In this document: in pieces, positions 1 through 64,000 of the stretch | Layout: each line of letters opens with the position of its first letter | Position numbering within the stretch: position 1 is the first letter of the stretch | NCBI RefSeq assembly: GCF_003206615.1 | Contig: NZ_PZJW01000006.1 | Coordinates: 310,001 to 374,000 of the forward strand | DNA: 64,000 bases | Source: Salinicola acroporae | Lineage (GTDB): Bacteria > Pseudomonadota > Gammaproteobacteria > Pseudomonadales > Halomonadaceae | Direction of reading: 5' to 3' | Program-made: the position numbers and the translations under genes | Notes under the pieces: model-generated | The model's database searches: none | What the model was told of the DNA's origin: nothing | Seen by the model: the letters and a program-made list of their open reading frames with translations, nothing else

Positions 1-1724
1 TCCTGTTCGAAGTCCGGATCCTCGAATCCCGCCAGGCGCCTGAACAGCGTCTTCCCCAGCCCCGGCTTGAAACGCTTCGTCGCGTAGCGCTCGCGCAGTC
101 GCGCCGCTTCAGCGGTTTGCCGCGCATGGAAATTCTTGATCACGTTGCCGCGGGTCGCGTAGAAGATCGAGATGCCGAAATTGCCGGCATTGACCGAGTG
201 GATGCCGTCGAACAGGCAGTAGGTGCAGCCTTCGAAATCGAACGCCGTATCACTCACGTCCCTGGCGCTGCAGCCGAAGATCTTGACGTTGTGGGCGTTG
301 TTGAAATAGATCGCGCCGTTGGAGCGGGTGCAGTGGACGTCGCTGATATAGCCGTCCCGCAGGCGTCGCATCCAGCGTAGTTCGCCCCCCTTGCCGGGCC
401 TGGCCGATCCTCCCCAGCCGGAAATGTTGCAGTAGTCCATGCGCACGTGGGCAATGCTGAAGTCACTCACGAAGTTGAGCCGCACGGCCACGGCTGCCTT
501 GCCGTCTCCAGGGGTATAGCTGTAGCGATCGGTGCCCCCGGTAAGGTGGCTGATGCGAATGCCCTGGTTGAGATCGTCCGGGGTATCGGGATCGAAGCCC
601 GCGATGACGGCGTTGTCGGTGGTGGGGTCGTCCTCGTGCGCCAGCGAATAGCGGCGGTTGAGCTCCAGTTCATGGAAGAACTTGATGCCGCCGCAGCGGA
701 CGTGATGATTGTCGTGGTAGTCGACGCCGCGCACGCAGACCAGGGTGGCCGCGGCGCTGGCGAAGTCGCTGGCCTCGAAGGTCAGCCCCCGCAGCTCGAT
801 GTCGTGGCTGAAACCGAGGTCGACATCGCCGACGGGCCGCCCTTCGGCCCAGGCCTTCACCACATGGGGTTCGCGCAGCCAGAACAGGCCGTCGCGAAAA
901 GAGGCGCCGACGTAGTCGCTGACGATTCGACTGTTGGCGAGCGCGCCATCGCCGATGATGCGCGTGCCGGAACAGAGTCGAATCCGCTGCTCGCCGACGT
1001 AGAGACCGCGCTCTGCGGGCAGGCTGGGCAGGTACTTGGTGCGATAGGGTGTCTTGTCGAGGGTTTCCTGGAGCCAGGCCGATTCGTCCGTGCCGGCGCG
1101 GCCATTGTCGTCGAGGCCGTAATCGGCGCGAAACCCAACCTTGAGCAGGTGGACGTCGTGACTGTCGTGTTGATACGCCGCGCCATCAGCCGCCCACAGC
1201 GTGAAATGGTGATAGTCGGCGCGCTCGTCATCGCCAGCCAGCCAGGCTCGTTGACCGGCGCGTGACGGATCGTCCCGGGCCACGCAACGTTTCAGTTCGA
1301 CATTGACCTCGTCGGCCAGGTCGTGGTGGAAGCGGCGGCAGATGACCGCGCAGCCGTCGGGTACGCGATGCGCGGGCCAGTTCCTGAGGGTATCGACCGA
1401 GTCGATGACCAGCAGCCGCTGATCTAGCGCCTCGGTCAAGGACTGTTGGCCGGAGGCGGAGTGAACTTCTCCCTGATCGAAGAACTGTGTGTTCAGGCGT
1501 TGGTGGCTGTCGTCACTCCGAACCTCGATTCGATAGTGTCCGTTGGGTGCCGCGAACTGGATCTGGCCATCGTCACCAGCGGAGAAGGGGTTGTCGAGCG
1601 GGTCGCCACCGGCGTTGCGGAGCGTCGCCACCGGATCGCCATCCTCGAGGGCATACACGGTGACCCGGGCGTGGGGAATGACTCGGCCGTCGGTTCCTTG
1701 GGCAAAGAAGGTTTTCAATTCCAT
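1..1724 (-). CDS. Tailspike-like right-handed beta-helix protein (3' end beyond window)
   Basis: A frame stays open on the minus strand from an ATG at 1724 to the left edge, giving 574 codons without a stop. Residues 1-90 look like the small Ig-like N-terminal module of tail-fibre or tailspike proteins, with motifs such as ARVTVYALEDGDPVATLRN. Residues about 191-224 (KVGFRADYGLDDNG, then TDESAWLQETLD) resemble the entry segment of pectate-lyase-like beta-helices. After that come short Asn/Gly/Asp-rich turns typical of beta-helix rungs. Such folds often bind or cleave polysaccharides, but no catalytic site can be named here. The codon upstream at 1745-1743 is a stop, so the ATG is the only ATG choice; no strong ribosome site is seen. 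It could be a phage or capsule-related protein or an exported host enzyme. Confidence 0.72.
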   Translation of the reverse strand, partial: MELKTFFAQGTDGRVIPHARVTVYALEDGDPVATLRNAGGDPLDNPFSAGDDGQIQFAAPNGHYRIEVRSDDSHQRLNTQFFDQGEVHSASGQQSLTEALDQRLLVIDSVDTLRNWPAHRVPDGCAVICRRFHHDLADEVNVELKRCVARDDPSRAGQRAWLAGDDERADYHHFTLWAADGAAYQHDSHDVHLLKVGFRADYGLDDNGRAGTDESAWLQETLDKTPYRTKYLPSLPAERGLYVGEQRIRLCSGTRIIGDGALANSRIVSDYVGASFRDGLFWLREPHVVKAWAEGRPVGDVDLGFSHDIELRGLTFEASDFASAAATLVCVRGVDYHDNHHVRCGGIKFFHELELNRRYSLAHEDDPTTDNAVIAGFDPDTPDDLNQGIRISHLTGGTDRYSYTPGDGKAAVAVRLNFVSDFSIAHVRMDYCNISGWGGSARPGKGGELRWMRRLRDGYISDVHCTRSNGAIYFNNAHNVKIFGCSARDVSDTAFDFEGCTYCLFDGIHSVNAGNFGISIFYATRGNVIKNFHARQTAEAARLRERYATKRFKPGLGKTLFRRLAGFEDPDFEQ

Positions 1725-1887
1725 ATCATCGTGCGCCTGAGCCTAATCCGTTAGTCGCATTATCCGGGCTCGACATGGACGATGCCTTAGCGAAGCGTTG
1801 TTCTTTTGTAAGGGGGATGGCGCATTGGGTAAGTCCCCTGAAAGGCGCCGAACGACGGGCCGAGGAAGGCCGGTTCGAGGGCATGGA

Positions 1888-2616
1888 TCAGAGCCCGAGT
1901 AGATGGACCAGCGGAGGCAGCAGGAACGCGGTGGTCAATCCGGACACCCCCATCGCCAGGCCGGAGAACGCGCCGGCAACCGCACCCACCGAGGCAAAGC
2001 AGTAGGCCGTACCGAAGCCGTGGGCCGCCAGTCCCATGGAGTATCCCTGAATCGTGGGATCGGTAACGCGGGTCAGGCGAAAGATCCAGGGGCCGACGAT
2101 GCACCCGATGACGCCGGTGATGAGGACGAGCCCGGCGGTCAGTGATGGGATGCCTCCCAGTTTCTCGGCGATGCCCATGGCGATCGGTGAGGTGACCGAT
2201 TTCGGCGCCAGCGAGAATATCGTTTCGGGGTCGGCGCCCAGGGCCATGGCGATCCCCACGGCGGAGATCACCGCCGTGGCCACGCCGGTGATCGTGCCGA
2301 CGACGATAGGCCGGAGCATTCGGCGAACTCGCTCCCGGTGGTCGTAGAGCGGAATGGCCAGTGCCACGGTAGCCGGCCCCAGAAGGAAATGCAGAAATTG
2401 GGCGCCCTGAAAGTAGGTGGCGTAGTCCGTACCGGTGAGCAGCAGGAAACCGATCAGCAGTGCGATGGTGACGATGACGGGGTGTAGCAGCGGGGTGCCG
2501 CCTGCCCAGCGGTTGATATAGGTGGCCAGGATGAACGCCAGCAGCGTGGCGAAGAGGTGCAGCAGGGGGGAGGCGGAGAGATAGACCCATATCTGCTCTA
2601 GCCCGAGAGCGTTCAT
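1888..2616 (-). CDS. LrgB/CidB (YohK) family inner-membrane protein
   Basis: A 242-residue, very hydrophobic protein with about seven membrane segments. The run SVTSPIAMGIAEKLGG near residue 140 and the later GLAAHGFGTAYCF are characteristic of LrgB/CidB proteins. Its ATG overlaps the end of the upstream lrgA-like gene by four bases, so the two are translationally coupled. In Gram-positive bacteria LrgA/LrgB and CidA/CidB modulate murein hydrolase activity and lysis. In plants and some bacteria the fused or paired form moves glycolate, pyruvate or similar small organic acids. Which role applies here cannot be read from sequence. Confidence 0.88.
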   Translation of the reverse strand: MNALGLEQIWVYLSASPLLHLFATLLAFILATYINRWAGGTPLLHPVIVTIALLIGFLLLTGTDYATYFQGAQFLHFLLGPATVALAIPLYDHRERVRRMLRPIVVGTITGVATAVISAVGIAMALGADPETIFSLAPKSVTSPIAMGIAEKLGGIPSLTAGLVLITGVIGCIVGPWIFRLTRVTDPTIQGYSMGLAAHGFGTAYCFASVGAVAGAFSGLAMGVSGLTTAFLLPPLVHLLGL

Positions 2617-2981
2617 GCCTCTTCCTCCTTGCCGGCCGGGCGCTGGCGGGCGGTGCGCTGGAGAATCTGGCTGGTCACGAGGATCGTCACCGAGGTCGAA
2701 GCGATCAGGGTGGCGATCAGAATCCAGATCTCCTGGCGAATCAGGCCGAAGTGCTGGATCAAGCCGACGCCGGCAGGCACGAACAGCAACGTCAGGTACT
2801 TGAGCAGACCTTCACCCATCGTCCTCAGGCTGGCGGGGACGCTGCCGCGGATCAACAGGCCGATCAACAGCACCAGCATGCCCAGGACCGGCCCGGGAAC
2901 GGGCAGGGAGAGCGCCCGGCTGATGATTTCCCCCAGAAACTGGCAGCCGAGCAGAATGCACATACCGATGATCAACGACAT
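2613..2981 (-). CDS. CidA/LrgA (YohJ) family holin-like membrane protein
   Basis: A 122-residue protein with four predicted membrane helices and a charged C-terminal tail. The segment LPVPGPVLGMLVLL is the signature of the CidA/LrgA family, and the length is typical. It is the first gene of a two-gene operon; its stop overlaps the start of the LrgB-like gene (ATGA). Family members are described as holin-like or as the small subunit of an organic-acid exporter. No LysR or LytR-type regulator sits next to it, although such regulators often control these pairs elsewhere. Confidence 0.88.
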   Translation of the reverse strand: MSLIIGMCILLGCQFLGEIISRALSLPVPGPVLGMLVLLIGLLIRGSVPASLRTMGEGLLKYLTLLFVPAGVGLIQHFGLIRQEIWILIATLIASTSVTILVTSQILQRTARQRPAGKEEEA

Positions 2982-3246
2982 GACGCCACCTTGTTAGACT
3001 TTGGTCTCGATGTCGGTGAATTGTACCCATGGCTTGCCGTGGAGACGAGGCCTGAGCTCAGCGCCATGATCCAGCCAGGCGCATGTCGCGGGCGTAGCGA
3101 TGGCCTTGATGCCATGCCTGACTGTGTCGAGGAGGTTTTCGCAACCGATTGAAAAAAAAGCCTTAAGAAGCGCTTTTCATTTGCGGGGACGCAAGGTAGT
3201 ATACGCAGCGTTTCACGGGGACTGCCGCTGGTGGCCCTGGCGAAAT

Positions 3247-3323
3247 CGGAGCGTGGCGCAGCTTGGTAGCGCGCTGCAATGGGGTTGCAGAGGTCGCAGG
3301 TTCGAATCCTGTCGCTCCGACCA
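3247..3323 (+). tRNA. tRNA-Pro (anticodon GGG)
   Basis: A full 77-nt cloverleaf with encoded CCA. The acceptor arm CGGAGCG pairs with CGCTCCG, the anticodon stem CTGCA/TGCAG closes a seven-base loop ATGGGGT that places GGG as the anticodon, and the T arm contains GGTTCGAATCC. It is isolated from other tRNAs. A TATACG box about 42 bp upstream (3200-3205) may be the -10 element, but no good -35 was found. Confidence 0.97.
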
Positions 3324-3331
3324 GATACGAG

Positions 3332-3366
3332 AAAAAGGCCGCCGGACAATCTCCGTCGGCCTTTTT
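3332..3366. terminator. Bidirectional intrinsic terminator after tRNA-Pro
   Basis: GGCCGCCGG pairs with CCGTCGGCC (one mismatch) around a short loop. It is flanked by A5 on the left and T6 on the right. It can end the tRNA transcript on plus and, with its A-rich left flank, the converging SLC13 gene on minus. Confidence 0.8.
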
Positions 3367-3436
3367 TCGTTGCCTTGCTTTGCTTGGGGGCCGGCATCGC
3401 AATGGGATCATGATGCCGGCATCGGCTTCGGTGCGC

Positions 3437-4879
3437 CTACAACCAGACCAGTTCGATCAATCCCAGGCAGATCAGCGTGACCACCACGGTTCCTGCGACA
3501 TTCAGGAACAAGCCGGCACGGATCATCGATTGGATCGTCATTCGGCCCGTGGCGAACACGATGGCGTTGGGCGGAGTGGCCACGGGCATCATGAAGGCGC
3601 AGCTGGCGGCGATGGCAGCCGGCACCGTAATCAGGAGAGGATCGACCCCCAGCGATATCGCCAGGGCGCCGAGAAGCGGCAGGAACGCGGCGGCCGTGGC
3701 CGTATTCGACGTCAGTTCGGTAAGGAAGATGATCACCAGTGTGATCACCCCGATCAGAAGAAGAAGCGGCAAGTTGCCGAAGACGGTGAGCTGATTGGCA
3801 ATCCAGTCCGCCAGGCCGGAACTGCTGATCGAGCTGGCCAGGGCAAGGCCTCCGCCGAACAGCAGCAGAATCCCCCAGGGAAGATCCCGGGCGTCCTCCC
3901 ACAGCAGCAGCGGACGATGTCGCTCACTGCCGCTCGGGATCAGGAACAACCCGACGCCGGCCAGCAGCGCCACCGAGGTGTCCGAGAGCCATTCGACGCC
4001 CCAGTCATTGAGTAGCGGTCGCGTGACCCAGGCCAGAGCGGCCAGGAGAAAGACGGCGCCGACGCGTTTTTCGGCCGGTTTCATCTCGCCGAGCTTGGCC
4101 AGTTCGTCGCCAATGACGTCGCCATTGTCACCAGCGAGCTTGAGTTCGAAGCCGCCCCGGGTCAGCCACCACCAGGCCACGGCCATCATTACCGCGCTGA
4201 CGGGAAGGCCGATCACCATCCATTGCGCGAACCCAAGCTCGATATCCTGCTCGCTGGACAGGTAGCCCGCGAGTATGGCGTTGGGGGGGGTGCCGATGAG
4301 CGTCGCGATGCCGCCAATGCTGGCGGAATAGGCGATGGCCAGTAGCAGGGCGGTAGCGTAGCGTTTCACGTCGTCCGATTCGGCGTCGGCGAACAGGGAT
4401 ACCACTGACATGCCGATGGGCAGCATCATGATGGCGGTCGCGGTATTGGAGACCCACATGCTGATGAACCCGGTGGCCAGCATGAAGCCGGCGATCTGCT
4501 GCCTGGGTTTTTGGCCGACGACGTCAAGAATGCGCAACGCAATTCGACGGTGTAGATTCCACCGCTGCATGGCGATTCCCAGCAGGAAACCGCCGAGAAA
4601 CAGAAAGATGGTGGGATTGGCATAGCTGGCGGCCGTTCCCTTGAGATCGGCGATGCCAAGCGCGGGAGCCAGCGGGATAGGGAGTAGCGAAGTCGCCGGA
4701 ATCGGGATCGCCTCGGTCGCCCACCAGGTCGCCAGCAGCAGCGCCAGGCCCACGCAATGCCAAGCTGCCGGTTCCATGCCGGCGGGGGCTGGCAGCAGCT
4801 GTGTCGCGACGACCCAGAGCGGGCCGAGAACCAGGCCGACCCGGGCGGCCATCGAAGGCGCTTCGGATGCTTCCGTCAT
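3437..4879 (-). CDS. SLC13/DASS family Na+-coupled anion symporter
   Basis: A 480-residue polytopic membrane protein of the divalent anion:Na+ symporter family, which takes up dicarboxylates such as succinate and malate, or sulfate in some members. Both substrate/Na+ signature segments are present: WVSNTATAIMMLPI near residue 145 and ELTSNTATAAAFLPLL near residue 390, each carrying the Ser-Asn-Thr motif. GTPPNAI and TPPNAIVFATG, the paired Pro-Pro-Asn re-entrant motifs, are also intact. The start at 4879 has AAGGA nine bases upstream. It is monocistronic, ends towards the shared terminator at 3332-3366, and diverges from cysQ. The substrate is inferred only at family level. Confidence 0.88.
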   Translation of the reverse strand: MTEASEAPSMAARVGLVLGPLWVVATQLLPAPAGMEPAAWHCVGLALLLATWWATEAIPIPATSLLPIPLAPALGIADLKGTAASYANPTIFLFLGGFLLGIAMQRWNLHRRIALRILDVVGQKPRQQIAGFMLATGFISMWVSNTATAIMMLPIGMSVVSLFADAESDDVKRYATALLLAIAYSASIGGIATLIGTPPNAILAGYLSSEQDIELGFAQWMVIGLPVSAVMMAVAWWWLTRGGFELKLAGDNGDVIGDELAKLGEMKPAEKRVGAVFLLAALAWVTRPLLNDWGVEWLSDTSVALLAGVGLFLIPSGSERHRPLLLWEDARDLPWGILLLFGGGLALASSISSSGLADWIANQLTVFGNLPLLLLIGVITLVIIFLTELTSNTATAAAFLPLLGALAISLGVDPLLITVPAAIAASCAFMMPVATPPNAIVFATGRMTIQSMIRAGLFLNVAGTVVVTLICLGLIELVWL

Positions 4880-5063
4880 CGTGTGAATTCCTTTTCCAGG
4901 GGCGGGATTATCTCCATTCTACTTAAGACGTAGATAACTCCGAGTCTGCCGGGCCTTAGTCTTTGGTCTAAGTCGGTGGCGCGGTGATAATGGTCATTCG
5001 CTTCGCCAACGATGATCGGCTGGCCCGATCACCAATCGATTTTCCTGTTAGAAGAGCTGACTG

Positions 5064-5870
5064 ATGAACGTATCGCTGCAATCCTTGATCGACCCTCTCG
5101 TCGCCCTGGCCAGGGAAGCCGGGGCCGCTATCGAAGCGGTCGGAGATGGCGCCTTCGATACGCAGCGCAAGGCGGATGACAGCCCGGTCACGGCCGCCGA
5201 CCTGGCCGCTCACCAGGTGCTCGTCGAGGGGCTTCCGTCGATTGGTTCTCGCGACTGGCCCATCCTGTCCGAGGAGTCGGCCTCCATTCCATGGTCGGAG
5301 CGTCGCCGGTGGTCCACCTACTGGCTGGTCGATCCGTTGGACGGCACCAAGGAGTTCATTCGCGGCTCGGATCAGTATTCCGTCAATGTGGCCCTGATCG
5401 ACGGCAATCTTCCCGTCCTGGGGGTGGTCGGGAAGCCACGCACCGGCGAGATATGGGTCGGGGAGCCGGCCCGGGGAGCCTGGTATCAGCCGAGTGAGGG
5501 CGGGGCCTGGGAGTCGCTGCAGGTCTGCTCTCATAGCCCCTTGCGTCTCGTCGTCAGCCGCTTTCACCGAGGTGCCAGCACCCGCCGTCTGATCGAGTCA
5601 CTGGGCAATGTCGAAGTCGAGGAACTGGGCAGTTCGCTGAAGTGCTGTCGGGTGGCGGAGGGCCTGGCCGATCTCTATCCTAGGTTCGGTCCAACCAGCG
5701 AATGGGACACTGCCGCGGCGCAGGCCGTGCTGGAAGGCGCCGGCGGACATCTTGTCGATTGCAAGTCCTGGAAAGCGCTGCGCTACAACGCCGGGGATAG
5801 CCTGCTGAACCCGGCCTTCGTGGCCTGCGCCTCCCTGGACGGCGCATGGCGGGACGTCTGGCCGGATTGA
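5064..5870 (+). CDS. cysQ: 3'(2'),5'-bisphosphate nucleotidase CysQ
   Basis: A 268-residue member of the inositol-monophosphatase fold family that hydrolyses 3'-phosphoadenosine 5'-phosphate to AMP, clearing a by-product of sulfate assimilation. The metal-binding motif DPLDGTKEF starts at residue 90, the first-shell acid lies in LSEES near residue 69, and the C-terminal signature WDTAAAQAVLEGAGG is at 214-228. Length and the TKEF variant of the motif match CysQ rather than SuhB (a SuhB paralogue is at 32467-33288). It lies between a divergent SLC13 transporter and a DUF2489 gene. Confidence 0.93.
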   Translation: MNVSLQSLIDPLVALAREAGAAIEAVGDGAFDTQRKADDSPVTAADLAAHQVLVEGLPSIGSRDWPILSEESASIPWSERRRWSTYWLVDPLDGTKEFIRGSDQYSVNVALIDGNLPVLGVVGKPRTGEIWVGEPARGAWYQPSEGGAWESLQVCSHSPLRLVVSRFHRGASTRRLIESLGNVEVEELGSSLKCCRVAEGLADLYPRFGPTSEWDTAAAQAVLEGAGGHLVDCKSWKALRYNAGDSLLNPAFVACASLDGAWRDVWPD

Positions 5871-5961
5871 CTCAAACCCGGGGCGCCGTCACGAAAGCGT
5901 CGTGGAACCGGTGTCTCGGAAACCTCGATGACCACATCACCAGAAGGCGGCTGTCTCTCTC

Positions 5962-6444
5962 ATGTCCTTGTCTCTTGCGGTAGGGCTTTCACTCCTGGCC
6001 ATTCTCGTCATCACTGCGCTGTCCATCTATGCATGGCGACTTTGGCGTGAGGTCGAACGGCGGAAAGCGCGTCGGGAGGAGGAAGTCGCGCGCGCCAATC
6101 GGAATTGCATCGAGAGCTTGCAGGCGCTGTCTCAGGCCATGCTCGAACGCCAGGTCGACATGGTGGAGGGCGCGTTACGCTGTAAAGTGCTGCTTGACAT
6201 CATCGATCACCGCTTGACCGAGCGGGATGGCTGGCAAGTGTTCCGCGAAGTCCAGGCTGAAGCGCAGCATCTGCATACCCACCAGGCCCGGCGCGAACTG
6301 TCGCCGAAAGACCGTCACCGGGAGGACAGGGAACGCGAAGCCATTGCGGCCCGGCACGAGCGCAGCCTTCATCATGCCGCGTTGGCGCTGCAGGCTTTCT
6401 GCCTCGAGCGGTCGGGGGGCGACACCTCTCCCGTCGTGAACTGA
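5962..6444 (+). CDS. DUF2489 domain protein, single-pass membrane anchor
   Basis: A 160-residue protein with one N-terminal membrane helix (about residues 5-24, LAVGLSLLAILVITALSIYA) followed by a basic, highly charged cytosolic helical region. The pattern AWRLWREVERRKARREEEVARAN and the later CKVLLDIIDHRL match the DUF2489 family of gammaproteobacteria, which has no assigned function. It lies 91 bases after cysQ and may share its transcript. Nothing in the sequence suggests an enzymatic site. Confidence 0.7.
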   Translation: MSLSLAVGLSLLAILVITALSIYAWRLWREVERRKARREEEVARANRNCIESLQALSQAMLERQVDMVEGALRCKVLLDIIDHRLTERDGWQVFREVQAEAQHLHTHQARRELSPKDRHREDREREAIAARHERSLHHAALALQAFCLERSGGDTSPVVN

Positions 6445-6839
6445 GATCCCGAGCTCACGACCACTGACACTTGTTATTCGGTTACGGCACGAAAGTAGAA
6501 CAGGCGCGTGATCTCTCCTTGATGCGAAAGGATAGAGATTAAAAAGCGAAGTTTTCGCTAATCCACTTTGCCAATCTTGGAAATGATGCTAAAAAAGAAC
6601 AGTGTTTCCCGACACGGGTTTGCATCTCGGGCTGGAATCGATAATGCTGTTACGGAGCTGCAAAGAAAAGGGACAATGGGAACATTGACCACTGCTCAAG
6701 TCGACGCGAATGACGGTCGCCGAGAGATTTCTTTGTCGTTGGGGAAGGAACACCTTTCTCTTGACGAATTCGGCTTCTATACTCGAAGCCGCTGGGTAAC
6801 GCCCGTTACGACTAGCGCTGTGTTAAGAAGGAGTCTTAC
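6445..6839 (+). other. 395-bp intergenic leader region with two hairpins
   Basis: No convincing gene. It is visibly more AT-rich than its surroundings. ATCTCTCCTT (6511-6520) pairs with 6528-6539, and AGCGAA (6545-6550) pairs with TTCGCT (6554-6559). These could end the preceding transcript or structure the leader of the OmpA-like lipoprotein gene. A TATACT box lies at 6778-6783, about 57 bp before that gene. A frame open from 6568 was judged spurious because it runs through the downstream ribosome site and has no recognisable sequence. Confidence 0.45.
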
Positions 6840-7721
6840 ATGAAAAAATCAACGACTGGCCTGCTACTGGGTTCCGCTCTGGTAGTCGGTCTCTCTGGTT
6901 GTGCCAGTTCCGGTATGGAATCCACCGGTAGCTCGTCAGACCAGGCTTGGTATCAGTCACCGTTCGTCTGCGGCATCGCCGGCGGCTTGATCGGTGGCGG
7001 CATCGGTTACGCGACCAGCAGCGATTCCGACGAAGATACCGGTGCTGCGGTCGGCGGCGTTGCCGGCGCAACTGCCGGTGCTCTGCTTTGTGCCGACTAT
7101 TCTTCGAACGTCATGGATAGCGATGGCGACGGCGTGCCCGACGATCGCGACCAGTGCCCGAATACCCCGGCTGGCGTAGCGGTTGATGCCGTGGGTTGCC
7201 CGCTCGACACCGACGGTGACGGCGTGCCGGACTATATGGACCAGTGCCCGGGAACTCCGGCCGGCGTTGAAGTCAACGCTCAGGGCTGCCCGCTGGATTC
7301 CGATGGCGACGGCGTGCCGGACTATCAGGACCAGTGCCCGAATACCCCGGCTGGCGCGGAAGTCAACTCGCTGGGTTGCGAGGAAGACCTCGTGCTGCGT
7401 GACGTCAACTTCGAATTCGATTCGGCCAAGTTGACCTCAAGCGCTGAAGCCATCCTGGATGGGATCTCCGGGAAGCTGATGGCCAACGACCAGTTGCGCA
7501 TCCGTCTTGAAGGCCACACCGACTCCGTCGGCCCCGCGGCCTACAACAAGGAGCTGTCGCAGCGTCGCGCCGACTCCGTCAAGGCCTACTTGGTCAACAA
7601 GGGCTTCTCCGCCGATAACATCACCACTATCGGTTACGGTGAAGAGCAGCCGATCGCCAGCAACGATACCGCTGAAGGTCGTGCTCAGAACCGTCGCGTC
7701 GAACTGGGTGAGTGGGAATAA
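6840..7721 (+). CDS. OmpA-family lipoprotein with thrombospondin type 3 repeats
   Basis: A 293-residue exported protein. The lipobox LSGC at residues 18-21 predicts lipid attachment at Cys21. Residues about 35-90 are Gly/Ala-rich with two glycine-zipper stretches. Residues about 90-180 hold three near-identical Asp-rich repeats (DSDGDGVPDDRDQCPNTPAG type), the Ca2+-binding thrombospondin type 3 motif. The C-terminal domain (about 185-290) is OmpA-like and keeps the peptidoglycan-contact motif NxxLSxxRAxxV as NKELSQRRADSVKAYL. It probably bridges outer membrane and murein. The start has AAGGAG at 6828-6833, six bases before the ATG. Pal at 60842 is a shorter relative without the repeats. Confidence 0.9.
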   Translation: MKKSTTGLLLGSALVVGLSGCASSGMESTGSSSDQAWYQSPFVCGIAGGLIGGGIGYATSSDSDEDTGAAVGGVAGATAGALLCADYSSNVMDSDGDGVPDDRDQCPNTPAGVAVDAVGCPLDTDGDGVPDYMDQCPGTPAGVEVNAQGCPLDSDGDGVPDYQDQCPNTPAGAEVNSLGCEEDLVLRDVNFEFDSAKLTSSAEAILDGISGKLMANDQLRIRLEGHTDSVGPAAYNKELSQRRADSVKAYLVNKGFSADNITTIGYGEEQPIASNDTAEGRAQNRRVELGEWE

Positions 7722-7753
7722 GCATCTTCCCGACACGCTAATGACGTGATTTT

Positions 7754-7775
7754 GAGGGCGCCTTCGGGCGCCCTC
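7754..7775 (+). terminator. Hairpin after OmpA-like lipoprotein gene
   Basis: A perfect 9-bp stem GAGGGCGCC/GGCGCCCTC closed by a TTCG tetraloop, 32 bases after the stop. The T-tract is weak (AATGTTTG), so it may act as a terminator or as an mRNA-stabilising 3' end. Confidence 0.7.
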
Positions 7776-7976
7776 AATGTTTGTAGTGTCGAAATGGTTG
7801 ATCCCGGCGTCGCTTGATTGCCCGCGGATGGTAAAGCGGCTTAGCCGCTGCTAGTCTACCGCTCCCCGCATCCGCCGAACGGTGATGCCAATCCACTTCC
7901 CTCGCGTACCGGTCGGCCTGCCCGTATGCAGGTCCTGTCGCATGGAGGGGGTGTTACTTTGAATGATCGAGTTCAT

Positions 7977-7997
7977 GTGGTCTTTGGTGTGGACCAC
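7977..7997 (+). promoter_or_regulatory. Candidate thrS translational operator: tRNA-Thr anticodon mimic
   Basis: GTGGTC (7977-7982) pairs with GACCAC (7992-7997). With a U-G pair at 7983/7991 the loop is exactly seven bases, UUGGUGU. That reproduces an anticodon loop with U at position 33 and GGU at positions 34-36; GGU is a threonine anticodon. GGU lies at -34 to -32 relative to the thrS ATG. In E. coli ThrRS binds tRNA-like hairpins in its own leader and blocks ribosome entry. The match here is by eye, without covariation data. Confidence 0.6.
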
Positions 7998-8019
7998 CAC
8001 TGAACGTAAGGATGTTTTG

Positions 8020-9930
8020 ATGCCTATTGTGACACTGCCCGACGGCAGTCAAAGAACGTTTGAAGAATCCATTACCGTGATGCAGCTGGCCGAATCCATC
8101 GGCCCGGGGCTGGCCAAGGCGTGCATCGCGGGAAAGATAGATGGCGTTGAGGTCGACGCGGCCGACGTCATCGACCGTGACGCCGAAGTGGCGATTCTGA
8201 CCGCCCGCGATGAAGAAGGGATCGAGATCATTCGTCACTCGTGCGCCCACCTGCTGGGGCATGCGGTCAAGCAGTTGTACCCGGACGCCAAAATGGCCAT
8301 TGGCCCGGTGATCGACGACGGCTTCTACTATGATATCGATTTTGAGGCCTCGCTCTCTTCCGAGGATCTGGAGGCCATCGAGGCTCGGATGAAGTCACTC
8401 ATCGAGCAGGAGTACGATGTCGTCCGGGAGTACGTTGATCGCTCTGAAGCACTGTCGGTGTTCGTGTCGAGAGACGAGCCTTACAAGCAGGAAATCGTCG
8501 AAGGTATTCCTGAGAACGAGACGATCCGTCTCTATCACCATCAGGAATACATTGACATGTGTCGCGGCCCCCACGTGCCGAACACTCGCCATCTCAAGGC
8601 GTTCAAGCTGACCAAGCTGGCCGGTGCCTATTGGCGCGGCGACGCGTCCAAGCGCATGTTGACCAGAATCTATGGTACGGCCTGGGGCGACAAGAAGGCG
8701 CTGAAGGCGTACCTGACGCGACTGGAAGAGGCCGAGAAGCGCGATCACCGCAAGCTGGCACGGCGTTTCGACTTCTTTCACATGCAGGAAGAAGCGCCTG
8801 GCATGGTCTTCTGGCACCCTCGCGGTTGGACGCTTTGGCAAGTCGTCGAGCAGTACATGCGAGGCGTCTACAAGCGTAGCGGGTACCAGGAGATCAAGTG
8901 TCCTCAGGTCATGGACGTGTCGCTGTGGAAGAAGTCCGGCCACTGGGACAACTACGCCGACAACATGTTCTTCACCGAGTCGGAAAAGCGCGAGTATGCG
9001 CTCAAACCGATGAACTGCCCGGGTCATGTCCAGGTCTTCAATTCGGGCTTGCGCAGCTACCGGGAGTTGCCGATTCGCTATGGTGAGTTCGGTGGCTGCC
9101 ATCGCAACGAGCCTTCGGGCGCCTTACACGGTATCATGCGGGTTCGGGCATTCACCCAGGACGATGGGCATGTCTTTTGTACCGAGGGGCAGATCGAGCC
9201 CGAGGTGACTGCCTTTCATCGCCAGGCGCTCGAGGTCTACGGTGATTTCGGCTTCGAGGATATCGCCGTCAAGATCGCGCTGCGGCCCGACAAGCGCCTC
9301 GGCAGTGACGAGACATGGGACCGCGCGGAGGATGCTCTTCGTGCAGCGCTGGGCAATTGCGACGTCGAGTGGCAGGAACTGCCCGGCGAGGGCGCATTCT
9401 ATGGCCCGAAGATCGAATACCACATGAAGGACTGCCTGGGGCGTGAGTGGCAGGTCGGAACCATGCAGGTCGACTTCATGATGCCGAGTCGCCTGGGAGC
9501 ACAGTACGTCGCCGAAGATGGCTCGCGTCAGGTGCCGGTCATGCTGCATCGTGCCATCGTGGGATCGATGGAGCGTTTTGTCGGTATCTTGATCGAACAT
9601 TATGCCGGGGCCTTGCCGTTGTGGCTCTCCCCGGTCCAGGCTGTGGTGCTCAACATCACGGATGCTCAGCGTGATTATGCCGAAAAACTCGCCAAACGCT
9701 TGCGTGAAGCGGGTTTCCGGGTCGAGTCGGACTTGAGGAATGAGAAGATCGGCTTTAAAATCCGCGAGCATACGCTGCAGAAGATTCCTTATCTGCTGGT
9801 TGTCGGCGATAAGGAAGTCGAATCGGGTGCCGTTGCAGTGCGTACTCGGTCCGGTGAGGATCTTGGGTCGCTATCGGTGGATGCGCTGTTGGCGCAGCTC
9901 CATCGAGACGACCAGCCGGACAGGCACTGA
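8020..9930 (+). CDS. thrS: Threonine--tRNA ligase
   Basis: A 636-residue class II synthetase charging tRNA-Thr in the cytosol. The TGS domain occupies residues 1-60. The editing domain carries HSCAHLLGH near residue 72 and CRGPH near 180, which remove misactivated serine. Zn2+-binding NCPGH is near 332 and class II motif 2 appears as [12 protein letters not shown]. The start at 8020 (MPIVTLPDG) has AAGGA at 8007-8011; an upstream in-frame ATG at 7963 would add 19 residues without family support and would lie upstream of the leader hairpin. It is the first gene of the thrS-infC-rpmI-rplT-pheST-ihfA cluster and is probably autoregulated through 7977-7997. Confidence 0.97.
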
Positions 9931-9964
9931 GCAGCAACGTTAATCGCCAAACGGAGATCTAACG

Positions 9965-10504
9965 ATCAAGCGTAATAATCAGCGCGGGCGCCCTCAGGAA
10001 AAGCGCGCGCCCATCAATGACCGTATTCGTGCAGATGAAGTTCGCCTTATCGATGCCGAGGGCGAACAGGTGGGAGTCGTTCCCATGCAAGAGGCGCTGT
10101 CACGCGCCGAGGAAGCCGGAATGGATCTCGTTCAGATTTCCAACGCCGATCCCATCGTCTGTAAAATCATGGACTACGGCAAGTTCCTCTTCGAGCAGAA
10201 GAAACAGAAGTCTGCTCAGAAGAAGAAGACCAAACAGATCCAGGTCAAGGAAGTCAAATTCCGGCCTGGCACGGACGAGGGCGACTATCAGGTGAAGTTG
10301 AAGAACCTGATACGTTTCCTCGAAGGTGGCGACAAGGGCAAGGTCACTCTGCGTTTTCGGGGTCGTGAAATGGCACACCAGGACATCGGTCGTCGACTGA
10401 TGGAACGGATTGCCGCCGATCTTGAAGAGCTGGCCGCTGTCGAGTCCTTTCCCAAGATGGAAGGTCGGCAGATGATCATGATCCTTGCGCCCAAGAAGAA
10501 GTGA
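9965..10504 (+). CDS. infC: Translation initiation factor IF-3, with AUC start codon
   Basis: A 179-residue protein that binds the 30S subunit and rejects non-canonical start codons and initiator mismatches. The E. coli protein has 180 residues. Reading from ATC at 9965 gives (M)[19 protein letters not shown], the expected N-terminal domain. GGAG at 9953-9956 sits eight bases upstream. No ATG or GTG gives full length: a stop lies in frame at 9941-9943, and the first GTG at 10070 would delete 35 conserved residues. The ending [10 protein letters not shown] is typical. In E. coli infC starts with AUU, letting IF-3 repress its own translation; AUC would work the same way. Confidence 0.93.
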
Positions 10505-10524
10505 TCCGTTGGCAAGTCGAACGG

Positions 10525-10552
10525 GGCGTGACGAGTGCGAACTCATCACGCC
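10525..10552 (+). promoter_or_regulatory. GNRA-capped hairpin upstream of rpmI (possible L20 control site)
   Basis: GGCGTGACGAGT pairs with ACTCATCACGCC, with one C-A mismatch, around a GCGA tetraloop, 42 bases before the rpmI ATG. There is no T-tract directly after it, so it is probably not a terminator. In E. coli L20 represses rpmI-rplT by binding structures in this part of the transcript; that role here is inferred from position alone. Confidence 0.4.
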
Positions 10553-10594
10553 TGGCCTCGGGTTTTCTCAATAAAACGGAGTGGAGTTTTTCCC

Positions 10595-10789
10595 ATGCCG
10601 AAAATCAAGAGCAACAGTGGCGCTGCCAAGCGCTTCAAGAAGACTGGCAACGGCTTCAAGCACAAGCAGTCTTTTCGTAGTCACATCCTGACCAAGAAGT
10701 CCACCAAGCGTAAGCGTCAGTTGCGTGGCATGAAGCAGGTACACGCTGCCGACAAGCAGCTCGTCACCCGCATGCTGCCCAACCTGTAA
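10595..10789 (+). CDS. rpmI: 50S ribosomal protein L35
   Basis: A 64-residue, strongly basic protein starting [18 protein letters not shown], the conserved L35 N-terminus, and containing [16 protein letters not shown]. Length matches the family (65 in E. coli). ACGGAG precedes the ATG by about ten bases. It is encoded between infC and rplT, as in other gammaproteobacteria, and is probably controlled together with L20. Confidence 0.97.
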
Positions 10790-10825
10790 CACTTGGTCGT
10801 CAGTCTTTAACGTCAGGAGAGTACT

Positions 10826-11176
10826 ATGTCTCGCGTCAAGCGTGGTGTCGTCGCACGTCGTCGTCACAAGAAGATCATGAAGCAGGCCAAGGGCTATTAC
10901 GGTGCGCGCTCGCGCGTCTTCCGCGTAGCCAAGCAGGCCGTTATCAAAGCCGGCCAGTATGCGTATCGCGACCGCCGCCAGCGCAAGCGTCAATTCCGCG
11001 CTCTGTGGATTACGCGTATCAATGCGGCGGCTCGCGTCAATGGCATGTCCTACAGTCGTTTCGTCGCGGGTCTGAAGAAGGCCGGCATCGAGATCGACCG
11101 CAAGGTGCTAGCTGATCTGGCAGTTCACGAGAAAGCGACCTTTACGGCGCTCGTCGAGAAAGCCAAAGCTGCATAA
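10826..11176 (+). CDS. rplT: 50S ribosomal protein L20
   Basis: A 116-residue basic protein essential for early 50S assembly and, in enteric bacteria, repressor of its own operon. [20 protein letters not shown] and the central [17 protein letters not shown] are diagnostic. The ribosome site AGGAGAG is six to eight bases before ATG. A structured segment and a strong terminator-like hairpin follow before pheS. Confidence 0.97.
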
Positions 11177-11179
11177 GCG

Positions 11180-12345
<1,166 letters not shown>

Positions 12346-12373
12346 GTCCACCGCCCAGTCAAGGAGTGTCAAG

Positions 12374-14755
12374 ATGAAGTTTTCCGAAGCGTGGCTGCGC
12401 GAGTGGGCATCACCGGCGCTGGAGACGCGGGCCTTGGCCGATGCGATCACCATGGCGGGGCTCGAGGTCGACGCCATCGAGCCTGTCGCCGCAGCCTTTC
12501 ATGGCGTGGTGGTGGCAACGGTGATCGACAAGTCGCCGCACCCCGATGCCGACAAGCTCAACGTCTGTCAGGTCGATGACGGCTCGGGTGAGCCGGTGCA
12601 GGTGGTGTGCGGCGCCCCCAACGTGGATGTAGGGCAGCGAGTCCCGTTCGCCCGTGTGGGGGCGGTGCTGCCCGATGACTTCAAGATCAAGAAAGCCAAG
12701 CTGCGTGGTGTAGAATCTCGCGGCATGATCTGCTCGGCCTCCGAGCTTGGCTTGGAAGAGGGGCATTCGGAGGGGATTTACGTTCTGTCGCCGGACGCGC
12801 CCACCGGGCAGGATTTCCGAACTTGGCTGGGCCTCGACGACCACGCCATCGACGTTGACCTGACGCCCAATCGAGGTGACTGTCTCAGTCTGCGTGGAGT
12901 CGCACGCGAGGTGGGCAGTGTCACCGGTACCAAAGTCAGCGAGCCGACCGTCTCCACCGTCGTGGCCCGAAACAACGCCCAGTTCCCGGTCAGCGTGCGT
13001 GATGGCGAAGGGTGTCCCCGCTATCTCGGACGTGTCATTCGCGACGTCGATGTGAGCGCGAAGGCCCCGTTGTGGATGCGCGAACGCCTCCGGCGCAGTG
13101 GCATCCGCAGCATCGATCCGGCGGTCGATGTGACCAATTACGTCATGCTCGAGCTTGGCCAGCCCATGCACGCCTTTGACCTCGACTCGCTGGAGGGCGG
13201 CATCGAGGTTCGCCGCGCGGTTGTCGGCGAGCGCCTGACCTTGTTGGATGGGCAGGAAGTGACGCTGGACGACTCCACGCTGGTGATCGCTGATCGCAGC
13301 GGCCCGCTGGCGATCGCGGGGGTGATGGGTGGCGAGTCTTCCGGTGTCACGCCTCGGACACGCCATCTGTTTCTGGAGGCTGCCTTCTTTTCGCCCCTGG
13401 CCGTCGCCGGCAAGGCCCGGGATTTCGGGCTGCATACCGACGCCTCGCACCGTTTCGAAAGGGGGGTGGACCCCGATATCACCCGCACCGCGATGGAGCG
13501 GGCGACCGAGTTGCTGCTCTCGATCGTCGGCGGTGCCCCCGGGCCCATCACCGAGGTGAGAAATCCCGCAACCCTGCCACATCGGAGTAGCGTCGAGCTA
13601 CGCCGTGATCGCCTGACCTCGTGCCTGGGCGTACGTCTGGCGGACGAGGAGATTCAGCGCATCTTCCGCTCGCTCGGCATGACCAGTTCGGTGTCGGGGC
13701 AGACCTGGCATGTGCAGGTGCCGAGCTGGCGCTTCGATGTGTCGATCGAGGAGGATCTGATCGAGGAGTTGGCGCGCATCCATGGCTACAACCGGCTGCC
13801 CGCCACGCGACCCGAGGCCCGTCTGTGGCTGAAGGCCGACGACGAGGCGACCCAGCCGCTGAAGCGTCTCCGCCGTCATATGGTGTCCAGAGGCTACCAG
13901 GAAGCCGTGACATACAGCTTCGTGTCACCCGAGCTGCAGTCCCTGATCGTGCCGGAGGGTGTGTCTCCCGCGTTGGCGAATCCGATCTCCAGCGACATGT
14001 CGGTCATGCGTCACAGTCTGTTCCCGGGGTTGATCAAGGCGCTCACCCACAACCTCAATCGTCAGCAGCAGCGCGTCAGGCTATTCGAGACCGGGCTGGT
14101 GTTTCAGGGTGCGCTGGACGACCTGATCCAGACCCCGATGTTCGGAGGCTTGATCTGTGGGCCGCGCAGCGCGGAAGGGTGGTCCGTCAGTCGCGAGGGT
14201 GTCGACTTCTTCGATCTGAAAGGTGACCTCGAGAGCCTGATGGCCATGACTGGATGCATGGAGGAATGGACATTCGTCCCTGCGCCACATCCCGCTCTGC
14301 ATCCGGGGCGCTCTGCCCGTCTCGAGCGAGACGGTGTGCCGGTCGGGTGGCTGGGCGCGTTGCATCCGGATGTTCGCTCGCAGCTCGATATCAAGCCTGA
14401 CGTTTATGTGTTCGAGGTCGAGCAGGAAGCCCTGACGCGTGGCGTCATACCAAAGTTCACGCCGCTGTCGCGATATCCGGAAGTCCGCCGCGATCTGGCC
14501 TTCCTGGTGGATGAGGGGGTCGGCGTCACACCGCTGGTCGAAGCGATTCGGGCCCAGGCCGGCGAGTGGTTGACTCGCTGGCAGCTATTCGACGTTTACC
14601 AGGGTGCCGGTGTCGAAGAGGGCACCAAGAGCGTTGCCCTGGGCTTGACCTGGCAGCATCCTTCGCGCACTCTCAATGATGAGGAAATCAATCAGTTAAT
14701 CGCAGACGTGGTACAGGCGGCGCAAGCGCGCTTCGGTGCCAGGCTGCGGAGTTGA
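12374..14755 (+). CDS. pheT: Phenylalanine--tRNA ligase, beta subunit
   Basis: A 793-residue beta subunit (795 in E. coli) that edits mischarged Tyr-tRNA-Phe and anchors tRNA. An OB-fold tRNA-binding domain (about 40-150, with [16 protein letters not shown] and [14 protein letters not shown]), B3/B4 editing domain, B5 domain with a class II-like fold, and C-terminal ferredoxin-like anticodon-binding domain ([16 protein letters not shown]) are in the usual order. AAGGAG precedes the ATG. It ends 28 bases before ihfA, a conserved arrangement. Confidence 0.96.
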
Positions 14756-14783
14756 TCTGTCATCCTGCGCGAAGGGAGCGATC

Positions 14784-15092
14784 ATGGGAGCGCTGACGAA
14801 AGCTGAGCTTGCGGAGCATCTTCACACCGAACTTGGCTTCTCCAAGCGAGAGGCCAAGTACATGGTAGAGACGTTCTTCGAGGAAATTCGCGGATGTCTG
14901 CGCGAGAATGAACAGGTCAAGCTCTCCGGGTTCGGCAATTTCGACCTGAGAGACAAGCGGGAGCGGCCTGGACGCAATCCCAAGACCGGCGAGGAGATCC
15001 CCATTTCCGCCCGGCGAGTCGTAACTTTCCGTCCCGGCCAGAAGCTCAAGGCTCGAGTCGAAAGCTTCGACGGTGAGTTGCAGGAAGAGTAA
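14784..15092 (+). CDS. ihfA: Integration host factor subunit alpha
   Basis: A 102-residue HU/IHF-family protein that forms a heterodimer with IhfB and bends DNA sharply at specific sites. [34 protein letters not shown] and the [16 protein letters not shown] end match IhfA. The intercalating proline-containing arm ([14 protein letters not shown]) is intact. The start at 14784 has GAAGGGAG upstream; the ATG at 14736 lies inside pheT and is not supported. Position after pheT is typical of gammaproteobacteria. Confidence 0.95.
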
Positions 15093-15103
15093 GCCGCCGG
15101 GCT

Positions 15104-15131
15104 GGTCCCAAGGATGTGGTCCCAAGGATGT
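15104..15131 (+). repeat. Tandem 14-bp direct repeat (x2)
   Basis: GGTCCCAAGGATGT occurs twice back to back, between the ihfA stop and the following terminator. It is probably a slippage duplication; no function is apparent. Confidence 0.85.
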
Positions 15132-15174
15132 CGCGATCGCCTGCCAGCAGCATACTGGCGGGCGATCGCGTTTT
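15132..15174 (+). terminator. Intrinsic terminator of the thrS-ihfA cluster
   Basis: CGCGATCGCC pairs with GGCGATCGCG and the stem extends inward (TGCCAG/CTGGCG). T4 follows, then CATTTC. It lies 40 bases after ihfA. Confidence 0.85.
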
Positions 15175-15246
15175 CATTTCCGGCGCGTGAGCCCCGCTGT
15201 CGGTGTGTGCTAAGCTCCCGCGCAAATCAACTGTCGACTGAGTGTT

Positions 15247-15708
15247 ATGTCCAAGCTGAAGATTTTTGTCGGTACCGTCTACGGTGGTGCGCTTGATGTC
15301 GCCGAGCAGGTTTCTCCCTTGTTCGAACAGTCCGGCTACGGCGTCATTATCGTCGAGCAGCCCTCGCTGGGAGCGTTGACCGATGATATGCCCGACCTGG
15401 CACTGTTCTGTGTCTCGACCACGGGGAGTGGTGACTTTCCCGGCGATTTCGTGCCATTCGTCCGTGAGCTGAAGACCCGGTCGCCGAGTCTCGCGGCCCT
15501 GCGATATGGTCTGATCGCTCTGGGCGACAGCTCTTATGGCGATACGTTCTGCGGCTCCGGCCGGGCACTCGACGAGATGCTTGCCGATCTGGGAGGGAAG
15601 CGACTGGGAGAGCGTCTCGAGATCGATGCCATGGAGACATTCATGGCGGATGATGCCGCGCTACCGTGGGTGGAGGAGTGGCTGGCATCGCAGGGGTTGA
15701 AGGGGTGA
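15247..15708 (+). CDS. Flavodoxin-domain protein (MioC/YqcA-like)
   Basis: A 153-residue flavodoxin-fold protein predicted to bind FMN. The phosphate-binding loop is FVGTVYGGALDVAEQ at residues 7-21, the second loop VSTTGSGDFPGDF near 56-68, and the isoalloxazine-contacting region LGDSSYGDTFCGSG near 96-109. Short-chain flavodoxins of this kind (MioC, YqcA) donate electrons in biotin synthesis and other pathways. The partner here is not evident. The stop overlaps the GTG start of the next gene, so the two are coupled. Confidence 0.82.
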   Translation: MSKLKIFVGTVYGGALDVAEQVSPLFEQSGYGVIIVEQPSLGALTDDMPDLALFCVSTTGSGDFPGDFVPFVRELKTRSPSLAALRYGLIALGDSSYGDTFCGSGRALDEMLADLGGKRLGERLEIDAMETFMADDAALPWVEEWLASQGLKG

Positions 15709-16091
15709 CGGTACAGGGGCCGGCGGCGTCGCGGGCACTGACCGCCACGCGCTGGAGCACGCTGCTCGGATTGTGGGTGGTGATGCTGGTCTCTCTGCCA
15801 CGCTACTGGCTACTCCATGACACGACGCGGCTATCGCTACTGGCCATCCTGGCTGCCGTGGTCACCGTCGCGTTGATAGCGTTGTGGTGTCTAATGGCCG
15901 TCGCCGAGCGTCAACGCTGCCGCGGTGCCGTAGGGCACCTGCTCGTCTGTCTCGCGATCGGTGGGTTGCTGATCTCCGCCTGGCACTGGGTCGACGTGGC
16001 GGTCGATTATTGGGCCGTGGTGGTCTCGCAGGGAGCGGCCCTGGGGCTGCTGATACACGTCGTGTTGCGTCTCTGGCGACGACGGCGCTGA
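15705..16091 (+). CDS. Small four-helix membrane protein of unknown function
   Basis: A 128-residue hydrophobic protein with about four membrane segments and an Arg-rich C-terminus (RLWRRRR). The preferred start is GTG at 15705, which overlaps the flavodoxin stop (GTGA); an ATG at 15666 lies inside the flavodoxin gene. I do not recognise the family. Coupling to the flavodoxin gene suggests a shared process, perhaps membrane redox chemistry, but no heme or Fe-S ligand pattern is visible. Confidence 0.6.
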   Translation: MTVQGPAASRALTATRWSTLLGLWVVMLVSLPRYWLLHDTTRLSLLAILAAVVTVALIALWCLMAVAERQRCRGAVGHLLVCLAIGGLLISAWHWVDVAVDYWAVVVSQGAALGLLIHVVLRLWRRRR

Positions 16092-16261
16092 ACCCGGTCG
16101 GGCCCTGCCTGTTTTTTCTCGTCCTTTAGGACTGGAGCTCGCCACCGTGTCCGGCACGCCATCCGGCGATCGTCGCTGCACCGAGAACCGGAGAGGGGGC
16201 CGTCAGGGTTCTCTCTTTCCCGGCGATTTCCGATTCGATAGCGTTTCCACTCGATAAGAAC

Positions 16262-16297
16262 CCGGGTCACGATCAGTCAGGCCTGATCGTGACCCGG
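16262..16297 (-). terminator. Hairpin downstream of ppnN
   Basis: A perfect 15-bp stem (left arm 16262-16276, right arm 16283-16297, including GGTCACGATCAG) with a six-base loop, 23 bases beyond the ppnN stop. In the minus direction it is followed by TTCTT, a weak T-tract. Confidence 0.7.
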
Positions 16298-16319
16298 TCC
16301 AGGACGGTAGCAGTCGACG

Positions 16320-17693
16320 CTAGCCCAGGGTGTAGCAGGGCACGTACTCGCTGCCGGGCAGCTTCATGCGGCCCTGGGCGACAAACGATGTCAACAGCGC
16401 ATCCAGGCGGGCCATCAGCTCGGGCTCGGCGTGCAGGCGGAAGGGGCCGCGAGCGGCAATGGCGCGTACGCCCGGCTCCTTGACGTTGCCGGCCACGATA
16501 CCCGAGAACGCCCGGCGCAGGTTGGCGGCGAGTTCGTGGTTCGGCTGATCGTGATGCAGGGCCAGCGCCGCCATGGCTTCGTGAGTCGGCTCGAAGGGCT
16601 GCTGGAACCCGCGTTCGATATTGAGCCGCCAGTTGAAGTAGAAGGCGTCGTTCTGCTCGCGTCGGAACTCCGCCACCTTCTGGATGCCGTCGCGCATCAG
16701 GCGGGAGACGGTGATTGGGTCGTCCACGACGATACGGTAGTGACGGCGGACCGACTCGCCGAGCGTATAGCACAGGAATTCGTCGATACGCTGGAAATAG
16801 TCCCGGGCACTTTCCGGGCCGGTGAAAATGACCGGGAAGGGAATGTCGCGGTTGTCGGGGTGCATCAGGATCCCGAGCAGATACAGAATCTCTTCCGCCG
16901 TCCCCACGCCACCGGGGAAGACCACGATGCCGTGCCCGATACGCACGAACGCTTCCAGACGTTTTTCGATGTCCGGCATGATCACCAGTTCGTTGACGAT
17001 CGGATTGGGAGACTCGGCGGCGATGATGCCGGGCTCGGAAATCCCAAGATACCGACTGCCATGGCGCCGCTGTTTGGCGTGGGCGAGATTGGCGCCCTTC
17101 ATGGGGCCTTTCATGGCCCCGGGACCGCACCCGGTGCAGATGTCCAGCCCGCGCAGCCCCATGTGATATCCCACACCCTTGGTGTAGTCGTACTCTTCGC
17201 GGGTGATCGAGTGCCCGCCCCAGCAGACCACCATGCTTGGCTCATGCGCCGTGCGCAGGGTGCTGGCGTTGCGCAGGATGTGGAAAACCGCGTTGGTGGC
17301 TCCCTCGTTGGTCTCCAGGTCGAACTTGGGGTTGTTCTGTATCTCGTTGTAGACGTAGACGATGTCACGCAACACGGCGGACAACTGCTCGCGTACGCCG
17401 CGGATCATGCGGCCGTCGACGAAAGCGCAGGCGGGGGCATTGGAGAGTTTGAGTCGGATGCCGCGATCCTGCTGGAGGACTTCGATGTCGAAGTCCTTGT
17501 AGGCCTCCATCACCGCCAGACCATCGTCGGTGGGGGTGTCGCAATTCAATATGGCCAGCGCGCAACGGCGCACCAGATCGTGAAGGCCACTGGTCGAGGT
17601 GTCCCTGAGTCGATTGACTTCGGACTGAGAGAGCACCTCGAGGCTGCCCTCGGGGGAGACGATGGTCGATAGCGTCTCAGGCATGGACGGCAT
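16320..17693 (-). CDS. ppnN: Pyrimidine/purine-5'-nucleotide nucleosidase PpnN
   Basis: A 457-residue member of the LOG/lysine-decarboxylase-like fold family (YgdH). It cleaves nucleoside 5'-monophosphates to ribose 5-phosphate plus base and in E. coli is stimulated by (p)ppGpp. The signature PGGVGTAEE lies near residue 258, with GCGPGAMKGPMKGA near 190 as the second phosphate-binding element. Long N- and C-terminal extensions separate it from short LOG cytokinin-type enzymes, and total length matches E. coli YgdH (454). A hairpin at 16262-16297 follows. The YfcL-like gene is just upstream and may be cotranscribed. Confidence 0.93.
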   Translation of the reverse strand: MPSMPETLSTIVSPEGSLEVLSQSEVNRLRDTSTSGLHDLVRRCALAILNCDTPTDDGLAVMEAYKDFDIEVLQQDRGIRLKLSNAPACAFVDGRMIRGVREQLSAVLRDIVYVYNEIQNNPKFDLETNEGATNAVFHILRNASTLRTAHEPSMVVCWGGHSITREEYDYTKGVGYHMGLRGLDICTGCGPGAMKGPMKGANLAHAKQRRHGSRYLGISEPGIIAAESPNPIVNELVIMPDIEKRLEAFVRIGHGIVVFPGGVGTAEEILYLLGILMHPDNRDIPFPVIFTGPESARDYFQRIDEFLCYTLGESVRRHYRIVVDDPITVSRLMRDGIQKVAEFRREQNDAFYFNWRLNIERGFQQPFEPTHEAMAALALHHDQPNHELAANLRRAFSGIVAGNVKEPGVRAIAARGPFRLHAEPELMARLDALLTSFVAQGRMKLPGSEYVPCYTLG

Positions 17694-17717
17694 CCTCGTG
17701 CAAATAGGTTCGGTGAT

Positions 17718-18005
17718 TCAGTGCTCGGCCCGCGCGGCGGCGGTTTGCCAGAGTCCCGCGATCTGCTCGCGATCGGCTTCGCTCATATTGTCCTGTGCGA
17801 AAGTGCTCTCGAGCCATTGCCAGTAGGTAGCGTCGAAGTCTTCCGCTTCGACATCGGCGGGATCGTATTCGGCCATTTCCTGCACCAGGCCAATCTGGGG
17901 GATCATGTAGCCGAGCGCAAAAAGCTCGCTGTCATCGGCGCGTTGTTCCATCGCGAGAAGCGTTTGTTGCACGGCCTTGGCGCGCTGCGCAAAGGGATCA
18001 GACAT
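17718..18005 (-). CDS. YfcL family protein
   Basis: A 95-residue acidic protein. The pattern ADDSELFALGYMIPQIGLV matches the YfcL family, whose function is unknown. The start at 18005 (MSDPFAQRAK) is favoured; an ATG 14 codons upstream adds residues with no family similarity. It is 24 bases upstream of ppnN in the same direction. Confidence 0.72.
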   Translation of the reverse strand: MSDPFAQRAKAVQQTLLAMEQRADDSELFALGYMIPQIGLVQEMAEYDPADVEAEDFDATYWQWLESTFAQDNMSEADREQIAGLWQTAAARAEH

Positions 18006-18316
18006 AGCGTTTTTCAATCCTGAGTGAGAGCCCGCCAATGCTAACATAGGCGCTAGTACCTATCGCAGTGACGCGGGAGGACAGATCCTGGCCGTTGTGG
18101 CGTCGCTCGGGTTCGGCGGTGTGTCGAGGCCGGGAATCGAGGAGCAGGGCCAGGGCCCGGCCGGGCTTTTATCAGACGTGACGGTGCGAGTCCGGGCATA
18201 AATTGTTATGATTGGAAAGTCCACAGGCGACAACGAGGCGTTATCGACTCTCGGCAGATCCAGGCCATCGAATCGAAGCGCTTTAATTGCGTACAGCGTG
18301 AGTGATCCGCGTTTCC
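18006..18316. other. Divergent intergenic region, YfcL-like / LysR
   Basis: A 311-bp gap between divergently transcribed genes. TATGAT at 18207-18212 may be a -10 box for the LysR gene but lacks a clear -35. LysR regulators usually bind such gaps with a T-N11-A site; none stood out. No RNA gene or ORF is supported. Confidence 0.35.
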
Positions 18317-19237
18317 ATGTTCAACGCCCAGTATTTCCGCACCTACATGATGCTCGTCGAGACGGGTAGCTTTACCCAGACCGCGGGCAAGCTGGATATG
18401 ACGCAGCCGGGCGTCAGCCAGCACGTGCGCAAGCTCGAGGAGTATCTCGGCCGCTCGCTGCTCAATCGGCATGGCCGCCGCTTCTCGTTGACCGACGCGG
18501 GGCGCCGGGCCTACGACTATGCGGTGAAGCTCTTCGCCGAACATGAGCATTTTCGTCATTCACTGGATGACGATTCACCGGACAGCGGCGAATGTCGCAT
18601 TGCCTCGCCCGGTAGTGTCGGCCTGATGTTCTATCCCTTCCTGCTGGGATATCAGCAGATGCACCCGGGGCTGACGGTCAACTACAGTTTCGCGTTCAAC
18701 CACGAGATTGCCCAGGATGTGGTGGCAGGCCGTTACGATGTCGGTATCGTGACCGAGATCAGCAAGCATCCCGACTTGAGTTACGAGGCATGGCACCAGG
18801 AGCCCCTGTGTCTGGTGGTACCGGCCGATTTCGCCGGCACCAGTCTCGGTGAACTGCTCGCGCTGGGGTTCGTCAACTACAACGACGGCAATACCAACGC
18901 GAGCCTTCTGCTGAAGAGCAACTTCGGTAGCGAGTTTCGCAGCATGAGCCATTTCCCGCGCCAGGGCTTCACCAATGAAGTGGGGCAGGTTCTGGATGCG
19001 GTGGCCAGGGGGCTGGGTTTCACGGTCGTGTCGCGCCCGGTGCTGGAAACCTCGCCATGGCAGCGCCAGGTCAAGGAGGTCTCGTTATCGAAACCGGTCC
19101 ATGAGACATTGCACCTGGTATCGCGAACCGATGTCGAATTGCCCAAGCGTTACCGCCAGTTGCTCGAGTCCTTTCGCCAGCAGCGGCTCAACTCGCTGTA
19201 TGGCTATAGTGAACTGCCCGCCATGGAACCCAGCTAG
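18317..19237 (+). CDS. LysR-family transcriptional regulator
   Basis: A 306-residue regulator. The N-terminal winged helix-turn-helix spans about residues 4-62 (YFRTYMMLVETGSFTQTAGK, then MTQPGVSQHVRKLEEYLG). The C-terminal periplasmic-binding-like domain starts near 90. The start at ATG 18317 puts the helix-turn-helix at the usual distance; an upstream GTG at 18302 is possible. It diverges from the YfcL-ppnN unit, which could be its target. No ligand can be predicted; a gene for a defined pathway is absent next door. Confidence 0.88.
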   Translation: MFNAQYFRTYMMLVETGSFTQTAGKLDMTQPGVSQHVRKLEEYLGRSLLNRHGRRFSLTDAGRRAYDYAVKLFAEHEHFRHSLDDDSPDSGECRIASPGSVGLMFYPFLLGYQQMHPGLTVNYSFAFNHEIAQDVVAGRYDVGIVTEISKHPDLSYEAWHQEPLCLVVPADFAGTSLGELLALGFVNYNDGNTNASLLLKSNFGSEFRSMSHFPRQGFTNEVGQVLDAVARGLGFTVVSRPVLETSPWQRQVKEVSLSKPVHETLHLVSRTDVELPKRYRQLLESFRQQRLNSLYGYSELPAMEPS

Positions 19238-19559
19238 GGCATTGTCTGGTATTGCCCGCGCTTGCCCATTTGACGTTAAAAATCAGTCTCACTGAACCAT
19301 GTTCAGGCCATCCGAAGGGCGGGAGGAGCCGGTCATGGGCTCATTGACACCGGGTGACTGGGGCGCCAGCCGGGTCCTCCTTTACCGAGTGTTGCCTTGG
19401 CTAGCGACCCCGGCCTGGTCTTCGCTCGGCGATTTTTCAAGCAGCGCCCGGAGCCCGGGAAGGCGATCCCTCGACGAAGTCGTCCTCACATTATCGTCCA
19501 TGGCGTAACGACAACGGCCGCTCATTGAGCGGCCGTTGTCGTCGGGTCCTCGCCAAGCT
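19238..19559. other. Gap between convergent lysR and gcvP
   Basis: No gene is supported in these 322 bases. The only strong structure is the hairpin at 19509-19541. A short open frame (19299-19508) has no recognisable sequence or ribosome site. Confidence 0.5.
19509..19541 (-). terminator. Long hairpin downstream of gcvP
   Basis: A 15-bp perfect stem CGACAACGGCCGCTC/GAGCGGCCGTTGTCG with a minimal loop, 19 bases past the gcvP stop. There is no good T-tract on either side, so termination strength is uncertain; it can serve both convergent transcripts. Confidence 0.6.
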
Positions 19560-22460
19560 TCAGAGAGCCTCTCGATAAGCCTCGATCGGCGGACAGCTGC
19601 AGATCAGGTTGCGATCGCCGAAGACATTGTCGACCCGATTGACCGCCGGCCAATACTTGGCTTCGCGCACGGCGTCGGTCGGGAACGCCGCTGTCTCCCG
19701 GGAGTAGGGGCGATTCCACGCTTCCTCGGCCACATCCGCCATGGTGTGCGGTGCCAGCACCAGAGGGTTGATGTCCTTCGGCCACTCCCCGGACTCGACC
19801 CTGGCGATCTCTTCACGAATCGCGATCATGGCATCGCAGAAGCGGTCGATCTCGTAGCGAGACTCGGATTCGGTGGGTTCCACCATCAGCGTGCCCGCCA
19901 CCGGGAACGACATCGTCGGGGCATGGAAGCCATAGTCCATCAGACGCTTGGCGATATCCTCCTCGCTGATGCCGGATGCCGCCTTGAGCGGGCGCACATC
20001 GAGAATGCATTCGTGCGCCACGGTACCGTTGGCGCCCTGATACAGCACCGGATAATGCGTCTCGAGCCGCCTGGCGATGTAATTGGCGTTGAGGATGGCC
20101 AGCTCGGTGGCTTCACGTAGCCCGCGGGCGCCCATCATCTTGATGTAGGCCCAGGAGATCGGCAGGATCGAAGCGCTGCCGAAGGCGGCTGCCGAGACCG
20201 CGCCGGAATCCTTCTCGATGCCTTCCTGCGGGGTCATCACGTGATTGGGCAGATGTGGTGCCAGATGTGCCTTGACGCCGATGGGACCCATGCCCGGACC
20301 GCCGCCGCCATGCGGGATGCAGAAGGTCTTGTGCAGATTGAGATGGGAGACGTCGCCGCCGTAGTCACCGGGGCGACAGAGCCCGACCTGGGCGTTCATG
20401 TTGGCGCCGTCGATGTAGACCTGGCCGCCGTGGTCATGAACGATCCGGCAAGCGTCACGAATGTTCTCCTCGAACACGCCGTGGGTCGACGGGTAGGTCA
20501 GCATGATCGCCGACAGATTGGCGCTGTGCTTCGCCGCCTTGGCTTCGAGGTCAGCCATGTCGATATTGCCATCGCGGTCGCACTCGACGACGACGACCTT
20601 CATCTGGGCCATGGCCGCGGAAGCCGGGTTGGTGCCATGGGCGGAGCTGGGGATCAGGCAGATATCGCGATGGCCGTCATCCACCGCGGCCTGATAGCGC
20701 CGAATCGCGACCAGCCCGGCGTACTCGCCCTGGGCGCCCGAGTTCGGCTGCATCGAGATGCTGTCGTAGCCGGTGATCTCGATCAGAAAGTCGCTCAGCT
20801 CGGTGATCATCTGACGGTAACCGGTGGTCTGCGCCGCGGGAGCGAAAGGATGGATGTTGGCAAACTCGGGCCAGGTGATCGGTATCATCTCGCTGGTGGC
20901 GTTCAGCTTCATGGTGCAGGAACCCAGCGGGATCATCGCTTGGGTCAGCGAGAGATCGCGGTTTTCCAGGCGCTTGAGATAGCGCAGCATCTCGGTTTCG
21001 CTGCGGAAACGCTGGAAGTTGGGATGCTGCAGGAAGTCGCTTTGACGGCGGTAGGCGGCGGGGATTCCGCAGGCGTTGCGCTCGACGGCCTGATGGTCGA
21101 GCTCGCTGACGGAAAGGCCGTGCTCCTCGCCGATCAGCACATCGAACAGCTCCGCCAGGTCGGCCGCGGTGGTGGTTTCGTTGAGGCTGATCCCGACTTC
21201 CCCGTCGGCGGGGTAGCGCAGGTTGATCTCCCGCGTCAATGCGCGCCCCTGAATCCGGTGACTGTCGACACCGGACAGCGTCAGCGTGTCGAACCAGCTG
21301 TCGTGCTTGAGCGCGATCCCATGCTGCTTCAGGCCCAGTGCGAGCAGGGTCGTGAGGCGATGAATGCGGTCGGCTATGGTCCGCAGTCCGTCGGCACCAT
21401 GATAGGTCGCGTAGAACCCGGCGATGTTCGCCAGCAGCGCTTGCGCGGTGCAGATATTGGAGGTCGCCTTCTCGCGACGGATATGCTGCTCGCGGGTCTG
21501 CATCGCCATGCGCAGCGCCGGGCGTCCACGGCTGTCCTTGGACACGCCGATCACCCGGCCGGGCAGGGAGCGCTTGAGGCCTTCACTGGCGGCGAAGAAG
21601 GCGGCATGCGGGCCGCCATAACCCATCGGCACGCCGAAACGCTGGGAGTTGCCCAGCACGATGTCCACGCCCATGGCGCCGGGCTCCTTCAGCCTGACCA
21701 GGCTCATCAGGTCGGCTGCGATGCAGGTCATGATCTGGCGCGAGCGGGCCTCGGCAACGAGGCTCTCGATATCGACGATGTCGCCGTCGACACCGGGGTA
21801 TTGCAGCAGCGCGCCGAAAACGTCTTCCTGCGCCAGCTGGCTCGCGGGTGCCACGACCAGCTCGAATCCGAGGTAGGCTGCCCGGGTGCGGAGCACGTCC
21901 AGGGTTTGGGGCAGTACGCTGTCGGCGACGAAGAAGCGCTGACTCTTCTGCTTCTTGTTGGCGCGCCGGCAGAGCGCCATGGCTTCCGCCGCCGCCGTGG
22001 CCTCATCGAGTAGCGAGGCGTTGGCGATCGCCATCCCGGTCAGATCCATCACCATCTGCTGGAAGTTGAGCAGCCCTTCCAGGCGTCCCTGGGCTATCTC
22101 GGGTTGGTACGGCGTATAGGCCGTGTACCAACCGGGGTTTTCCAGCACGTTGCGCTGAATGACGGCCGGCAGGTGCGTTGGATAGTAGCCTTGGCCGATG
22201 TAGCTCTTGAAGACCTTGTTCTGGCGAGCCAGGCCGCGTAGATAGTCCAGCGCTTCCGATTCGCCGCGCGGGCCATCCAGATCCAGTTCCCGGCCGAGTC
22301 GGATTCCCTTGGGAATGGTGCGGTCGATCAGCGTCTCCAGCGACGACAGGTCGAGCGCTTGGAGCATCTCGGTGACGTCGAGAGGATTCGGGCCATTGTG
22401 ACGCTGAATGAAGTCGGCGTGATTGGCCAGGTCAGTCAGAGGGCGAGTCTCGGTGGGCAT
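19560..22460 (-). CDS. gcvP: Glycine dehydrogenase (aminomethyl-transferring), P protein
   Basis: A 966-residue PLP enzyme that decarboxylates glycine and hands the aminomethyl group to the lipoyl arm of GcvH. Both homologous halves are present, the single-chain form usual in proteobacteria. The PLP lysine lies in [19 protein letters not shown] near residue 713, and the N-terminal active-site region begins [14 protein letters not shown]. The length matches E. coli GcvP (957). It follows gcvH with an 88-base gap, order gcvH-gcvP on the minus strand, while gcvT is on the opposite strand beyond an amino-acid symporter. Confidence 0.97.
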
Positions 22461-22548
22461 GATCTATCCGGCGAGGTTGGCGGGAAAAGGGGCGGCCGTT
22501 CGACGACGATGGCAGCGAACGGCCGAGCGGGTAAGGACGAGGCGGCGA

Positions 22549-22953
22549 TCAGTCGTCCTGATCTTCCTCGGCGGCGACCAGTTCGCGGTAGGCGTCCGCC
22601 GACATCAGCGATTCCAGATCGCCCTGGTCAGCCAATTGCAGCTTGAGAATCCAGCCGTCACCATAGGGTGAATCGTTGACGGTTTCCGGCGCGTCCTCCA
22701 GCGACTCGTTGACCTCGACGATCTCTCCCGCCAGGGGGGAGTAGAGGTCGGAGGCGGCCTTCACCGACTCGATGACGCCAAACTCGTCGCCGGCGTCCAG
22801 CTCCCGCCCGGGATCCGGAAGTTCAACGAAGACCACGTCACCGAGGGCTTCCTGGGCATGATCGGTGATACCGACGGTCACGGTGCCGTCGCCGTTGTCC
22901 AGCACCCATTCGTGGCTATCGGTGTACAGCAGGTTGTTGGGGATGTCGCTCAT
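22549..22953 (-). CDS. gcvH: Glycine cleavage system H protein
   Basis: A 134-residue lipoyl carrier that shuttles the aminomethyl intermediate between GcvP, GcvT and the L protein. The lipoylation site is Lys65 in GVIESVKAASDLYSP, with the conserved Glu-Ser-Val before it. The hammerhead fold pattern THSHEW-like start (TDSHEWV) and VNDSPYGDGWI end are intact. TAGGAAAC precedes the ATG. It is the promoter-proximal gene of gcvHP and diverges from the AGCS symporter across a 498-bp gap. Confidence 0.96.
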   Translation of the reverse strand: MSDIPNNLLYTDSHEWVLDNGDGTVTVGITDHAQEALGDVVFVELPDPGRELDAGDEFGVIESVKAASDLYSPLAGEIVEVNESLEDAPETVNDSPYGDGWILKLQLADQGDLESLMSADAYRELVAAEEDQDD

Positions 22954-23451
22954 GGGAGTTTCCTATACGAAACAGTTTTCGGTATGGGGAATTTTGGTGA
23001 GCATTATGCACGAATGCGGGATCGATTGGCATAGTCTCGAGCGTCTCCGGCGCACCTATGCGCGGATTGCACTCCTAGGTTGACCCCAGATCCCCGAAAC
23101 GTCCAGTGTCGGGAGACGATCTCCGCAGAGCCCCGGAGTATACGCCACCGACCTCGATCGCTCCGTGCCGCCAGCCGTGTCGCAGGCGATCGCTCAGGTA
23201 GGGTCGAGCATCCGGAATGGCCATGGAGAAAAAGTTTCTTATTGGAAACACCAGGCGCTTTTCGCTAAGGTGTAGCGCCCATGTCACATGAGGGGGCGTG
23301 GGGTTGTTGGATGAATGCTTTGGAATAATTGTGAACGCGTAGTTGAATCCTCTATTGTTGCCACGCTTTGACTTATTAATGATCGATCGTGGCGACGGTT
23401 GGCCGTTCTGGCCCGTTCGACAGCTACAACAACGTGATAATGGAGGTCGAC
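22954..23451. other. 498-bp divergent regulatory region, gcvHP / AGCS-gcvT
   Basis: This is the control region for both arms of the glycine cleavage locus. On the minus strand TATACT (23142-23137) may start gcvHP about 185 bases before gcvH. On plus, GGCGC (about 23258) can pair with GCGCC 20 bases on. I looked for a glycine riboswitch and did not find the conserved CCGAAGGRGCAA and CUCAGG cores in the right order on either strand. No gene is supported. Confidence 0.45.
23329..23356 (+). promoter_or_regulatory. Candidate sigma-70 promoter for AGCS symporter-gcvT
   Basis: TTGTGA (23329-23334), a 16-bp spacer, then TCTATT (23351-23356), about 95 bp before the GTG start. The match to consensus is partial. 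Confidence 0.3.
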
Positions 23452-24846
23452 GTGGAGCAACTCAATGCGGTTTTCAGTGCCATCAATGGTGTTGTTTGGG
23501 GACCATTGATGCTGATTTTGCTGTTTGGGGTCGGTATCTACCTGCAGCTAGGGCTCAAGTTGATGCCCATTCGCAAGTTGGGCCTCGGTTTCAGTCTGCT
23601 GTGGCGGGGACGACGCAGTGAAGCCGATAGCCGCGACGAGGGGGAGATTTCACCCTTCAACGCATTGATGACAGCGCTCTCCGCGACCATCGGGACCGGC
23701 AACATCGCGGGCGTCGCCACCGCCATCGCGCTCGGTGGGCCGGGCGCGGTGTTCTGGATGTGGTTGACGGCACTGGTCGGGATGGCGACCAAGTTCGCCG
23801 AAGCCGTGCTGGCTGTCCGTTACCGCGAGACCGATTCGACCGGCAATCATGTCGGCGGCCCGATGTATTACATCCGCAACGGGCTAGGCAAGCGTTGGGC
23901 CTGGCTGGGCGGGTTGTTCGCGTTCTTCGGTGCGGTGGCGGCCTTCGGCATCGGCAATACCGTTCAATCCAACTCCGTTGCGGATGCATTGACAACCTCG
24001 TTCGGGGTGCCGGCCTGGCTGACCGGCCTGATCATCATGGTGCTGGCCGGCGCGGTGATATTGGGCGGGATCAAGCGCATCTCCCGCGTCGCCGGCAAGC
24101 TGGTGCCGTTGATGGCCGTTGCCTACTTCGCGGCCGGCGTAGTCGTGCTGGTGTTGAACGCCGATCAGATCGGTGGCGCTCTGGGCACGATCTTTTCCCA
24201 CGCCTTCCAACCGATTGCAGCCAGTGGTGGCTTTGCCGGCGCGGCAGTGGCGGCGGCGATCCGTTTTGGCGTCGCCCGGGGGATCTTCTCCAACGAGGCC
24301 GGCCTGGGCAGCGCGCCCATCGCACATGCCGCAGCGCAGACCCGCAACCCGGTCCGTCAGGGGCTGATCGCGATGCTGGGGACATTCATCGATACGCTGG
24401 TGGTCTGCACCATGACCGCGCTGGTGATTTTGACCTCGACCCACTGGCTCGACGGCGAAAGTGGCGCGGGGTTGACCTCGCTCTCCTTCGATAGCGCCTT
24501 GCCCGGCATTGGGCAGCACATCGTGGCGATAGCGCTGTCGATATTCGCCTTTACCACCATTCTCGGCTGGTCGTTCTACGGCGAGAAATGCTTCCAGTAT
24601 CTGTTCGGCGACCGCGCGATTATGCTGTATCGCATATTGTTCGTCCTGGCGGTGCCGGTCGGTGCCATGGCGAAGCTGGACTTCATCTGGCTGGTGGCGG
24701 ATACCTTCAACGCGATGATGGCCATTCCCAACCTGATCGCATTGGCGCTGCTGTCGCCGGTGGTGTTCAAGCTGACCCGGGACCACTTCGCCGGCAAGAC
24801 GGTCCTGCCGGGAGAAGCGCTGGAAGGTCGCGATCCTAAAGCGTAA
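23452..24846 (+). CDS. Alanine/glycine:Na+ symporter (AGCS family)
   Basis: A 464-residue membrane protein with about ten helices. Family signatures include GTGNIAGVATAIALGGPGAV near residue 82 and SNEAGLGSAPIAHAAAQT near 280. AGCS proteins import alanine or glycine with Na+. The GTG at 23452 is chosen because GGAGG (23442-23446) lies five bases before it and MEQLNAVFSAINGVVWGP is a normal N-terminus; an ATG at 23440 or GTG at 23389 would add residues and would put this ribosome site inside the coding region. It precedes gcvT by 33 bases, strongly suggesting it feeds glycine to the cleavage system. Confidence 0.92.
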   Translation: MEQLNAVFSAINGVVWGPLMLILLFGVGIYLQLGLKLMPIRKLGLGFSLLWRGRRSEADSRDEGEISPFNALMTALSATIGTGNIAGVATAIALGGPGAVFWMWLTALVGMATKFAEAVLAVRYRETDSTGNHVGGPMYYIRNGLGKRWAWLGGLFAFFGAVAAFGIGNTVQSNSVADALTTSFGVPAWLTGLIIMVLAGAVILGGIKRISRVAGKLVPLMAVAYFAAGVVVLVLNADQIGGALGTIFSHAFQPIAASGGFAGAAVAAAIRFGVARGIFSNEAGLGSAPIAHAAAQTRNPVRQGLIAMLGTFIDTLVVCTMTALVILTSTHWLDGESGAGLTSLSFDSALPGIGQHIVAIALSIFAFTTILGWSFYGEKCFQYLFGDRAIMLYRILFVLAVPVGAMAKLDFIWLVADTFNAMMAIPNLIALALLSPVVFKLTRDHFAGKTVLPGEALEGRDPKA

Positions 24847-24879
24847 CGTTTTTCTACCTGCCCTGATCTGGAGACATCC

Positions 24880-25992
24880 ATGTCCGACATGAAACAGACC
24901 CCGCTGTTCGCGCTGCATCAAGAGCTCGGTGGCAAGATGGTGCCGTTCGCCGGATACAGCATGCCCGTGCAGTATCCGCTTGGCGTCAAGAAGGAGCATG
25001 AGCACACGCGCCGGGCCTGTGGGTTGTTCGATGTTTCCCACATGGGGCAGCTGATGGTGACCGGGCCCGCGCCAGCGAAGGCGATGGAGACCCTGGTCAC
25101 CGCCGATGTCGTCGGACTGGCGGAAGGAGGGCAGCGCTACGCCCTTTTCACCAACAGCGAAGGTGGCATCCTGGATGACCTGATGATCGTCAATCAGAGC
25201 GATTCGTTGTACGTGGTGGTAAATGCCGCATGCAAGGATCAGGACCTCGCGCTGCTGCGCACCGGGCTCGGGGCGAATCATGATGTCGAGGTTCTCGACC
25301 GCGGGCTGCTGGCTCTGCAGGGCCCTGATGCCGCGACCGTCATGCAGCGGCTCTGTCCCGCGGCCTGCGATCTCGTCTTCATGGAACATGACCGGTTCGA
25401 GGTCATGGGCCACGAGATCTGGGTAAGCAGAAGCGGGTATACCGGCGAAGACGGTTTCGAGATCTCGGTGCCTTCCGAGGCGACCGAAGCGCTGGCACGC
25501 TGGTTCGTCGATCAGCCGGAGGTCGAGCCCATCGGTCTGGGGGCGCGCGACTCGCTGCGCCTCGAGGCGGGGCTGTGCCTCTACGGGCATGATATCGACA
25601 CGACTACCACCCCTGTCGAAGCCAGTCTCTCCTGGGCAGTGGGCAAGCCCCGGCGCGTCGGCGGAGAGCGGGAAGCCGGTTTTCCTGGCGCGGACAGGGT
25701 TCTGCATCAGTTGCAGGCCAAGGATCACCGCCGCCGACGTGTCGGCCTGCTGGGAGAAGGTCGAGCGCCGGTCCGGGAGGGCGCCAGGCTGTTTGATGCG
25801 GATGACCAGATGGTCGGGCAGGTCACTTCGGGTAGTTTCGGACCCAGCGTGGGTGCCCCCGTCGCCATGGCCTACGTCGTGGTCGAAGCCGCCGAGAAAG
25901 GCGCCACGCTCTATGCCGACGTCCGCGGCAAGCGCTTGCCGATGGTGATCACTCCGATGCCTTTCGTACCCGCCAATTACCATCGCGGCTGA
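24880..25992 (+). CDS. gcvT: Aminomethyltransferase, glycine cleavage T protein
   Basis: A 370-residue tetrahydrofolate-dependent enzyme that releases ammonia from the aminomethyl-lipoyl arm and makes 5,10-methylene-THF. KMVPFAGYSMPVQYPLGV near residues 19-36, FDVSHMGQL near 50 and RDSLRLEAGLCLYGHDID near 228 are family signatures, with the catalytic Asp in the last motif region. Downstream, PMVITPMPFVPANYHRG closes the protein as usual. CTGGAGAC precedes the ATG. It is probably cotranscribed with the AGCS symporter and ends at the terminator 26032-26055. Confidence 0.96.
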   Translation: MSDMKQTPLFALHQELGGKMVPFAGYSMPVQYPLGVKKEHEHTRRACGLFDVSHMGQLMVTGPAPAKAMETLVTADVVGLAEGGQRYALFTNSEGGILDDLMIVNQSDSLYVVVNAACKDQDLALLRTGLGANHDVEVLDRGLLALQGPDAATVMQRLCPAACDLVFMEHDRFEVMGHEIWVSRSGYTGEDGFEISVPSEATEALARWFVDQPEVEPIGLGARDSLRLEAGLCLYGHDIDTTTTPVEASLSWAVGKPRRVGGEREAGFPGADRVLHQLQAKDHRRRRVGLLGEGRAPVREGARLFDADDQMVGQVTSGSFGPSVGAPVAMAYVVVEAAEKGATLYADVRGKRLPMVITPMPFVPANYHRG

Positions 25993-26011
25993 TCCAGTCC
26001 ATAGCTCCAGG

Positions 26012-26032
26012 TTTATACCGTTATCTTGCATG
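26012..26032. repeat. Copy 1 of an exact 21-bp intergenic repeat
   Basis: Twenty-one bases beginning TTTATACCGTTATC and ending CTTGCATG are identical to 43218-43238. This copy lies just after gcvT, immediately before the left arm of its terminator. Both copies are on the same strand and between genes. Confidence 0.9.
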
Positions 26033-26055
26033 CCTCCTGACTCAGGGGGCTTTTT
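26032..26055 (+). terminator. Intrinsic terminator of gcvT
   Basis: GCCTCC pairs with GGGGGC (one G-U) around TGACTCA, followed by T5. It is 40 bases past the stop. Confidence 0.75.
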
Positions 26056-26082
26056 CTGTCCGTCTCGCAAGATCGAGCCTAG

Positions 26083-26694
26083 CTACCGGATTCGGCGGAA
26101 GGTCAGGTTGATCCGGGCGCCGTCGATTGCGCGTGGCGCCAGCGCGTGTTGCCATCGGGATTGCGCGCCAGGACCCATCAGCAGCAGGCTGCCATGGGGT
26201 AGCCAGACATTGAAGGCTCGACGGGCGCTGACGGTTTTCTCGCGGAAGCGAAGCGGGCGTTCGCTGCCGAGCGAGACCGAGGCGACGATGGGATCTTCCC
26301 CCAGCTCGGGCTCGTCGTCGCTGTGCCATCCCATTCTCTGCTCGCCGCTCTCGTAGCGATTCAGCAGCACACTATTGAAGTCCTGGCAGGGTAGATCTGC
26401 CGTCTCGAGCGCTTGGATCACCCGGTTTCGCAGATCCGCCACCAGCGGGTGCCAGGGCCAGGGCTGCAGGGCGCGACCGGAGTAGCGATAGCGCGTCCCC
26501 TCATCGCCCATCCAGCACTGGGAGCGAGGAATCACATGTCGTTTGCCGTAGAGCGACAGGGTCGGTGACGACCACATGATCTCCCGTTCGAGCTGGTGTT
26601 GAATGGCGGCGGCCTCGGCGGCGGCAATGAAATCGGGAAGCAGCATCAACGGCGGGGAAGTAGCGATGCATTGCCAGCGGTCACGATGGGGCAT
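26083..26694 (-). CDS. AlkB-like 2-oxoglutarate/Fe(II) dioxygenase
   Basis: A 203-residue dioxygenase of the ALKBH2/3-like branch that reverses N-alkyl damage on DNA or RNA bases by oxidative dealkylation. Iron ligands are His124 and Asp126 (WHSDDEPELG) and His183 (WQHALAP); Arg194 in RINLTFRRIR binds 2-oxoglutarate. LNRYESGEQRMGWHSD is the conserved lead-in. E. coli-type AlkB is somewhat different at the N-terminus. It is the last gene of a glycosyltransferase-PAP2-alkB run on minus (nine bases after PAP2), and no ada gene is nearby. Confidence 0.88.
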   Translation of the reverse strand: MPHRDRWQCIATSPPLMLLPDFIAAAEAAAIQHQLEREIMWSSPTLSLYGKRHVIPRSQCWMGDEGTRYRYSGRALQPWPWHPLVADLRNRVIQALETADLPCQDFNSVLLNRYESGEQRMGWHSDDEPELGEDPIVASVSLGSERPLRFREKTVSARRAFNVWLPHGSLLLMGPGAQSRWQHALAPRAIDGARINLTFRRIR

Positions 26695-26703
26695 ACGAAC
26701 GCT

Positions 26704-27258
26704 TCAATTCCAGACCATCAGCGCCAGCAGGCCGCTGCACCAGGCGAGGCCGGCCCCGATCAGCGCCCCCACGATCACGTCAGTGACGTAGTGAAGTCCC
26801 AGTATCACTCGAGAGATGGCGATCAGGCCGGCAAGTGGCAAGACCACGGGTAGCAGTTGCGGGCTGCTGGCAGCGGTCAGGCTGGTGAACATGACCGCGT
26901 GCAAGGTATGGCCGCTGGGAAAGCTATAGCGATCGACGGGCGGCATGGTGCAGCGGATCGTGGTGAAGGTGATATAGGGTCGCTCGCGACACAGGCGGGT
27001 CTTCAGCAGCCGGTAGAGCAGGGCGGCGACGCTGGCCGTCAGGCCCCATTGAACCGCGAGCCACCAGCCCTGATGGCCTTGGAGCACTGGCTGCAACAGA
27101 GCCAGGCACACCCAGGCCGGCCAGTCTCCCAATCGGCTGACGCAGCGGAAGAGCCAGAGTGTCGGGGCGTGGCGAGAAAGCTCCGCCAGACGGTGGCTGA
27201 GCCGGCTCTCGAGGCGATCCAGTCGCTCAAACGTGAGACGTTGAGTGCGTGGCGGCAT
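26704..27258 (-). CDS. PAP2-family membrane phosphatase
   Basis: A 184-residue membrane protein with the three-part PAP2 signature: KTRLCRERP near residue 86, PSGHT near 114 and SRVILGLHYVTDV near 148. Catalytic His residues lie in the second and third motifs. Such enzymes dephosphorylate phosphatidate, undecaprenyl pyrophosphate or lipid A. AGGGGA precedes the ATG. Its first 32 bases overlap the 3' end of the glycosyltransferase gene, so the two are coupled and may act on a common lipid or glycolipid. Confidence 0.88.
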   Translation of the reverse strand: MPPRTQRLTFERLDRLESRLSHRLAELSRHAPTLWLFRCVSRLGDWPAWVCLALLQPVLQGHQGWWLAVQWGLTASVAALLYRLLKTRLCRERPYITFTTIRCTMPPVDRYSFPSGHTLHAVMFTSLTAASSPQLLPVVLPLAGLIAISRVILGLHYVTDVIVGALIGAGLAWCSGLLALMVWN

Positions 27259-28384
27259 GTTGGGTCCCCTGAACTTGAATCAACTGCGCAAGAAAGCGAT
27301 CACCAATGCGGCTCCAGCTCAGGCTCGAGACACGCTGGTGAGCCTGGCGGCCCAGTCGAGCGTAGATTGCAGGTTGTCGGCATAGCTCGCTGGCAGCGTG
27401 GATGAAGCCCTGGCCATCTGCCGGCGGCACCAGCCGGCCATCGACGTTGTCGGTGATCAATTCTCCTGCCGCCGCGTGATCGAAGGCGACCACGGCCAGG
27501 CCGGAGGCCATGGCCTCCGGGACGACATTACCGAATGTCTCCGACAGCGAGGGAAAGATGAACATGTCCGCACTGGCATAGTGCCGTGCCAGCGATTCGC
27601 CCGTCTTGAAACCCGTGAATATGGCTTCCGGCAGGCGTCTGGCGATCGTTTTGCGTGCCGGCCCGTCTCCAACCAGTACTTGTACCAGCGCGGGATTGAC
27701 GCGCTGCATCGCTGACATCGTGTCGGCCAGAAGGTCGATATTCTTCTCGCTGGCGAGTCGTCCAACGTAGAGCGCCACCGGCTGGTGCGGACCGGCTCCC
27801 CACTGGCGCCTCAGCTCGACGTCCCGACGCGAGGGGCGGTAGCGTTGGGCATCGACGCCCCGGGCGAGTACCGAGACCCGTCGGTACCCGCTATTCTCGA
27901 GCATTTGCTGTTGTGCCGCGGTGGGTACCAGGGTCGCCTCGCAGCGATTGTGGAAATACCGGAGTCCCCGGCGAGCGATCGGTATGCTCCAGCCAAGATG
28001 ATAGTTACTGGCATACTGGTCGAAGTTGGTGTGAAAGCCGCTGACCACTGGAATCCGAAGGTGTCGAGCCGCATTCAACGCTGACCAGCCGAGGGGGCCC
28101 TCGGTCGCGATGTAGATGGCGTCCGGGCGCTCCTGTCGCCAGAGTCGAATCAGCCGGCGGCGGCATGGCAAGCCGATGTGCACGTCGGCATAGATGGGAA
28201 GGGCGATTCCCCTGACGTGAATGTCCCGTTCGGCCAGGGCGTCGCGCTCACTATTCACCGGGCTGGGACGAATCAATTGAAGCAGGACTCCCTTGGATGC
28301 CAGATGGCTGGCGAGCTGGCTCAGGGTATGAGCCACGCCGTTCACCTCCGGCGCCCAGGTTTCACTGACCAGGGCTACACGCAT
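27227..28384 (-). CDS. GT4-family glycosyltransferase
   Basis: A 385-residue GT-B fold enzyme. The N-terminal start MRVALVSETWAPEVNGVAHT is the acceptor-side glycine/Asn loop; the nucleotide-sugar side has YVGRLASEKNIDLL near 215 and the E-x7-E element in SLSETFGNVVPEAMASG near 295-311. Close family members add mannose or glucose to glycolipids using UDP- or GDP-sugars. The start at 28384 has AAGGAG six to ten bases upstream. An in-frame ATG at 28621 would enter the neighbouring lipoprotein gene and is not supported. Confidence 0.87.
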   Translation of the reverse strand: MRVALVSETWAPEVNGVAHTLSQLASHLASKGVLLQLIRPSPVNSERDALAERDIHVRGIALPIYADVHIGLPCRRRLIRLWRQERPDAIYIATEGPLGWSALNAARHLRIPVVSGFHTNFDQYASNYHLGWSIPIARRGLRYFHNRCEATLVPTAAQQQMLENSGYRRVSVLARGVDAQRYRPSRRDVELRRQWGAGPHQPVALYVGRLASEKNIDLLADTMSAMQRVNPALVQVLVGDGPARKTIARRLPEAIFTGFKTGESLARHYASADMFIFPSLSETFGNVVPEAMASGLAVVAFDHAAAGELITDNVDGRLVPPADGQGFIHAASELCRQPAIYARLGRQAHQRVSSLSWSRIGDRFLAQLIQVQGTQHAATHSTSHV

Positions 28385-28523
28385 CTTTACCACTCCTTCC
28401 ACGCCAGCGAGTCTCTCCAGCAGTCCAGCCCGATCGCCAACCGTGTCCGAACCGGTCTCCGATACTGCGGGCTGCCGATGACGCCAATGCGTCACGGTGA
28501 TGACGAATTCATGACACCGTTGA

Positions 28524-29417
28524 TTAGCGTAGCACGCGCGCGGGATCCACAGGCTTGCCGCCATGGCGGAGGTCGAAAAGCAGGTGATAGCGGTTGCTGC
28601 CGCTCTCCTTTCCGATCTCACACAGCGGGCCGCCGGCGGATACCGATTGTCCCTCCGACACCATCAACTTGTCGCAGAACGCATAGACGCTCTGCATATT
28701 GTCGGCGTGGTGAAGGATGACGACCTGGCCCAATTGGCGCATGCCGCTGGCGAATCTGACCTTGCCCGAGGTGGTTGCCTTGGCCGTGGCAGGCGAGGAT
28801 GTCGACAGCATCATTGGCTGCAGCGTGCCGTGGGCATCCCGTCCGAACCGGCGCTCGATGGTGTAGTTCTCCAGGGGCCAGCGCCAGCCGCTTGCCGACG
28901 AGGGGAGCGGGCCGGGGTCGGGTAGCGATCGGGAGGCCGCCGGCGCTGGGGATGATGGCCGGCGGCCCGTCGAGCCGCCGGCCAGGGGTACCTGGATCAA
29001 CTGGCCGACGGCCAGCTGCGAGGGATCGATGCCCGTATTCGCGGCTTGGACACGCTGCGGATTGGCGCCGAAGTATCGCGCGATCGAATAGAGGGAGTCT
29101 CCTCGTCTCACCTGGTAGCGGTAGGGGCCGCCGCCAGGCGCACGCTCCTGTCGCGAGGGCAGCAGCAGACGCTGGCCGACCGCAAGGCGGCGCGAATCCA
29201 CGCCCGGGTTGAAGCGCTGGAGCCGGAGCAGCGGTATGCCAGCCTGGTTCGCGATCTTGCCCAGCGTGTCGCCACGCTGCACCGTCACCCAGCCACCGCC
29301 ATCGGCGATGCGTGCCTGGCCGCCGCCCCCGCTCGCGCAGCCCGCGAGCAAGAGCATCAGTCCCAGGAGTAGGAGGAGAGCGCCGCGTCTTTTTCCTGCC
29401 ACAGTGCATTCAACCAT
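28524..29417 (-). CDS. LysM/M23-like lipoprotein (probable amidase activator, NlpD/YgeR type)
   Basis: A 297-residue lipoprotein with signal peptide and lipobox LAGC (Cys27). Two LysM peptidoglycan-binding modules follow: WVTVQRGDTLGKIANQAG (about 41-85) and YRYQVRRGDSLYSIARYFG (about 97-140). The C-terminal domain resembles M23 peptidases, but the metal-binding HxxxD and HxH positions read DAHGTLQPMM and HLLFD. It is therefore probably non-catalytic, like NlpD and EnvC, which activate murein amidases in cell separation. The ATG overlaps the acyltransferase gene by 61 bases; a GTG at 29402 is the alternative start. Confidence 0.87.
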   Translation of the reverse strand: MVECTVAGKRRGALLLLLGLMLLLAGCASGGGGQARIADGGGWVTVQRGDTLGKIANQAGIPLLRLQRFNPGVDSRRLAVGQRLLLPSRQERAPGGGPYRYQVRRGDSLYSIARYFGANPQRVQAANTGIDPSQLAVGQLIQVPLAGGSTGRRPSSPAPAASRSLPDPGPLPSSASGWRWPLENYTIERRFGRDAHGTLQPMMLSTSSPATAKATTSGKVRFASGMRQLGQVVILHHADNMQSVYAFCDKLMVSEGQSVSAGGPLCEIGKESGSNRYHLLFDLRHGGKPVDPARVLR

Positions 29418-30232
29418 GTGTAGAAACGTTCCTTGTATTGGGCATCGTCGTAGCCCCCGTCCAGCATCCACTGCGGCCTGTCGAGACATCTCGCGACTAT
29501 CGCGACGTCGGCCTCGCGCCCGCACAGGAAGTCCCAGAAGTTGGGTGTGCCCCGACGGTAGTGCAGGGTGACGTCGATGATACCGTCCAGGCGCGGTCCC
29601 AGCAGCCCGATCACCTGTGCGACGCCGCCGGCCTTGGGTCGCAGAAGATGGCGGTAGGGGCTCTTCTGAAGGCGCTGCTTCTCGGGTCTGCAGCGAGTCC
29701 CCTCGACAAAGTTGTAGATCGTCATCGGCATCTCGCGGGCATGATCGCACATGCGCCGGGTCGCCTGGCGGTCCCGCTCGGCGAGCTTGGGATTCCGAGC
29801 CAGCTTCTCGCGGGTGTAGCGACGCATGAACGGGAACTCCAGGGCCCACCAGGCCAGTCCGACGATCGGCACCAGGATGAGCTCTCGCTTGAGAAAGAAT
29901 TTTGGCATCGAGAGGCGACCCGTCAGCACGTAGAGCAGGGCGATGATATCGGTCCAGCTCTGGTGATTGGCCATGACCAGCCACCACCGGCGTGGAGAGA
30001 GCGAGTCGGGGAGGTCGGCGTGGATCGTGGGGCGAATCCAGCGACGAATCCAGACATTGTTGGTTTTTACCCAGGCGAGGGCGATCCAGTGGAGACCGCC
30101 GAGCACCCCAAGGCGCCAGCGCCGGGTGGGGGTGACCAGTTTCAGTATCGTCAGCGCCACCAGAGGCATACCCCAGAAGAGCGTATTGAGGACCAGCAGC
30201 AGGACGCTGACACACCCTTTCAGGGTCGACAT
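29357..30232 (-). CDS. 1-acyl-glycerophosphate acyltransferase-like protein (YihG type)
   Basis: A 291-residue membrane-bound acyltransferase. The catalytic NHxxxxD motif is NHQSWTD at residues 89-95, and the glycerophosphate-binding motif FVEGTR lies near 175. An N-terminal membrane helix (about 8-30) anchors it. E. coli YihG is a lysophosphatidic acid acyltransferase of this group. The ATG at 30232 has GGAG six bases upstream, better than an ATG four codons earlier. It is the first gene of the minus-strand envelope cluster and overlaps the LysM lipoprotein gene. Confidence 0.86.
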   Translation of the reverse strand: MSTLKGCVSVLLLVLNTLFWGMPLVALTILKLVTPTRRWRLGVLGGLHWIALAWVKTNNVWIRRWIRPTIHADLPDSLSPRRWWLVMANHQSWTDIIALLYVLTGRLSMPKFFLKRELILVPIVGLAWWALEFPFMRRYTREKLARNPKLAERDRQATRRMCDHAREMPMTIYNFVEGTRCRPEKQRLQKSPYRHLLRPKAGGVAQVIGLLGPRLDGIIDVTLHYRRGTPNFWDFLCGREADVAIVARCLDRPQWMLDGGYDDAQYKERFYTWLNALWQEKDAALSSYSWD

Positions 30233-30595
30233 GCCATTCTCCATCAATGACTTGGCTCGATGTTACTGGAATGTCGCCAGGCTGCACAGCGCTTCGGCGG
30301 GGATCCCGACGCCACATGACGGTCGAGGCGAACCCCGCGACGGAATCTCGAGAAGGTTGAGATCCATCATTGCCGAAAAACTAACCAATCTAAGACCGGT
30401 GTCGGTAGGGTCGGCAGCCATCGCCATCGGTCACCGGAAATGCACAGTGTTATCCACAGAAGATGTGAATAATTCGTGTCGGCCCCCGGTAATGCTGGCT
30501 GGACGAGTGGTCTCGGCAAGAGCCGCTTCGAGTTGATAGACTGCCGCCGCCGTTGCCTTCTGCTCTCGAAATTCGGCGCTCTTCGACTCGAGTCG
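30233..30595. other. Divergent intergenic region with DnaA boxes
   Basis: A 363-bp region between the divergent acyltransferase and MFS transporter genes. It contains the inverted DnaA-box pair at 30450-30472 in a locally AT-richer patch. No gene is supported; a TTG-free in-frame extension of the MFS gene upstream of 30596 lacks family similarity. Confidence 0.5.
30450..30472. promoter_or_regulatory. Two perfect DnaA boxes in inverted orientation
   Basis: TTATCCACA (30450-30458, plus) and TTATTCACA (minus strand, 30472-30464) both match the TTATNCACA consensus exactly. They face each other with five bases between. No other perfect box was noticed in the window. dnaA, dnaN and gidA are absent, so this is probably not oriC. 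Confidence 0.6.
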
Positions 30596-31963
30596 ATGCC
30601 CATGCGTCGGGTTTCACCTATTGCCGTCGAACCATGGAGAACCTCGTTGCGTTCACTACCCGCGACCCTGCCGATCCTATTCCTGTGTGAAATCAGCTTC
30701 CTGCTGGGGCACGGACTGATCATGACGCTGCTCGGTGTGCGCATGTCGCTGGAGGCGTTTCCTTCCCAGATGGCGGGTCTGCTCATGTCCTGCTTCTCGC
30801 TGGGCTTCGTCGCGGGCAGCTACTGGCTGGAAAAGCGCATACGCAGCGTCGGCCACATCCGCGTGTTCGCTGCCTGCGCTGCGCTACTGGCAGCGACGGC
30901 GATGCTCCATGGACTCTGGGTCAATCCCTGGGCATGGCTGGTCTGGCGGCTGTTTGGCGGCGCGGCGACCGCGGGGCTGCTGATGGTAATGGAATCCTGG
31001 GTTTCGGGAGAGTCCACCAACGAGAACCGGGGGCGGGTACTGGGCTGGTATCTGGTGATCTCGACGCTCTCCCTGGCGGGCGGCCAGTGGATGCTCAACA
31101 TGGCGGATCCGGCCACTTTCGTGCTGTTTTCGGTGGCCGGTGTCCTGTTCGCGCTATCGCTGGTGCCGCTCTCGATCCATCGTATCCAGGGGCCGTTGCG
31201 CAGCAGTCACGACGTGTCCGCCAAGATTTCGCTGCGTACCTTGCTGGCTCGGGCGCCGGTCGGGCTGGTGGGGGCTTTCGTGGCGGGGCTCATGGTCCAG
31301 GCCTTCTTCGCGATGACCCCCTACTATGGCCAGGAGATCGGCCTCACGACCGCCCAGACCGCGAAATTCATGTCGATCACCACGCTGGTGGCGCTCATCG
31401 CGCAGTGGACGCTGGGAAGGGTCTCTGATCGCTTCGACCGCCGCAAGGTCATCTTGTGCATGGCGCTGGTGATGACGATATCCGGCGTGCTGATCGTGTT
31501 TGCCGCAAGATCGAGTTACTGGTTGCTGGTCTTCGTCGCGAGCTTCCACACCGCGATGCTGCACACCCTTTACTCGTTGAGCCTGGCCCACACCCATGAC
31601 TGGCTCGAGCCCGAAGAGACCATCCAGGCCAATGCGAAAGTCCTGATGTGTTATGGCGTGGGCTCCATCGTCGGGCCGTTCAGTGCGTCGCTACTGATGC
31701 ATAGCGTGGGGCCGGATGGCCTCTGGCTGTTCCTCGGCGCGGCCGCGCTGGGTCTGGCGTTGTTCATCGCCTACCGATTGTGGCGACGCGAGCCGGTCAA
31801 GGCGCCGGAAGAGCAGGAGCCGTACACGCCGCTGGTACCGATGGTGGAATCGACGCATTACATCAACGAGCTGGACCCGCGGTATGGCCCCCACCAGTAC
31901 GAGTTGAATCTGGAAGGGGAGCTGGAAGACGCACAGGAAGAGTCCGAACTGCAGCCGGCATGA
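30596..31963 (+). CDS. MFS transporter, UMF2 (YcaD-like) group
   Basis: A 455-residue protein with twelve predicted membrane helices and an acidic hydrophilic C-terminal tail of about 55 residues. The segment LGHGLIMTLLGVRMSLE in helix 1 and GRVSDRFDRRKV between helices 8 and 9 are typical of this uncharacterised MFS group. Substrate unknown. The start is set at ATG 30596 or 30602, both with weak ribosome sites; the upstream open frame has no family similarity. A hairpin at 32013-32032 follows. Confidence 0.85.
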   Translation: MPMRRVSPIAVEPWRTSLRSLPATLPILFLCEISFLLGHGLIMTLLGVRMSLEAFPSQMAGLLMSCFSLGFVAGSYWLEKRIRSVGHIRVFAACAALLAATAMLHGLWVNPWAWLVWRLFGGAATAGLLMVMESWVSGESTNENRGRVLGWYLVISTLSLAGGQWMLNMADPATFVLFSVAGVLFALSLVPLSIHRIQGPLRSSHDVSAKISLRTLLARAPVGLVGAFVAGLMVQAFFAMTPYYGQEIGLTTAQTAKFMSITTLVALIAQWTLGRVSDRFDRRKVILCMALVMTISGVLIVFAARSSYWLLVFVASFHTAMLHTLYSLSLAHTHDWLEPEETIQANAKVLMCYGVGSIVGPFSASLLMHSVGPDGLWLFLGAAALGLALFIAYRLWRREPVKAPEEQEPYTPLVPMVESTHYINELDPRYGPHQYELNLEGELEDAQEESELQPA

Positions 31964-32012
31964 GCTTGCAGGGTCGCCGCAGGCGCGTGCCTTTCGCGAG
32001 CCGAATCGGCAA

Positions 32013-32032
32013 AAGCCGGCGAATGCCGGCTT
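32013..32032. terminator. Bidirectional terminator between MFS gene and grxA
   Basis: AAGCCGGC/GCCGGCTT with a four-base GAAT loop. The minus-strand side runs into TTTTGCC, so it should end the grxA transcript; on plus it is followed by CTGAAG. Confidence 0.75.
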
Positions 32033-32069
32033 CTGAAGTGTCTGTCGTGGCGTCGGGCGCCGTTTCCCG

Positions 32070-32339
32070 TCAGGCGTTTTCGGGCATCAGCGCCTTGTCC
32101 CGCACGTACTGGTCGAACTCGGTGAAGCCGCCGATGTGGGTCTGGTCGACGAAGATCTGCGGCACGGTCTCTACCGGCTTGCCGATGGTCTTTTCCATGT
32201 CGGCTTTGGTGATGCCTTCCGCATGGATATCGATGTAGCGGAAATCGAAATCGTCTCGCGCTTCCTTCAGTTTTTCCGACAGCTCCTTGGCGCGAACACA
32301 GAAAGGGCAGCCGGGACGGCCGAAAATAACAGTCAGCAT
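32070..32339 (-). CDS. grxA: Glutaredoxin 1
   Basis: An 89-residue thioredoxin-fold oxidoreductase using glutathione to reduce protein disulfides, including ribonucleotide reductase. The active site CPFC is at residues 11-14 (CPYC in E. coli). FGRPGCPFCVRAKELSEKL, KADMEKTIGKPVETVPQIFV and GGFTEF match GrxA closely, including the TVP cis-proline loop for glutathione. The AGGAGACAT upstream gives a good ribosome site. It is followed by the terminator at 32013-32032. OxyR often controls grxA; no clear site was seen. Confidence 0.95.
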   Translation of the reverse strand: MLTVIFGRPGCPFCVRAKELSEKLKEARDDFDFRYIDIHAEGITKADMEKTIGKPVETVPQIFVDQTHIGGFTEFDQYVRDKALMPENA

Positions 32340-32466
32340 CGTATGTCTCCTGTTGCTGGGAAAGGCAATTGGATGGGTGTAAGGCCTGGAAAAAGATGGG
32401 GGTTATTCTTTCGTATTAAACCCGCTCGGCCCAATAGAGTCTCTCTACGTTCATCATTGCAAGCCG

Positions 32467-33288
32467 CTATGGTTCGAGACGTCGTCCGGCGTCGGCATCC
32501 CGCAGCAGATCCCCCAGCGCCCGATGGATGCCCGGCGCCGTGACCAGCAGGTTTTCGCCGTAGAGTTCCACCGGTAGATTCCGGGGGCATTCGTAGAGGT
32601 GGCTCGTCTTCGCGCCGGCTTCGCGGGCGATCAGCAGTCCGGCGGCGAAATCCCAGGGCGAGACGCTTTCATAGTAGGCATCGAGCTGGCCGCAGCCGAC
32701 ATGACAGAGGTCCAGCGCGGCGGAGCCGTTGCGGCGCACGTCGCGGCAGGCTTGCAGGACATGGTTCAAGCGCTTGACCAGTGGACCACGTTTGTCGCGA
32801 GCGTAGGGAAAGCCTGTCCCGATCAGGCTTCTCTCGAGGGTTTCCGACTGGCTGCACGCCATCGGTTCGCCATTGAGGTGGGCGCCCTGATCACGCACGG
32901 CGGTGAAGGTCTCACCGAGAAACGGGGCGTGAACCACGCCGAGTTGGACCTCGCCGTTGAACGCCAGGGCGATCGACACGGCGACATGGGCGTGGCCATA
33001 GGCGAAATTGACGGTACCGTCGATGGGATCCACGACCCACAGCGGGCCGTCCTGTTCGAGTTGGCTGCGGTCCGGGGTCAGCTCCTCGGTCAATCGTGCC
33101 TCTCCCGGAAACAGAGCCTCCAGCTCGCCGGCGATCATGCGATCGACAGCGACGTCGATTTCGGTCACCAACTCGTCACCACCCTTGTACTGGTGGGAGA
33201 AGTTTTGCTTCCGGCGAGCCTGGACGATCATGTCGCCGGCCTGTCGGGCGATACGGATCACCGAGTCGAGGCGTTGGGGGTGGTCCAC
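32467..33288 (-). CDS. suhB: Inositol-1-monophosphatase family protein (SuhB-like)
   Basis: A 273-residue Mg2+-dependent phosphatase. Motif 1 DPIDGTVNFAYG is near residue 84 and motif 2 SPWDFAAGLLIAREAG near 216, both intact. E. coli SuhB (267 residues) is both an inositol phosphatase and an rRNA antitermination factor; the latter cannot be judged here. The GTG at 33288 has AGGAG six bases upstream and gives MDHPQRLDSVIRIA; an ATG at 33540 would run through the regulator gene's tail. The paralogue cysQ is at 5064. Confidence 0.88.
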   Translation of the reverse strand: MDHPQRLDSVIRIARQAGDMIVQARRKQNFSHQYKGGDELVTEIDVAVDRMIAGELEALFPGEARLTEELTPDRSQLEQDGPLWVVDPIDGTVNFAYGHAHVAVSIALAFNGEVQLGVVHAPFLGETFTAVRDQGAHLNGEPMACSQSETLERSLIGTGFPYARDKRGPLVKRLNHVLQACRDVRRNGSAALDLCHVGCGQLDAYYESVSPWDFAAGLLIAREAGAKTSHLYECPRNLPVELYGENLLVTAPGIHRALGDLLRDADAGRRLEP

Positions 33289-33442
33289 ATTGAACTCCTG
33301 TCGGGGAAATGGCGTGATCCCGGCGATCGATGGAGTCGCCGGGACGAACGGAAAACCTGTCTGCATGGCGGCGGCGACCGGACCCATACGGTGAGCCCGG
33401 TCGGCGCAGCGCGATGCCGGGGTGACGGCGGGCCGCGACGTG

Positions 33443-33979
33443 TTAGTGGCGTACCGGGCGCTTCTGGAGTTTACGCTGCAGGGTCCGTCGATGCATGCCC
33501 AGGGCCCGGGCTGTTGCGGAGATATTGCCATCGTGTTCATGCAGCACTTTCTGGATGTGCTCCCAGGTGACCCGGTTCACCGAGGGGGGATTATCGGCGA
33601 TTTCCACGTCGACGTCGCCGCTCTCGCGCTCGAGCGACTGCAGAATCTCATCAGCGTCGGCTGGCTTGCACAGGTAATTGACGGCACCGAGTTTCATCGC
33701 TTCCACGGCGGTGGCGATGCTCGAGTAGCCCGTCAGCACCACGACGCGACACGCGGGCGCCACTTCCAGCAGTGCCGGGAGCAGCTTCAGGCCGGAGTCC
33801 GACTCCAGCTTCAGATCGAGCGTCGCCAGCGCGGGTGGAGCCTCCTTCGCTGCCGCCAGGGCCTGGTCATGAGTATGGGCGACGACCACATCGTAGCCCC
33901 GGCGCCGCATGGCGCGCTCCATGACGAAACAGAGTTGTTCGTCGTCGTCGACGATCAGTAGACGTTCCGGATCGCTCAT
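33443..33979 (-). CDS. RegA/PrrA/ActR-type response regulator
   Basis: A 178-residue two-domain regulator. Acidic pocket DDD at 11-13, phosphoacceptor Asp55 (LATLDLKL), conserved Thr84 region (VLTGYSS) and Lys105 (NYLCKPAD) are all present. A four-residue proline-containing linker region leads to a Fis-type helix-turn-helix (ISATARALGMHRRTLQRKLQKRP), the hallmark of RegA. In alphaproteobacteria RegA controls respiration, nitrogen and carbon pathways by redox state; gammaproteobacterial RoxR is related. It lies 42 bases after its cognate kinase gene. Confidence 0.92.
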   Translation of the reverse strand: MSDPERLLIVDDDEQLCFVMERAMRRRGYDVVVAHTHDQALAAAKEAPPALATLDLKLESDSGLKLLPALLEVAPACRVVVLTGYSSIATAVEAMKLGAVNYLCKPADADEILQSLERESGDVDVEIADNPPSVNRVTWEHIQKVLHEHDGNISATARALGMHRRTLQRKLQKRPVRH

Positions 33980-34021
33980 CGGTGGTTCTCCTTGGCGAAT
34001 GATTGACGATCGACAGCAGCG

Positions 34022-35293
34022 CTACACGCTCTCGCCGACCTTGATGCGGGGGAGCTTGACCTCCGTCAGGGTGCCGCCTTCCTCGTGGTTGTAGAGGCTC
34101 ACGCCGCCGCCGAACCGGTTGACGGTGGCGTGGGTCAGGAACAGCCCGATTCCCATGCCCTTGCTCTTGGTCGAGATGAAAGTGTCGCCCAGCTGGTCGG
34201 CGATCGACATCGGCACGCCCGGGCCACAGTCGCGGATGTCGATGACTACCTCGTCGGTGTTCCAGTCGAGGCTGGTGACGACGGCGTCGGGGCTGGCATC
34301 GGCGGCGTTATTGAGCAGGTTGATCATCGCCTGCTCCAGCGTGGCGTCAACGGCGATGGTCGGTTGACCGCGCTTGCCGAGTACTTCCAGGCGGTGATTG
34401 ACGTCGGGGCGCAGCACCAGCCAGCGCTGGATCAGGTTCTGGAGCCAGGGGGTGGCGCGAAGCGTCTCGGGCTTCTCCAGGCGCCGTCGGTCCGCATTGG
34501 CGACGAGGGTCTGCAGGCGCTGCTTGCAGGTATCGACCTGATGGCGCAGCAGGTCGATATCCTCCACCAGCGATGGCTGGTCGCTGGCTTCGTGGCGCAT
34601 CTCCTTGAGTAGAACCGCCATCGTCGATAGTGGCGTGCCGAGCTCATGCGCCGTGCCGGCAGCCTGGGTCGCCACGGCCAGAATCTGCTCGTTGCGCAGC
34701 GCCGCCTCGCGAGTGCGCGACAGGGTCAGGTCGCGTCGACGCAGGGTATGCGCCATCTTGAAGATGAAGAAGGTCAACAGGCTGCCGGACAGGATGAAGT
34801 TCAGCCACATGCCCAGGGTATGCAACTGGACGCCAAAGACGACCGTGCTGTTGGTCAACTGCGGGACCGGCTCATAGACCAGCATCATGGTGGTGTAACT
34901 GGCGGTGGCCGCTATCGCGATGACCCAGGCGTAGGACCACGGCAGGGTGGCGGCGGCGATCCCCAGCGGTACCAGCAGGTAGGTGATGAAGGGATTGCTC
35001 GAGCCCCCGGTGTAGTAGAACAGCAGACTCAGGCCAGCGATGTCGACCAACCAGTGCAGCAGGTATTCGGTATCGGTGACCGCGCGGGGCCGGCCCAGCC
35101 GCCACCAGGTCGCCACGTTGAACAGGCCCATGGCCACGATGACGCTGATGACCGGAAGAACATGCAACTGGAACCCCAGCACCTCGATGCCGAAGATGAT
35201 CGCGGCGAGGAAACCGGTCCAGGTGATACCGCGGACGATCGTCAGGCGAACCAGGTTGCGGTTCGGCGTCGAGAGCGGAAGCGGTTGCAGCAT
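34022..35293 (-). CDS. RegB/PrrB/RoxS-type redox sensor histidine kinase
   Basis: A 423-residue membrane kinase with about six membrane helices (residues 15-180). The ubiquinone-sensing motif GGxxNPF is present as GGSSNPF (97-103). The H-box AHELGTPLSTM places the phospho-His at 216, and Cys256 lies exactly 40 residues later, the spacing of the redox-active Cys in Rhodobacter RegB. ATP-binding N and G boxes follow (NNAADASPDAV, DCGPGVP, GMGIGLFLTHATV). The ATG at 35293 has GGAG five bases upstream; an ATG at 35383 would add 30 residues and lacks a ribosome site. It diverges from prfC. Confidence 0.9.
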   Translation of the reverse strand: MLQPLPLSTPNRNLVRLTIVRGITWTGFLAAIIFGIEVLGFQLHVLPVISVIVAMGLFNVATWWRLGRPRAVTDTEYLLHWLVDIAGLSLLFYYTGGSSNPFITYLLVPLGIAAATLPWSYAWVIAIAATASYTTMMLVYEPVPQLTNSTVVFGVQLHTLGMWLNFILSGSLLTFFIFKMAHTLRRRDLTLSRTREAALRNEQILAVATQAAGTAHELGTPLSTMAVLLKEMRHEASDQPSLVEDIDLLRHQVDTCKQRLQTLVANADRRRLEKPETLRATPWLQNLIQRWLVLRPDVNHRLEVLGKRGQPTIAVDATLEQAMINLLNNAADASPDAVVTSLDWNTDEVVIDIRDCGPGVPMSIADQLGDTFISTKSKGMGIGLFLTHATVNRFGGGVSLYNHEEGGTLTEVKLPRIKVGESV

Positions 35294-35595
35294 GGTCTCT
35301 CCGGGATCGAGTCGGGTGACGGCGTCGAGGTTGCCAGCAGCGACGATGGGCCGGCTCGGCAGCGCCGCCAGCGTCGTCGACATATTAACGCAATGCCGGG
35401 AAGCGGCGTGAGCCCGGACACGGCTGGCGGGATGGCAAGGGCAGTGTCCATTTGTCGCAGGGCCGGCGGGCGGCGTCTGGCAGGCCAGGCGGCTACAACT
35501 CTGCGGGATCAGCGCGTACAATCGCCGCCATCTTCGATTCCCCGCGACCTCCCGGCCATGCCGTACGAGCGTCGCCCCAGTCAGTGAAGCCTTTC

Positions 35596-37185
35596 ATGTC
35601 CGATGCTCAGCTCGCCCAGGAAGCGGCCCTACGCCGCACCTTCGCCATCATCAGTCACCCCGACGCGGGGAAGACGACGATTACCGAGAAAATGTTGCTG
35701 TTCGGCAACGCCATTCAACTGGCCGGCTCGGTCAAAAGCAAGCGGGCGGAGCGCCACGCCACCTCCGACTGGATGAAGATGGAGCAGGAGCGCGGCATTT
35801 CCGTCACCACCTCGGTGATGCAGTTCCCCTATAACGGGCGCATCGTCAATCTGCTCGACACCCCCGGGCACGAGGATTTTTCCGAGGACACCTATCGCAC
35901 CCTGACCGCGGTGGATTCGGCGCTGATGGTCATCGATGCGGCCAAGGGTGTCGAGGACCGTACCATCAAGCTGATGGAGGTCTGTCGGCTGCGTACCACG
36001 CCAATCCTGACCTTCATCAACAAGATGGATCGCGAGACCCGGGATCCCATCGAGGTGATGGACGAGATCGAGACGGTCCTCAACATCGCCTGTGCGCCAA
36101 TGACCTGGCCGATCGGCATGGGCCGGCAGTTCAAGGGGGTCTATCACCTCTACGACGACATTATCCATCTCTATACCCAGGGCCAGGGTAACCGGATCCC
36201 GGAAGACAAGCGCATCGAAGGGCTGGACAGTGCCGAGGTCGACCGGGTACTGGGCGAGAGCGCGGCGGAAGAGCTGCGGATGGAGGTCGAACTGGTGCGA
36301 GGCGCGTCCCATCCGTTCGATCTGGAAGCCTACCGTCGCGGCGAGCTGTCGCCGGTCTACTTTGGCACGGCGATGGGTAATTTCGGTGTCCGGGAAATGC
36401 TCAACGGATTCGTCGAGTTCGCACCGACGCCCCAGGTGCGGGAGACCGATACGCGGGAAGTGGTCGCCGAAGATGGCCGCTTCTCCGGCTTCGTGTTCAA
36501 GATTCAGGCCAACATGGATCCCAAGCACCGGGACCGGGTGGCGTTTCTGCGAATCTGTTCCGGCAAGTACGAACGCAACATGAAGATGCGTCACGTCCGG
36601 ATCGGCAAGGAGGTCAAGATCGCCGATGCGCTGACCTTCATGGCCTCCGACCGTGCCCATGTCGAGGAGGCGTGGCCCGGCGACATCATCGGTCTGCACA
36701 ATCACGGCACGATCCAGATCGGCGACACTTTCACCGCCGGCGAGGACATGCGCTTCCTCGGCATTCCGCACTTCGCGCCGGAGCTGTTCCGCCGGGTGCG
36801 GTTGCGCGATCCCCTGAAGATGAAGGCGCTGCAGAAGGGGCTTCAGCAGCTCTCGGAGGAGGGCGCGACCCAGGTCTTCCTGCCGCTGGACAACAACGAC
36901 CTGATCGTCGGTGCGGTCGGTACGCTGCAGTTCGATGTCGTCGCGCATCGGCTCAAGGAGGAGTACAAGGTCGACTGCCTCTACGAACCCGTCAACGTCA
37001 ACACGGCTCGCTGGGTCTACTGTCCGGACGCAAAGAAACTCGACGAGTTCAAGCGCAAGGGTAGCGCCAATCTGGCGCTGGATGGCGGAGACTACCTGAC
37101 TTACCTGGCACCGACCCGGGTCAATCTCCAGATGACCCAGGAGCGCTGGCCGGAGATCGAGTTCCGGGCCACCCGCGAGCACTGA
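35596..37185 (+). CDS. prfC: Peptide chain release factor 3
   Basis: A 529-residue translational GTPase, the same length as E. coli RF3, that recycles RF1/RF2 after peptide release. G1 is [15 protein letters not shown] (residues 20-34), G2 lies around [13 protein letters not shown]3 [15 protein letters not shown]4 NKMDRE. Domains II and III follow. The start at 35596 ([16 protein letters not shown]) is the family start; upstream in-frame codons overlap the divergent kinase gene region. The gene stands alone, 146 bases ahead of mscL. Confidence 0.96.
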
Positions 37186-37331
37186 GATACGGCCGTTTTG
37201 GCACTGCCCGGGCGAGGCGATTTCATCTTGCCGCTCCCGGGCGGTTGGGCCATGCTGACTAGCGTCGCGGCCCTGTGGACAGCGGCCCCCCTCACAAGCG
37301 TCGTGCGATCGACCAGAAAAGGAGAATGTCG

Positions 37332-37829
37332 ATGGCTTCCAAATTCCTGAAGGAGTTCCGAGAGTTTGCCGTCAAGGGCAATGTCGTCGATATGGCGGTG
37401 GGTATCATCATTGGCGGTGCGTTCACGCTGATCGTGCAGAGCCTGGTCAAGAACGTGATGAACCCGATCCTGGGGCTGCTGATCGGCGGCGTCGACTTTG
37501 CCAACTTCTTCATCGTGCTCAAGGAAGGCGGGACGGCGGGGCCCTATGCCTCGCTCGCCGCAGCCCAGGAAGCCGGCGCCGTCACCCTTGACTACGGTCT
37601 GTTTCTCAACGCTGTGATCAGCTTCATCATCGTGGCCTTCGTGGTGTTTCTGCTGGTGCGCAGCATCAACCGGATGAAGCGCGAGGAGGCCGTTGCTCCC
37701 AAGGCGCCGACGGACAAGGCCTGCCCCCACTGCTTCATGACGATTCCGGTCAAGGCGACCAAATGTGGCCACTGTACCGCCGACCTGCCGGTGTCGGACG
37801 TCGAGCCGCAAGGAACGGCCGCGACCTGA
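37332..37829 (+). CDS. mscL: Large-conductance mechanosensitive channel with C-terminal zinc ribbon
   Basis: A 165-residue MscL. TM1 (about 15-40, [19 protein letters not shown]) and TM2 (about 90-112) are normal and form the stretch-gated pore that releases solutes during osmotic downshock. Unlike E. coli MscL (136 residues), the cytoplasmic tail adds two CxxC pairs, CPHC at 131-134 and CGHC at 145-148, in the form of a zinc ribbon. The second ATG (37332) is chosen because GGAG at 37321-37324 is seven bases upstream; the first ATG at 37326 would be only one base away. Confidence 0.93.
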
Positions 37830-37832
37830 GTC

Positions 37833-38606
37833 ATGCTGTTCGACGCCCACTGTCACCTCGATTTCGACAGTTTCGACGCCGATCGCCAAGCCGTTTTCGA
37901 ACGTGCCCACGCGGTCGGCGTCTCGCGTTTCATGGTGCCGGGCACGACGCGTGATCGCTGGCGGGCGGTGTTGAACCTGGGGAAGCGCGCCGACGTGGTC
38001 GTGGCGCTCGGGCTGCACCCCTATTTCGTGGCTCAGCACGCTGCCACTGATCTCGAGGCGCTGGAGGAGGTCGTGGCGCGTGGCGATCGACTCGTCGGCA
38101 TCGGCGAGTGCGGGATCGACGCCAGATTCGAGGCGACGCTGGAGCATCAATGGGAGCTGTTCGAAGCGCAGCTGCAACTGGCGAAGCGGTATCGACTCCC
38201 GGTCATCGTCCACTGCGTCCACGCCGATGATCAAGTGGCCAAGCGGCTGAAGCAGCTCGATCTTCCGGCGCGCGGATTGATTCACGCCTTCGGTGGCAGC
38301 CCGGAACAGGCCAGGCGTTTCGTGGATCTCGGCTACCGGCTCGGGCTCGGCGGCGGCGTCACCTACGATCGCGCCAAGCGCTTGCATCGGGCGGTAAGGG
38401 CGATACCCGACGACGGCTTCGTGCTCGAGACCGATAGCCCCGACATGCCGTTGGCCGGGCGTCAGGGGCAGCGCAACGAGCCCGCCCATCTCGACGAGAT
38501 TCTGGCCCGTGTCGCGCTGCTGCGGAGCCAGGATCGAGACTGGGTCGCCGCCAACGCCTGGGACAATACCCACCGGATCTTCCGGCTTGAGGCGGCGTCG
38601 CCCTGA
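37833..38606 (+). CDS. TatD-family metal-dependent hydrolase (YjjV-like)
   Basis: A 257-residue TIM-barrel hydrolase. Metal ligands are His6 and His8 (DAHCHLD), Glu92 (GIGECGID), His126 (VHCVHAD) and His150 (HAFGG), and the catalytic Asp lies in LETDSPDMP near 200. TatD enzymes act as 3'-5' exonucleases or D-Tyr-tRNA deacylase-like hydrolases; the subgroup here resembles YjjV, of unclear substrate. It starts three bases after mscL and converges on ygfZ. Confidence 0.9.
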   Translation: MLFDAHCHLDFDSFDADRQAVFERAHAVGVSRFMVPGTTRDRWRAVLNLGKRADVVVALGLHPYFVAQHAATDLEALEEVVARGDRLVGIGECGIDARFEATLEHQWELFEAQLQLAKRYRLPVIVHCVHADDQVAKRLKQLDLPARGLIHAFGGSPEQARRFVDLGYRLGLGGGVTYDRAKRLHRAVRAIPDDGFVLETDSPDMPLAGRQGQRNEPAHLDEILARVALLRSQDRDWVAANAWDNTHRIFRLEAASP

Positions 38607-38622
38607 GTGGGCGCTGTCGTCG

Positions 38623-39681
38623 TCAGGCGGTCGCGGTCCCGCCGACGACGGACTCGGGATCGAGACGTTCGAGCGGATAGGGCAGCTCGCGCAGCACCAG
38701 GTCACGCTCGCCGACGAACAGTGGCGATTCCTCGTCCTGGCTGGTGTTGAGGACGGCCAGGACGGCGCATGAATCGGAGTCGTCGTCGTTGACTGCCTGG
38801 AATATCTCGCCCACGCGCTTGGCCTCGGCGTTGCGAATCTCCTCGCCGATGGCGGGCAGCGAGCTGCCTTCCAGCGAGGCGATCCGCAGGCGCCTTTTGA
38901 CCTGGCCCCGGAAATGCGCCCTTGCCACCACTTCCTGGCCGGTGTAGCAGCCCTTGCGAAAGCTGATGCCGCCCAAGGCTTCCCAGTTGATCATCTGCGG
39001 CAGAAAGGCGTCGCTGTGATCGGCGGTGAGCCAGGCGACGCCGGCACCGATATCCGCACGTCGCCACAGGACCGTATTCGCGGCGCTGGCGGACCGGCTC
39101 AACGACTCCCACCGTGTTGCGGCCTCGGCGGCCGGCAGGGTCAGCATCGCGCGGGGCTGGTCGGCGGGCTGGCGCAAGGCGACGATGCCGTCCTGCTGGG
39201 TCATGTGCCAGTCGAGACGGGGCAGGTCGGGCAGGCCGGCAGCGGTCGCCCACGGCTCGGGGCGCCCGATCATGCCGATCAGGGCCAGATCCTGGCGATG
39301 GCTCAGCTTCACCTTATAGAAAGGGGCGTATTTTTCGAGGTGCGTCGCCAGCGGAGTGGCCAGCGAGGCGTGCAGCAGCAGCCAGTAGCGCTCGGCGGAG
39401 ACCTTGAGCACCTCGGCATTGGCGATCATGCGCCCCTTCGGCGTACAGAAGGCGGTCAAGGGCGCGAAGTCGCCATCCGCGTGTTCGACGTTGGCGCTGG
39501 TCTGCCCCTGCAGAAAGCGAGCCGCATCGGGGCCGTCGCATTCGAGAATGCTCAAGTGGGTGAGCGGTACCAGATGCGCACTGTCACTGGCGGAGCCGTG
39601 ATCGTCGCTCGGAAACACCCAGTCGTGCTCATTCGACTGGCGCCCGCCCAAGGCCGTGAGATATGCCAGCCAATCGTCCAT
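38623..39681 (-). CDS. ygfZ: Folate-binding tRNA-modifying/Fe-S maintenance protein YgfZ
   Basis: A 352-residue GcvT-like protein lacking aminomethyltransferase activity. The signature KGCYTGQEVVARAHFRG near residue 240, with its conserved Cys, is diagnostic; YgfZ supports maturation or repair of some Fe-S enzymes such as MiaB. The N-terminal folate-binding region contains FLQGQTSANVE. The start at 39681 (MDDWLAYL) is preferred. E. coli has sdhE (ygfY) next to ygfZ; I do not see it here. The gene converges with the TatD-family gene. Confidence 0.92.
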   Translation of the reverse strand: MDDWLAYLTALGGRQSNEHDWVFPSDDHGSASDSAHLVPLTHLSILECDGPDAARFLQGQTSANVEHADGDFAPLTAFCTPKGRMIANAEVLKVSAERYWLLLHASLATPLATHLEKYAPFYKVKLSHRQDLALIGMIGRPEPWATAAGLPDLPRLDWHMTQQDGIVALRQPADQPRAMLTLPAAEAATRWESLSRSASAANTVLWRRADIGAGVAWLTADHSDAFLPQMINWEALGGISFRKGCYTGQEVVARAHFRGQVKRRLRIASLEGSSLPAIGEEIRNAEAKRVGEIFQAVNDDDSDSCAVLAVLNTSQDEESPLFVGERDLVLRELPYPLERLDPESVVGGTATA

Positions 39682-40021
39682 CCGATGCCTCCTGTGAAGC
39701 GGTTGTCGGTACCGGCGTGGGCGGTACCAGAGCGTGTTGTCTCGCCTCAAGATGGCGGCGATATCCGGCTATTGCAACGCCAGGTCGCGCAAATGGCGTG
39801 CAGGGTCTGTTCTCGACTATTCCACGCGGCCCGCATCTTCGGGGTGCTCGTCGAATACGCTCAGTCTTCGTTGCGGGACGGGATAAGGCAACAGCACTTA
39901 GCGGCGTTGCCTGAACGTCTTTGACGCAGCAACGACGCTCGCGGCGTATCGTGCGAGCGGGCCCTAGGCTATGCTTGTCTGCCTGAATATCGCCGTGGAA
40001 GACCGTCGTGGAGAGTCTCGC
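39682..40021. other. Divergent gap upstream of ygfZ
   Basis: 340 bases with no supported gene. Open frames in it have no recognisable family pattern, including none resembling SdhE. TAGGCTATGCT (about 39964-39975) could be a -10 region for the small HMA-like gene. Confidence 0.4.
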
Positions 40022-40219
40022 ATGCCCCATATCAACCTCACGCTGAGCGGCGTATCGACGCCGGAAGACCTCAATCGCGTCACCACCGCCCTGATGATGG
40101 TGGATGGTGTCGAAAGCGTCGATATCGGCCGGGAATGGGCCGAGGTGGAAGGTCGTGCCAGCCGCGACGCGCTGATCGCGGCAGTGGAGGCGCTGAAATC
40201 GGGATTTAGCGCACGGTGA
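40022..40219 (+). CDS. Small HMA-like ferredoxin-fold protein without CxxC
   Basis: A 65-residue protein (MPHINLTLSGVSTPEDLNRV). Its beta-alpha-beta-beta-alpha-beta pattern and the phrase VDGVESVDIGREWAEVEG resemble heavy-metal-associated domains, but the metal-binding CxxC is replaced by GVSTPED. It may be a divergent metallochaperone that no longer binds metal, or an unrelated small ferredoxin-fold. GGAG lies eight bases before the ATG at 40022. It is alone, 80 bases before uvrB. Confidence 0.55.
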   Translation: MPHINLTLSGVSTPEDLNRVTTALMMVDGVESVDIGREWAEVEGRASRDALIAAVEALKSGFSAR

Positions 40220-40299
40220 TCGTGGCTCGTCCTGAGCGATGGCACTCGAAGTCACATGTTGCCCTTGAATGACGATCGTTTGGACCCTAATTAGTCATC

Positions 40300-42333
<2,034 letters not shown>

Positions 42334-42354
42334 GCGAGGTCAGGAAGCGCTCGA

Positions 42355-43176
42355 ATGCCGGAAGGACCGGAAATACGTCGCGTTGCGGATCGGCTGGGCA
42401 AGGTTCTGGTCGGCAGACCGCTGATCCACACCTGGTTCGCCTTTGCCGAGATCGCGTCCATGGCCGGGCGCCTGGGCCGAAGCCGGGTGACGGCGGTCGA
42501 CTGCTGGGGCAAGGCGCTGTTGATCACCTTCAGTGATGGGCACGTGCTCTACTCCCACAACCAGCTCTATGGCGTCTGGCGTATTCACCGTCGCGGCCAC
42601 GCGCCGACCTCGGGGCGGACGCTACGTGCCCGGCTGACGACCGCGACCCACGCCGCCAGTCTCTACAGCGCCTCGGACATCTCGCTCTGGACCACCGAGA
42701 CCATTCGGCAGCAGCCATTGCTGGCCCGCCTGGGGCCGGATCTGCTGACTCACGACATCTCGGCGGGAGATATCGAGGCGCGATTGATGGACTCCGGCTT
42801 CGCGGGCCGGGGGCTTGGCGGGCTGCTGCTGGATCAGGGTTTCTACGCCGGTATCGGCAACTACCTTCGCTCGGAGATCCTGTTCTACGCCGGGTTGTCG
42901 CCGGGAAAGCGTCCCCGGGATCTGACGTCCGAGCAGCGCCAGCAACTGGCGTGCGTCATCCTGGCCACGATCCAGCAGGCCTATCGACAAGCCGGCGTCA
43001 CCAATCGTCCCGCATGGCGCAGGCGCTTGCAGCGGGCCGGGGAGCATCGCAACCAGTGGCGGTTCGCCGTCTTCAACCGCGAGGGCCTGTCGTGCCACGC
43101 CTGTGGTTCGACCATCGTTCGCGAAGCCGTTGCCTCCCGGCGCCTCTATCGCTGCCCCGTCTGTCAGCCGGAATGA
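42355..43176 (+). CDS. nei: Endonuclease VIII (DNA glycosylase/AP lyase)
   Basis: A 273-residue Fpg/Nei-family enzyme that removes oxidised pyrimidines. The catalytic N-terminal Pro and Glu are in MPEGPEIRR. Helix-two-turn-helix GIGNYLRSEILFYAGLSP is near 160, and the zinc finger CHAC...CPVC closes the protein. MPEGPEIRRVAD with long central linker fits Nei rather than Fpg (MutM). It starts 21 bases after uvrB, probably forming a repair operon. Confidence 0.93.
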   Translation: MPEGPEIRRVADRLGKVLVGRPLIHTWFAFAEIASMAGRLGRSRVTAVDCWGKALLITFSDGHVLYSHNQLYGVWRIHRRGHAPTSGRTLRARLTTATHAASLYSASDISLWTTETIRQQPLLARLGPDLLTHDISAGDIEARLMDSGFAGRGLGGLLLDQGFYAGIGNYLRSEILFYAGLSPGKRPRDLTSEQRQQLACVILATIQQAYRQAGVTNRPAWRRRLQRAGEHRNQWRFAVFNREGLSCHACGSTIVREAVASRRLYRCPVCQPE

Positions 43177-43217
43177 TAGGCAGGCCCTATTGCTTTGGGC
43201 TAGCAGGGGCACTCGAT

Positions 43218-43238
43218 TTTATACCGTTATCTTGCATG
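43218..43238. repeat. Copy 2 of an exact 21-bp intergenic repeat
   Basis: Identical to 26012-26032 on the same strand. This copy lies 41 bases after the nei stop and about 120 bases upstream of the fumarase gene, where ATACCGTTATCTTG could act as part of a promoter or protein site. Confidence 0.9.
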
Positions 43239-43358
43239 ACTGATCCAAGCTCAACCTGCCAATTTTCATTCGCTGGGGTATGATTGGCCCCCTCGAAGCT
43301 ACCGACCCGCGGACGATCGATCCGTCGGGCAGTTACCGTGACCAGCAGGAGACCGATG

Positions 43359-44864
43359 ATGACCGTGATCCGCCAGGAGGATCTCATTCAGAGCGTGGCC
43401 GATGCGCTGCAGTACATCTCCTATTATCACCCCAAGGATTTCATCGATGCCATGCACGCGGCCTACCAGCGGGAAGAGAATCCCGCGGCGCGCGATGCCA
43501 TCGCCCAGATCCTGATCAACTCCAGGATGTGCGCCACCGGCCATCGGCCGATCTGCCAGGACACCGGCATCGTCACGGTCTTTGTCCACGTCGGCATGAA
43601 CGTTCGCTGGGAAGCCGACCTGAGTCTCGACGAGATGGTCAACGAGGGGGTACGCCGCGCCTATCTGCTGCCCGATAACGTGCTGCGCGCGTCGGTGCTG
43701 GCCGACCCCGATGGCAAGCGAAAGAACACCGGCGACAATACGCCTGCGGTGATTCATCACAAGCTGGTGCCGGGCGACACGGTCGAGATTCACGTCGCGG
43801 CCAAGGGCGGCGGCAGCGAGGCGAAATCCAAGTTCGCGATGCTCAATCCCTCCGACAACGTGGTCGACTGGGTGCTGGAACAGCTACCCAAGATGGGCGC
43901 TGGCTGGTGTCCGCCGGGAATGCTCGGCATCGGCATCGGCGGCACTGCAGAAAAGGCCATGGAACTGGCGAAGGAAGCGCTGCTCGACCCGATCGACATT
44001 CAGGCGCTCCAGGCGCGCGGTGCCAACAATCGGGCCGAGGAGCTGCGTCTGGAGCTGTTCGACAAGGTCAACCGCAGCGGCATCGGCGCTCAGGGACTGG
44101 GCGGTCTGACCACGGTGCTCGACATCAAGGTCAAGGATTACCCGACTCACGCCGCCAACAAGCCGGTGGCGATCATCCCCAACTGCGCCGCGACCCGTCA
44201 CGTGCACTTCACGCTGGATGGCAGCGGCGCGGCGGTGCTGCCAGCACCGAAACTCGACGATTGGCCCGAGATTACCTGGGAGGTGGGCGAGGGCGTGCGG
44301 CGAGTCAATCTCGACGAGATTACCCCGGAAGCCGTGCGCGAGTGGCAGCCCGGCGATACCGTGCTGCTGTCGGGCAAGCTGCTGACCGGGCGGGATGCCG
44401 CACACAAGCGAATGATAGACATGCTGGCCAAGGGCGAGTCGCTGCCGGTGGACCTGAAGAATCGCTTCATCTACTACGTCGGCCCGGTCGATCCGGTGGG
44501 TGACGAGGTGGTCGGACCGGCGGGGCCCACCACGGCGACCCGGATGGACAAGTTCACGCGGACGCTGCTCGAGCAGACCGGCCTGTTGGGCATGGTCGGC
44601 AAGGCCGAGCGCGGACCGTTGGCTATCGAGGCGATTCGCGACAATCAGGCAGTCTATCTGATGGCCGTCGGTGGTGCCGCCTACCTGGTGGCCCAAGCGA
44701 TCAAGAAGGCCGAGGTGATCGCGTTCGACGACCTGGGCATGGAAGCGATCTACGAGTTCGAGGTCGAAGACATGCCCGTCACGGTGGCCGTGGACCATCT
44801 GGGGACATCGGTTCACCAGACGGGGCCTGCCAAGTGGCAGGAGATCATCGCCGAACGGGTCTGA
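43359..44864 (+). CDS. Fumarate hydratase, class I (Fe-S)
   Basis: A 501-residue [4Fe-4S] class I fumarase interconverting fumarate and malate in the TCA cycle. It is the single-chain form with N-terminal Fe-S domain (SRMCATGHRPICQDTGIVTV near 50-70; WCPPGMLGIGIGGTAE near 186) and C-terminal domain (GPAGPTTATRMDKFTRTLLE). Three cluster cysteines are in the expected positions. AGGAG at 43347-43351 gives best spacing to the second ATG at 43359, giving MTVIRQEDL; the ATG at 43356 is also possible. It ends at a strong terminator. Confidence 0.94.
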   Translation: MTVIRQEDLIQSVADALQYISYYHPKDFIDAMHAAYQREENPAARDAIAQILINSRMCATGHRPICQDTGIVTVFVHVGMNVRWEADLSLDEMVNEGVRRAYLLPDNVLRASVLADPDGKRKNTGDNTPAVIHHKLVPGDTVEIHVAAKGGGSEAKSKFAMLNPSDNVVDWVLEQLPKMGAGWCPPGMLGIGIGGTAEKAMELAKEALLDPIDIQALQARGANNRAEELRLELFDKVNRSGIGAQGLGGLTTVLDIKVKDYPTHAANKPVAIIPNCAATRHVHFTLDGSGAAVLPAPKLDDWPEITWEVGEGVRRVNLDEITPEAVREWQPGDTVLLSGKLLTGRDAAHKRMIDMLAKGESLPVDLKNRFIYYVGPVDPVGDEVVGPAGPTTATRMDKFTRTLLEQTGLLGMVGKAERGPLAIEAIRDNQAVYLMAVGGAAYLVAQAIKKAEVIAFDDLGMEAIYEFEVEDMPVTVAVDHLGTSVHQTGPAKWQEIIAERV

Positions 44865-44928
44865 ACGTCAGTGACGGAGCCCGTCGGCGAGGGTAGTCGG
44901 CCGCTATTGCGTCAGCAGGACGCGTAAA

Positions 44929-44961
44929 GGAGAGAGCCCCTGTGGGGCTCTCTCCTTTTTT
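44929..44961 (+). terminator. Intrinsic terminator of class I fumarase gene
   Basis: A perfect 12-bp stem GGAGAGAGCCCC/GGGGCTCTCTCC with a TGT loop and T6, 65 bases after the stop. A-tract on the left makes it workable in reverse too. Confidence 0.9.
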
Positions 44962-45025
44962 CGGTATGATGTTGGTTAGGCTGACGATTTCTGGCGGAGA
45001 AGACGACAATGCAGCGTAGCGGAAG

Positions 45026-46456
45026 ATGTCGGACATGACCTTGCTGATCGGCTGGCTGTTGTTCGTTTCTCACGTGGCTGGAATCGCCACGGCGATCATG
45101 GCGCTGATGTCCAGCCGCACCTCGCAGGGTGCCGTTGCCTGGATCGTGACGCTGATCAGTTTTCCCTATATTGCCGTGCCGATTTTCTGGACATTCGGCC
45201 GGCCGAGGTTCTACGGCTATGTCTCGGCGCGGGGCGAGCGGGACACCGTGCTGCGTCAGGTCCTTCAGCGTTATCGACCAAACATGGAGTCGTTCATTTC
45301 GCGCCCGGAGGCCGTCAGCGGCCGCATTCGAGCGGTCGAGGAGTTGGCCCGCATGCCGATGACCCGAGGCAATCGAGCGGAGCTGCTGATCGATGGCGAT
45401 GCCACTTTCGACAGCCTTTTCGAGGGAATCGATCGAGCCGAGGACTATATCCTGGTCCAGTTCTTCATCGTGCGCGCCGACGAGATTGGCCTGGCCTTCA
45501 AGCGCAAGCTGATCTTCCAGGCAGAGCATGGCGTCAACGTCTATTTTCTCTATGACGAGATCGGTAGTCGAGGATTGCCCGGCGGCTATCTGAGGGATCT
45601 GGAAGAAGCCGGAGTCAGGGTATCTGCCTTCAACTCCTCGCGCGGCTGGCGTCACCGATTCCAGATCAACTTCCGCAATCATCGCAAGATCGTGGTCGCC
45701 GACGGCCGCGTGGGCTGGACCGGCGGGCTCAATGTCGCCGATGAATATCTGGGCCGGGTCGAGCGCTACGGACGCTGGCGCGATACTCACCTGAAGTTGC
45801 AGGGCCCGAGCGTGCTGGCGCTGCAGGAAGCGTTCTGGGAAGACTGGTACTGGGCAACCGGCGACATTCTGGCGCTCGGATGGAAGCCGAGGCAAATTCC
45901 CGATGCGTCCCAGCACGTGGCGATCGTGCCTTCCGGTCCTGCAGATGGGCGGGAAACGGCCAGTCTCCTGGTTCAGCACGCCATTCACGGCGCGCGCCAT
46001 CGCCTCTGGGTGACCAGCCCGTATTTCGTTCCCGACCACGGTGTCCAGGACGCGCTGACCCTGGCCGCGCTCAGGGGCGTCGACGTCCGGGTACTGATTC
46101 CCGAGCGCCCGGATCATCTGTTGGTTTTCTTGTCCGCCTTTGCGTTCCTGCCGGAAATGATCCGCAACGGGGTCAAGATATACCGTTATCAGCCCGGTTT
46201 TCTACATCAAAAAGTTCTGTTGGTGGATGATCACACCTCGATGGTGGGCACGGTCAATCTGGACAATCGGTCTTTTCGGCTCAATTTCGAAGTCACCGCC
46301 TATATTCCCGACAAGGTCTTCGCGGCGTCGGTTTTCGAGATGCTCGAGCAGGACTTTGCCAGCAGCCGGCAGGTCAGCCAGCGCGAACTCGAGGAGCGGC
46401 CGCTGTGGCGCAAGCTAGTATCGCGCGCCACTTACCTGCTGTCGCCCGTGCAGTAG
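45026..46456 (+). CDS. cls: Cardiolipin synthase
   Basis: A 476-residue phospholipase-D-superfamily enzyme that joins two phosphatidylglycerols into cardiolipin. Two N-terminal membrane helices (about 5-60) are followed by paired catalytic motifs: HRKIVVADGRVGWTGGLN near 222 and HQKVLLVDDHTSMVGTVN near 401, each with the HxK(x)4D core. Length matches ClsA (486 in E. coli). The first ATG (45026) is taken; a second at 45035 is equally plausible. The gene is monocistronic and followed by a LysR gene. Confidence 0.95.
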   Translation: MSDMTLLIGWLLFVSHVAGIATAIMALMSSRTSQGAVAWIVTLISFPYIAVPIFWTFGRPRFYGYVSARGERDTVLRQVLQRYRPNMESFISRPEAVSGRIRAVEELARMPMTRGNRAELLIDGDATFDSLFEGIDRAEDYILVQFFIVRADEIGLAFKRKLIFQAEHGVNVYFLYDEIGSRGLPGGYLRDLEEAGVRVSAFNSSRGWRHRFQINFRNHRKIVVADGRVGWTGGLNVADEYLGRVERYGRWRDTHLKLQGPSVLALQEAFWEDWYWATGDILALGWKPRQIPDASQHVAIVPSGPADGRETASLLVQHAIHGARHRLWVTSPYFVPDHGVQDALTLAALRGVDVRVLIPERPDHLLVFLSAFAFLPEMIRNGVKIYRYQPGFLHQKVLLVDDHTSMVGTVNLDNRSFRLNFEVTAYIPDKVFAASVFEMLEQDFASSRQVSQRELEERPLWRKLVSRATYLLSPVQ

Positions 46457-46516
46457 CACTGCCGCTGACATGGCGGCCGCCGTCACCAACGCATGAAGGG
46501 TTGCCGGGAGGCACCA

Positions 46517-47434
46517 TTGAATCTAGAAACCAAATGGCTCGAGGATTTCGTGGCCTTGTCCAACACGAGGAGTTTCTCGGCGTCGGCGCGTCAGCGGCAT
46601 GTCACGCAACCCGCGTTCAGTCGGCGCATCCGCTCGCTGGAACAGGCCGTCGGCGCCACCTTGGTGGACCGCTCGACGACTCCAGTCAGTCTGACGCCGG
46701 AAGGGCAGCTCTTTCTGGTGACGGCGAGAAACATGGTCGAGCAGCTCAACGATAGCCTGGCGCACCTCCGCGGTCTCGCCATGGACAACGAAGCTCTGGA
46801 CATCGTTGCCGCCCATTCGCTGGCACTGGCGTTCTATCCGCCCTGGATATCGCGCCTGCAGAAAGGTGTCGGGGAACTGCCGACCCGATTGGTCGCCATG
46901 AACGTGGGCGATGCCATTCACGTCCTGCGGGAGGGCAACTGCGACCTGATGCTGGCCTACCATGATCCCTATGCCACCATGCAGCTGGACGCCGAGATAT
47001 TTCCCTCGTTCTCCATCGGCCAGGTCAAGATGATCCCCGTCAGCGTTCCGGATCCGGGGGGCGAACCGAGGTTTTCGTTCGATGGCGACGGGCCGATTCC
47101 GTTCCTGTCCTATACCCAAGGTGCCTTTCTCGGCCGCAGCGTCCGAATGCTGCTCAAGAACGAGCCCGGCCGCATGCGTCTCAAGACCGTCTACGAGACG
47201 GCCATGGCGGAAGGGCTCAAGGGCATGGCCTTGCAGGGCGTCGGGCTGGCCTGGATCCCGGATTTCTGTATTCGTGACGAATTGGCGAACGGAAAGTTGG
47301 TGCGCGCCGCCGAGAGCGACTGGGATATTCCGCTGGAAATTCGCCTGTATCGATGCTCGCTGGTCCACAAGCCCGGTGTCGAGAAGCTGTGGCGTCGCAT
47401 GATGAAGCTCCCCAGCGATTTCCTGCGGGCATGA
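46517..47434 (+). CDS. LysR-family regulator, HypT (YjiE)-like
   Basis: A 305-residue LysR regulator. The start NLETKWLEDFVALSNTRSFS and the following VTQPAFSRRIRSLEQAVG closely follow E. coli HypT/YjiE, which senses hypochlorite by methionine oxidation. The helix-turn-helix is at about 4-60. The best start is TTG at 46517, with GGGAGG five bases upstream; an ATG at 46493 has no ribosome site. Whether the oxidised methionines of HypT are conserved cannot be settled by eye. Neighbours (cls, yihY) do not suggest a target. Confidence 0.85.
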   Translation: MNLETKWLEDFVALSNTRSFSASARQRHVTQPAFSRRIRSLEQAVGATLVDRSTTPVSLTPEGQLFLVTARNMVEQLNDSLAHLRGLAMDNEALDIVAAHSLALAFYPPWISRLQKGVGELPTRLVAMNVGDAIHVLREGNCDLMLAYHDPYATMQLDAEIFPSFSIGQVKMIPVSVPDPGGEPRFSFDGDGPIPFLSYTQGAFLGRSVRMLLKNEPGRMRLKTVYETAMAEGLKGMALQGVGLAWIPDFCIRDELANGKLVRAAESDWDIPLEIRLYRCSLVHKPGVEKLWRRMMKLPSDFLRA

Positions 47435-47588
47435 GGTGAACCGGTACCGGTAGCGTGTCGCCAACCAGCACGGGAAATGCGGAAATCTCGTCTAGACTGC
47501 TGGTGTGTCGTCAACAGGCCTCGCACCGTCGAGGCGTTGACGTTCATCTTTGCCGCCCTCGGTGACAGCAGACAACAGGGAACTCAAC

Positions 47589-48584
47589 TTGATAGCCCTT
47601 TACTCCAAAGCCGTCTCTTTCTGCCAGTACTGGTTCGCTGTCATTCGCGATTCCATCAAGTTATGGCTCGACCGCAACGCCTTCAGCTACGCTGGCTCAC
47701 TGGCGTTCTATACGCTCTTTTCGCTGGCACCGACGGTCATCATCGCGGTTACCGTCGTGGGACTGTGGCTGGGTGAGGATGCCGCCCGGGGCGAGATCGT
47801 GAACCGCCTGCAGGATACGCTCGGCCCCTCGGCGGCCAGTGCGATCGAGAGTGCCGTGGCGCAATCGAGCATCCAGGCCTCGGGCATCCTGCCGACGGTG
47901 GCGGGCTTCGTCACGCTGCTCATTGGTGCGACGACGGTGTTCGGTCAGATGCAATTTTCACTCAATACCATCTGGGGTGTCGCGCCCAACCCGGACCGCA
48001 ACAGTATCTTTCTATTTGCCAAGAAACGTCTGCTGTCGATGGCCGTCGTGCTGGCAATCGGGTTCGTGCTGCTGGTGTCGCTGATATTGGGCATCATCGT
48101 GCAGGCGACGTTCAGCTATGCCGGGGATTGGGTTCCCGGCAGCGTGTTTCTGCTCGAGATCGCTCAGTACGCGTTGTCCATCGTGGTGATCACGCTGTTC
48201 TTTGCCGCCATCTTCAAGGTGCTGCCGGATGTCGTGCTCTCTTATCGCGACGTGCTGCTGGGCGCCCTGGTGACAGCGGTGCTGTTCATCATCGGGCGTA
48301 ACGCGATCGCGGCCTATCTGGCGCACACGGCAACGGCTTCGACGTACGGGGCGGCGGGTTCGGTCGTGCTGGTCTTGCTCTGGGTGTACTACTCATCGCT
48401 GATCCTGCTGTTCGGCGCGGCGTTCACCCGAACCCATGTCCTGGCCAAGGGCGGCAGCATCATTCCTCGCAATACGGCCGTGGCAGTGCGCCATGAAGTG
48501 ATCAGAAAGGAGGAAGCATCTCATGACTCATCGGACGATCAAGGCCTGGGTGAGCGGGAGAGTCCAAGGCGTCAGCTATCGTGA
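47589..48584 (+). CDS. YihY/BrkB-family inner membrane protein
   Basis: About 331 residues with six membrane segments. The pattern RNAFSYAGSLAFYTLFSLAPTVI near residue 32, split by YAG-AFY, and the region GAAGSVVLVLLWVYYSSLILLFGA near 275 are typical of this family (formerly tRNA-nuclease Rbn, since reassigned). Its role is unknown. TTG 47589 has AGGGAA seven bases upstream; TTG 47550 is another candidate. Its last 62 bases overlap the acylphosphatase start. Confidence 0.88.
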   Translation: MIALYSKAVSFCQYWFAVIRDSIKLWLDRNAFSYAGSLAFYTLFSLAPTVIIAVTVVGLWLGEDAARGEIVNRLQDTLGPSAASAIESAVAQSSIQASGILPTVAGFVTLLIGATTVFGQMQFSLNTIWGVAPNPDRNSIFLFAKKRLLSMAVVLAIGFVLLVSLILGIIVQATFSYAGDWVPGSVFLLEIAQYALSIVVITLFFAAIFKVLPDVVLSYRDVLLGALVTAVLFIIGRNAIAAYLAHTATASTYGAAGSVVLVLLWVYYSSLILLFGAAFTRTHVLAKGGSIIPRNTAVAVRHEVIRKEEASHDSSDDQGLGERESPRRQLS

Positions 48585-48795
48585 ACATGTGCGTCGTCAC
48601 GCGGAGCGCTGGGGCATCACCGGTCATGCGATCAATCTCGAGGATGGGCGCGTCGAGGTAACCGCCCATGGCGAGGCCATCGCCATCGCCGAGCTGATCG
48701 ATCAACTATGGGAGGGCTCTCCGTCTGCGGACGTTACCGATGTCACGGTCGAGGAGGCGACGATCGCGGCACCCGCGAGTTTCACCACCGGTTGA
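48523..48795 (+). CDS. acyP: Acylphosphatase
   Basis: A 90-residue acylphosphatase hydrolysing carboxyl-phosphate mixed anhydrides. The motif SGRVQGVSYR holds catalytic Arg20, and Asn38 in GHAINLEDGRVEV is the second catalytic residue (usual GWVRNLPDG). The TxHR start has AGGAGG eight bases upstream. It begins inside the yihY gene in a different frame, so translation is probably coupled. Confidence 0.92.
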   Translation: MTHRTIKAWVSGRVQGVSYREHVRRHAERWGITGHAINLEDGRVEVTAHGEAIAIAELIDQLWEGSPSADVTDVTVEEATIAAPASFTTG

Positions 48796-49010
48796 GACCC
48801 GGGAGCCAAGCACGGTGTGGGAATCGACGAGCGACGGCAGACAAGGCAGGAACCAGCGCGGAACAGGCCCGGCTGGCGAGGCAGTCGGTTGCTAACGTTG
48901 TGTCGGGGGCGTGCGGGCGTTTTCCGGATGGCGTGCAGGTAGTGCCCGGTGGTATCGAATCGCAGTGGAATCTCGCCCGATCGCTTCCATGACGCTCGGG
49001 CGAGCCGGTT

Positions 49011-49967
49011 TCAGCGCGCGGGCGGAGTGACCAGCGTATCGACGATCCAGTCGATGACGCCCGGGCCATCGGCGTTCATGCAGACCTCCGCCACGTTGCC
49101 TTGGGACCAGCGGGGATCGACGAACTCGCGCCGCTCGGGGGCCATCAGGGTCTGGCCTTCGGCTAGACCGTCGGTGACCACGCTCAGGTAGCCACGCTCG
49201 ACGCGGAACAGGTCCGGGCGCATCAGCCACACCAGCGCACAGCTATCGTGAGGGCAGCAGCCATCGATGCCCAGCGCCTGCTGGTAGAAGGCGCGGTAGA
49301 AGGCATAGCTCTCGCCCAGCACCTTCCCCAGTTGCCCCTGGGCTTCGACGATCTGCGCCATGCTCTGCGGGTCCAGCACGCAGCGGTGTGTCGCATCCAG
49401 CCCTACCAGCGTTAGCGGCCAGTCGGCCTGCAATACCCGGGCTGCGGCATGGGGATCATTGAAGATATTGGCTTCCGCGACGGGCGTCACGTTACCGCCT
49501 TCGCGGATCGATCCGCCCATCACGACCACGCGCTTGACCTTGTCGACCAGGGTGGGGTCGAGTTGCAACGCGGCGGCGAGATTGCCCAGCGGGCCGACGG
49601 CGACCAGCACGACTTCGCCCGGCCGGGCGTTGACCTGATCGACGATGAATTGGGCGGCACTCTGCTTCAGCGCCTGGGTAGTGACCTGTGGCAATTCGAT
49701 GTTGCCCAAGCCGTTGTCGCCGTGGATGTGCCCCGGCGGCGGGTTCTTGGGCTTGACCAGCGGCCCGGCGGCCCCCTGGGCAACGGGAATCGACTGACCG
49801 GCGAGCTCCGCGAGCAGCAGCGCATTGTGGGTGGCCACCTCGATCGTGACATTGCCGAAGGTGGTAGTCAGGCCCAGTAGCTCGATATCCGGATGGGCCA
49901 GCGCGATGGCGATGGCCTGGGCGTCGTCGACTCCGGGGTCGGTGTCGAAAATGATGGGCGTCGGCAT
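49011..49967 (-). CDS. Inosine/uridine-preferring nucleoside hydrolase
   Basis: A 318-residue Ca2+-dependent hydrolase (Rih/IUNH family) cleaving ribonucleosides to base plus ribose. The cation-binding DTDPGVDDAQAI at residues 8-19, the region GGSIREGGNVTPVAEANIFND near 152-172, and HDSCALVWLMRP near 240 define the active site. AGGA precedes the ATG by six bases. It is the last gene of a three-gene minus-strand operon after a ribokinase-like gene, which would phosphorylate the ribose released. Confidence 0.9.
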   Translation of the reverse strand: MPTPIIFDTDPGVDDAQAIAIALAHPDIELLGLTTTFGNVTIEVATHNALLLAELAGQSIPVAQGAAGPLVKPKNPPPGHIHGDNGLGNIELPQVTTQALKQSAAQFIVDQVNARPGEVVLVAVGPLGNLAAALQLDPTLVDKVKRVVVMGGSIREGGNVTPVAEANIFNDPHAAARVLQADWPLTLVGLDATHRCVLDPQSMAQIVEAQGQLGKVLGESYAFYRAFYQQALGIDGCCPHDSCALVWLMRPDLFRVERGYLSVVTDGLAEGQTLMAPERREFVDPRWSQGNVAEVCMNADGPGVIDWIVDTLVTPPAR

Positions 49968-50040
49968 GAGAATTCCTAGAGTCGGTTCAGTTGACGCGCC
50001 GCCGACCGTCGGAATGGCGGCGCGGCGGCGATGAAGAGGT

Positions 50041-50988
50041 TCAGAGGGTCGAACGCTCGGCCGGGAGAGCGGGCAGGGTGGCCATGGCCTTCTCGACGGC
50101 ATCCGCATCGGGAATGCTGGGTTCGGCACCAGCCTTCTGGACACAGAGCGCCGAGGCGGTCGTCGCCAGGCGCAGCGCCTGTTCGACCTCGTCGCCGCGC
50201 TGCCGTGCCGCCATGAAGTAGCCGATGAAGGTATCGCCGGCGGCCGTGGTGTCGATGGCCTCCACCTCGTGGGCGGCCAACGTGACGCGCTCGCCGCGAT
50301 GCTGATGACAGGCCCCCTGGCCGCCCAGGGTCAGGACGATCTCCACGTCCGGCAGATGCGTGGCCAGCGCCTCGAGCAGGGTGCCGGAATCGACGGACTC
50401 TTCCTCCCCGACCAGCGCCGCCGCTTCGCCGCGATTGAGGAACAGGAGCTGGCACAGATCCAGCGGCAAGCCGGCGATCTCCGCGGACAGCGGGGCCGGG
50501 TTGAATGCGATCGAGAGGCCGTTGTCGGCCGCCAGGCGCAGCATCTTGCCGGCATCATTGCACTCGTTCTGGAGCAGGATCCAGCTGCCGGGGGCGGCCG
50601 AGCCGACCAGCGCTTCGAGGCGACCGTCGTCGAAGCCGTGGTTGGCGCCAGGGTAGAGGATGATCGCGTTCTCGGCGTCGTCGTCGACCTGGATCAGAGC
50701 GTGGCCACTGGCGCCATCGATCAGCTCGATATCCGCGGTATCGACGCCGGCACGGGTCAACGGCTCCAGCGCCCACCGGTCGCCCTCGTGCAGGCGGCCC
50801 CAGTGAGCAACGCGCCCGCCGGCACGCGCCAGGGCCAGCGATTGGTTGGCACCTTTGCCACCCAGTACCTGATGCAGGCTGGTGCTGGAGAGCGTCTCGC
50901 CCGGGCGCACCAGGTGTGGAACCCGATAGACGTGGTCGATGTTGATGGAACCGTAGTTGTAGATCCTCGGAATTTCGGTCGCCATCAT
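50041..50988 (-). CDS. Ribokinase-like PfkB-family sugar kinase
   Basis: A 315-residue carbohydrate kinase. GGKGANQSLALARAGG near residue 44 and ATP-site DTTAAGDTFIGYFM near 246 match ribokinase, with Ala instead of Gly in the usual DTTGAGD anion hole. The catalytic Asp is intact. The start overlaps the stop of the dehydrogenase gene upstream (ATGA), and a second ATG is adjacent at 50985. Partner of the nucleoside hydrolase downstream. Specificity (ribose or another pentose) is inferred. Confidence 0.85.
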   Translation of the reverse strand: MMATEIPRIYNYGSINIDHVYRVPHLVRPGETLSSTSLHQVLGGKGANQSLALARAGGRVAHWGRLHEGDRWALEPLTRAGVDTADIELIDGASGHALIQVDDDAENAIILYPGANHGFDDGRLEALVGSAAPGSWILLQNECNDAGKMLRLAADNGLSIAFNPAPLSAEIAGLPLDLCQLLFLNRGEAAALVGEEESVDSGTLLEALATHLPDVEIVLTLGGQGACHQHRGERVTLAAHEVEAIDTTAAGDTFIGYFMAARQRGDEVEQALRLATTASALCVQKAGAEPSIPDADAVEKAMATLPALPAERSTL

Positions 50989-51929
50989 CCGTGCTCCTCG
51001 GTCAGCCAGGTGCGCAGATTGTCGGCGGTCAGGTCGACGACGCGCTGGCGCGCTTCCGGTGTGATCCAGGCATTGTGCGGCGTCACGATCAGATTGAGCG
51101 GCTCGTGCAGGGCATCGAGCAGGGGGTGCCCCTCTCGCGGAGGTTCGACAGGCAGGCTGTCGACGGCCAGTCCGCCGAGGCGCCGATCGCGGAGGGCGGC
51201 CAGCGCTGCGTCCTCGTCGATGATCCCACCGCGAGCACAGTTGATCAGCAGCGCTTCCTTCTTCATCGTCGCCAGCGCCTCGCGGTCGATCAGGCCCCGG
51301 GTCGCCTCCGTCAACGGGCAGTGCAGGCTCAGCACGTCGGCATCACCCAGCAGCGAGGTCAGGCTGGGGCGAGCATCATTTGCCTCGTTCCCGGGGCGGG
51401 CGGCAAAACTGACACGCATGCCAAAGGTTTCCCCCAGCCTGGCCACCGCCGAGCCCAGCTCTCCGCTGCCGACGATCACCAGATGTTTGCCGGCCAGTTG
51501 CAGGGTGCGGTGGTCGAGCAGGCAGAAGATGTCGCTTCTCTGCCAGGCGCCATCGCGCACGTCGGTCTGGTACAGCGGCAGTCGCGCGGCCAGCGCCAGC
51601 GTCAGCATCAGGGTGTGCTGGGCAACGCTCGCGGTGCCGTAGGCCGAGACGTTACGCACGATGATGCCGCGCCGTTCGGCTGCGACCATGTCGAGGTTGT
51701 TGGTGCCGGTGGCCAGCACGCAGATCAGCTTCAGGTCGGGAAGGGCATCGATCAACTCGGCATCGATGACGACCTTGTTGGTCAACGCGATGGTGGCGCC
51801 CTCGAGCCGGTCGAGCCTCTCGTCCATGGCTGTTAGCTGATGGATCACGAGATCGTCGACGAGCGTGCGGATCGGCGCGAGGTCGACGTCGTCACCGAGC
51901 GAAGCGGCATCCAGAAATACGGCTTTCAT
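50985..51929 (-). CDS. D-2-hydroxyacid dehydrogenase (HprA-like)
   Basis: A 314-residue NAD(P)-dependent dehydrogenase. The Rossmann site is LVIVGSGELGSAVARLGETFGM near residues 147-168, substrate arginine in NCARGGIIDEDA near 228, and the catalytic pair includes Glu and His in the VTPHNAWITPEARQ end near 283. Resembles glycerate/hydroxypyruvate dehydrogenase HprA. Start at 51929 (MKAVFLDAASLGDD). First gene of the operon with a sugar kinase and nucleoside hydrolase; why a hydroxyacid dehydrogenase is coupled to nucleoside breakdown is unclear. Confidence 0.86.
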   Translation of the reverse strand: MKAVFLDAASLGDDVDLAPIRTLVDDLVIHQLTAMDERLDRLEGATIALTNKVVIDAELIDALPDLKLICVLATGTNNLDMVAAERRGIIVRNVSAYGTASVAQHTLMLTLALAARLPLYQTDVRDGAWQRSDIFCLLDHRTLQLAGKHLVIVGSGELGSAVARLGETFGMRVSFAARPGNEANDARPSLTSLLGDADVLSLHCPLTEATRGLIDREALATMKKEALLINCARGGIIDEDAALAALRDRRLGGLAVDSLPVEPPREGHPLLDALHEPLNLIVTPHNAWITPEARQRVVDLTADNLRTWLTEEHG

Positions 51930-52232
51930 GCGTCTTTTCCTTGTTTCTTTTCCGTTCCGGCTGTCGTCGCCTGGCGGTCGCTGGCGTGCGGACGACGACA
52001 TCGGCATTGTCAGCCGGTAATATTGCCTGCGACCGGCCGCTACGCGCTATACTATGCGGCTTTCGAGCTTGGCTTGGGAAGGTCCGCGTGACCACCGGCC
52101 ATGACGAACGACGAACGAAAAATCGACTAAAGCATGGCGCGACGCCCGTCGGGAGAAGCGCGCCTGGATATCGCCAGCGAGCCCTCCGATCACCGGCAGG
52201 CGACCCTGGCACTCATAGAGAGTGACGACATC
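51930..52232. other. Divergent promoter region, hprA-like / FmdB-aspS
   Basis: 303 bases between divergent operons. A candidate promoter is annotated separately at 52023-52053. No gene is supported; an upstream in-frame ATG at 52134 for the FmdB-like gene lacks family similarity. Confidence 0.45.
52023..52053 (+). promoter_or_regulatory. Candidate sigma-70 promoter of FmdB-aspS
   Basis: TTGCCT (52023-52028) and TATACT (52048-52053), separated by 19 bp, one or two more than ideal. Confidence 0.35.
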
Positions 52233-52526
52233 ATGCCCATCTATGAATACGAGTGTAAGGCTTGCGGTCATCGTCTGGAAAAGCTCCAGAAGATCAGCGC
52301 GGCGCCGTTGACCGATTGCCCGGCATGCGAGCGTGCCGAACTGTCCCGTCTGGTCTCCGCGGCCGGCTTCCGGCTGGCCGGTGGCGGCTGGTACGAGACC
52401 GATTTCAAATCGGGCAGCAAGAAGAACCTCGTTGGCGATAGCGCCAAACCGGCGACTTCCTGCGATAGCGGCGGCAAGTCGGACGGCGCCAGCAAGGCGA
52501 GCGGCGAGAGCAAAGCGTCGGCCTGA
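52233..52526 (+). CDS. FmdB-family zinc ribbon protein
   Basis: A 97-residue protein starting [19 protein letters not shown], with a zinc ribbon of two CxxC pairs (CKAC near 8-11 and CPAC near 29-32). Residues after 50 are Gly/Ser/Lys-rich and probably disordered. Members of this family are commonly found just before aspS; function unknown, possibly regulatory. The ribosome site is weak. aspS follows after 44 bases. Confidence 0.9.
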
Positions 52527-52570
52527 ATACCGTCTTCACCCTTTTTAGCTTCACAATCTTAGGATCCAGC

Positions 52571-54352
52571 ATGCGCAGTCATTATTGCGGCCAATTGAAC
52601 GAGTCATTGATCGATCACGAAGTCACGCTCTGCGGGTGGGTCCATCGCCGCCGCGACCATGGCGGTGTCATTTTCCTCGACATGCGCGATCGAGACGGTG
52701 TCGCTCAAGTGGTAGTGGATCCCGATACCGCCGAAGCGTTCGCCAACGCTGATCGCTCGCGCAGCGAGTATGTGCTGCGTATCGTCGGCCGCATTCGGCT
52801 CCGCCCCGAGGGCACCCAGAATCCCAACATGCCCACCGGCATGATCGAGGTACTGGCCAAGCGGGTCGAGGTGCTGAATACCGCCGCCACGCCGCCTTTC
52901 CAGCTCGACGAGCATGGCAAGGTCGGCGAGGAGGTGCGTCTGAAGTACCGCTACATCGACCTGCGCCGCCCCGAGATGATCGAAAAGCTACGCCTGCGCT
53001 CGCGCATCACCCACAGCGTGCGTGCCTATCTGGAGGAGCACGGCTTTCTCGATATCGAGACGCCGATCCTGACCCGTGCCACGCCGGAGGGCGCGCGTGA
53101 CTATCTGGTGCCGAGCCGGACCCACGATGGGCACTTCTTCGCGCTGCCGCAGTCGCCGCAACTGTTCAAGCAACTGCTGATGGTGTCCGGTTTCGATCGC
53201 TACTATCAGATCGCCAAGTGTTTCCGTGACGAGGATCTGCGCGCGGACCGCCAGCCGGAGTTCACCCAGATCGACATCGAAGCCTCGTTCATCGATGAGC
53301 AGGAGATCATGGGCACTACCGAGAAGATGGTGCGCCAACTGTTCCAGGACGTGCTCGAGGTGGCGCTGCCGGAATTCCCGCGCATGCCCTACAGCGAAGC
53401 CATGCAGCGCTACGGCTCAGACAAGCCGGACCTGCGGATCCCGCTGGAGCTGGTGGATGTCGACGACCTGATGCAATCGGTGGACTTCAAGGTCTTTTCC
53501 GGCCCGGCCAAGGCCGACGATGGCCGGGTCGCCGCGCTGAAGGTCAGCGGTGGCGCCAAGCTGTCACGCAAGGAGATCGACGAGTACACCAAGTTCGTTG
53601 GCATCTATGGCGCGAAAGGGCTGGCCTGGATCAAGGTCAACGAACGTGCCAAGGGGCTGGAAGGCCTGCAGTCGCCGATCGTCAAGTTCATGGAAGGGAT
53701 CGTCGAGCAGTTGCTGGATCGGGTGGGTGCCGAGGATGGCGATATCATCTTCTTCGGCGCCGACAAGGCTCGCATCGTCAACGAGGCAATCGGTGCGCTG
53801 CGCGTCAAGCTGGGCGAGGACCTCGACCTCTATACCGCCAAGTGGGCGCCATTGTGGGTGGTCGATTTCCCGATGTTCGAAGCCGACGACAATGGCCGGC
53901 TATCGGCGCTGCATCATCCGTTCACCGCACCATCCTGCTCGCCGGAAGCGCTTCAGTCGTCACCGTCGACGGCGCTGTCCCGCGCTTACGACATGGTGCT
54001 CAACGGTACCGAACTGGGGGGCGGCTCCATCCGTATTCACGACCAGGCCATGCAGCGAGCCGTGTTCGAAGTGCTCGGCATCGGCAAGGACGAGGCGGAA
54101 GAGAAATTCGGCTTCCTGCTCGATGCCCTGCAGTACGGCGCACCGCCCCATGGTGGCTTGGCCTTCGGTCTCGATCGATTGGTGATGCTGATGACCGGAT
54201 CGCGCACGATTCGGGACGTGATCGCCTTCCCCAAGACGCAGAGCGCCGCGGATCTGATGACCGATGCCCCTGGCGAGGTCACCAACCAGCAGCTGCGCGA
54301 TCTGCATATTCGGCTGCGCCAGAAGGCGCAGCCGGAAAGCGCCGGCGAGTAG
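52571..54352 (+). CDS. aspS: Aspartate--tRNA ligase
   Basis: A 593-residue bacterial-type class IIb AspRS (590 in E. coli). N-terminal OB-fold ([21 protein letters not shown], residues 18-38), class II motif 2 [16 protein letters not shown] near 217, the bacterial insertion GAD domain (about 290-420) and motif 3 [16 protein letters not shown] near 528 are in order. It is followed by ruvC; in many gammaproteobacteria yebC lies between them, absent here. Confidence 0.97.
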
Positions 54353-54512
54353 GCGGGCTGGAGACGACGACGCCGGCGCCCCAGGTGGGCGCCGGCTTGC
54401 CTTCAGGGGTTCGGCGAGGCCCGCGAATGCTGGTCGTCCGCCAAGTTCCATCGTCACAGTGGGTCCGTCATCCGGAAGACCGGTGGGGAAGGCGGCCAAA
54501 GGAGGCCAGCGC

Positions 54513-55052
54513 TTGATTCTGTTGGGCATTGACCCCGGTTCGCGAATCACCGGCTACGGCGTCATCGACGTCACCGCCAAGCCGCGCTATGTCGCCAGTG
54601 GCTGTATCCGTATCCAGGGGGACGATCTGGCCCAGAAGCTGGCACGGATATACGCTGGCATCAGCGAGCTGATAGGCGAGTATCGACCCGCGGAGTTCGC
54701 CATCGAGCGGGTGTTCATGGACAAAAACGCCGACTCGGCGCTAAAGCTCGGCCAGGCGCGAGGCAGTGCGGTCGTCTGTGCAGCCAATCACGGCCTTCCG
54801 GTGCACGAGTATGCCGCTCGCCAGGTCAAGCAGGCGATTACCGGTAACGGCGGCGCCGACAAGGCGCAGATCCAGCATATGGTGACGGCGCTGCTCTCGC
54901 TGGATGCCCCACCACCGACCGATGCCGCCGATGCGCTGGCCATCGCACTGACCCACGCATACGCCCGACAGGGGTTGCTGGCCGTTGCGCCCAAACGTCG
55001 TGGTAAACCGTCGCGAGGCGGGCGGTGGCGCGACTTCGAGCCGGATCTTTAG
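54513..55052 (+). CDS. ruvC: Holliday junction endodeoxyribonuclease RuvC
   Basis: A 179-residue resolvase that cuts four-way junctions symmetrically. The four catalytic acids align: Asp7 (LGIDPGS), Glu65 (FAIERVF), Asp137 and Asp140 (DAADALA); E. coli has 7, 66, 138 and 141. TTG at 54513 is the start, with AAAGGAGG seven bases upstream; an ATG at 54264 would lie in aspS. A 74-base gap precedes ruvA. Confidence 0.95.
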
Positions 55053-55126
55053 CCGGGTGGTGGCAGCTAGTCAGTTGAATCGGCGATGCGTATAGTGGAC
55101 GCGGTCAGAGTAAGGACACGGATGGC

Positions 55127-55732
55127 ATGATTGGACGTTTGCACGGCACGCTGCTGGAGAAACACCCCCCCTGGATCGTCATTGATGTCAACGGCGTGGG
55201 CTACGAGCTCGAGACCTCGATGACCACGCTGGTTGCGATGCCCGGCGCCGGGGAAGAGGTGCGCGTCTACACGCACCTCAGCGTGCGGGAGGACGCCCAT
55301 CTGCTCTACGGGTTTGCTCGCGACGAAGAGCGCCAGCTGTTTCGGGCCCTGATCAAGGTCAATGGCATTGGCCCCAAGCTGGCGTTGGCCATTCTTTCGG
55401 GTATGGATACCGACGCTTTCATCCGCTGCGTCATGGACGGTGACAGCAAGGCCCTGACCAAGTTGCCCGGTGTCGGCAAGAAGACGGCGGATCGCCTGAT
55501 CGTCGAGATGCGCGACCGTTTCCCGCACTGGCAGGAGGGGCAGGAGTCGCTGCTCGACACTCCCCGTGCTGCCGCGCAACCCGCTTCCGATCCGCAGGCG
55601 GATGCCGAGGCGGCGCTGGTGACGTTGGGCTACAAGCCTGTCGAGGCTTCCCGCATGCTGTCCGGCCTGGACAAGAATCTGCCGACCGAGGCGCTGATCA
55701 AAGCAGCGCTGTCACGTCAGTTGGCTGGATAA
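55127..55732 (+). CDS. ruvA: Holliday junction DNA helicase, RuvA subunit
   Basis: A 201-residue tetramer-forming junction-binding protein. OB-fold domain I begins [12 protein letters not shown]; two helix-hairpin-helix motifs ([14 protein letters not shown] near 81 and [17 protein letters not shown] near 116) bind DNA backbone; the C-terminal domain III (about 150-201) binds RuvB. Length matches E. coli (203). The stop is seven bases before ruvB. Confidence 0.96.
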
Positions 55733-55739
55733 CGCGCCC

Positions 55740-56792
55740 ATGATCGAACCCGACCGCCTGGTGGCGGCGCCGCCGCAGCAGGGCGAGCAGCAGGTCGACC
55801 ACGCCATCCGTCCCCGTCGGCTCGATGATTACATCGGCCAGCCGCGGGTGCGCGAGCAGTTGGATATTTTCATCTCCGCGGCACGTAAACGCGGGGACAG
55901 TCTCGATCACACCCTGGTTTTCGGCCCGCCCGGGCTGGGAAAGACGACCCTGGCCAATATCATCGCCGCCGAGATGGAGGTGGATATCAAATCCACCTCC
56001 GGCCCGGTACTGGAACGAGCTGGAGATCTGGCCGCGATGCTGACCAATCTGCAGCCTGGTGACGTACTGTTTATCGACGAGATTCACCGCCTGCCGGCCG
56101 CAGTGGAAGAAGTCCTCTATCCGGCGATGGAGGATTTCCAGCTCGATATCATGATCGGCGACGGCCCGGCGGCACGCTCGATCAAGCTCGACCTGCCGCG
56201 TTTCACCCTCGTGGGTGCCACCACGCGAGCCGGCCTTTTGACCTCGCCGCTGCGCGACCGGTTTGGCATCGTCCAGCGGCTCGAGTTCTATGCCATCGAC
56301 GAGCTGACCGAGATCGTCGCTCGTTCGGCGCGGCTGCTCGAGGTGCCTGCCGATGTTGCCGGGGCCCGGGAAATCGCGCGGCGGGCCAGGGGAACGCCAC
56401 GCATCGCCAATCGCCTGCTGCGGCGGGTACGCGACTTCGCCGAGGTCAAGGGCGACGGTAGTGTCGACGCCGCGATCGCCGACCAGGCGCTCAACATGCT
56501 CAACGTCGATAGCCACGGTCTCGATCATATGGACCGACGTCTGCTGTTGGCGATGATCGAGAAATTCGATGGCGGTCCCGTGGGCGTCGATAGTCTCGCG
56601 GCTGCCATTAGCGAGGAGCGCGACACGATCGAGGATGTCATCGAGCCTTATCTGATCCAGCAGGGCTTCATGATGCGAACCGCCCGTGGCCGTGTCGTCA
56701 CCCGCTCCGCTTATCACCATTTCGGCATCGTGCCCAGCGATCAAGCGCCTCGAAGCGAACCATCCAGCCATGATGGGCCCGGCAATGAATGA
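55740..56792 (+). CDS. ruvB: Holliday junction branch-migration ATPase RuvB
   Basis: A 350-residue AAA+ hexameric motor. Walker [14 protein letters not shown] near residue 62, Walker [11 protein letters not shown] near 110, sensor 1 GATTRAG, arginine finger region [15 protein letters not shown] near 215, and a C-terminal winged helix. Length compares with 336 in E. coli. The last 8 bases overlap ybgC. Confidence 0.96.
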
Positions 56793-57195
56793 ATTCATCC
56801 TGCCGGTAAAGGTCTATATCGAGGACACCGACGCCGGCGGCATCGTGTACTACGTTAACTATTTGAAATTCATGGAGCGCGCTCGAAGCGAGTGGTTGAA
56901 CGCATTGGGGTTCGGTCAACGTGGACTGATCGAGCAGGGCGTACAACTGGTGGTACATTCGCTTCAGTGTCGCTACGCACGCCCGGCACGGCTCGATGAC
57001 CGGCTGGAGGTAACCGCCAGCATCGACCGCCTGGCCGCCTGCACGTTGCGATTCGCGCAGGCAGTTCGGTACGACGGGGATACATTATGCGAAGCGTCGG
57101 TCGATATTGCGTGTGTCGACGCGCAACGCCTGAAACCAAGACGTTGGCCCAGCAATCTACACGCGGCGCTGACATCCGCCATTCCTAGCCAGTGA
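56785..57195 (+). CDS. ybgC: Tol-Pal system-associated acyl-CoA thioesterase
   Basis: A 136-residue hotdog-fold thioesterase (134 in E. coli) acting on acyl-CoA or acyl-ACP, the first gene of the tol-pal cluster. The catalytic Asp is in [20 protein letters not shown]. The start is taken as ATG 56785, overlapping the end of ruvB; ATGs at 56770/56773 are alternatives with no better ribosome site. Confidence 0.92.
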
Positions 57196-57208
57196 TTCGA
57201 GGATTTTC

Positions 57209-57898
57209 GTGAACGACTCCATGTCCATCCCCCATCTGATCATGAACGCCAGTCTGGTGGTCCAGCTGGTCATGCTCCTGCTGTTGACTGCCTCGGTCGC
57301 TTCCTGGGTCGTCATCTTTCAACGCAGTTTCGCGTTGAGCCGAGCCAGGAAGGCGCAGAAGGCCTTCGACGAGCGTTTCTGGTCAGGCGTCGATCTCAAC
57401 GAACTCTATCGTGACGTGCCGGAGAACCACGAAGCGCAGGGCTCTGAGCATGTGTTCCGTGCCGGCTTCCGGGAGTTCAATCGGCTGATGCCCAAGACAC
57501 GCAGCAGTGAAGCAGTGCTGGACGGGGTGCAACGCTCCCAGCGAGTCGCGCTGTCACGCGAAGAAGACAACCTCAACGACAAGCTCACCCTGCTGGCCAC
57601 GGTGGCGTCGGCCAGCCCCTATATCGGCCTGTTCGGCACTGTCTGGGGGATCATGGGCTCCTTCCAGAGCCTGTCGATGGCGCAGCAGGCAACGCTCTCG
57701 ACCGTGGCTCCCTGGATCGCGGAAGCGCTGGTGGCGACCGCAATGGGCCTTTTCGCGGCGATCCCTGCGGTGATCTTCTACAACCGGTTGTCATCCATCG
57801 CCAGCCGTCTGCTCGGCGAGTACGAGGATTTCGCCGAAGAGTTCCATTCGATTCTGCACCGTAACCTGCAAGGTCGCGGCGGCAATCCGGCGGCCTGA
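57209..57898 (+). CDS. tolQ: Tol-Pal system protein TolQ
   Basis: A 229-residue inner-membrane protein with three helices (about 12-37, 130-158, 165-190), homologous to ExbB and MotA; with TolR it forms the proton channel energising TolA. LLATVASASPYIGLFGTVWG near 128 and PWIAEALVATAMGLFAAIPA near 168 are signature pore helices. GTG start at 57209 has GAGGA six bases upstream. Length matches E. coli (230). Confidence 0.95.
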   Translation: MNDSMSIPHLIMNASLVVQLVMLLLLTASVASWVVIFQRSFALSRARKAQKAFDERFWSGVDLNELYRDVPENHEAQGSEHVFRAGFREFNRLMPKTRSSEAVLDGVQRSQRVALSREEDNLNDKLTLLATVASASPYIGLFGTVWGIMGSFQSLSMAQQATLSTVAPWIAEALVATAMGLFAAIPAVIFYNRLSSIASRLLGEYEDFAEEFHSILHRNLQGRGGNPAA

Positions 57899-57912
57899 GG
57901 CGGAGGTTCAAC

Positions 57913-58353
57913 ATGGGTGGACCCTATAGCCGCCATCATCGGCGCAAGCCGATGGGCGAAATCAATGTCGTCCCGTTCATCGACGTCATGCTGGTACTGC
58001 TGGTGATCTTCATGATCACCGCCCCGATGTTGACCCAAGGCGTGCAGGTCGATCTGCCGCAGGTCACGTCGGAGCCGATCGATACCGACGAGCAGGAGCC
58101 GATCATCGTCTCCGTGGACAGTCAGGGCGAATACTTCATCTCGCTGGGCGAACAGGACAAGGCGGTCACGCTGCAGACCGTGGGCGACCAGGTAGTGGCG
58201 ATTCTCGAGCGCAAGCCCAACACACCGGTCATGGTGCGTGGCGACAGGAATGCCTCGTACGGCCAGGTCGTGACACTGATGAGCACGCTACAGATGGCAG
58301 GTGTGGCGAACGTCGGATTGATTTCCGAGCCGCCGCAAGGCAACGACGGGTAA
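57913..58353 (+). CDS. tolR: Tol-Pal system protein TolR
   Basis: A 146-residue ExbD-like protein with one membrane helix (about 22-42, VVPFIDVMLVLLVIFMITAP) carrying the proton-handling Asp (FIDVML), and a periplasmic dimer domain. CGGAGG precedes the ATG by about eight bases. It works with TolQ. tolQ-tolR gap is 14 bases. Confidence 0.95.
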   Translation: MGGPYSRHHRRKPMGEINVVPFIDVMLVLLVIFMITAPMLTQGVQVDLPQVTSEPIDTDEQEPIIVSVDSQGEYFISLGEQDKAVTLQTVGDQVVAILERKPNTPVMVRGDRNASYGQVVTLMSTLQMAGVANVGLISEPPQGNDG

Positions 58354-58362
58354 GGAGTCAGC

Positions 58363-59478
58363 ATGGCGAAGCAAAACCGCCGTGTCGGTTACGGCTTGCC
58401 CGTCGTCCTGGCGATTGCCGTTCACGTGGTGGCACTGTTGTTGACGATGCTGCGTCTGCCGGATAGCGAGCCTACGCCCAGCTCATCCTCGGTAGTCCAG
58501 GCCACGCTTGTCAGCGACGTGACTGCCACGGATCAGGCACAGTACGCCCAGGAAGCGCGGGCACGTGCTGCGCAGCGGCAAGCGGAAGAGGCCGCCCAGC
58601 AGGCAGCGGAGCAACAGGCCCAGGAAGCCGCGCAGCAAGCGGCGGAACAGCAAGCCCAGGAAGAGGCCCAGCAGCAAGCCGCCCAACGCCAGGCCGCCGC
58701 GGAACAGGCTCAGGCTGAGTCCGAGCGGCGCCAGCAGGCTGCGCAGCAGGCGGCGGCTGAGCGCGCCGAGGCAGAAGAGCAACAGAAGGCGGCCGAAGCC
58801 GCACGCCAGGCCGAGCGAGAGAAGCAACAGGCCGAAGCCGAGGCGGAAAAGCAGCGCCAGGTTGAACAAGCCAAGAAGCAGGCTGAAGCCGAGGCGGAAA
58901 AGAAACGCCAGGCCGAGGAGGCCAAGAAGAAAGCCGAAGCCGAGGCGGAAAAGAAACGCCAGGCCGAAGAGGCCAAGAAACAGGCTGAAGCCGAGGCAGA
59001 AAAGAAACGCCAGGCTGAAGAGGCCAAGAAGAAAGCTGAAGCCGAAGCGGAAAAGAAACGCCAGGCTGCAGAGGCCAAGAAGAAAGCCGCGGCCGAGGCG
59101 GCGGCAAAAGAAGCGGCAGCCAAGGCTCTGAGCGACTCTATTGCCAACGAACAGGAGCGTATCGCCAATGCCGAGCAGTCCAACCAGGCCTCGAACAGCT
59201 TCATCAACCTCGTCAAGCGGGCCGTCGAGGACCGGTGGCACTTGCCGGCCAACGTGGACAATGGTTTGGTGGCGCAAGTGAGAGTGAGGCTAGGGCCTTC
59301 GGGTGAATTGCTGGCAGCCAGCATCACTCGCAGCAGCGGTAACCCCAGCTTCGATCGCTCGGCCACGCAGGCCGTGGAAGCCGCGGCGCCGTTCCGTGAG
59401 CTGCAGCAACTGGACGCCGGTCTGCAGCGGCGGTTTCGCGATTTCAATCTCAAATTCACCCCCGGGGATATACAGTGA
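58363..59478 (+). CDS. tolA: Cell envelope integrity protein TolA
   Basis: A 371-residue bridge from inner membrane to Pal and TolB. Short cytoplasmic N-terminus, one membrane helix (about 12-30, [17 protein letters not shown]), a long Ala/Glu/Lys/Gln-rich helix (about 55-250), and a C-terminal domain III (about 270-371, [14 protein letters not shown]). The stalk is encoded partly by five 51-bp DNA repeats. Length is shorter than E. coli (421), mostly in the stalk. Stop overlaps the tolB start. Confidence 0.94.
58828..59082 (+). repeat. Five 51-bp tandem repeats inside tolA
   Basis: Units of 17 codons, consensus (Q/K)[16 protein letters not shown], repeat head to tail from 58828; the first is the most diverged, the next four nearly identical at DNA level. 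Unit length is a multiple of three, so changes in copy number keep the frame and alter the stalk length. Confidence 0.9.
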
Positions 59479-60794
59479 TGAAACGATGGATGTCTCAAGG
59501 ATGGAAAGCCCTGGCCGCTGGTTGGCTGGTGTCGCTGGCGTGTCTCGCGACCACGGCCCAAGCACAGAACCTGACCATCGAAATCACCCGCGGCAGCGAT
59601 CAGGCGACGCCCATCGCTATCGTGCCGTTCGAATTCAGTGGACAAGGCGGGTTGCCACAGGATGTGGCGCAGATCGTCAGCGATGACCTGGAACATAGCG
59701 GCCAGTTCTCGCCACTGAGCCGTAGCGCCCTCGTGTCACTGCCCAGCAGCAGCGAAGACGTGTTCTACGACGATTGGAAGCGGGTCGACGCCCGCTATCT
59801 CGTGGTCGGAAAAATCGAGCCCCAGGGCAATCAGTATCGTATCCAGTACGAACTGATGGATATCCTGGGGGGCAAGCGCATGCTGGGCGAGACGCTGACT
59901 TCGTCAGACGGCAACCTGCGTGCCAGTGCTCACTACATCAGCGACCAGATTTTCGAGGCCATCACAGGTATCCGGGGGGCTTTCTCCACTCGCATTGCCT
60001 ACGTCGCGGCCAGCGGCACCGGTGACAACGCGCGCTACGCGCTCTACGTGGCCGATGCCGATGGACACAACGGACAGCAGGTTCTGTCGTCCGACGATCC
60101 GATCCTGTCGCCGGCGTGGTCGCCGGATGGCCAGAAAATCGCCTACGTCTCGTTCGAATCCGGTAACTCGGCCATCTACGTGCAGAATGCCTCCACCGGC
60201 GAGCGGCTCCGCCTGACCTCTTTCCGCGGCATCAATGGGGCGCCGGCCTGGTCGCCTGATGGCCGCAAGCTGGCGATGTCACTCTCCAAGGATGGACAGC
60301 CCGAGATCTACGTGATGAATCTGGCAACTCGTCAGTTGACCCGGCTGACCACCAATCCGGCCATCGAGACCGAGCCCGATTGGTCCCCGGACGGCCAGTC
60401 CCTGATTTTCACCTCTGATCGCAGCGGGGCGCCGCAGCTTTACCGCATGTCGGCCACAGGGGGGCAGGCCGAGCGGGTAACTTTCACCGGCAACTACAAT
60501 TCCGATGGACGCTTTTCGCCGGATGGAAAAACATTGTTCATGGTGACTCGTGATGGCAGCGGCTATCACGTGGCGAAGCAGGAACTCGACACGGGTCGGG
60601 TGACGGTTCTGACAGATTCACGTTGGGACGAATCGCCCAGTGTCGCGCCGAATGGCACCATGGTAATCTTCGCTACCCAGCAAGGGGCGCAAGGTGTGTT
60701 GGGGGCAGTTTCTTCGGATGGACGAGCGTCTTTCCGGCTGCCTTCGGCGCAGGGTGACGTACGCGAACCCGCGTGGTCGCCGTTTTTGAACTAA
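59478..60794 (+). CDS. tolB: Tol-Pal system beta-propeller protein TolB
   Basis: A 438-residue periplasmic protein. Signal peptide ends around AQA (about residue 29). The N-terminal domain (30-165) binds TolA and Pal; six beta-propeller blades follow, with repeated SPDGQKIAY-like motifs ([36 protein letters not shown]). GGGGA is nine bases before ATG 59478; a GTG at 59475 overlaps the tolA stop. Confidence 0.95.
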
Positions 60795-60841
60795 ACGACT
60801 ACAGTCATTGTGTCATTCGACATCCGAGCAAGGAGATGACA

Positions 60842-61354
60842 ATGCAAATTAAGACCTACGCCAAGACGTTAGCAGTCGCGCTGTCGCTAGCCGTAGTGGC
60901 TGGTTGTTCCAGCAGTGGCGGTACCCAGGAAGGGGACATGAATGGCACTTCCGGTGGCATGTCCGGACAGGGCATGACTTCCGGACAGGGCACCTCGGGC
61001 TCGCAGATGGGCGCCAACGATCAGCGTCCTAGCGTCGATACCATCTATTTCGCGTTCGACAGCGAAGAAATTCGCCCCGAATTCGAATCGGTACTGCGCG
61101 GCCACGCCCAGTATCTGATGGCCAATCCGAACGTCAACGTGACCCTCCAGGGCTACGCTGACGAGCGCGGTACTCGCGAATACAACCTGGGCCTCGGCGA
61201 GCGTCGTGCGCAGGCGGTCGAGCAGTACCTGAGCGTTCAGGGCGTCTCCCCGTCACAGATCCAGATCGTCAGCTACGGTGAAGAGCGTCCGGCAGTTCAG
61301 GGCCACACCGAAGAAGCGTACGCCAAGAACCGTCGTGTCGTGTTCGCGTACTAA
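60842..61354 (+). CDS. pal: Peptidoglycan-associated lipoprotein Pal
   Basis: A 170-residue outer-membrane lipoprotein. Lipobox VAGC puts the lipid on Cys22; residues 23-60 are a Gly/Ser/Met-rich linker; 65-170 form the OmpA-like murein-binding domain (TIYFAFDSEEIRPE, QGYADERGTREYNLGLGERR). AAGGAG lies six bases before the ATG. Part of the tol operon; together with TolB and TolA it constricts the outer membrane at division. Confidence 0.96.
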   Translation: MQIKTYAKTLAVALSLAVVAGCSSSGGTQEGDMNGTSGGMSGQGMTSGQGTSGSQMGANDQRPSVDTIYFAFDSEEIRPEFESVLRGHAQYLMANPNVNVTLQGYADERGTREYNLGLGERRAQAVEQYLSVQGVSPSQIQIVSYGEERPAVQGHTEEAYAKNRRVVFAY

Positions 61355-61372
61355 GCTGCGACGGAGAAAAGC

Positions 61373-62221
61373 ATGAAACACGGTCTGAAAAGACTGTGCG
61401 GCGCGGGAGCCCTGGTGCTCCCGCTGTCCGTATGGGCTCAGCAACCTGCCATCGATGACCTTACCGGTCAGTCGAACGGCTTCTACAGTCAGACGGAAGC
61501 CCGCCAAAGCGGCGGCGGCACCCTGACGATCCTCAATCAACTGCAGGACAACAAGCAGCAGATCCAGCAGCTTCGCGGCCAGGTCGAAGAGCTGCGTTAC
61601 CAGTTGGATCAGCTCAAGCAACAGACCCAACAACAGTATCTGGATCTTGACGACCGTATCTCCGGCGGCGGAATGGACTCGGGCGGCGCGGCGAATGCCG
61701 GCGGCGATCCGAGTGGAACCGACGTCGACAGTGGCTCGGCGAGTGAGGTCTCCGGCGCCGCCGGCGCTTCCGCGGCAGCCAATAGTGGCACTGCCAGTGA
61801 AGCTAACACCGGTGCAGGCCGTTCGACCGCCTCCAGCGCCACGGGCGGTGAGGGGCGAGAGGCCTATCAGGCGGCATTTCAGCAAGTGCAGTCCCGGCAG
61901 TTCGATGCTGCCATCGACGCCTTTCAGCGTTTCATTTCCGACTATCCGCAGTCCAGCCTGCTACCCAACGCACATTACTGGCTGGGAGAGCTCTACTCGG
62001 CACAGTCACAGCTCGATCAAGCCGCCGATGCGTTCGATACGGTCATCAGCGACTATCCTCAAAGCAACAAGGTGCCGGATGCGCTGTACAAGCTGGGCCT
62101 GCTGAAGGCGCGTCAGGGCGATGCGGAAGGCAGTCGGCAATTGCTGCAGCGGGTGCGCAGCGACTATCCCGATAGCAACGCCGCGCAGATGGCGGGCGAT
62201 TTTCTCAATCAGATGGGCTGA
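61373..62221 (+). CDS. cpoB: Cell division coordinator CpoB (YbgF)
   Basis: A 282-residue periplasmic protein. Signal peptide to about Ala22 (PLSVWA-QQ). A coiled-coil (about 50-90, QDNKQQIQQLRGQVEELRYQ) forms the trimer; a Ser/Gly/Ala-rich linker (95-155) follows; three TPR units (160-282; YWLGELYSAQSQLDQAADAF) bind TolA. CpoB links PBP1B activity and Tol at division. Last gene of the cluster, 18 bases after pal. Confidence 0.94.
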   Translation: MKHGLKRLCGAGALVLPLSVWAQQPAIDDLTGQSNGFYSQTEARQSGGGTLTILNQLQDNKQQIQQLRGQVEELRYQLDQLKQQTQQQYLDLDDRISGGGMDSGGAANAGGDPSGTDVDSGSASEVSGAAGASAAANSGTASEANTGAGRSTASSATGGEGREAYQAAFQQVQSRQFDAAIDAFQRFISDYPQSSLLPNAHYWLGELYSAQSQLDQAADAFDTVISDYPQSNKVPDALYKLGLLKARQGDAEGSRQLLQRVRSDYPDSNAAQMAGDFLNQMG

Positions 62222-62222
62222 C

Positions 62223-62241
62223 CGGATCGTTTAACGATCCG
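62223..62241. promoter_or_regulatory. 19-bp perfect palindrome between cpoB and yciK
   Basis: CGGATCGTT and AACGATCCG flank a single T. It begins one base after the cpoB stop. It could be a small hairpin at the transcript end or an operator for yciK; there is no T-tract. Confidence 0.45.
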
Positions 62242-62269
62242 CCGGCGCCGCGACTCAGGATCTCCCCTT

Positions 62270-63028
62270 ATGACCTGCCATATCGATTACCAGGCGCCTG
62301 CGGATCTGCTCGCCGGAAAGGTCGTGCTGGTGTCCGGCGCCAGCGCCGGCATCGGCAGGTCTGCGGCAATGACATACGCCCGCCACGGCGCCACGGTTAT
62401 TCTGCTCGGGCGTAGCGTCAGCCGGCTCGAGGTGGTCTACGACGCCATCGAAGCCGTGGGGGCTCCGCAGCCGGCGATCTTCCCTCTCAATCTGGAAAGC
62501 GCGACTGCCCAGGATCATCTGGCGGTGGCGACCAAGCTCGAGAAGGAGTTCGGACGCCTGGACGGATTGCTGCACAATGCGAGCATTCTGGGAGATCGGG
62601 TGGCGGTGGCATCCTATGACCTGGAACTCTGGGCCAAGGTGATGCAGGTCAATTTCACCGCGACACTGGGGTTGACCCAGGCCCTGCTGCCGCTACTGGG
62701 GCAATCCGCCAGTTCGTCGGTGGTGTTCACTTCCTCCAGCGTCGGACGACGGGGGCGGGCGAACTGGGGCGCCTATTCGACCTCGAAGTTCGCCACCGAG
62801 GGACTGATGGAGATTCTGGCCGATGAGCACCACGAGTCGGCCATCCGTTTCAATTCTCTCAATCCCGGTGCCACGCGCACGGCCATGCGTCAGGCGGCCT
62901 ATCCCGACGAGGATCCTCAGCGTCTTCGTACACCGGAAGAGATCATGCCGACTTATCTATGGCTGATGGGCCGGGATAGCGAAGGAATCAGTGGCGAGGC
63001 CTTCGACGCCCAGCCGCCGAAGCGCTGA
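62270..63028 (+). CDS. yciK: YciK-family short-chain dehydrogenase
   Basis: A 252-residue SDR. The NAD(P) site is VSGASAGIGRSAAMTYAR near residue 21; catalytic Ser in FTSSSVGRRGRANWG (148-162) and Tyr/Lys in AYSTSKFATEG near 164. Sequence follows E. coli YciK closely (NPGATRTAMR, EIMPTYLWLMG). Substrate unknown. It converges with gph. Confidence 0.92.
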   Translation: MTCHIDYQAPADLLAGKVVLVSGASAGIGRSAAMTYARHGATVILLGRSVSRLEVVYDAIEAVGAPQPAIFPLNLESATAQDHLAVATKLEKEFGRLDGLLHNASILGDRVAVASYDLELWAKVMQVNFTATLGLTQALLPLLGQSASSSVVFTSSSVGRRGRANWGAYSTSKFATEGLMEILADEHHESAIRFNSLNPGATRTAMRQAAYPDEDPQRLRTPEEIMPTYLWLMGRDSEGISGEAFDAQPPKR

Positions 63029-63034
63029 GTCCGG

Positions 63035-63712
63035 CTAGCGGGACGCCAGTAACGCCAGCAGTTCGTCGGCCAGGGACTCCGAGGTGTCGAACCAACGCTG
63101 CGCCGGCCAGTCGCCGAGCGGCTCCTCGGCCGGGATATAGCCGTAACGAACGGCAATTGCCGTCATCCCGGCCCGCTCCGCAGCTTCCATGTCCCGGCGG
63201 TGGTCCCCGACATACCAGCACTCTTCCGGTTTCACGTCCAGTCGACGAGCGGCGAACCACAGCGGTTCCGGTTCGGGTTTTCTGACAGCCAGATCGTCGG
63301 CACAGACCAGCACCCCAGGACGCAACGAGAGCGCCTCGATCAGCGGTTCCGCATAGGCCCTGGGCTTGTTGGTGACGATCCCCCAACCCCGCGTTTCCGC
63401 TTCCCAGCGCGCGATGAGGTCTGCCAACCCCGGATAGACGCGACTGTTGTCGGCCACGACTTCCGCATAGCGATCCAGCAGATATTGACGGGCGCCAGCG
63501 TGTTGCGGGTGATCGCTGGCGAGGTCCAGTGCCAGGGTCACCAGGGCGCTCCCGCCATTGGAGACCTGGGCCCGGATGACGGGATAGGGAAGCCGCTCCA
63601 TGCCATGATGCTCCCTCAATCGGTTGGTGGCTTCGGCCAGGTCGGGAGCGGTGTCGACCAGGGTGCCGTCGAGGTCGAACAGCAGCGCTTTCGGGAGGGT
63701 ATACGGGGTCAT
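63035..63712 (-). CDS. HAD-family phosphatase (Gph/MupP-like)
   Basis: A 225-residue HAD hydrolase. Motif I FDLDGTLVDT at 12-21 has the nucleophile Asp, motif II TNKP near 113, motif III Lys in VRKPEPEPL, and motif IV GDHRRDMEAAERAGM near 173. In Pseudomonas the gene in this position after ubiG is MupP, N-acetylmuramate 6-phosphate phosphatase; others are phosphoglycolate phosphatases. Start overlaps the ubiG stop (ATGA), so coupled. Confidence 0.88.
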   Translation of the reverse strand: MTPYTLPKALLFDLDGTLVDTAPDLAEATNRLREHHGMERLPYPVIRAQVSNGGSALVTLALDLASDHPQHAGARQYLLDRYAEVVADNSRVYPGLADLIARWEAETRGWGIVTNKPRAYAEPLIEALSLRPGVLVCADDLAVRKPEPEPLWFAARRLDVKPEECWYVGDHRRDMEAAERAGMTAIAVRYGYIPAEEPLGDWPAQRWFDTSESLADELLALLASR

Positions 63713-64000
63713 TTGTCGTTGCCGCTACCGGTCCACTCGGGGCGCACATGCACCATGTAGTTGACCGAGACATCGTTGGGGGTCAGCCGGTAGCGTCGGG
63801 ACAGTGGGTTGTAGGTCAGCCCGGTCTGGTCTTGCAGTCGCAGGCCCGACTGCCGACACCAGCCGGAAAGCTCGGAGGGACGGATCAGCTTGCGGTAGTC
63901 GTGAGTGCCCTTCGGCAGCAGGCCCAGCACGTATTCGGCACCGACAATCGCGAAGGCGTAGGATTTCGGATTGCGATTGATCGTCGAGAAGAACAGATGG
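63709..64000 (-). CDS. ubiG: Ubiquinone biosynthesis O-methyltransferase UbiG (5' end beyond window)
   Basis: The C-terminal 96 residues. FFSTINRNPKSYAFAIVGAE, GLLPKGTHDYRKLIRPSEL and TGLTYNPLSRRYRLTPNDV, ending near SVNYMVH, are UbiG hallmarks. It methylates hydroxyl groups in both O-methylation steps of ubiquinone synthesis. Its stop overlaps the gph start. Confidence 0.95.
   Translation of the reverse strand, partial: HLFFSTINRNPKSYAFAIVGAEYVLGLLPKGTHDYRKLIRPSELSGWCRQSGLRLQDQTGLTYNPLSRRYRLTPNDVSVNYMVHVRPEWTGSGNDK

Follow-up and report, generated by a model that had tools for sequence, protein, structure and literature searches.

The leader of the threonyl-tRNA synthetase gene (thrS) in Salinicola very probably constitutes a translational operator with two arms, a counterpart of the operator known from E. 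coli; by analogy with that system, threonyl-tRNA synthetase (ThrRS) would bind this leader and repress its own translation. Mimicry of the tRNA-Thr anticodon arm in the thrS leader is well supported by the compared leader sequences. An earlier note on this DNA had proposed such a copy together with control by ThrRS, and the proposal is supported by the E. coli counterpart, by covariation and by an N-G-U (NGU) triplet in all 76 thrS-linked loci that were read. Observed directly in this analysis were the hairpins and their covariation, a proximal arm that matches that of E. coli, and loops in which G35-U36 is fixed and position 34 is free. The thrS operator, worked out in E. coli, is a textbook example of a bacterial mRNA that imitates a tRNA. 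This kind of operator is already known; what is added here is its occurrence in Salinicola and widely in Gammaproteobacteria, as well as its natural variation.

The window, a stretch of 64,000 nucleotides of Salinicola DNA, presents in 5' to 3' order an OmpA-like gene (6840-7721), a terminator-like hairpin, the leader, thrS, and further open reading frames. On the forward strand, thrS (8020-9930) starts with ATG 8020, encodes 636 amino acids, and is preceded by the ribosome-binding site AAGGA (8008-8012), recognized by its sequence. Because the intrinsic terminator-like hairpin (7752-7777, forward strand) follows the upstream OmpA-like gene, the sequence suggests that thrS is carried on its own transcript; a promoter scan of 7700-8060 found no sigma-70-like promoter. 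The reading frames 3' of thrS, judged by eye, presumably encode IF-3, L35, L20, PheS, and PheT. Salinicola ThrRS comprises a TGS domain (residues 4-61), a tRNA_SAD domain (169-218), a class II core, and an anticodon-binding domain, and its residues 1-630 align with chain 1qf6_A (642 residues), which we take to be E. coli ThrRS. The N-terminal region needed for repression in an E. coli-type operator is present, as TGS and tRNA_SAD.

The proximal arm occupies 7971-8005 of the forward strand, within the thrS leader and just ahead of AAGGA. Its inner stem-loop (7977-7997) has the sequence GTGGTCTTTGGTGTGGACCAC, which as RNA reads GUGGUCU-UUGGUGU-GGACCAC and forms seven pairs, six Watson-Crick and a closing U.G, around the seven-base loop UUGGUGU. 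The anticodon-like triplet GGU fills positions 34-36 of this loop (7986-7988), at -34 to -32 of thrS. The hairpin and loop described in the earlier note are therefore real in sequence and fold, and its placement of GGU near AAGGA agrees with the coordinates of the triplet, the ATG, and the ribosome-binding site. Absent from that description was an outer helix, GUUCA/UGAAC (7971-7975 with 8001-8005), separated from the inner stem by an internal loop in which a one-base bulge, U7976, lies opposite CAC (7998-8000). All 72 aligned leaders have this CAC, though many of them had been chosen by a criterion that includes these letters. When folded alone, 7977-7997 adopts a stable form of -9.2 kcal/mol that is equaled by 2 of 200 dinucleotide shuffles, and the 35-base arm including the outer helix shows a modest gain over shuffles (z -1.46; 19/200 as good); the arm as a whole has the fold shape of the E. 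coli leader and covaries over 72 leaders. The entire leader (7900-8060) is no stabler than shuffles (z -0.65), and its predicted fold pairs part of the thrS ribosome site.

Two reviews present the self-control of E. coli ThrRS by a mimic of the anticodon as established, with an operator that has two anticodon-like stem-loops (PMC7373986; PMC9976931). According to these and a third source, ThrRS binds the arms, its N-terminal part blocks the 30S subunit, and tRNA-Thr competes, while exchanging the threonine anticodon of the mimic for that of methionine passes control to MetRS (PMC7373986; PMC9976931; PMC3858243). The E. coli operator resembles the Salinicola leader in its place before thrS and in its seven-base loop with a threonine anticodon. 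Both share a common fold, consisting of an inner stem of seven pairs, a loop of seven bases, a 1x3 internal loop, an outer helix, and CACUG after the stem, whereas the proximal triplet is GGU from -34 in Salinicola and CGU from -33 in domain 2 of E. coli. Other synthetases are also described in the two reviews as binding anticodon-like arms in their own mRNAs, for example yeast AspRS (PMC7373986; PMC9976931); the likeness to the Salinicola proposal lies in that mode of binding, but yeast AspRS is another enzyme from another domain of life and homology is not expected.

Conservation of the arm was measured by scoring the seven stem pairs and the following CACTG while ignoring the loop, at a threshold of 11/12. 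In the order-level sample, thrS was detected in 58/58 genomes, and 49/58 leaders reached the threshold against 0.35 expected from dinucleotide shuffles. The class sample yielded thrS in 255/274 Gammaproteobacteria genomes; from the best 150 of these matches 145 leaders were taken, omitting three genomes already in the order set (G000, G031, G056) and two that lack upstream sequence (G144, G167). Here, 64/145 leaders reached the threshold against 1.05 expected from dinucleotide shuffles, 63 of them with NGU; the one match without it, at -166, presumably arose by chance. The triplet falls between -24 and -45 in 47/49 order-level and 63/64 class-level matches. Below the threshold were 9/58 order-level and 81/145 class-level leaders. 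Six of those nine order-level leaders (L018, L023, L032, L044, L045, L382) show a degenerate copy by eye, and inspection by eye found no element in the other three (L042, L381, L383). Second copies of thrS in four genomes (L374-L377) carry the element in 0/4 cases.

Stem conservation with compensatory changes, which the earlier note had proposed to look for, is evident in alignment A1, which holds 72 distinct leaders, in part chosen by the pattern scan described below. In A1, 93.6% of stem cells are paired, compared with at most 51% for slid partners, and 75 double-change cells occur against 20.3 in shuffles. The stem pairs are often G.U, at pair 7 in 39/72 leaders and at pair 4 in 16/72, which argues for a helix of RNA. 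The 18 Salinicola loci come from closely related genomes and are not independent of one another; all 18 have GGU and stems of at least 5/7 pairs, and at stem pair 4 nine show an A-C mismatch.

The pattern scan covered one genome per species and left positions 34-38 free; U33 and some of the stem letters were required by the pattern itself and therefore carry no evidential weight. It gave at least 116 stretches, 80 of which were read. Directly preceding thrS are 76 of these 80, a link established for 69 by a scripted test of the protein start and for seven (L072, L073, L106, L121, L126, L128, L130) by reading that start. All 76 carry NGU, as GGU in 47, CGU in 18, AGU in nine, and UGU in two, and the four stretches not before thrS (L052, L064, L068, L117) have UCC, AAG, CAA, and UGC, with NGU in 0/4. 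NGU is likewise found in 49/49 order-level matches (GGU 42, CGU 5, AGU 2). The 63 NGU matches at class level divide into CGU (41), GGU (13), AGU (5), and UGU (4); position 33 is other than U in seven of them. At one locus (L330), a chance match elsewhere scored equally, and the tie was settled in favor of the CGU element. Throughout A1, G35 and U36 are present in 72/72 leaders.

The history of these letters was followed on a quick ThrRS tree of 71 rows, comprising 66 of the 76 named leaders (those with ThrRS of at least 230 amino acids) and five others, in which 34/68 inner branches are starred. The four triplets require at least 17 changes on this tree. For letters that the pattern did not fix, the minimum number of changes over the 66 rows is 17 at position 34, 0 at both 35 and 36, 9 at position 37, and 14 at position 38, with 12 to 17 in four stem columns. 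Marinomonas alone displays GGU, CGU, and AGU within otherwise equal stem-loops. Every element accepted in these samples has G35-U36, and position 34 is free. The invariant U-(G/C)GU loop put forward as a test in the earlier note holds for G35 and U36, but A and U are also found at position 34, and 7/63 of the class-level NGU matches lack U at position 33. One review describes the E. coli operator loops as having the anticodon CGU, with G and U, the threonine identity elements (PMC7373986).

The tRNA-Thr genes of the window's own genome read GGU, CGU, and UGU. A tRNA-shaped pattern, which might miss an odd tRNA, found no AGU tRNA-Thr in the genomes of three AGU leaders (L108, L131, L069), and the sole AGU pattern match, in the genome of L108, was no tRNA according to ARAGORN, which was applied to 15 loci, none from the genome of L131. 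By the same pattern, the genome of leader L065, which has CGU, shows only GGU and UGU tRNA-Thr. That the triplet follows the isoacceptors of the genome is rejected on the basis of these AGU and CGU leaders for which no matching tRNA-Thr was found. The suggestion in the earlier note of the same control with a different isoacceptor is not upheld, in that any of the four bases can stand at position 34 and AGU occurs even in genomes that yielded no tRNA-Thr of that kind. Because some leader triplets match no tRNA-Thr found in their genomes, the mimic seems to signal threonine in general, through N-G-U, and not to copy any one isoacceptor.

A candidate second arm, GGCCUGC-CCGUAU-GCAGGUC, is located upstream at 7915-7934 of the forward strand, with CGU in its loop at 7923-7925, that is, -97 to -95 of thrS; it had been missed in the earlier note. 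It folds at -10.3 kcal/mol (4/200 shuffles as good) and appears in the predicted fold of 18/18 Salinicola leaders, about 90-100 bases before thrS, with CCGUAU as the loop in 17 of them and CAGUAU in the remaining one. Among 14 distinct Salinicola rows, 15 double-change cells were counted against 5.0 in shuffles. Unlike a true anticodon loop, the loop of this arm has six bases and no U33. E. coli likewise has a second upstream hairpin with an NGU loop, and the starts of the two triplets are 63 bases apart in both the Salinicola window and the E. coli record. The upstream hairpin is shorter in Salinicola than in E. coli, where UGU (-96 to -94) sits in an eight-base loop. Its position and its NGU make 7915-7934 a candidate homolog of E. 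coli domain 4.

A first statistic on upstream arms was discarded, because D-arms of tRNA genes that precede thrS distorted it and enrichment was seen for GA and CG too. In a narrower statistic, GU was present in 48/120 of the strongest upstream hairpins (178 leaders), compared with 15.5% in shuffles. However, 14 of these 48 hairpins are from Salinicola, and class-level leaders with an upstream hairpin have NGU in 8/46, about the shuffled rate of 15.5%. For these reasons, the second arm is claimed, from sequence, for Salinicola, and other clades, in some of which the strongest upstream hairpin carries NGU and its wobble letter varies, are treated as leads. More than one NGU arm was seen in three leaders: L050 (G043) has three hairpins, L285 (G093) has its proximal arm preceded by two or three more, and L384 (G045) has two head-to-tail copies with CACCACTG after each. 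D-arm-like hairpins about 120-195 bases before thrS were observed in L036, L049, L109, L123, L217, L244, and others, which suggests a tRNA gene just upstream of thrS in those genomes.

Other explanations of the proximal hairpin have to be weighed against an operator. Attenuation by a leader peptide with threonine codons would involve an open reading frame that begins at ATG 7963 and enters thrS in frame. Within the window this frame is open through 7963-8019, and its ACC ACC ACU (7993-8001) overlaps the conserved CACCACT, although pairing and the GU already limit which letters can stand there. Because the distance from hairpin to start codon varies among leaders, all three frames occur, in 28, 11, and 10 leaders of the order sample and 33, 16, and 15 of the class sample; moreover, no terminator-like site was seen between the hairpin and thrS. 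With a frame that is not conserved and no terminator after the hairpin, a leader-peptide attenuator was ruled out as very improbable.

An inverted repeat near the start of thrS could also be expected of a DNA palindrome for a dimeric transcription factor, or of a hairpin devoid of ThrRS specificity, such as one affecting mRNA stability. Either deserves hardly any credence: a DNA palindrome offers no reason to keep as many G.U pairs as are found at pairs 7 and 4, the distance of the triplet to thrS is narrow at both taxonomic levels, and among the free loop letters only the two threonine-anticodon letters, G35 and U36, never change. The A-C mismatch in half of the Salinicola loci might instead point to an operator relic that still folds but no longer regulates in this genus, yet the GGU retained in every one of these loci, the stems of at least 5/7 pairs, and a second arm that covaries within Salinicola make such a relic highly unlikely. 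A functional translational operator remains the preferred reading.

The element extends well beyond Salinicola. Covariance model R1 matches 95/274 Gammaproteobacteria genomes at E <=0.01, nearness to thrS having been compared for part of these matches. In four genomes (G061, G122, G145, G198) the sole match is weak (E >=0.0055) and lies away from the thrS place, and a further weak match was seen in G097 beside another one; these five matches are probably due to chance. In the phylum sample, R1 matches 37/249 genomes at E <=0.001, all 37 of them Gammaproteobacteria, the out-of-class share of the 249 not being given. The window's genome has one match at E <=0.01. Judged by the 63/145 sampled leaders that pass with NGU, the element is common but not universal in Gammaproteobacteria. 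An element with UGU was also observed at L130:417-448, on a contig titled Polyangiaceae (Myxococcota MAG); the ThrRS of L130 nests among Gammaproteobacteria on the ThrRS tree, and the contig appears to be either mis-binned or transferred.

At the gathering score, Rfam gave no match over the element, and its only match in the 64-kb window is a tRNA. Four weak matches, none of them relevant, fall in 7740-8080 at E <=10; the one that covers the hairpin is DicF, which at 16.1 bits stays below its cut-off of 48. T-box leaders also lie upstream of synthetase genes and sense tRNA supply, but they bind the tRNA itself through a codon-like specifier; no T-box was found in the window at the gathering score or among the four weak matches. 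In a literature search by title and opening of the abstract, no comparison of thrS operators from species other than E. coli came up, though one may exist among subscription papers, most of which lay outside the search.

By analogy with E. coli, ThrRS in excess over tRNA-Thr would bind its own mRNA as a dimer, one subunit contacting the proximal arm (GGU) and the other the upstream arm (CGU). The anticodon-binding domain would read G35 and U36, and the bound enzyme would bar the 30S ribosome from the AAGGA and AUG just downstream. Free tRNA-Thr would compete for ThrRS and relieve repression. Binding, the use of one arm per subunit, repression, and tRNA competition are taken from E. coli, and there is strong reason to expect each of them in Salinicola.

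Natural variation in this operator separates what ThrRS must read, G35-U36, from what it would ignore, without recourse to a mutant. An alignment and a covariance model are now available for an element that had no Rfam match at the gathering score here, and the AGU and tandem-arm variants provide natural material on how the enzyme tunes its own level. More tentatively, the operator could be a generic threonine signal whose wobble base and arm count tune ThrRS repression to the tRNA-Thr pool, a possibility that we consider less probable than its converse. If it is true, the wobble base and arm number would set how hard each species represses ThrRS.
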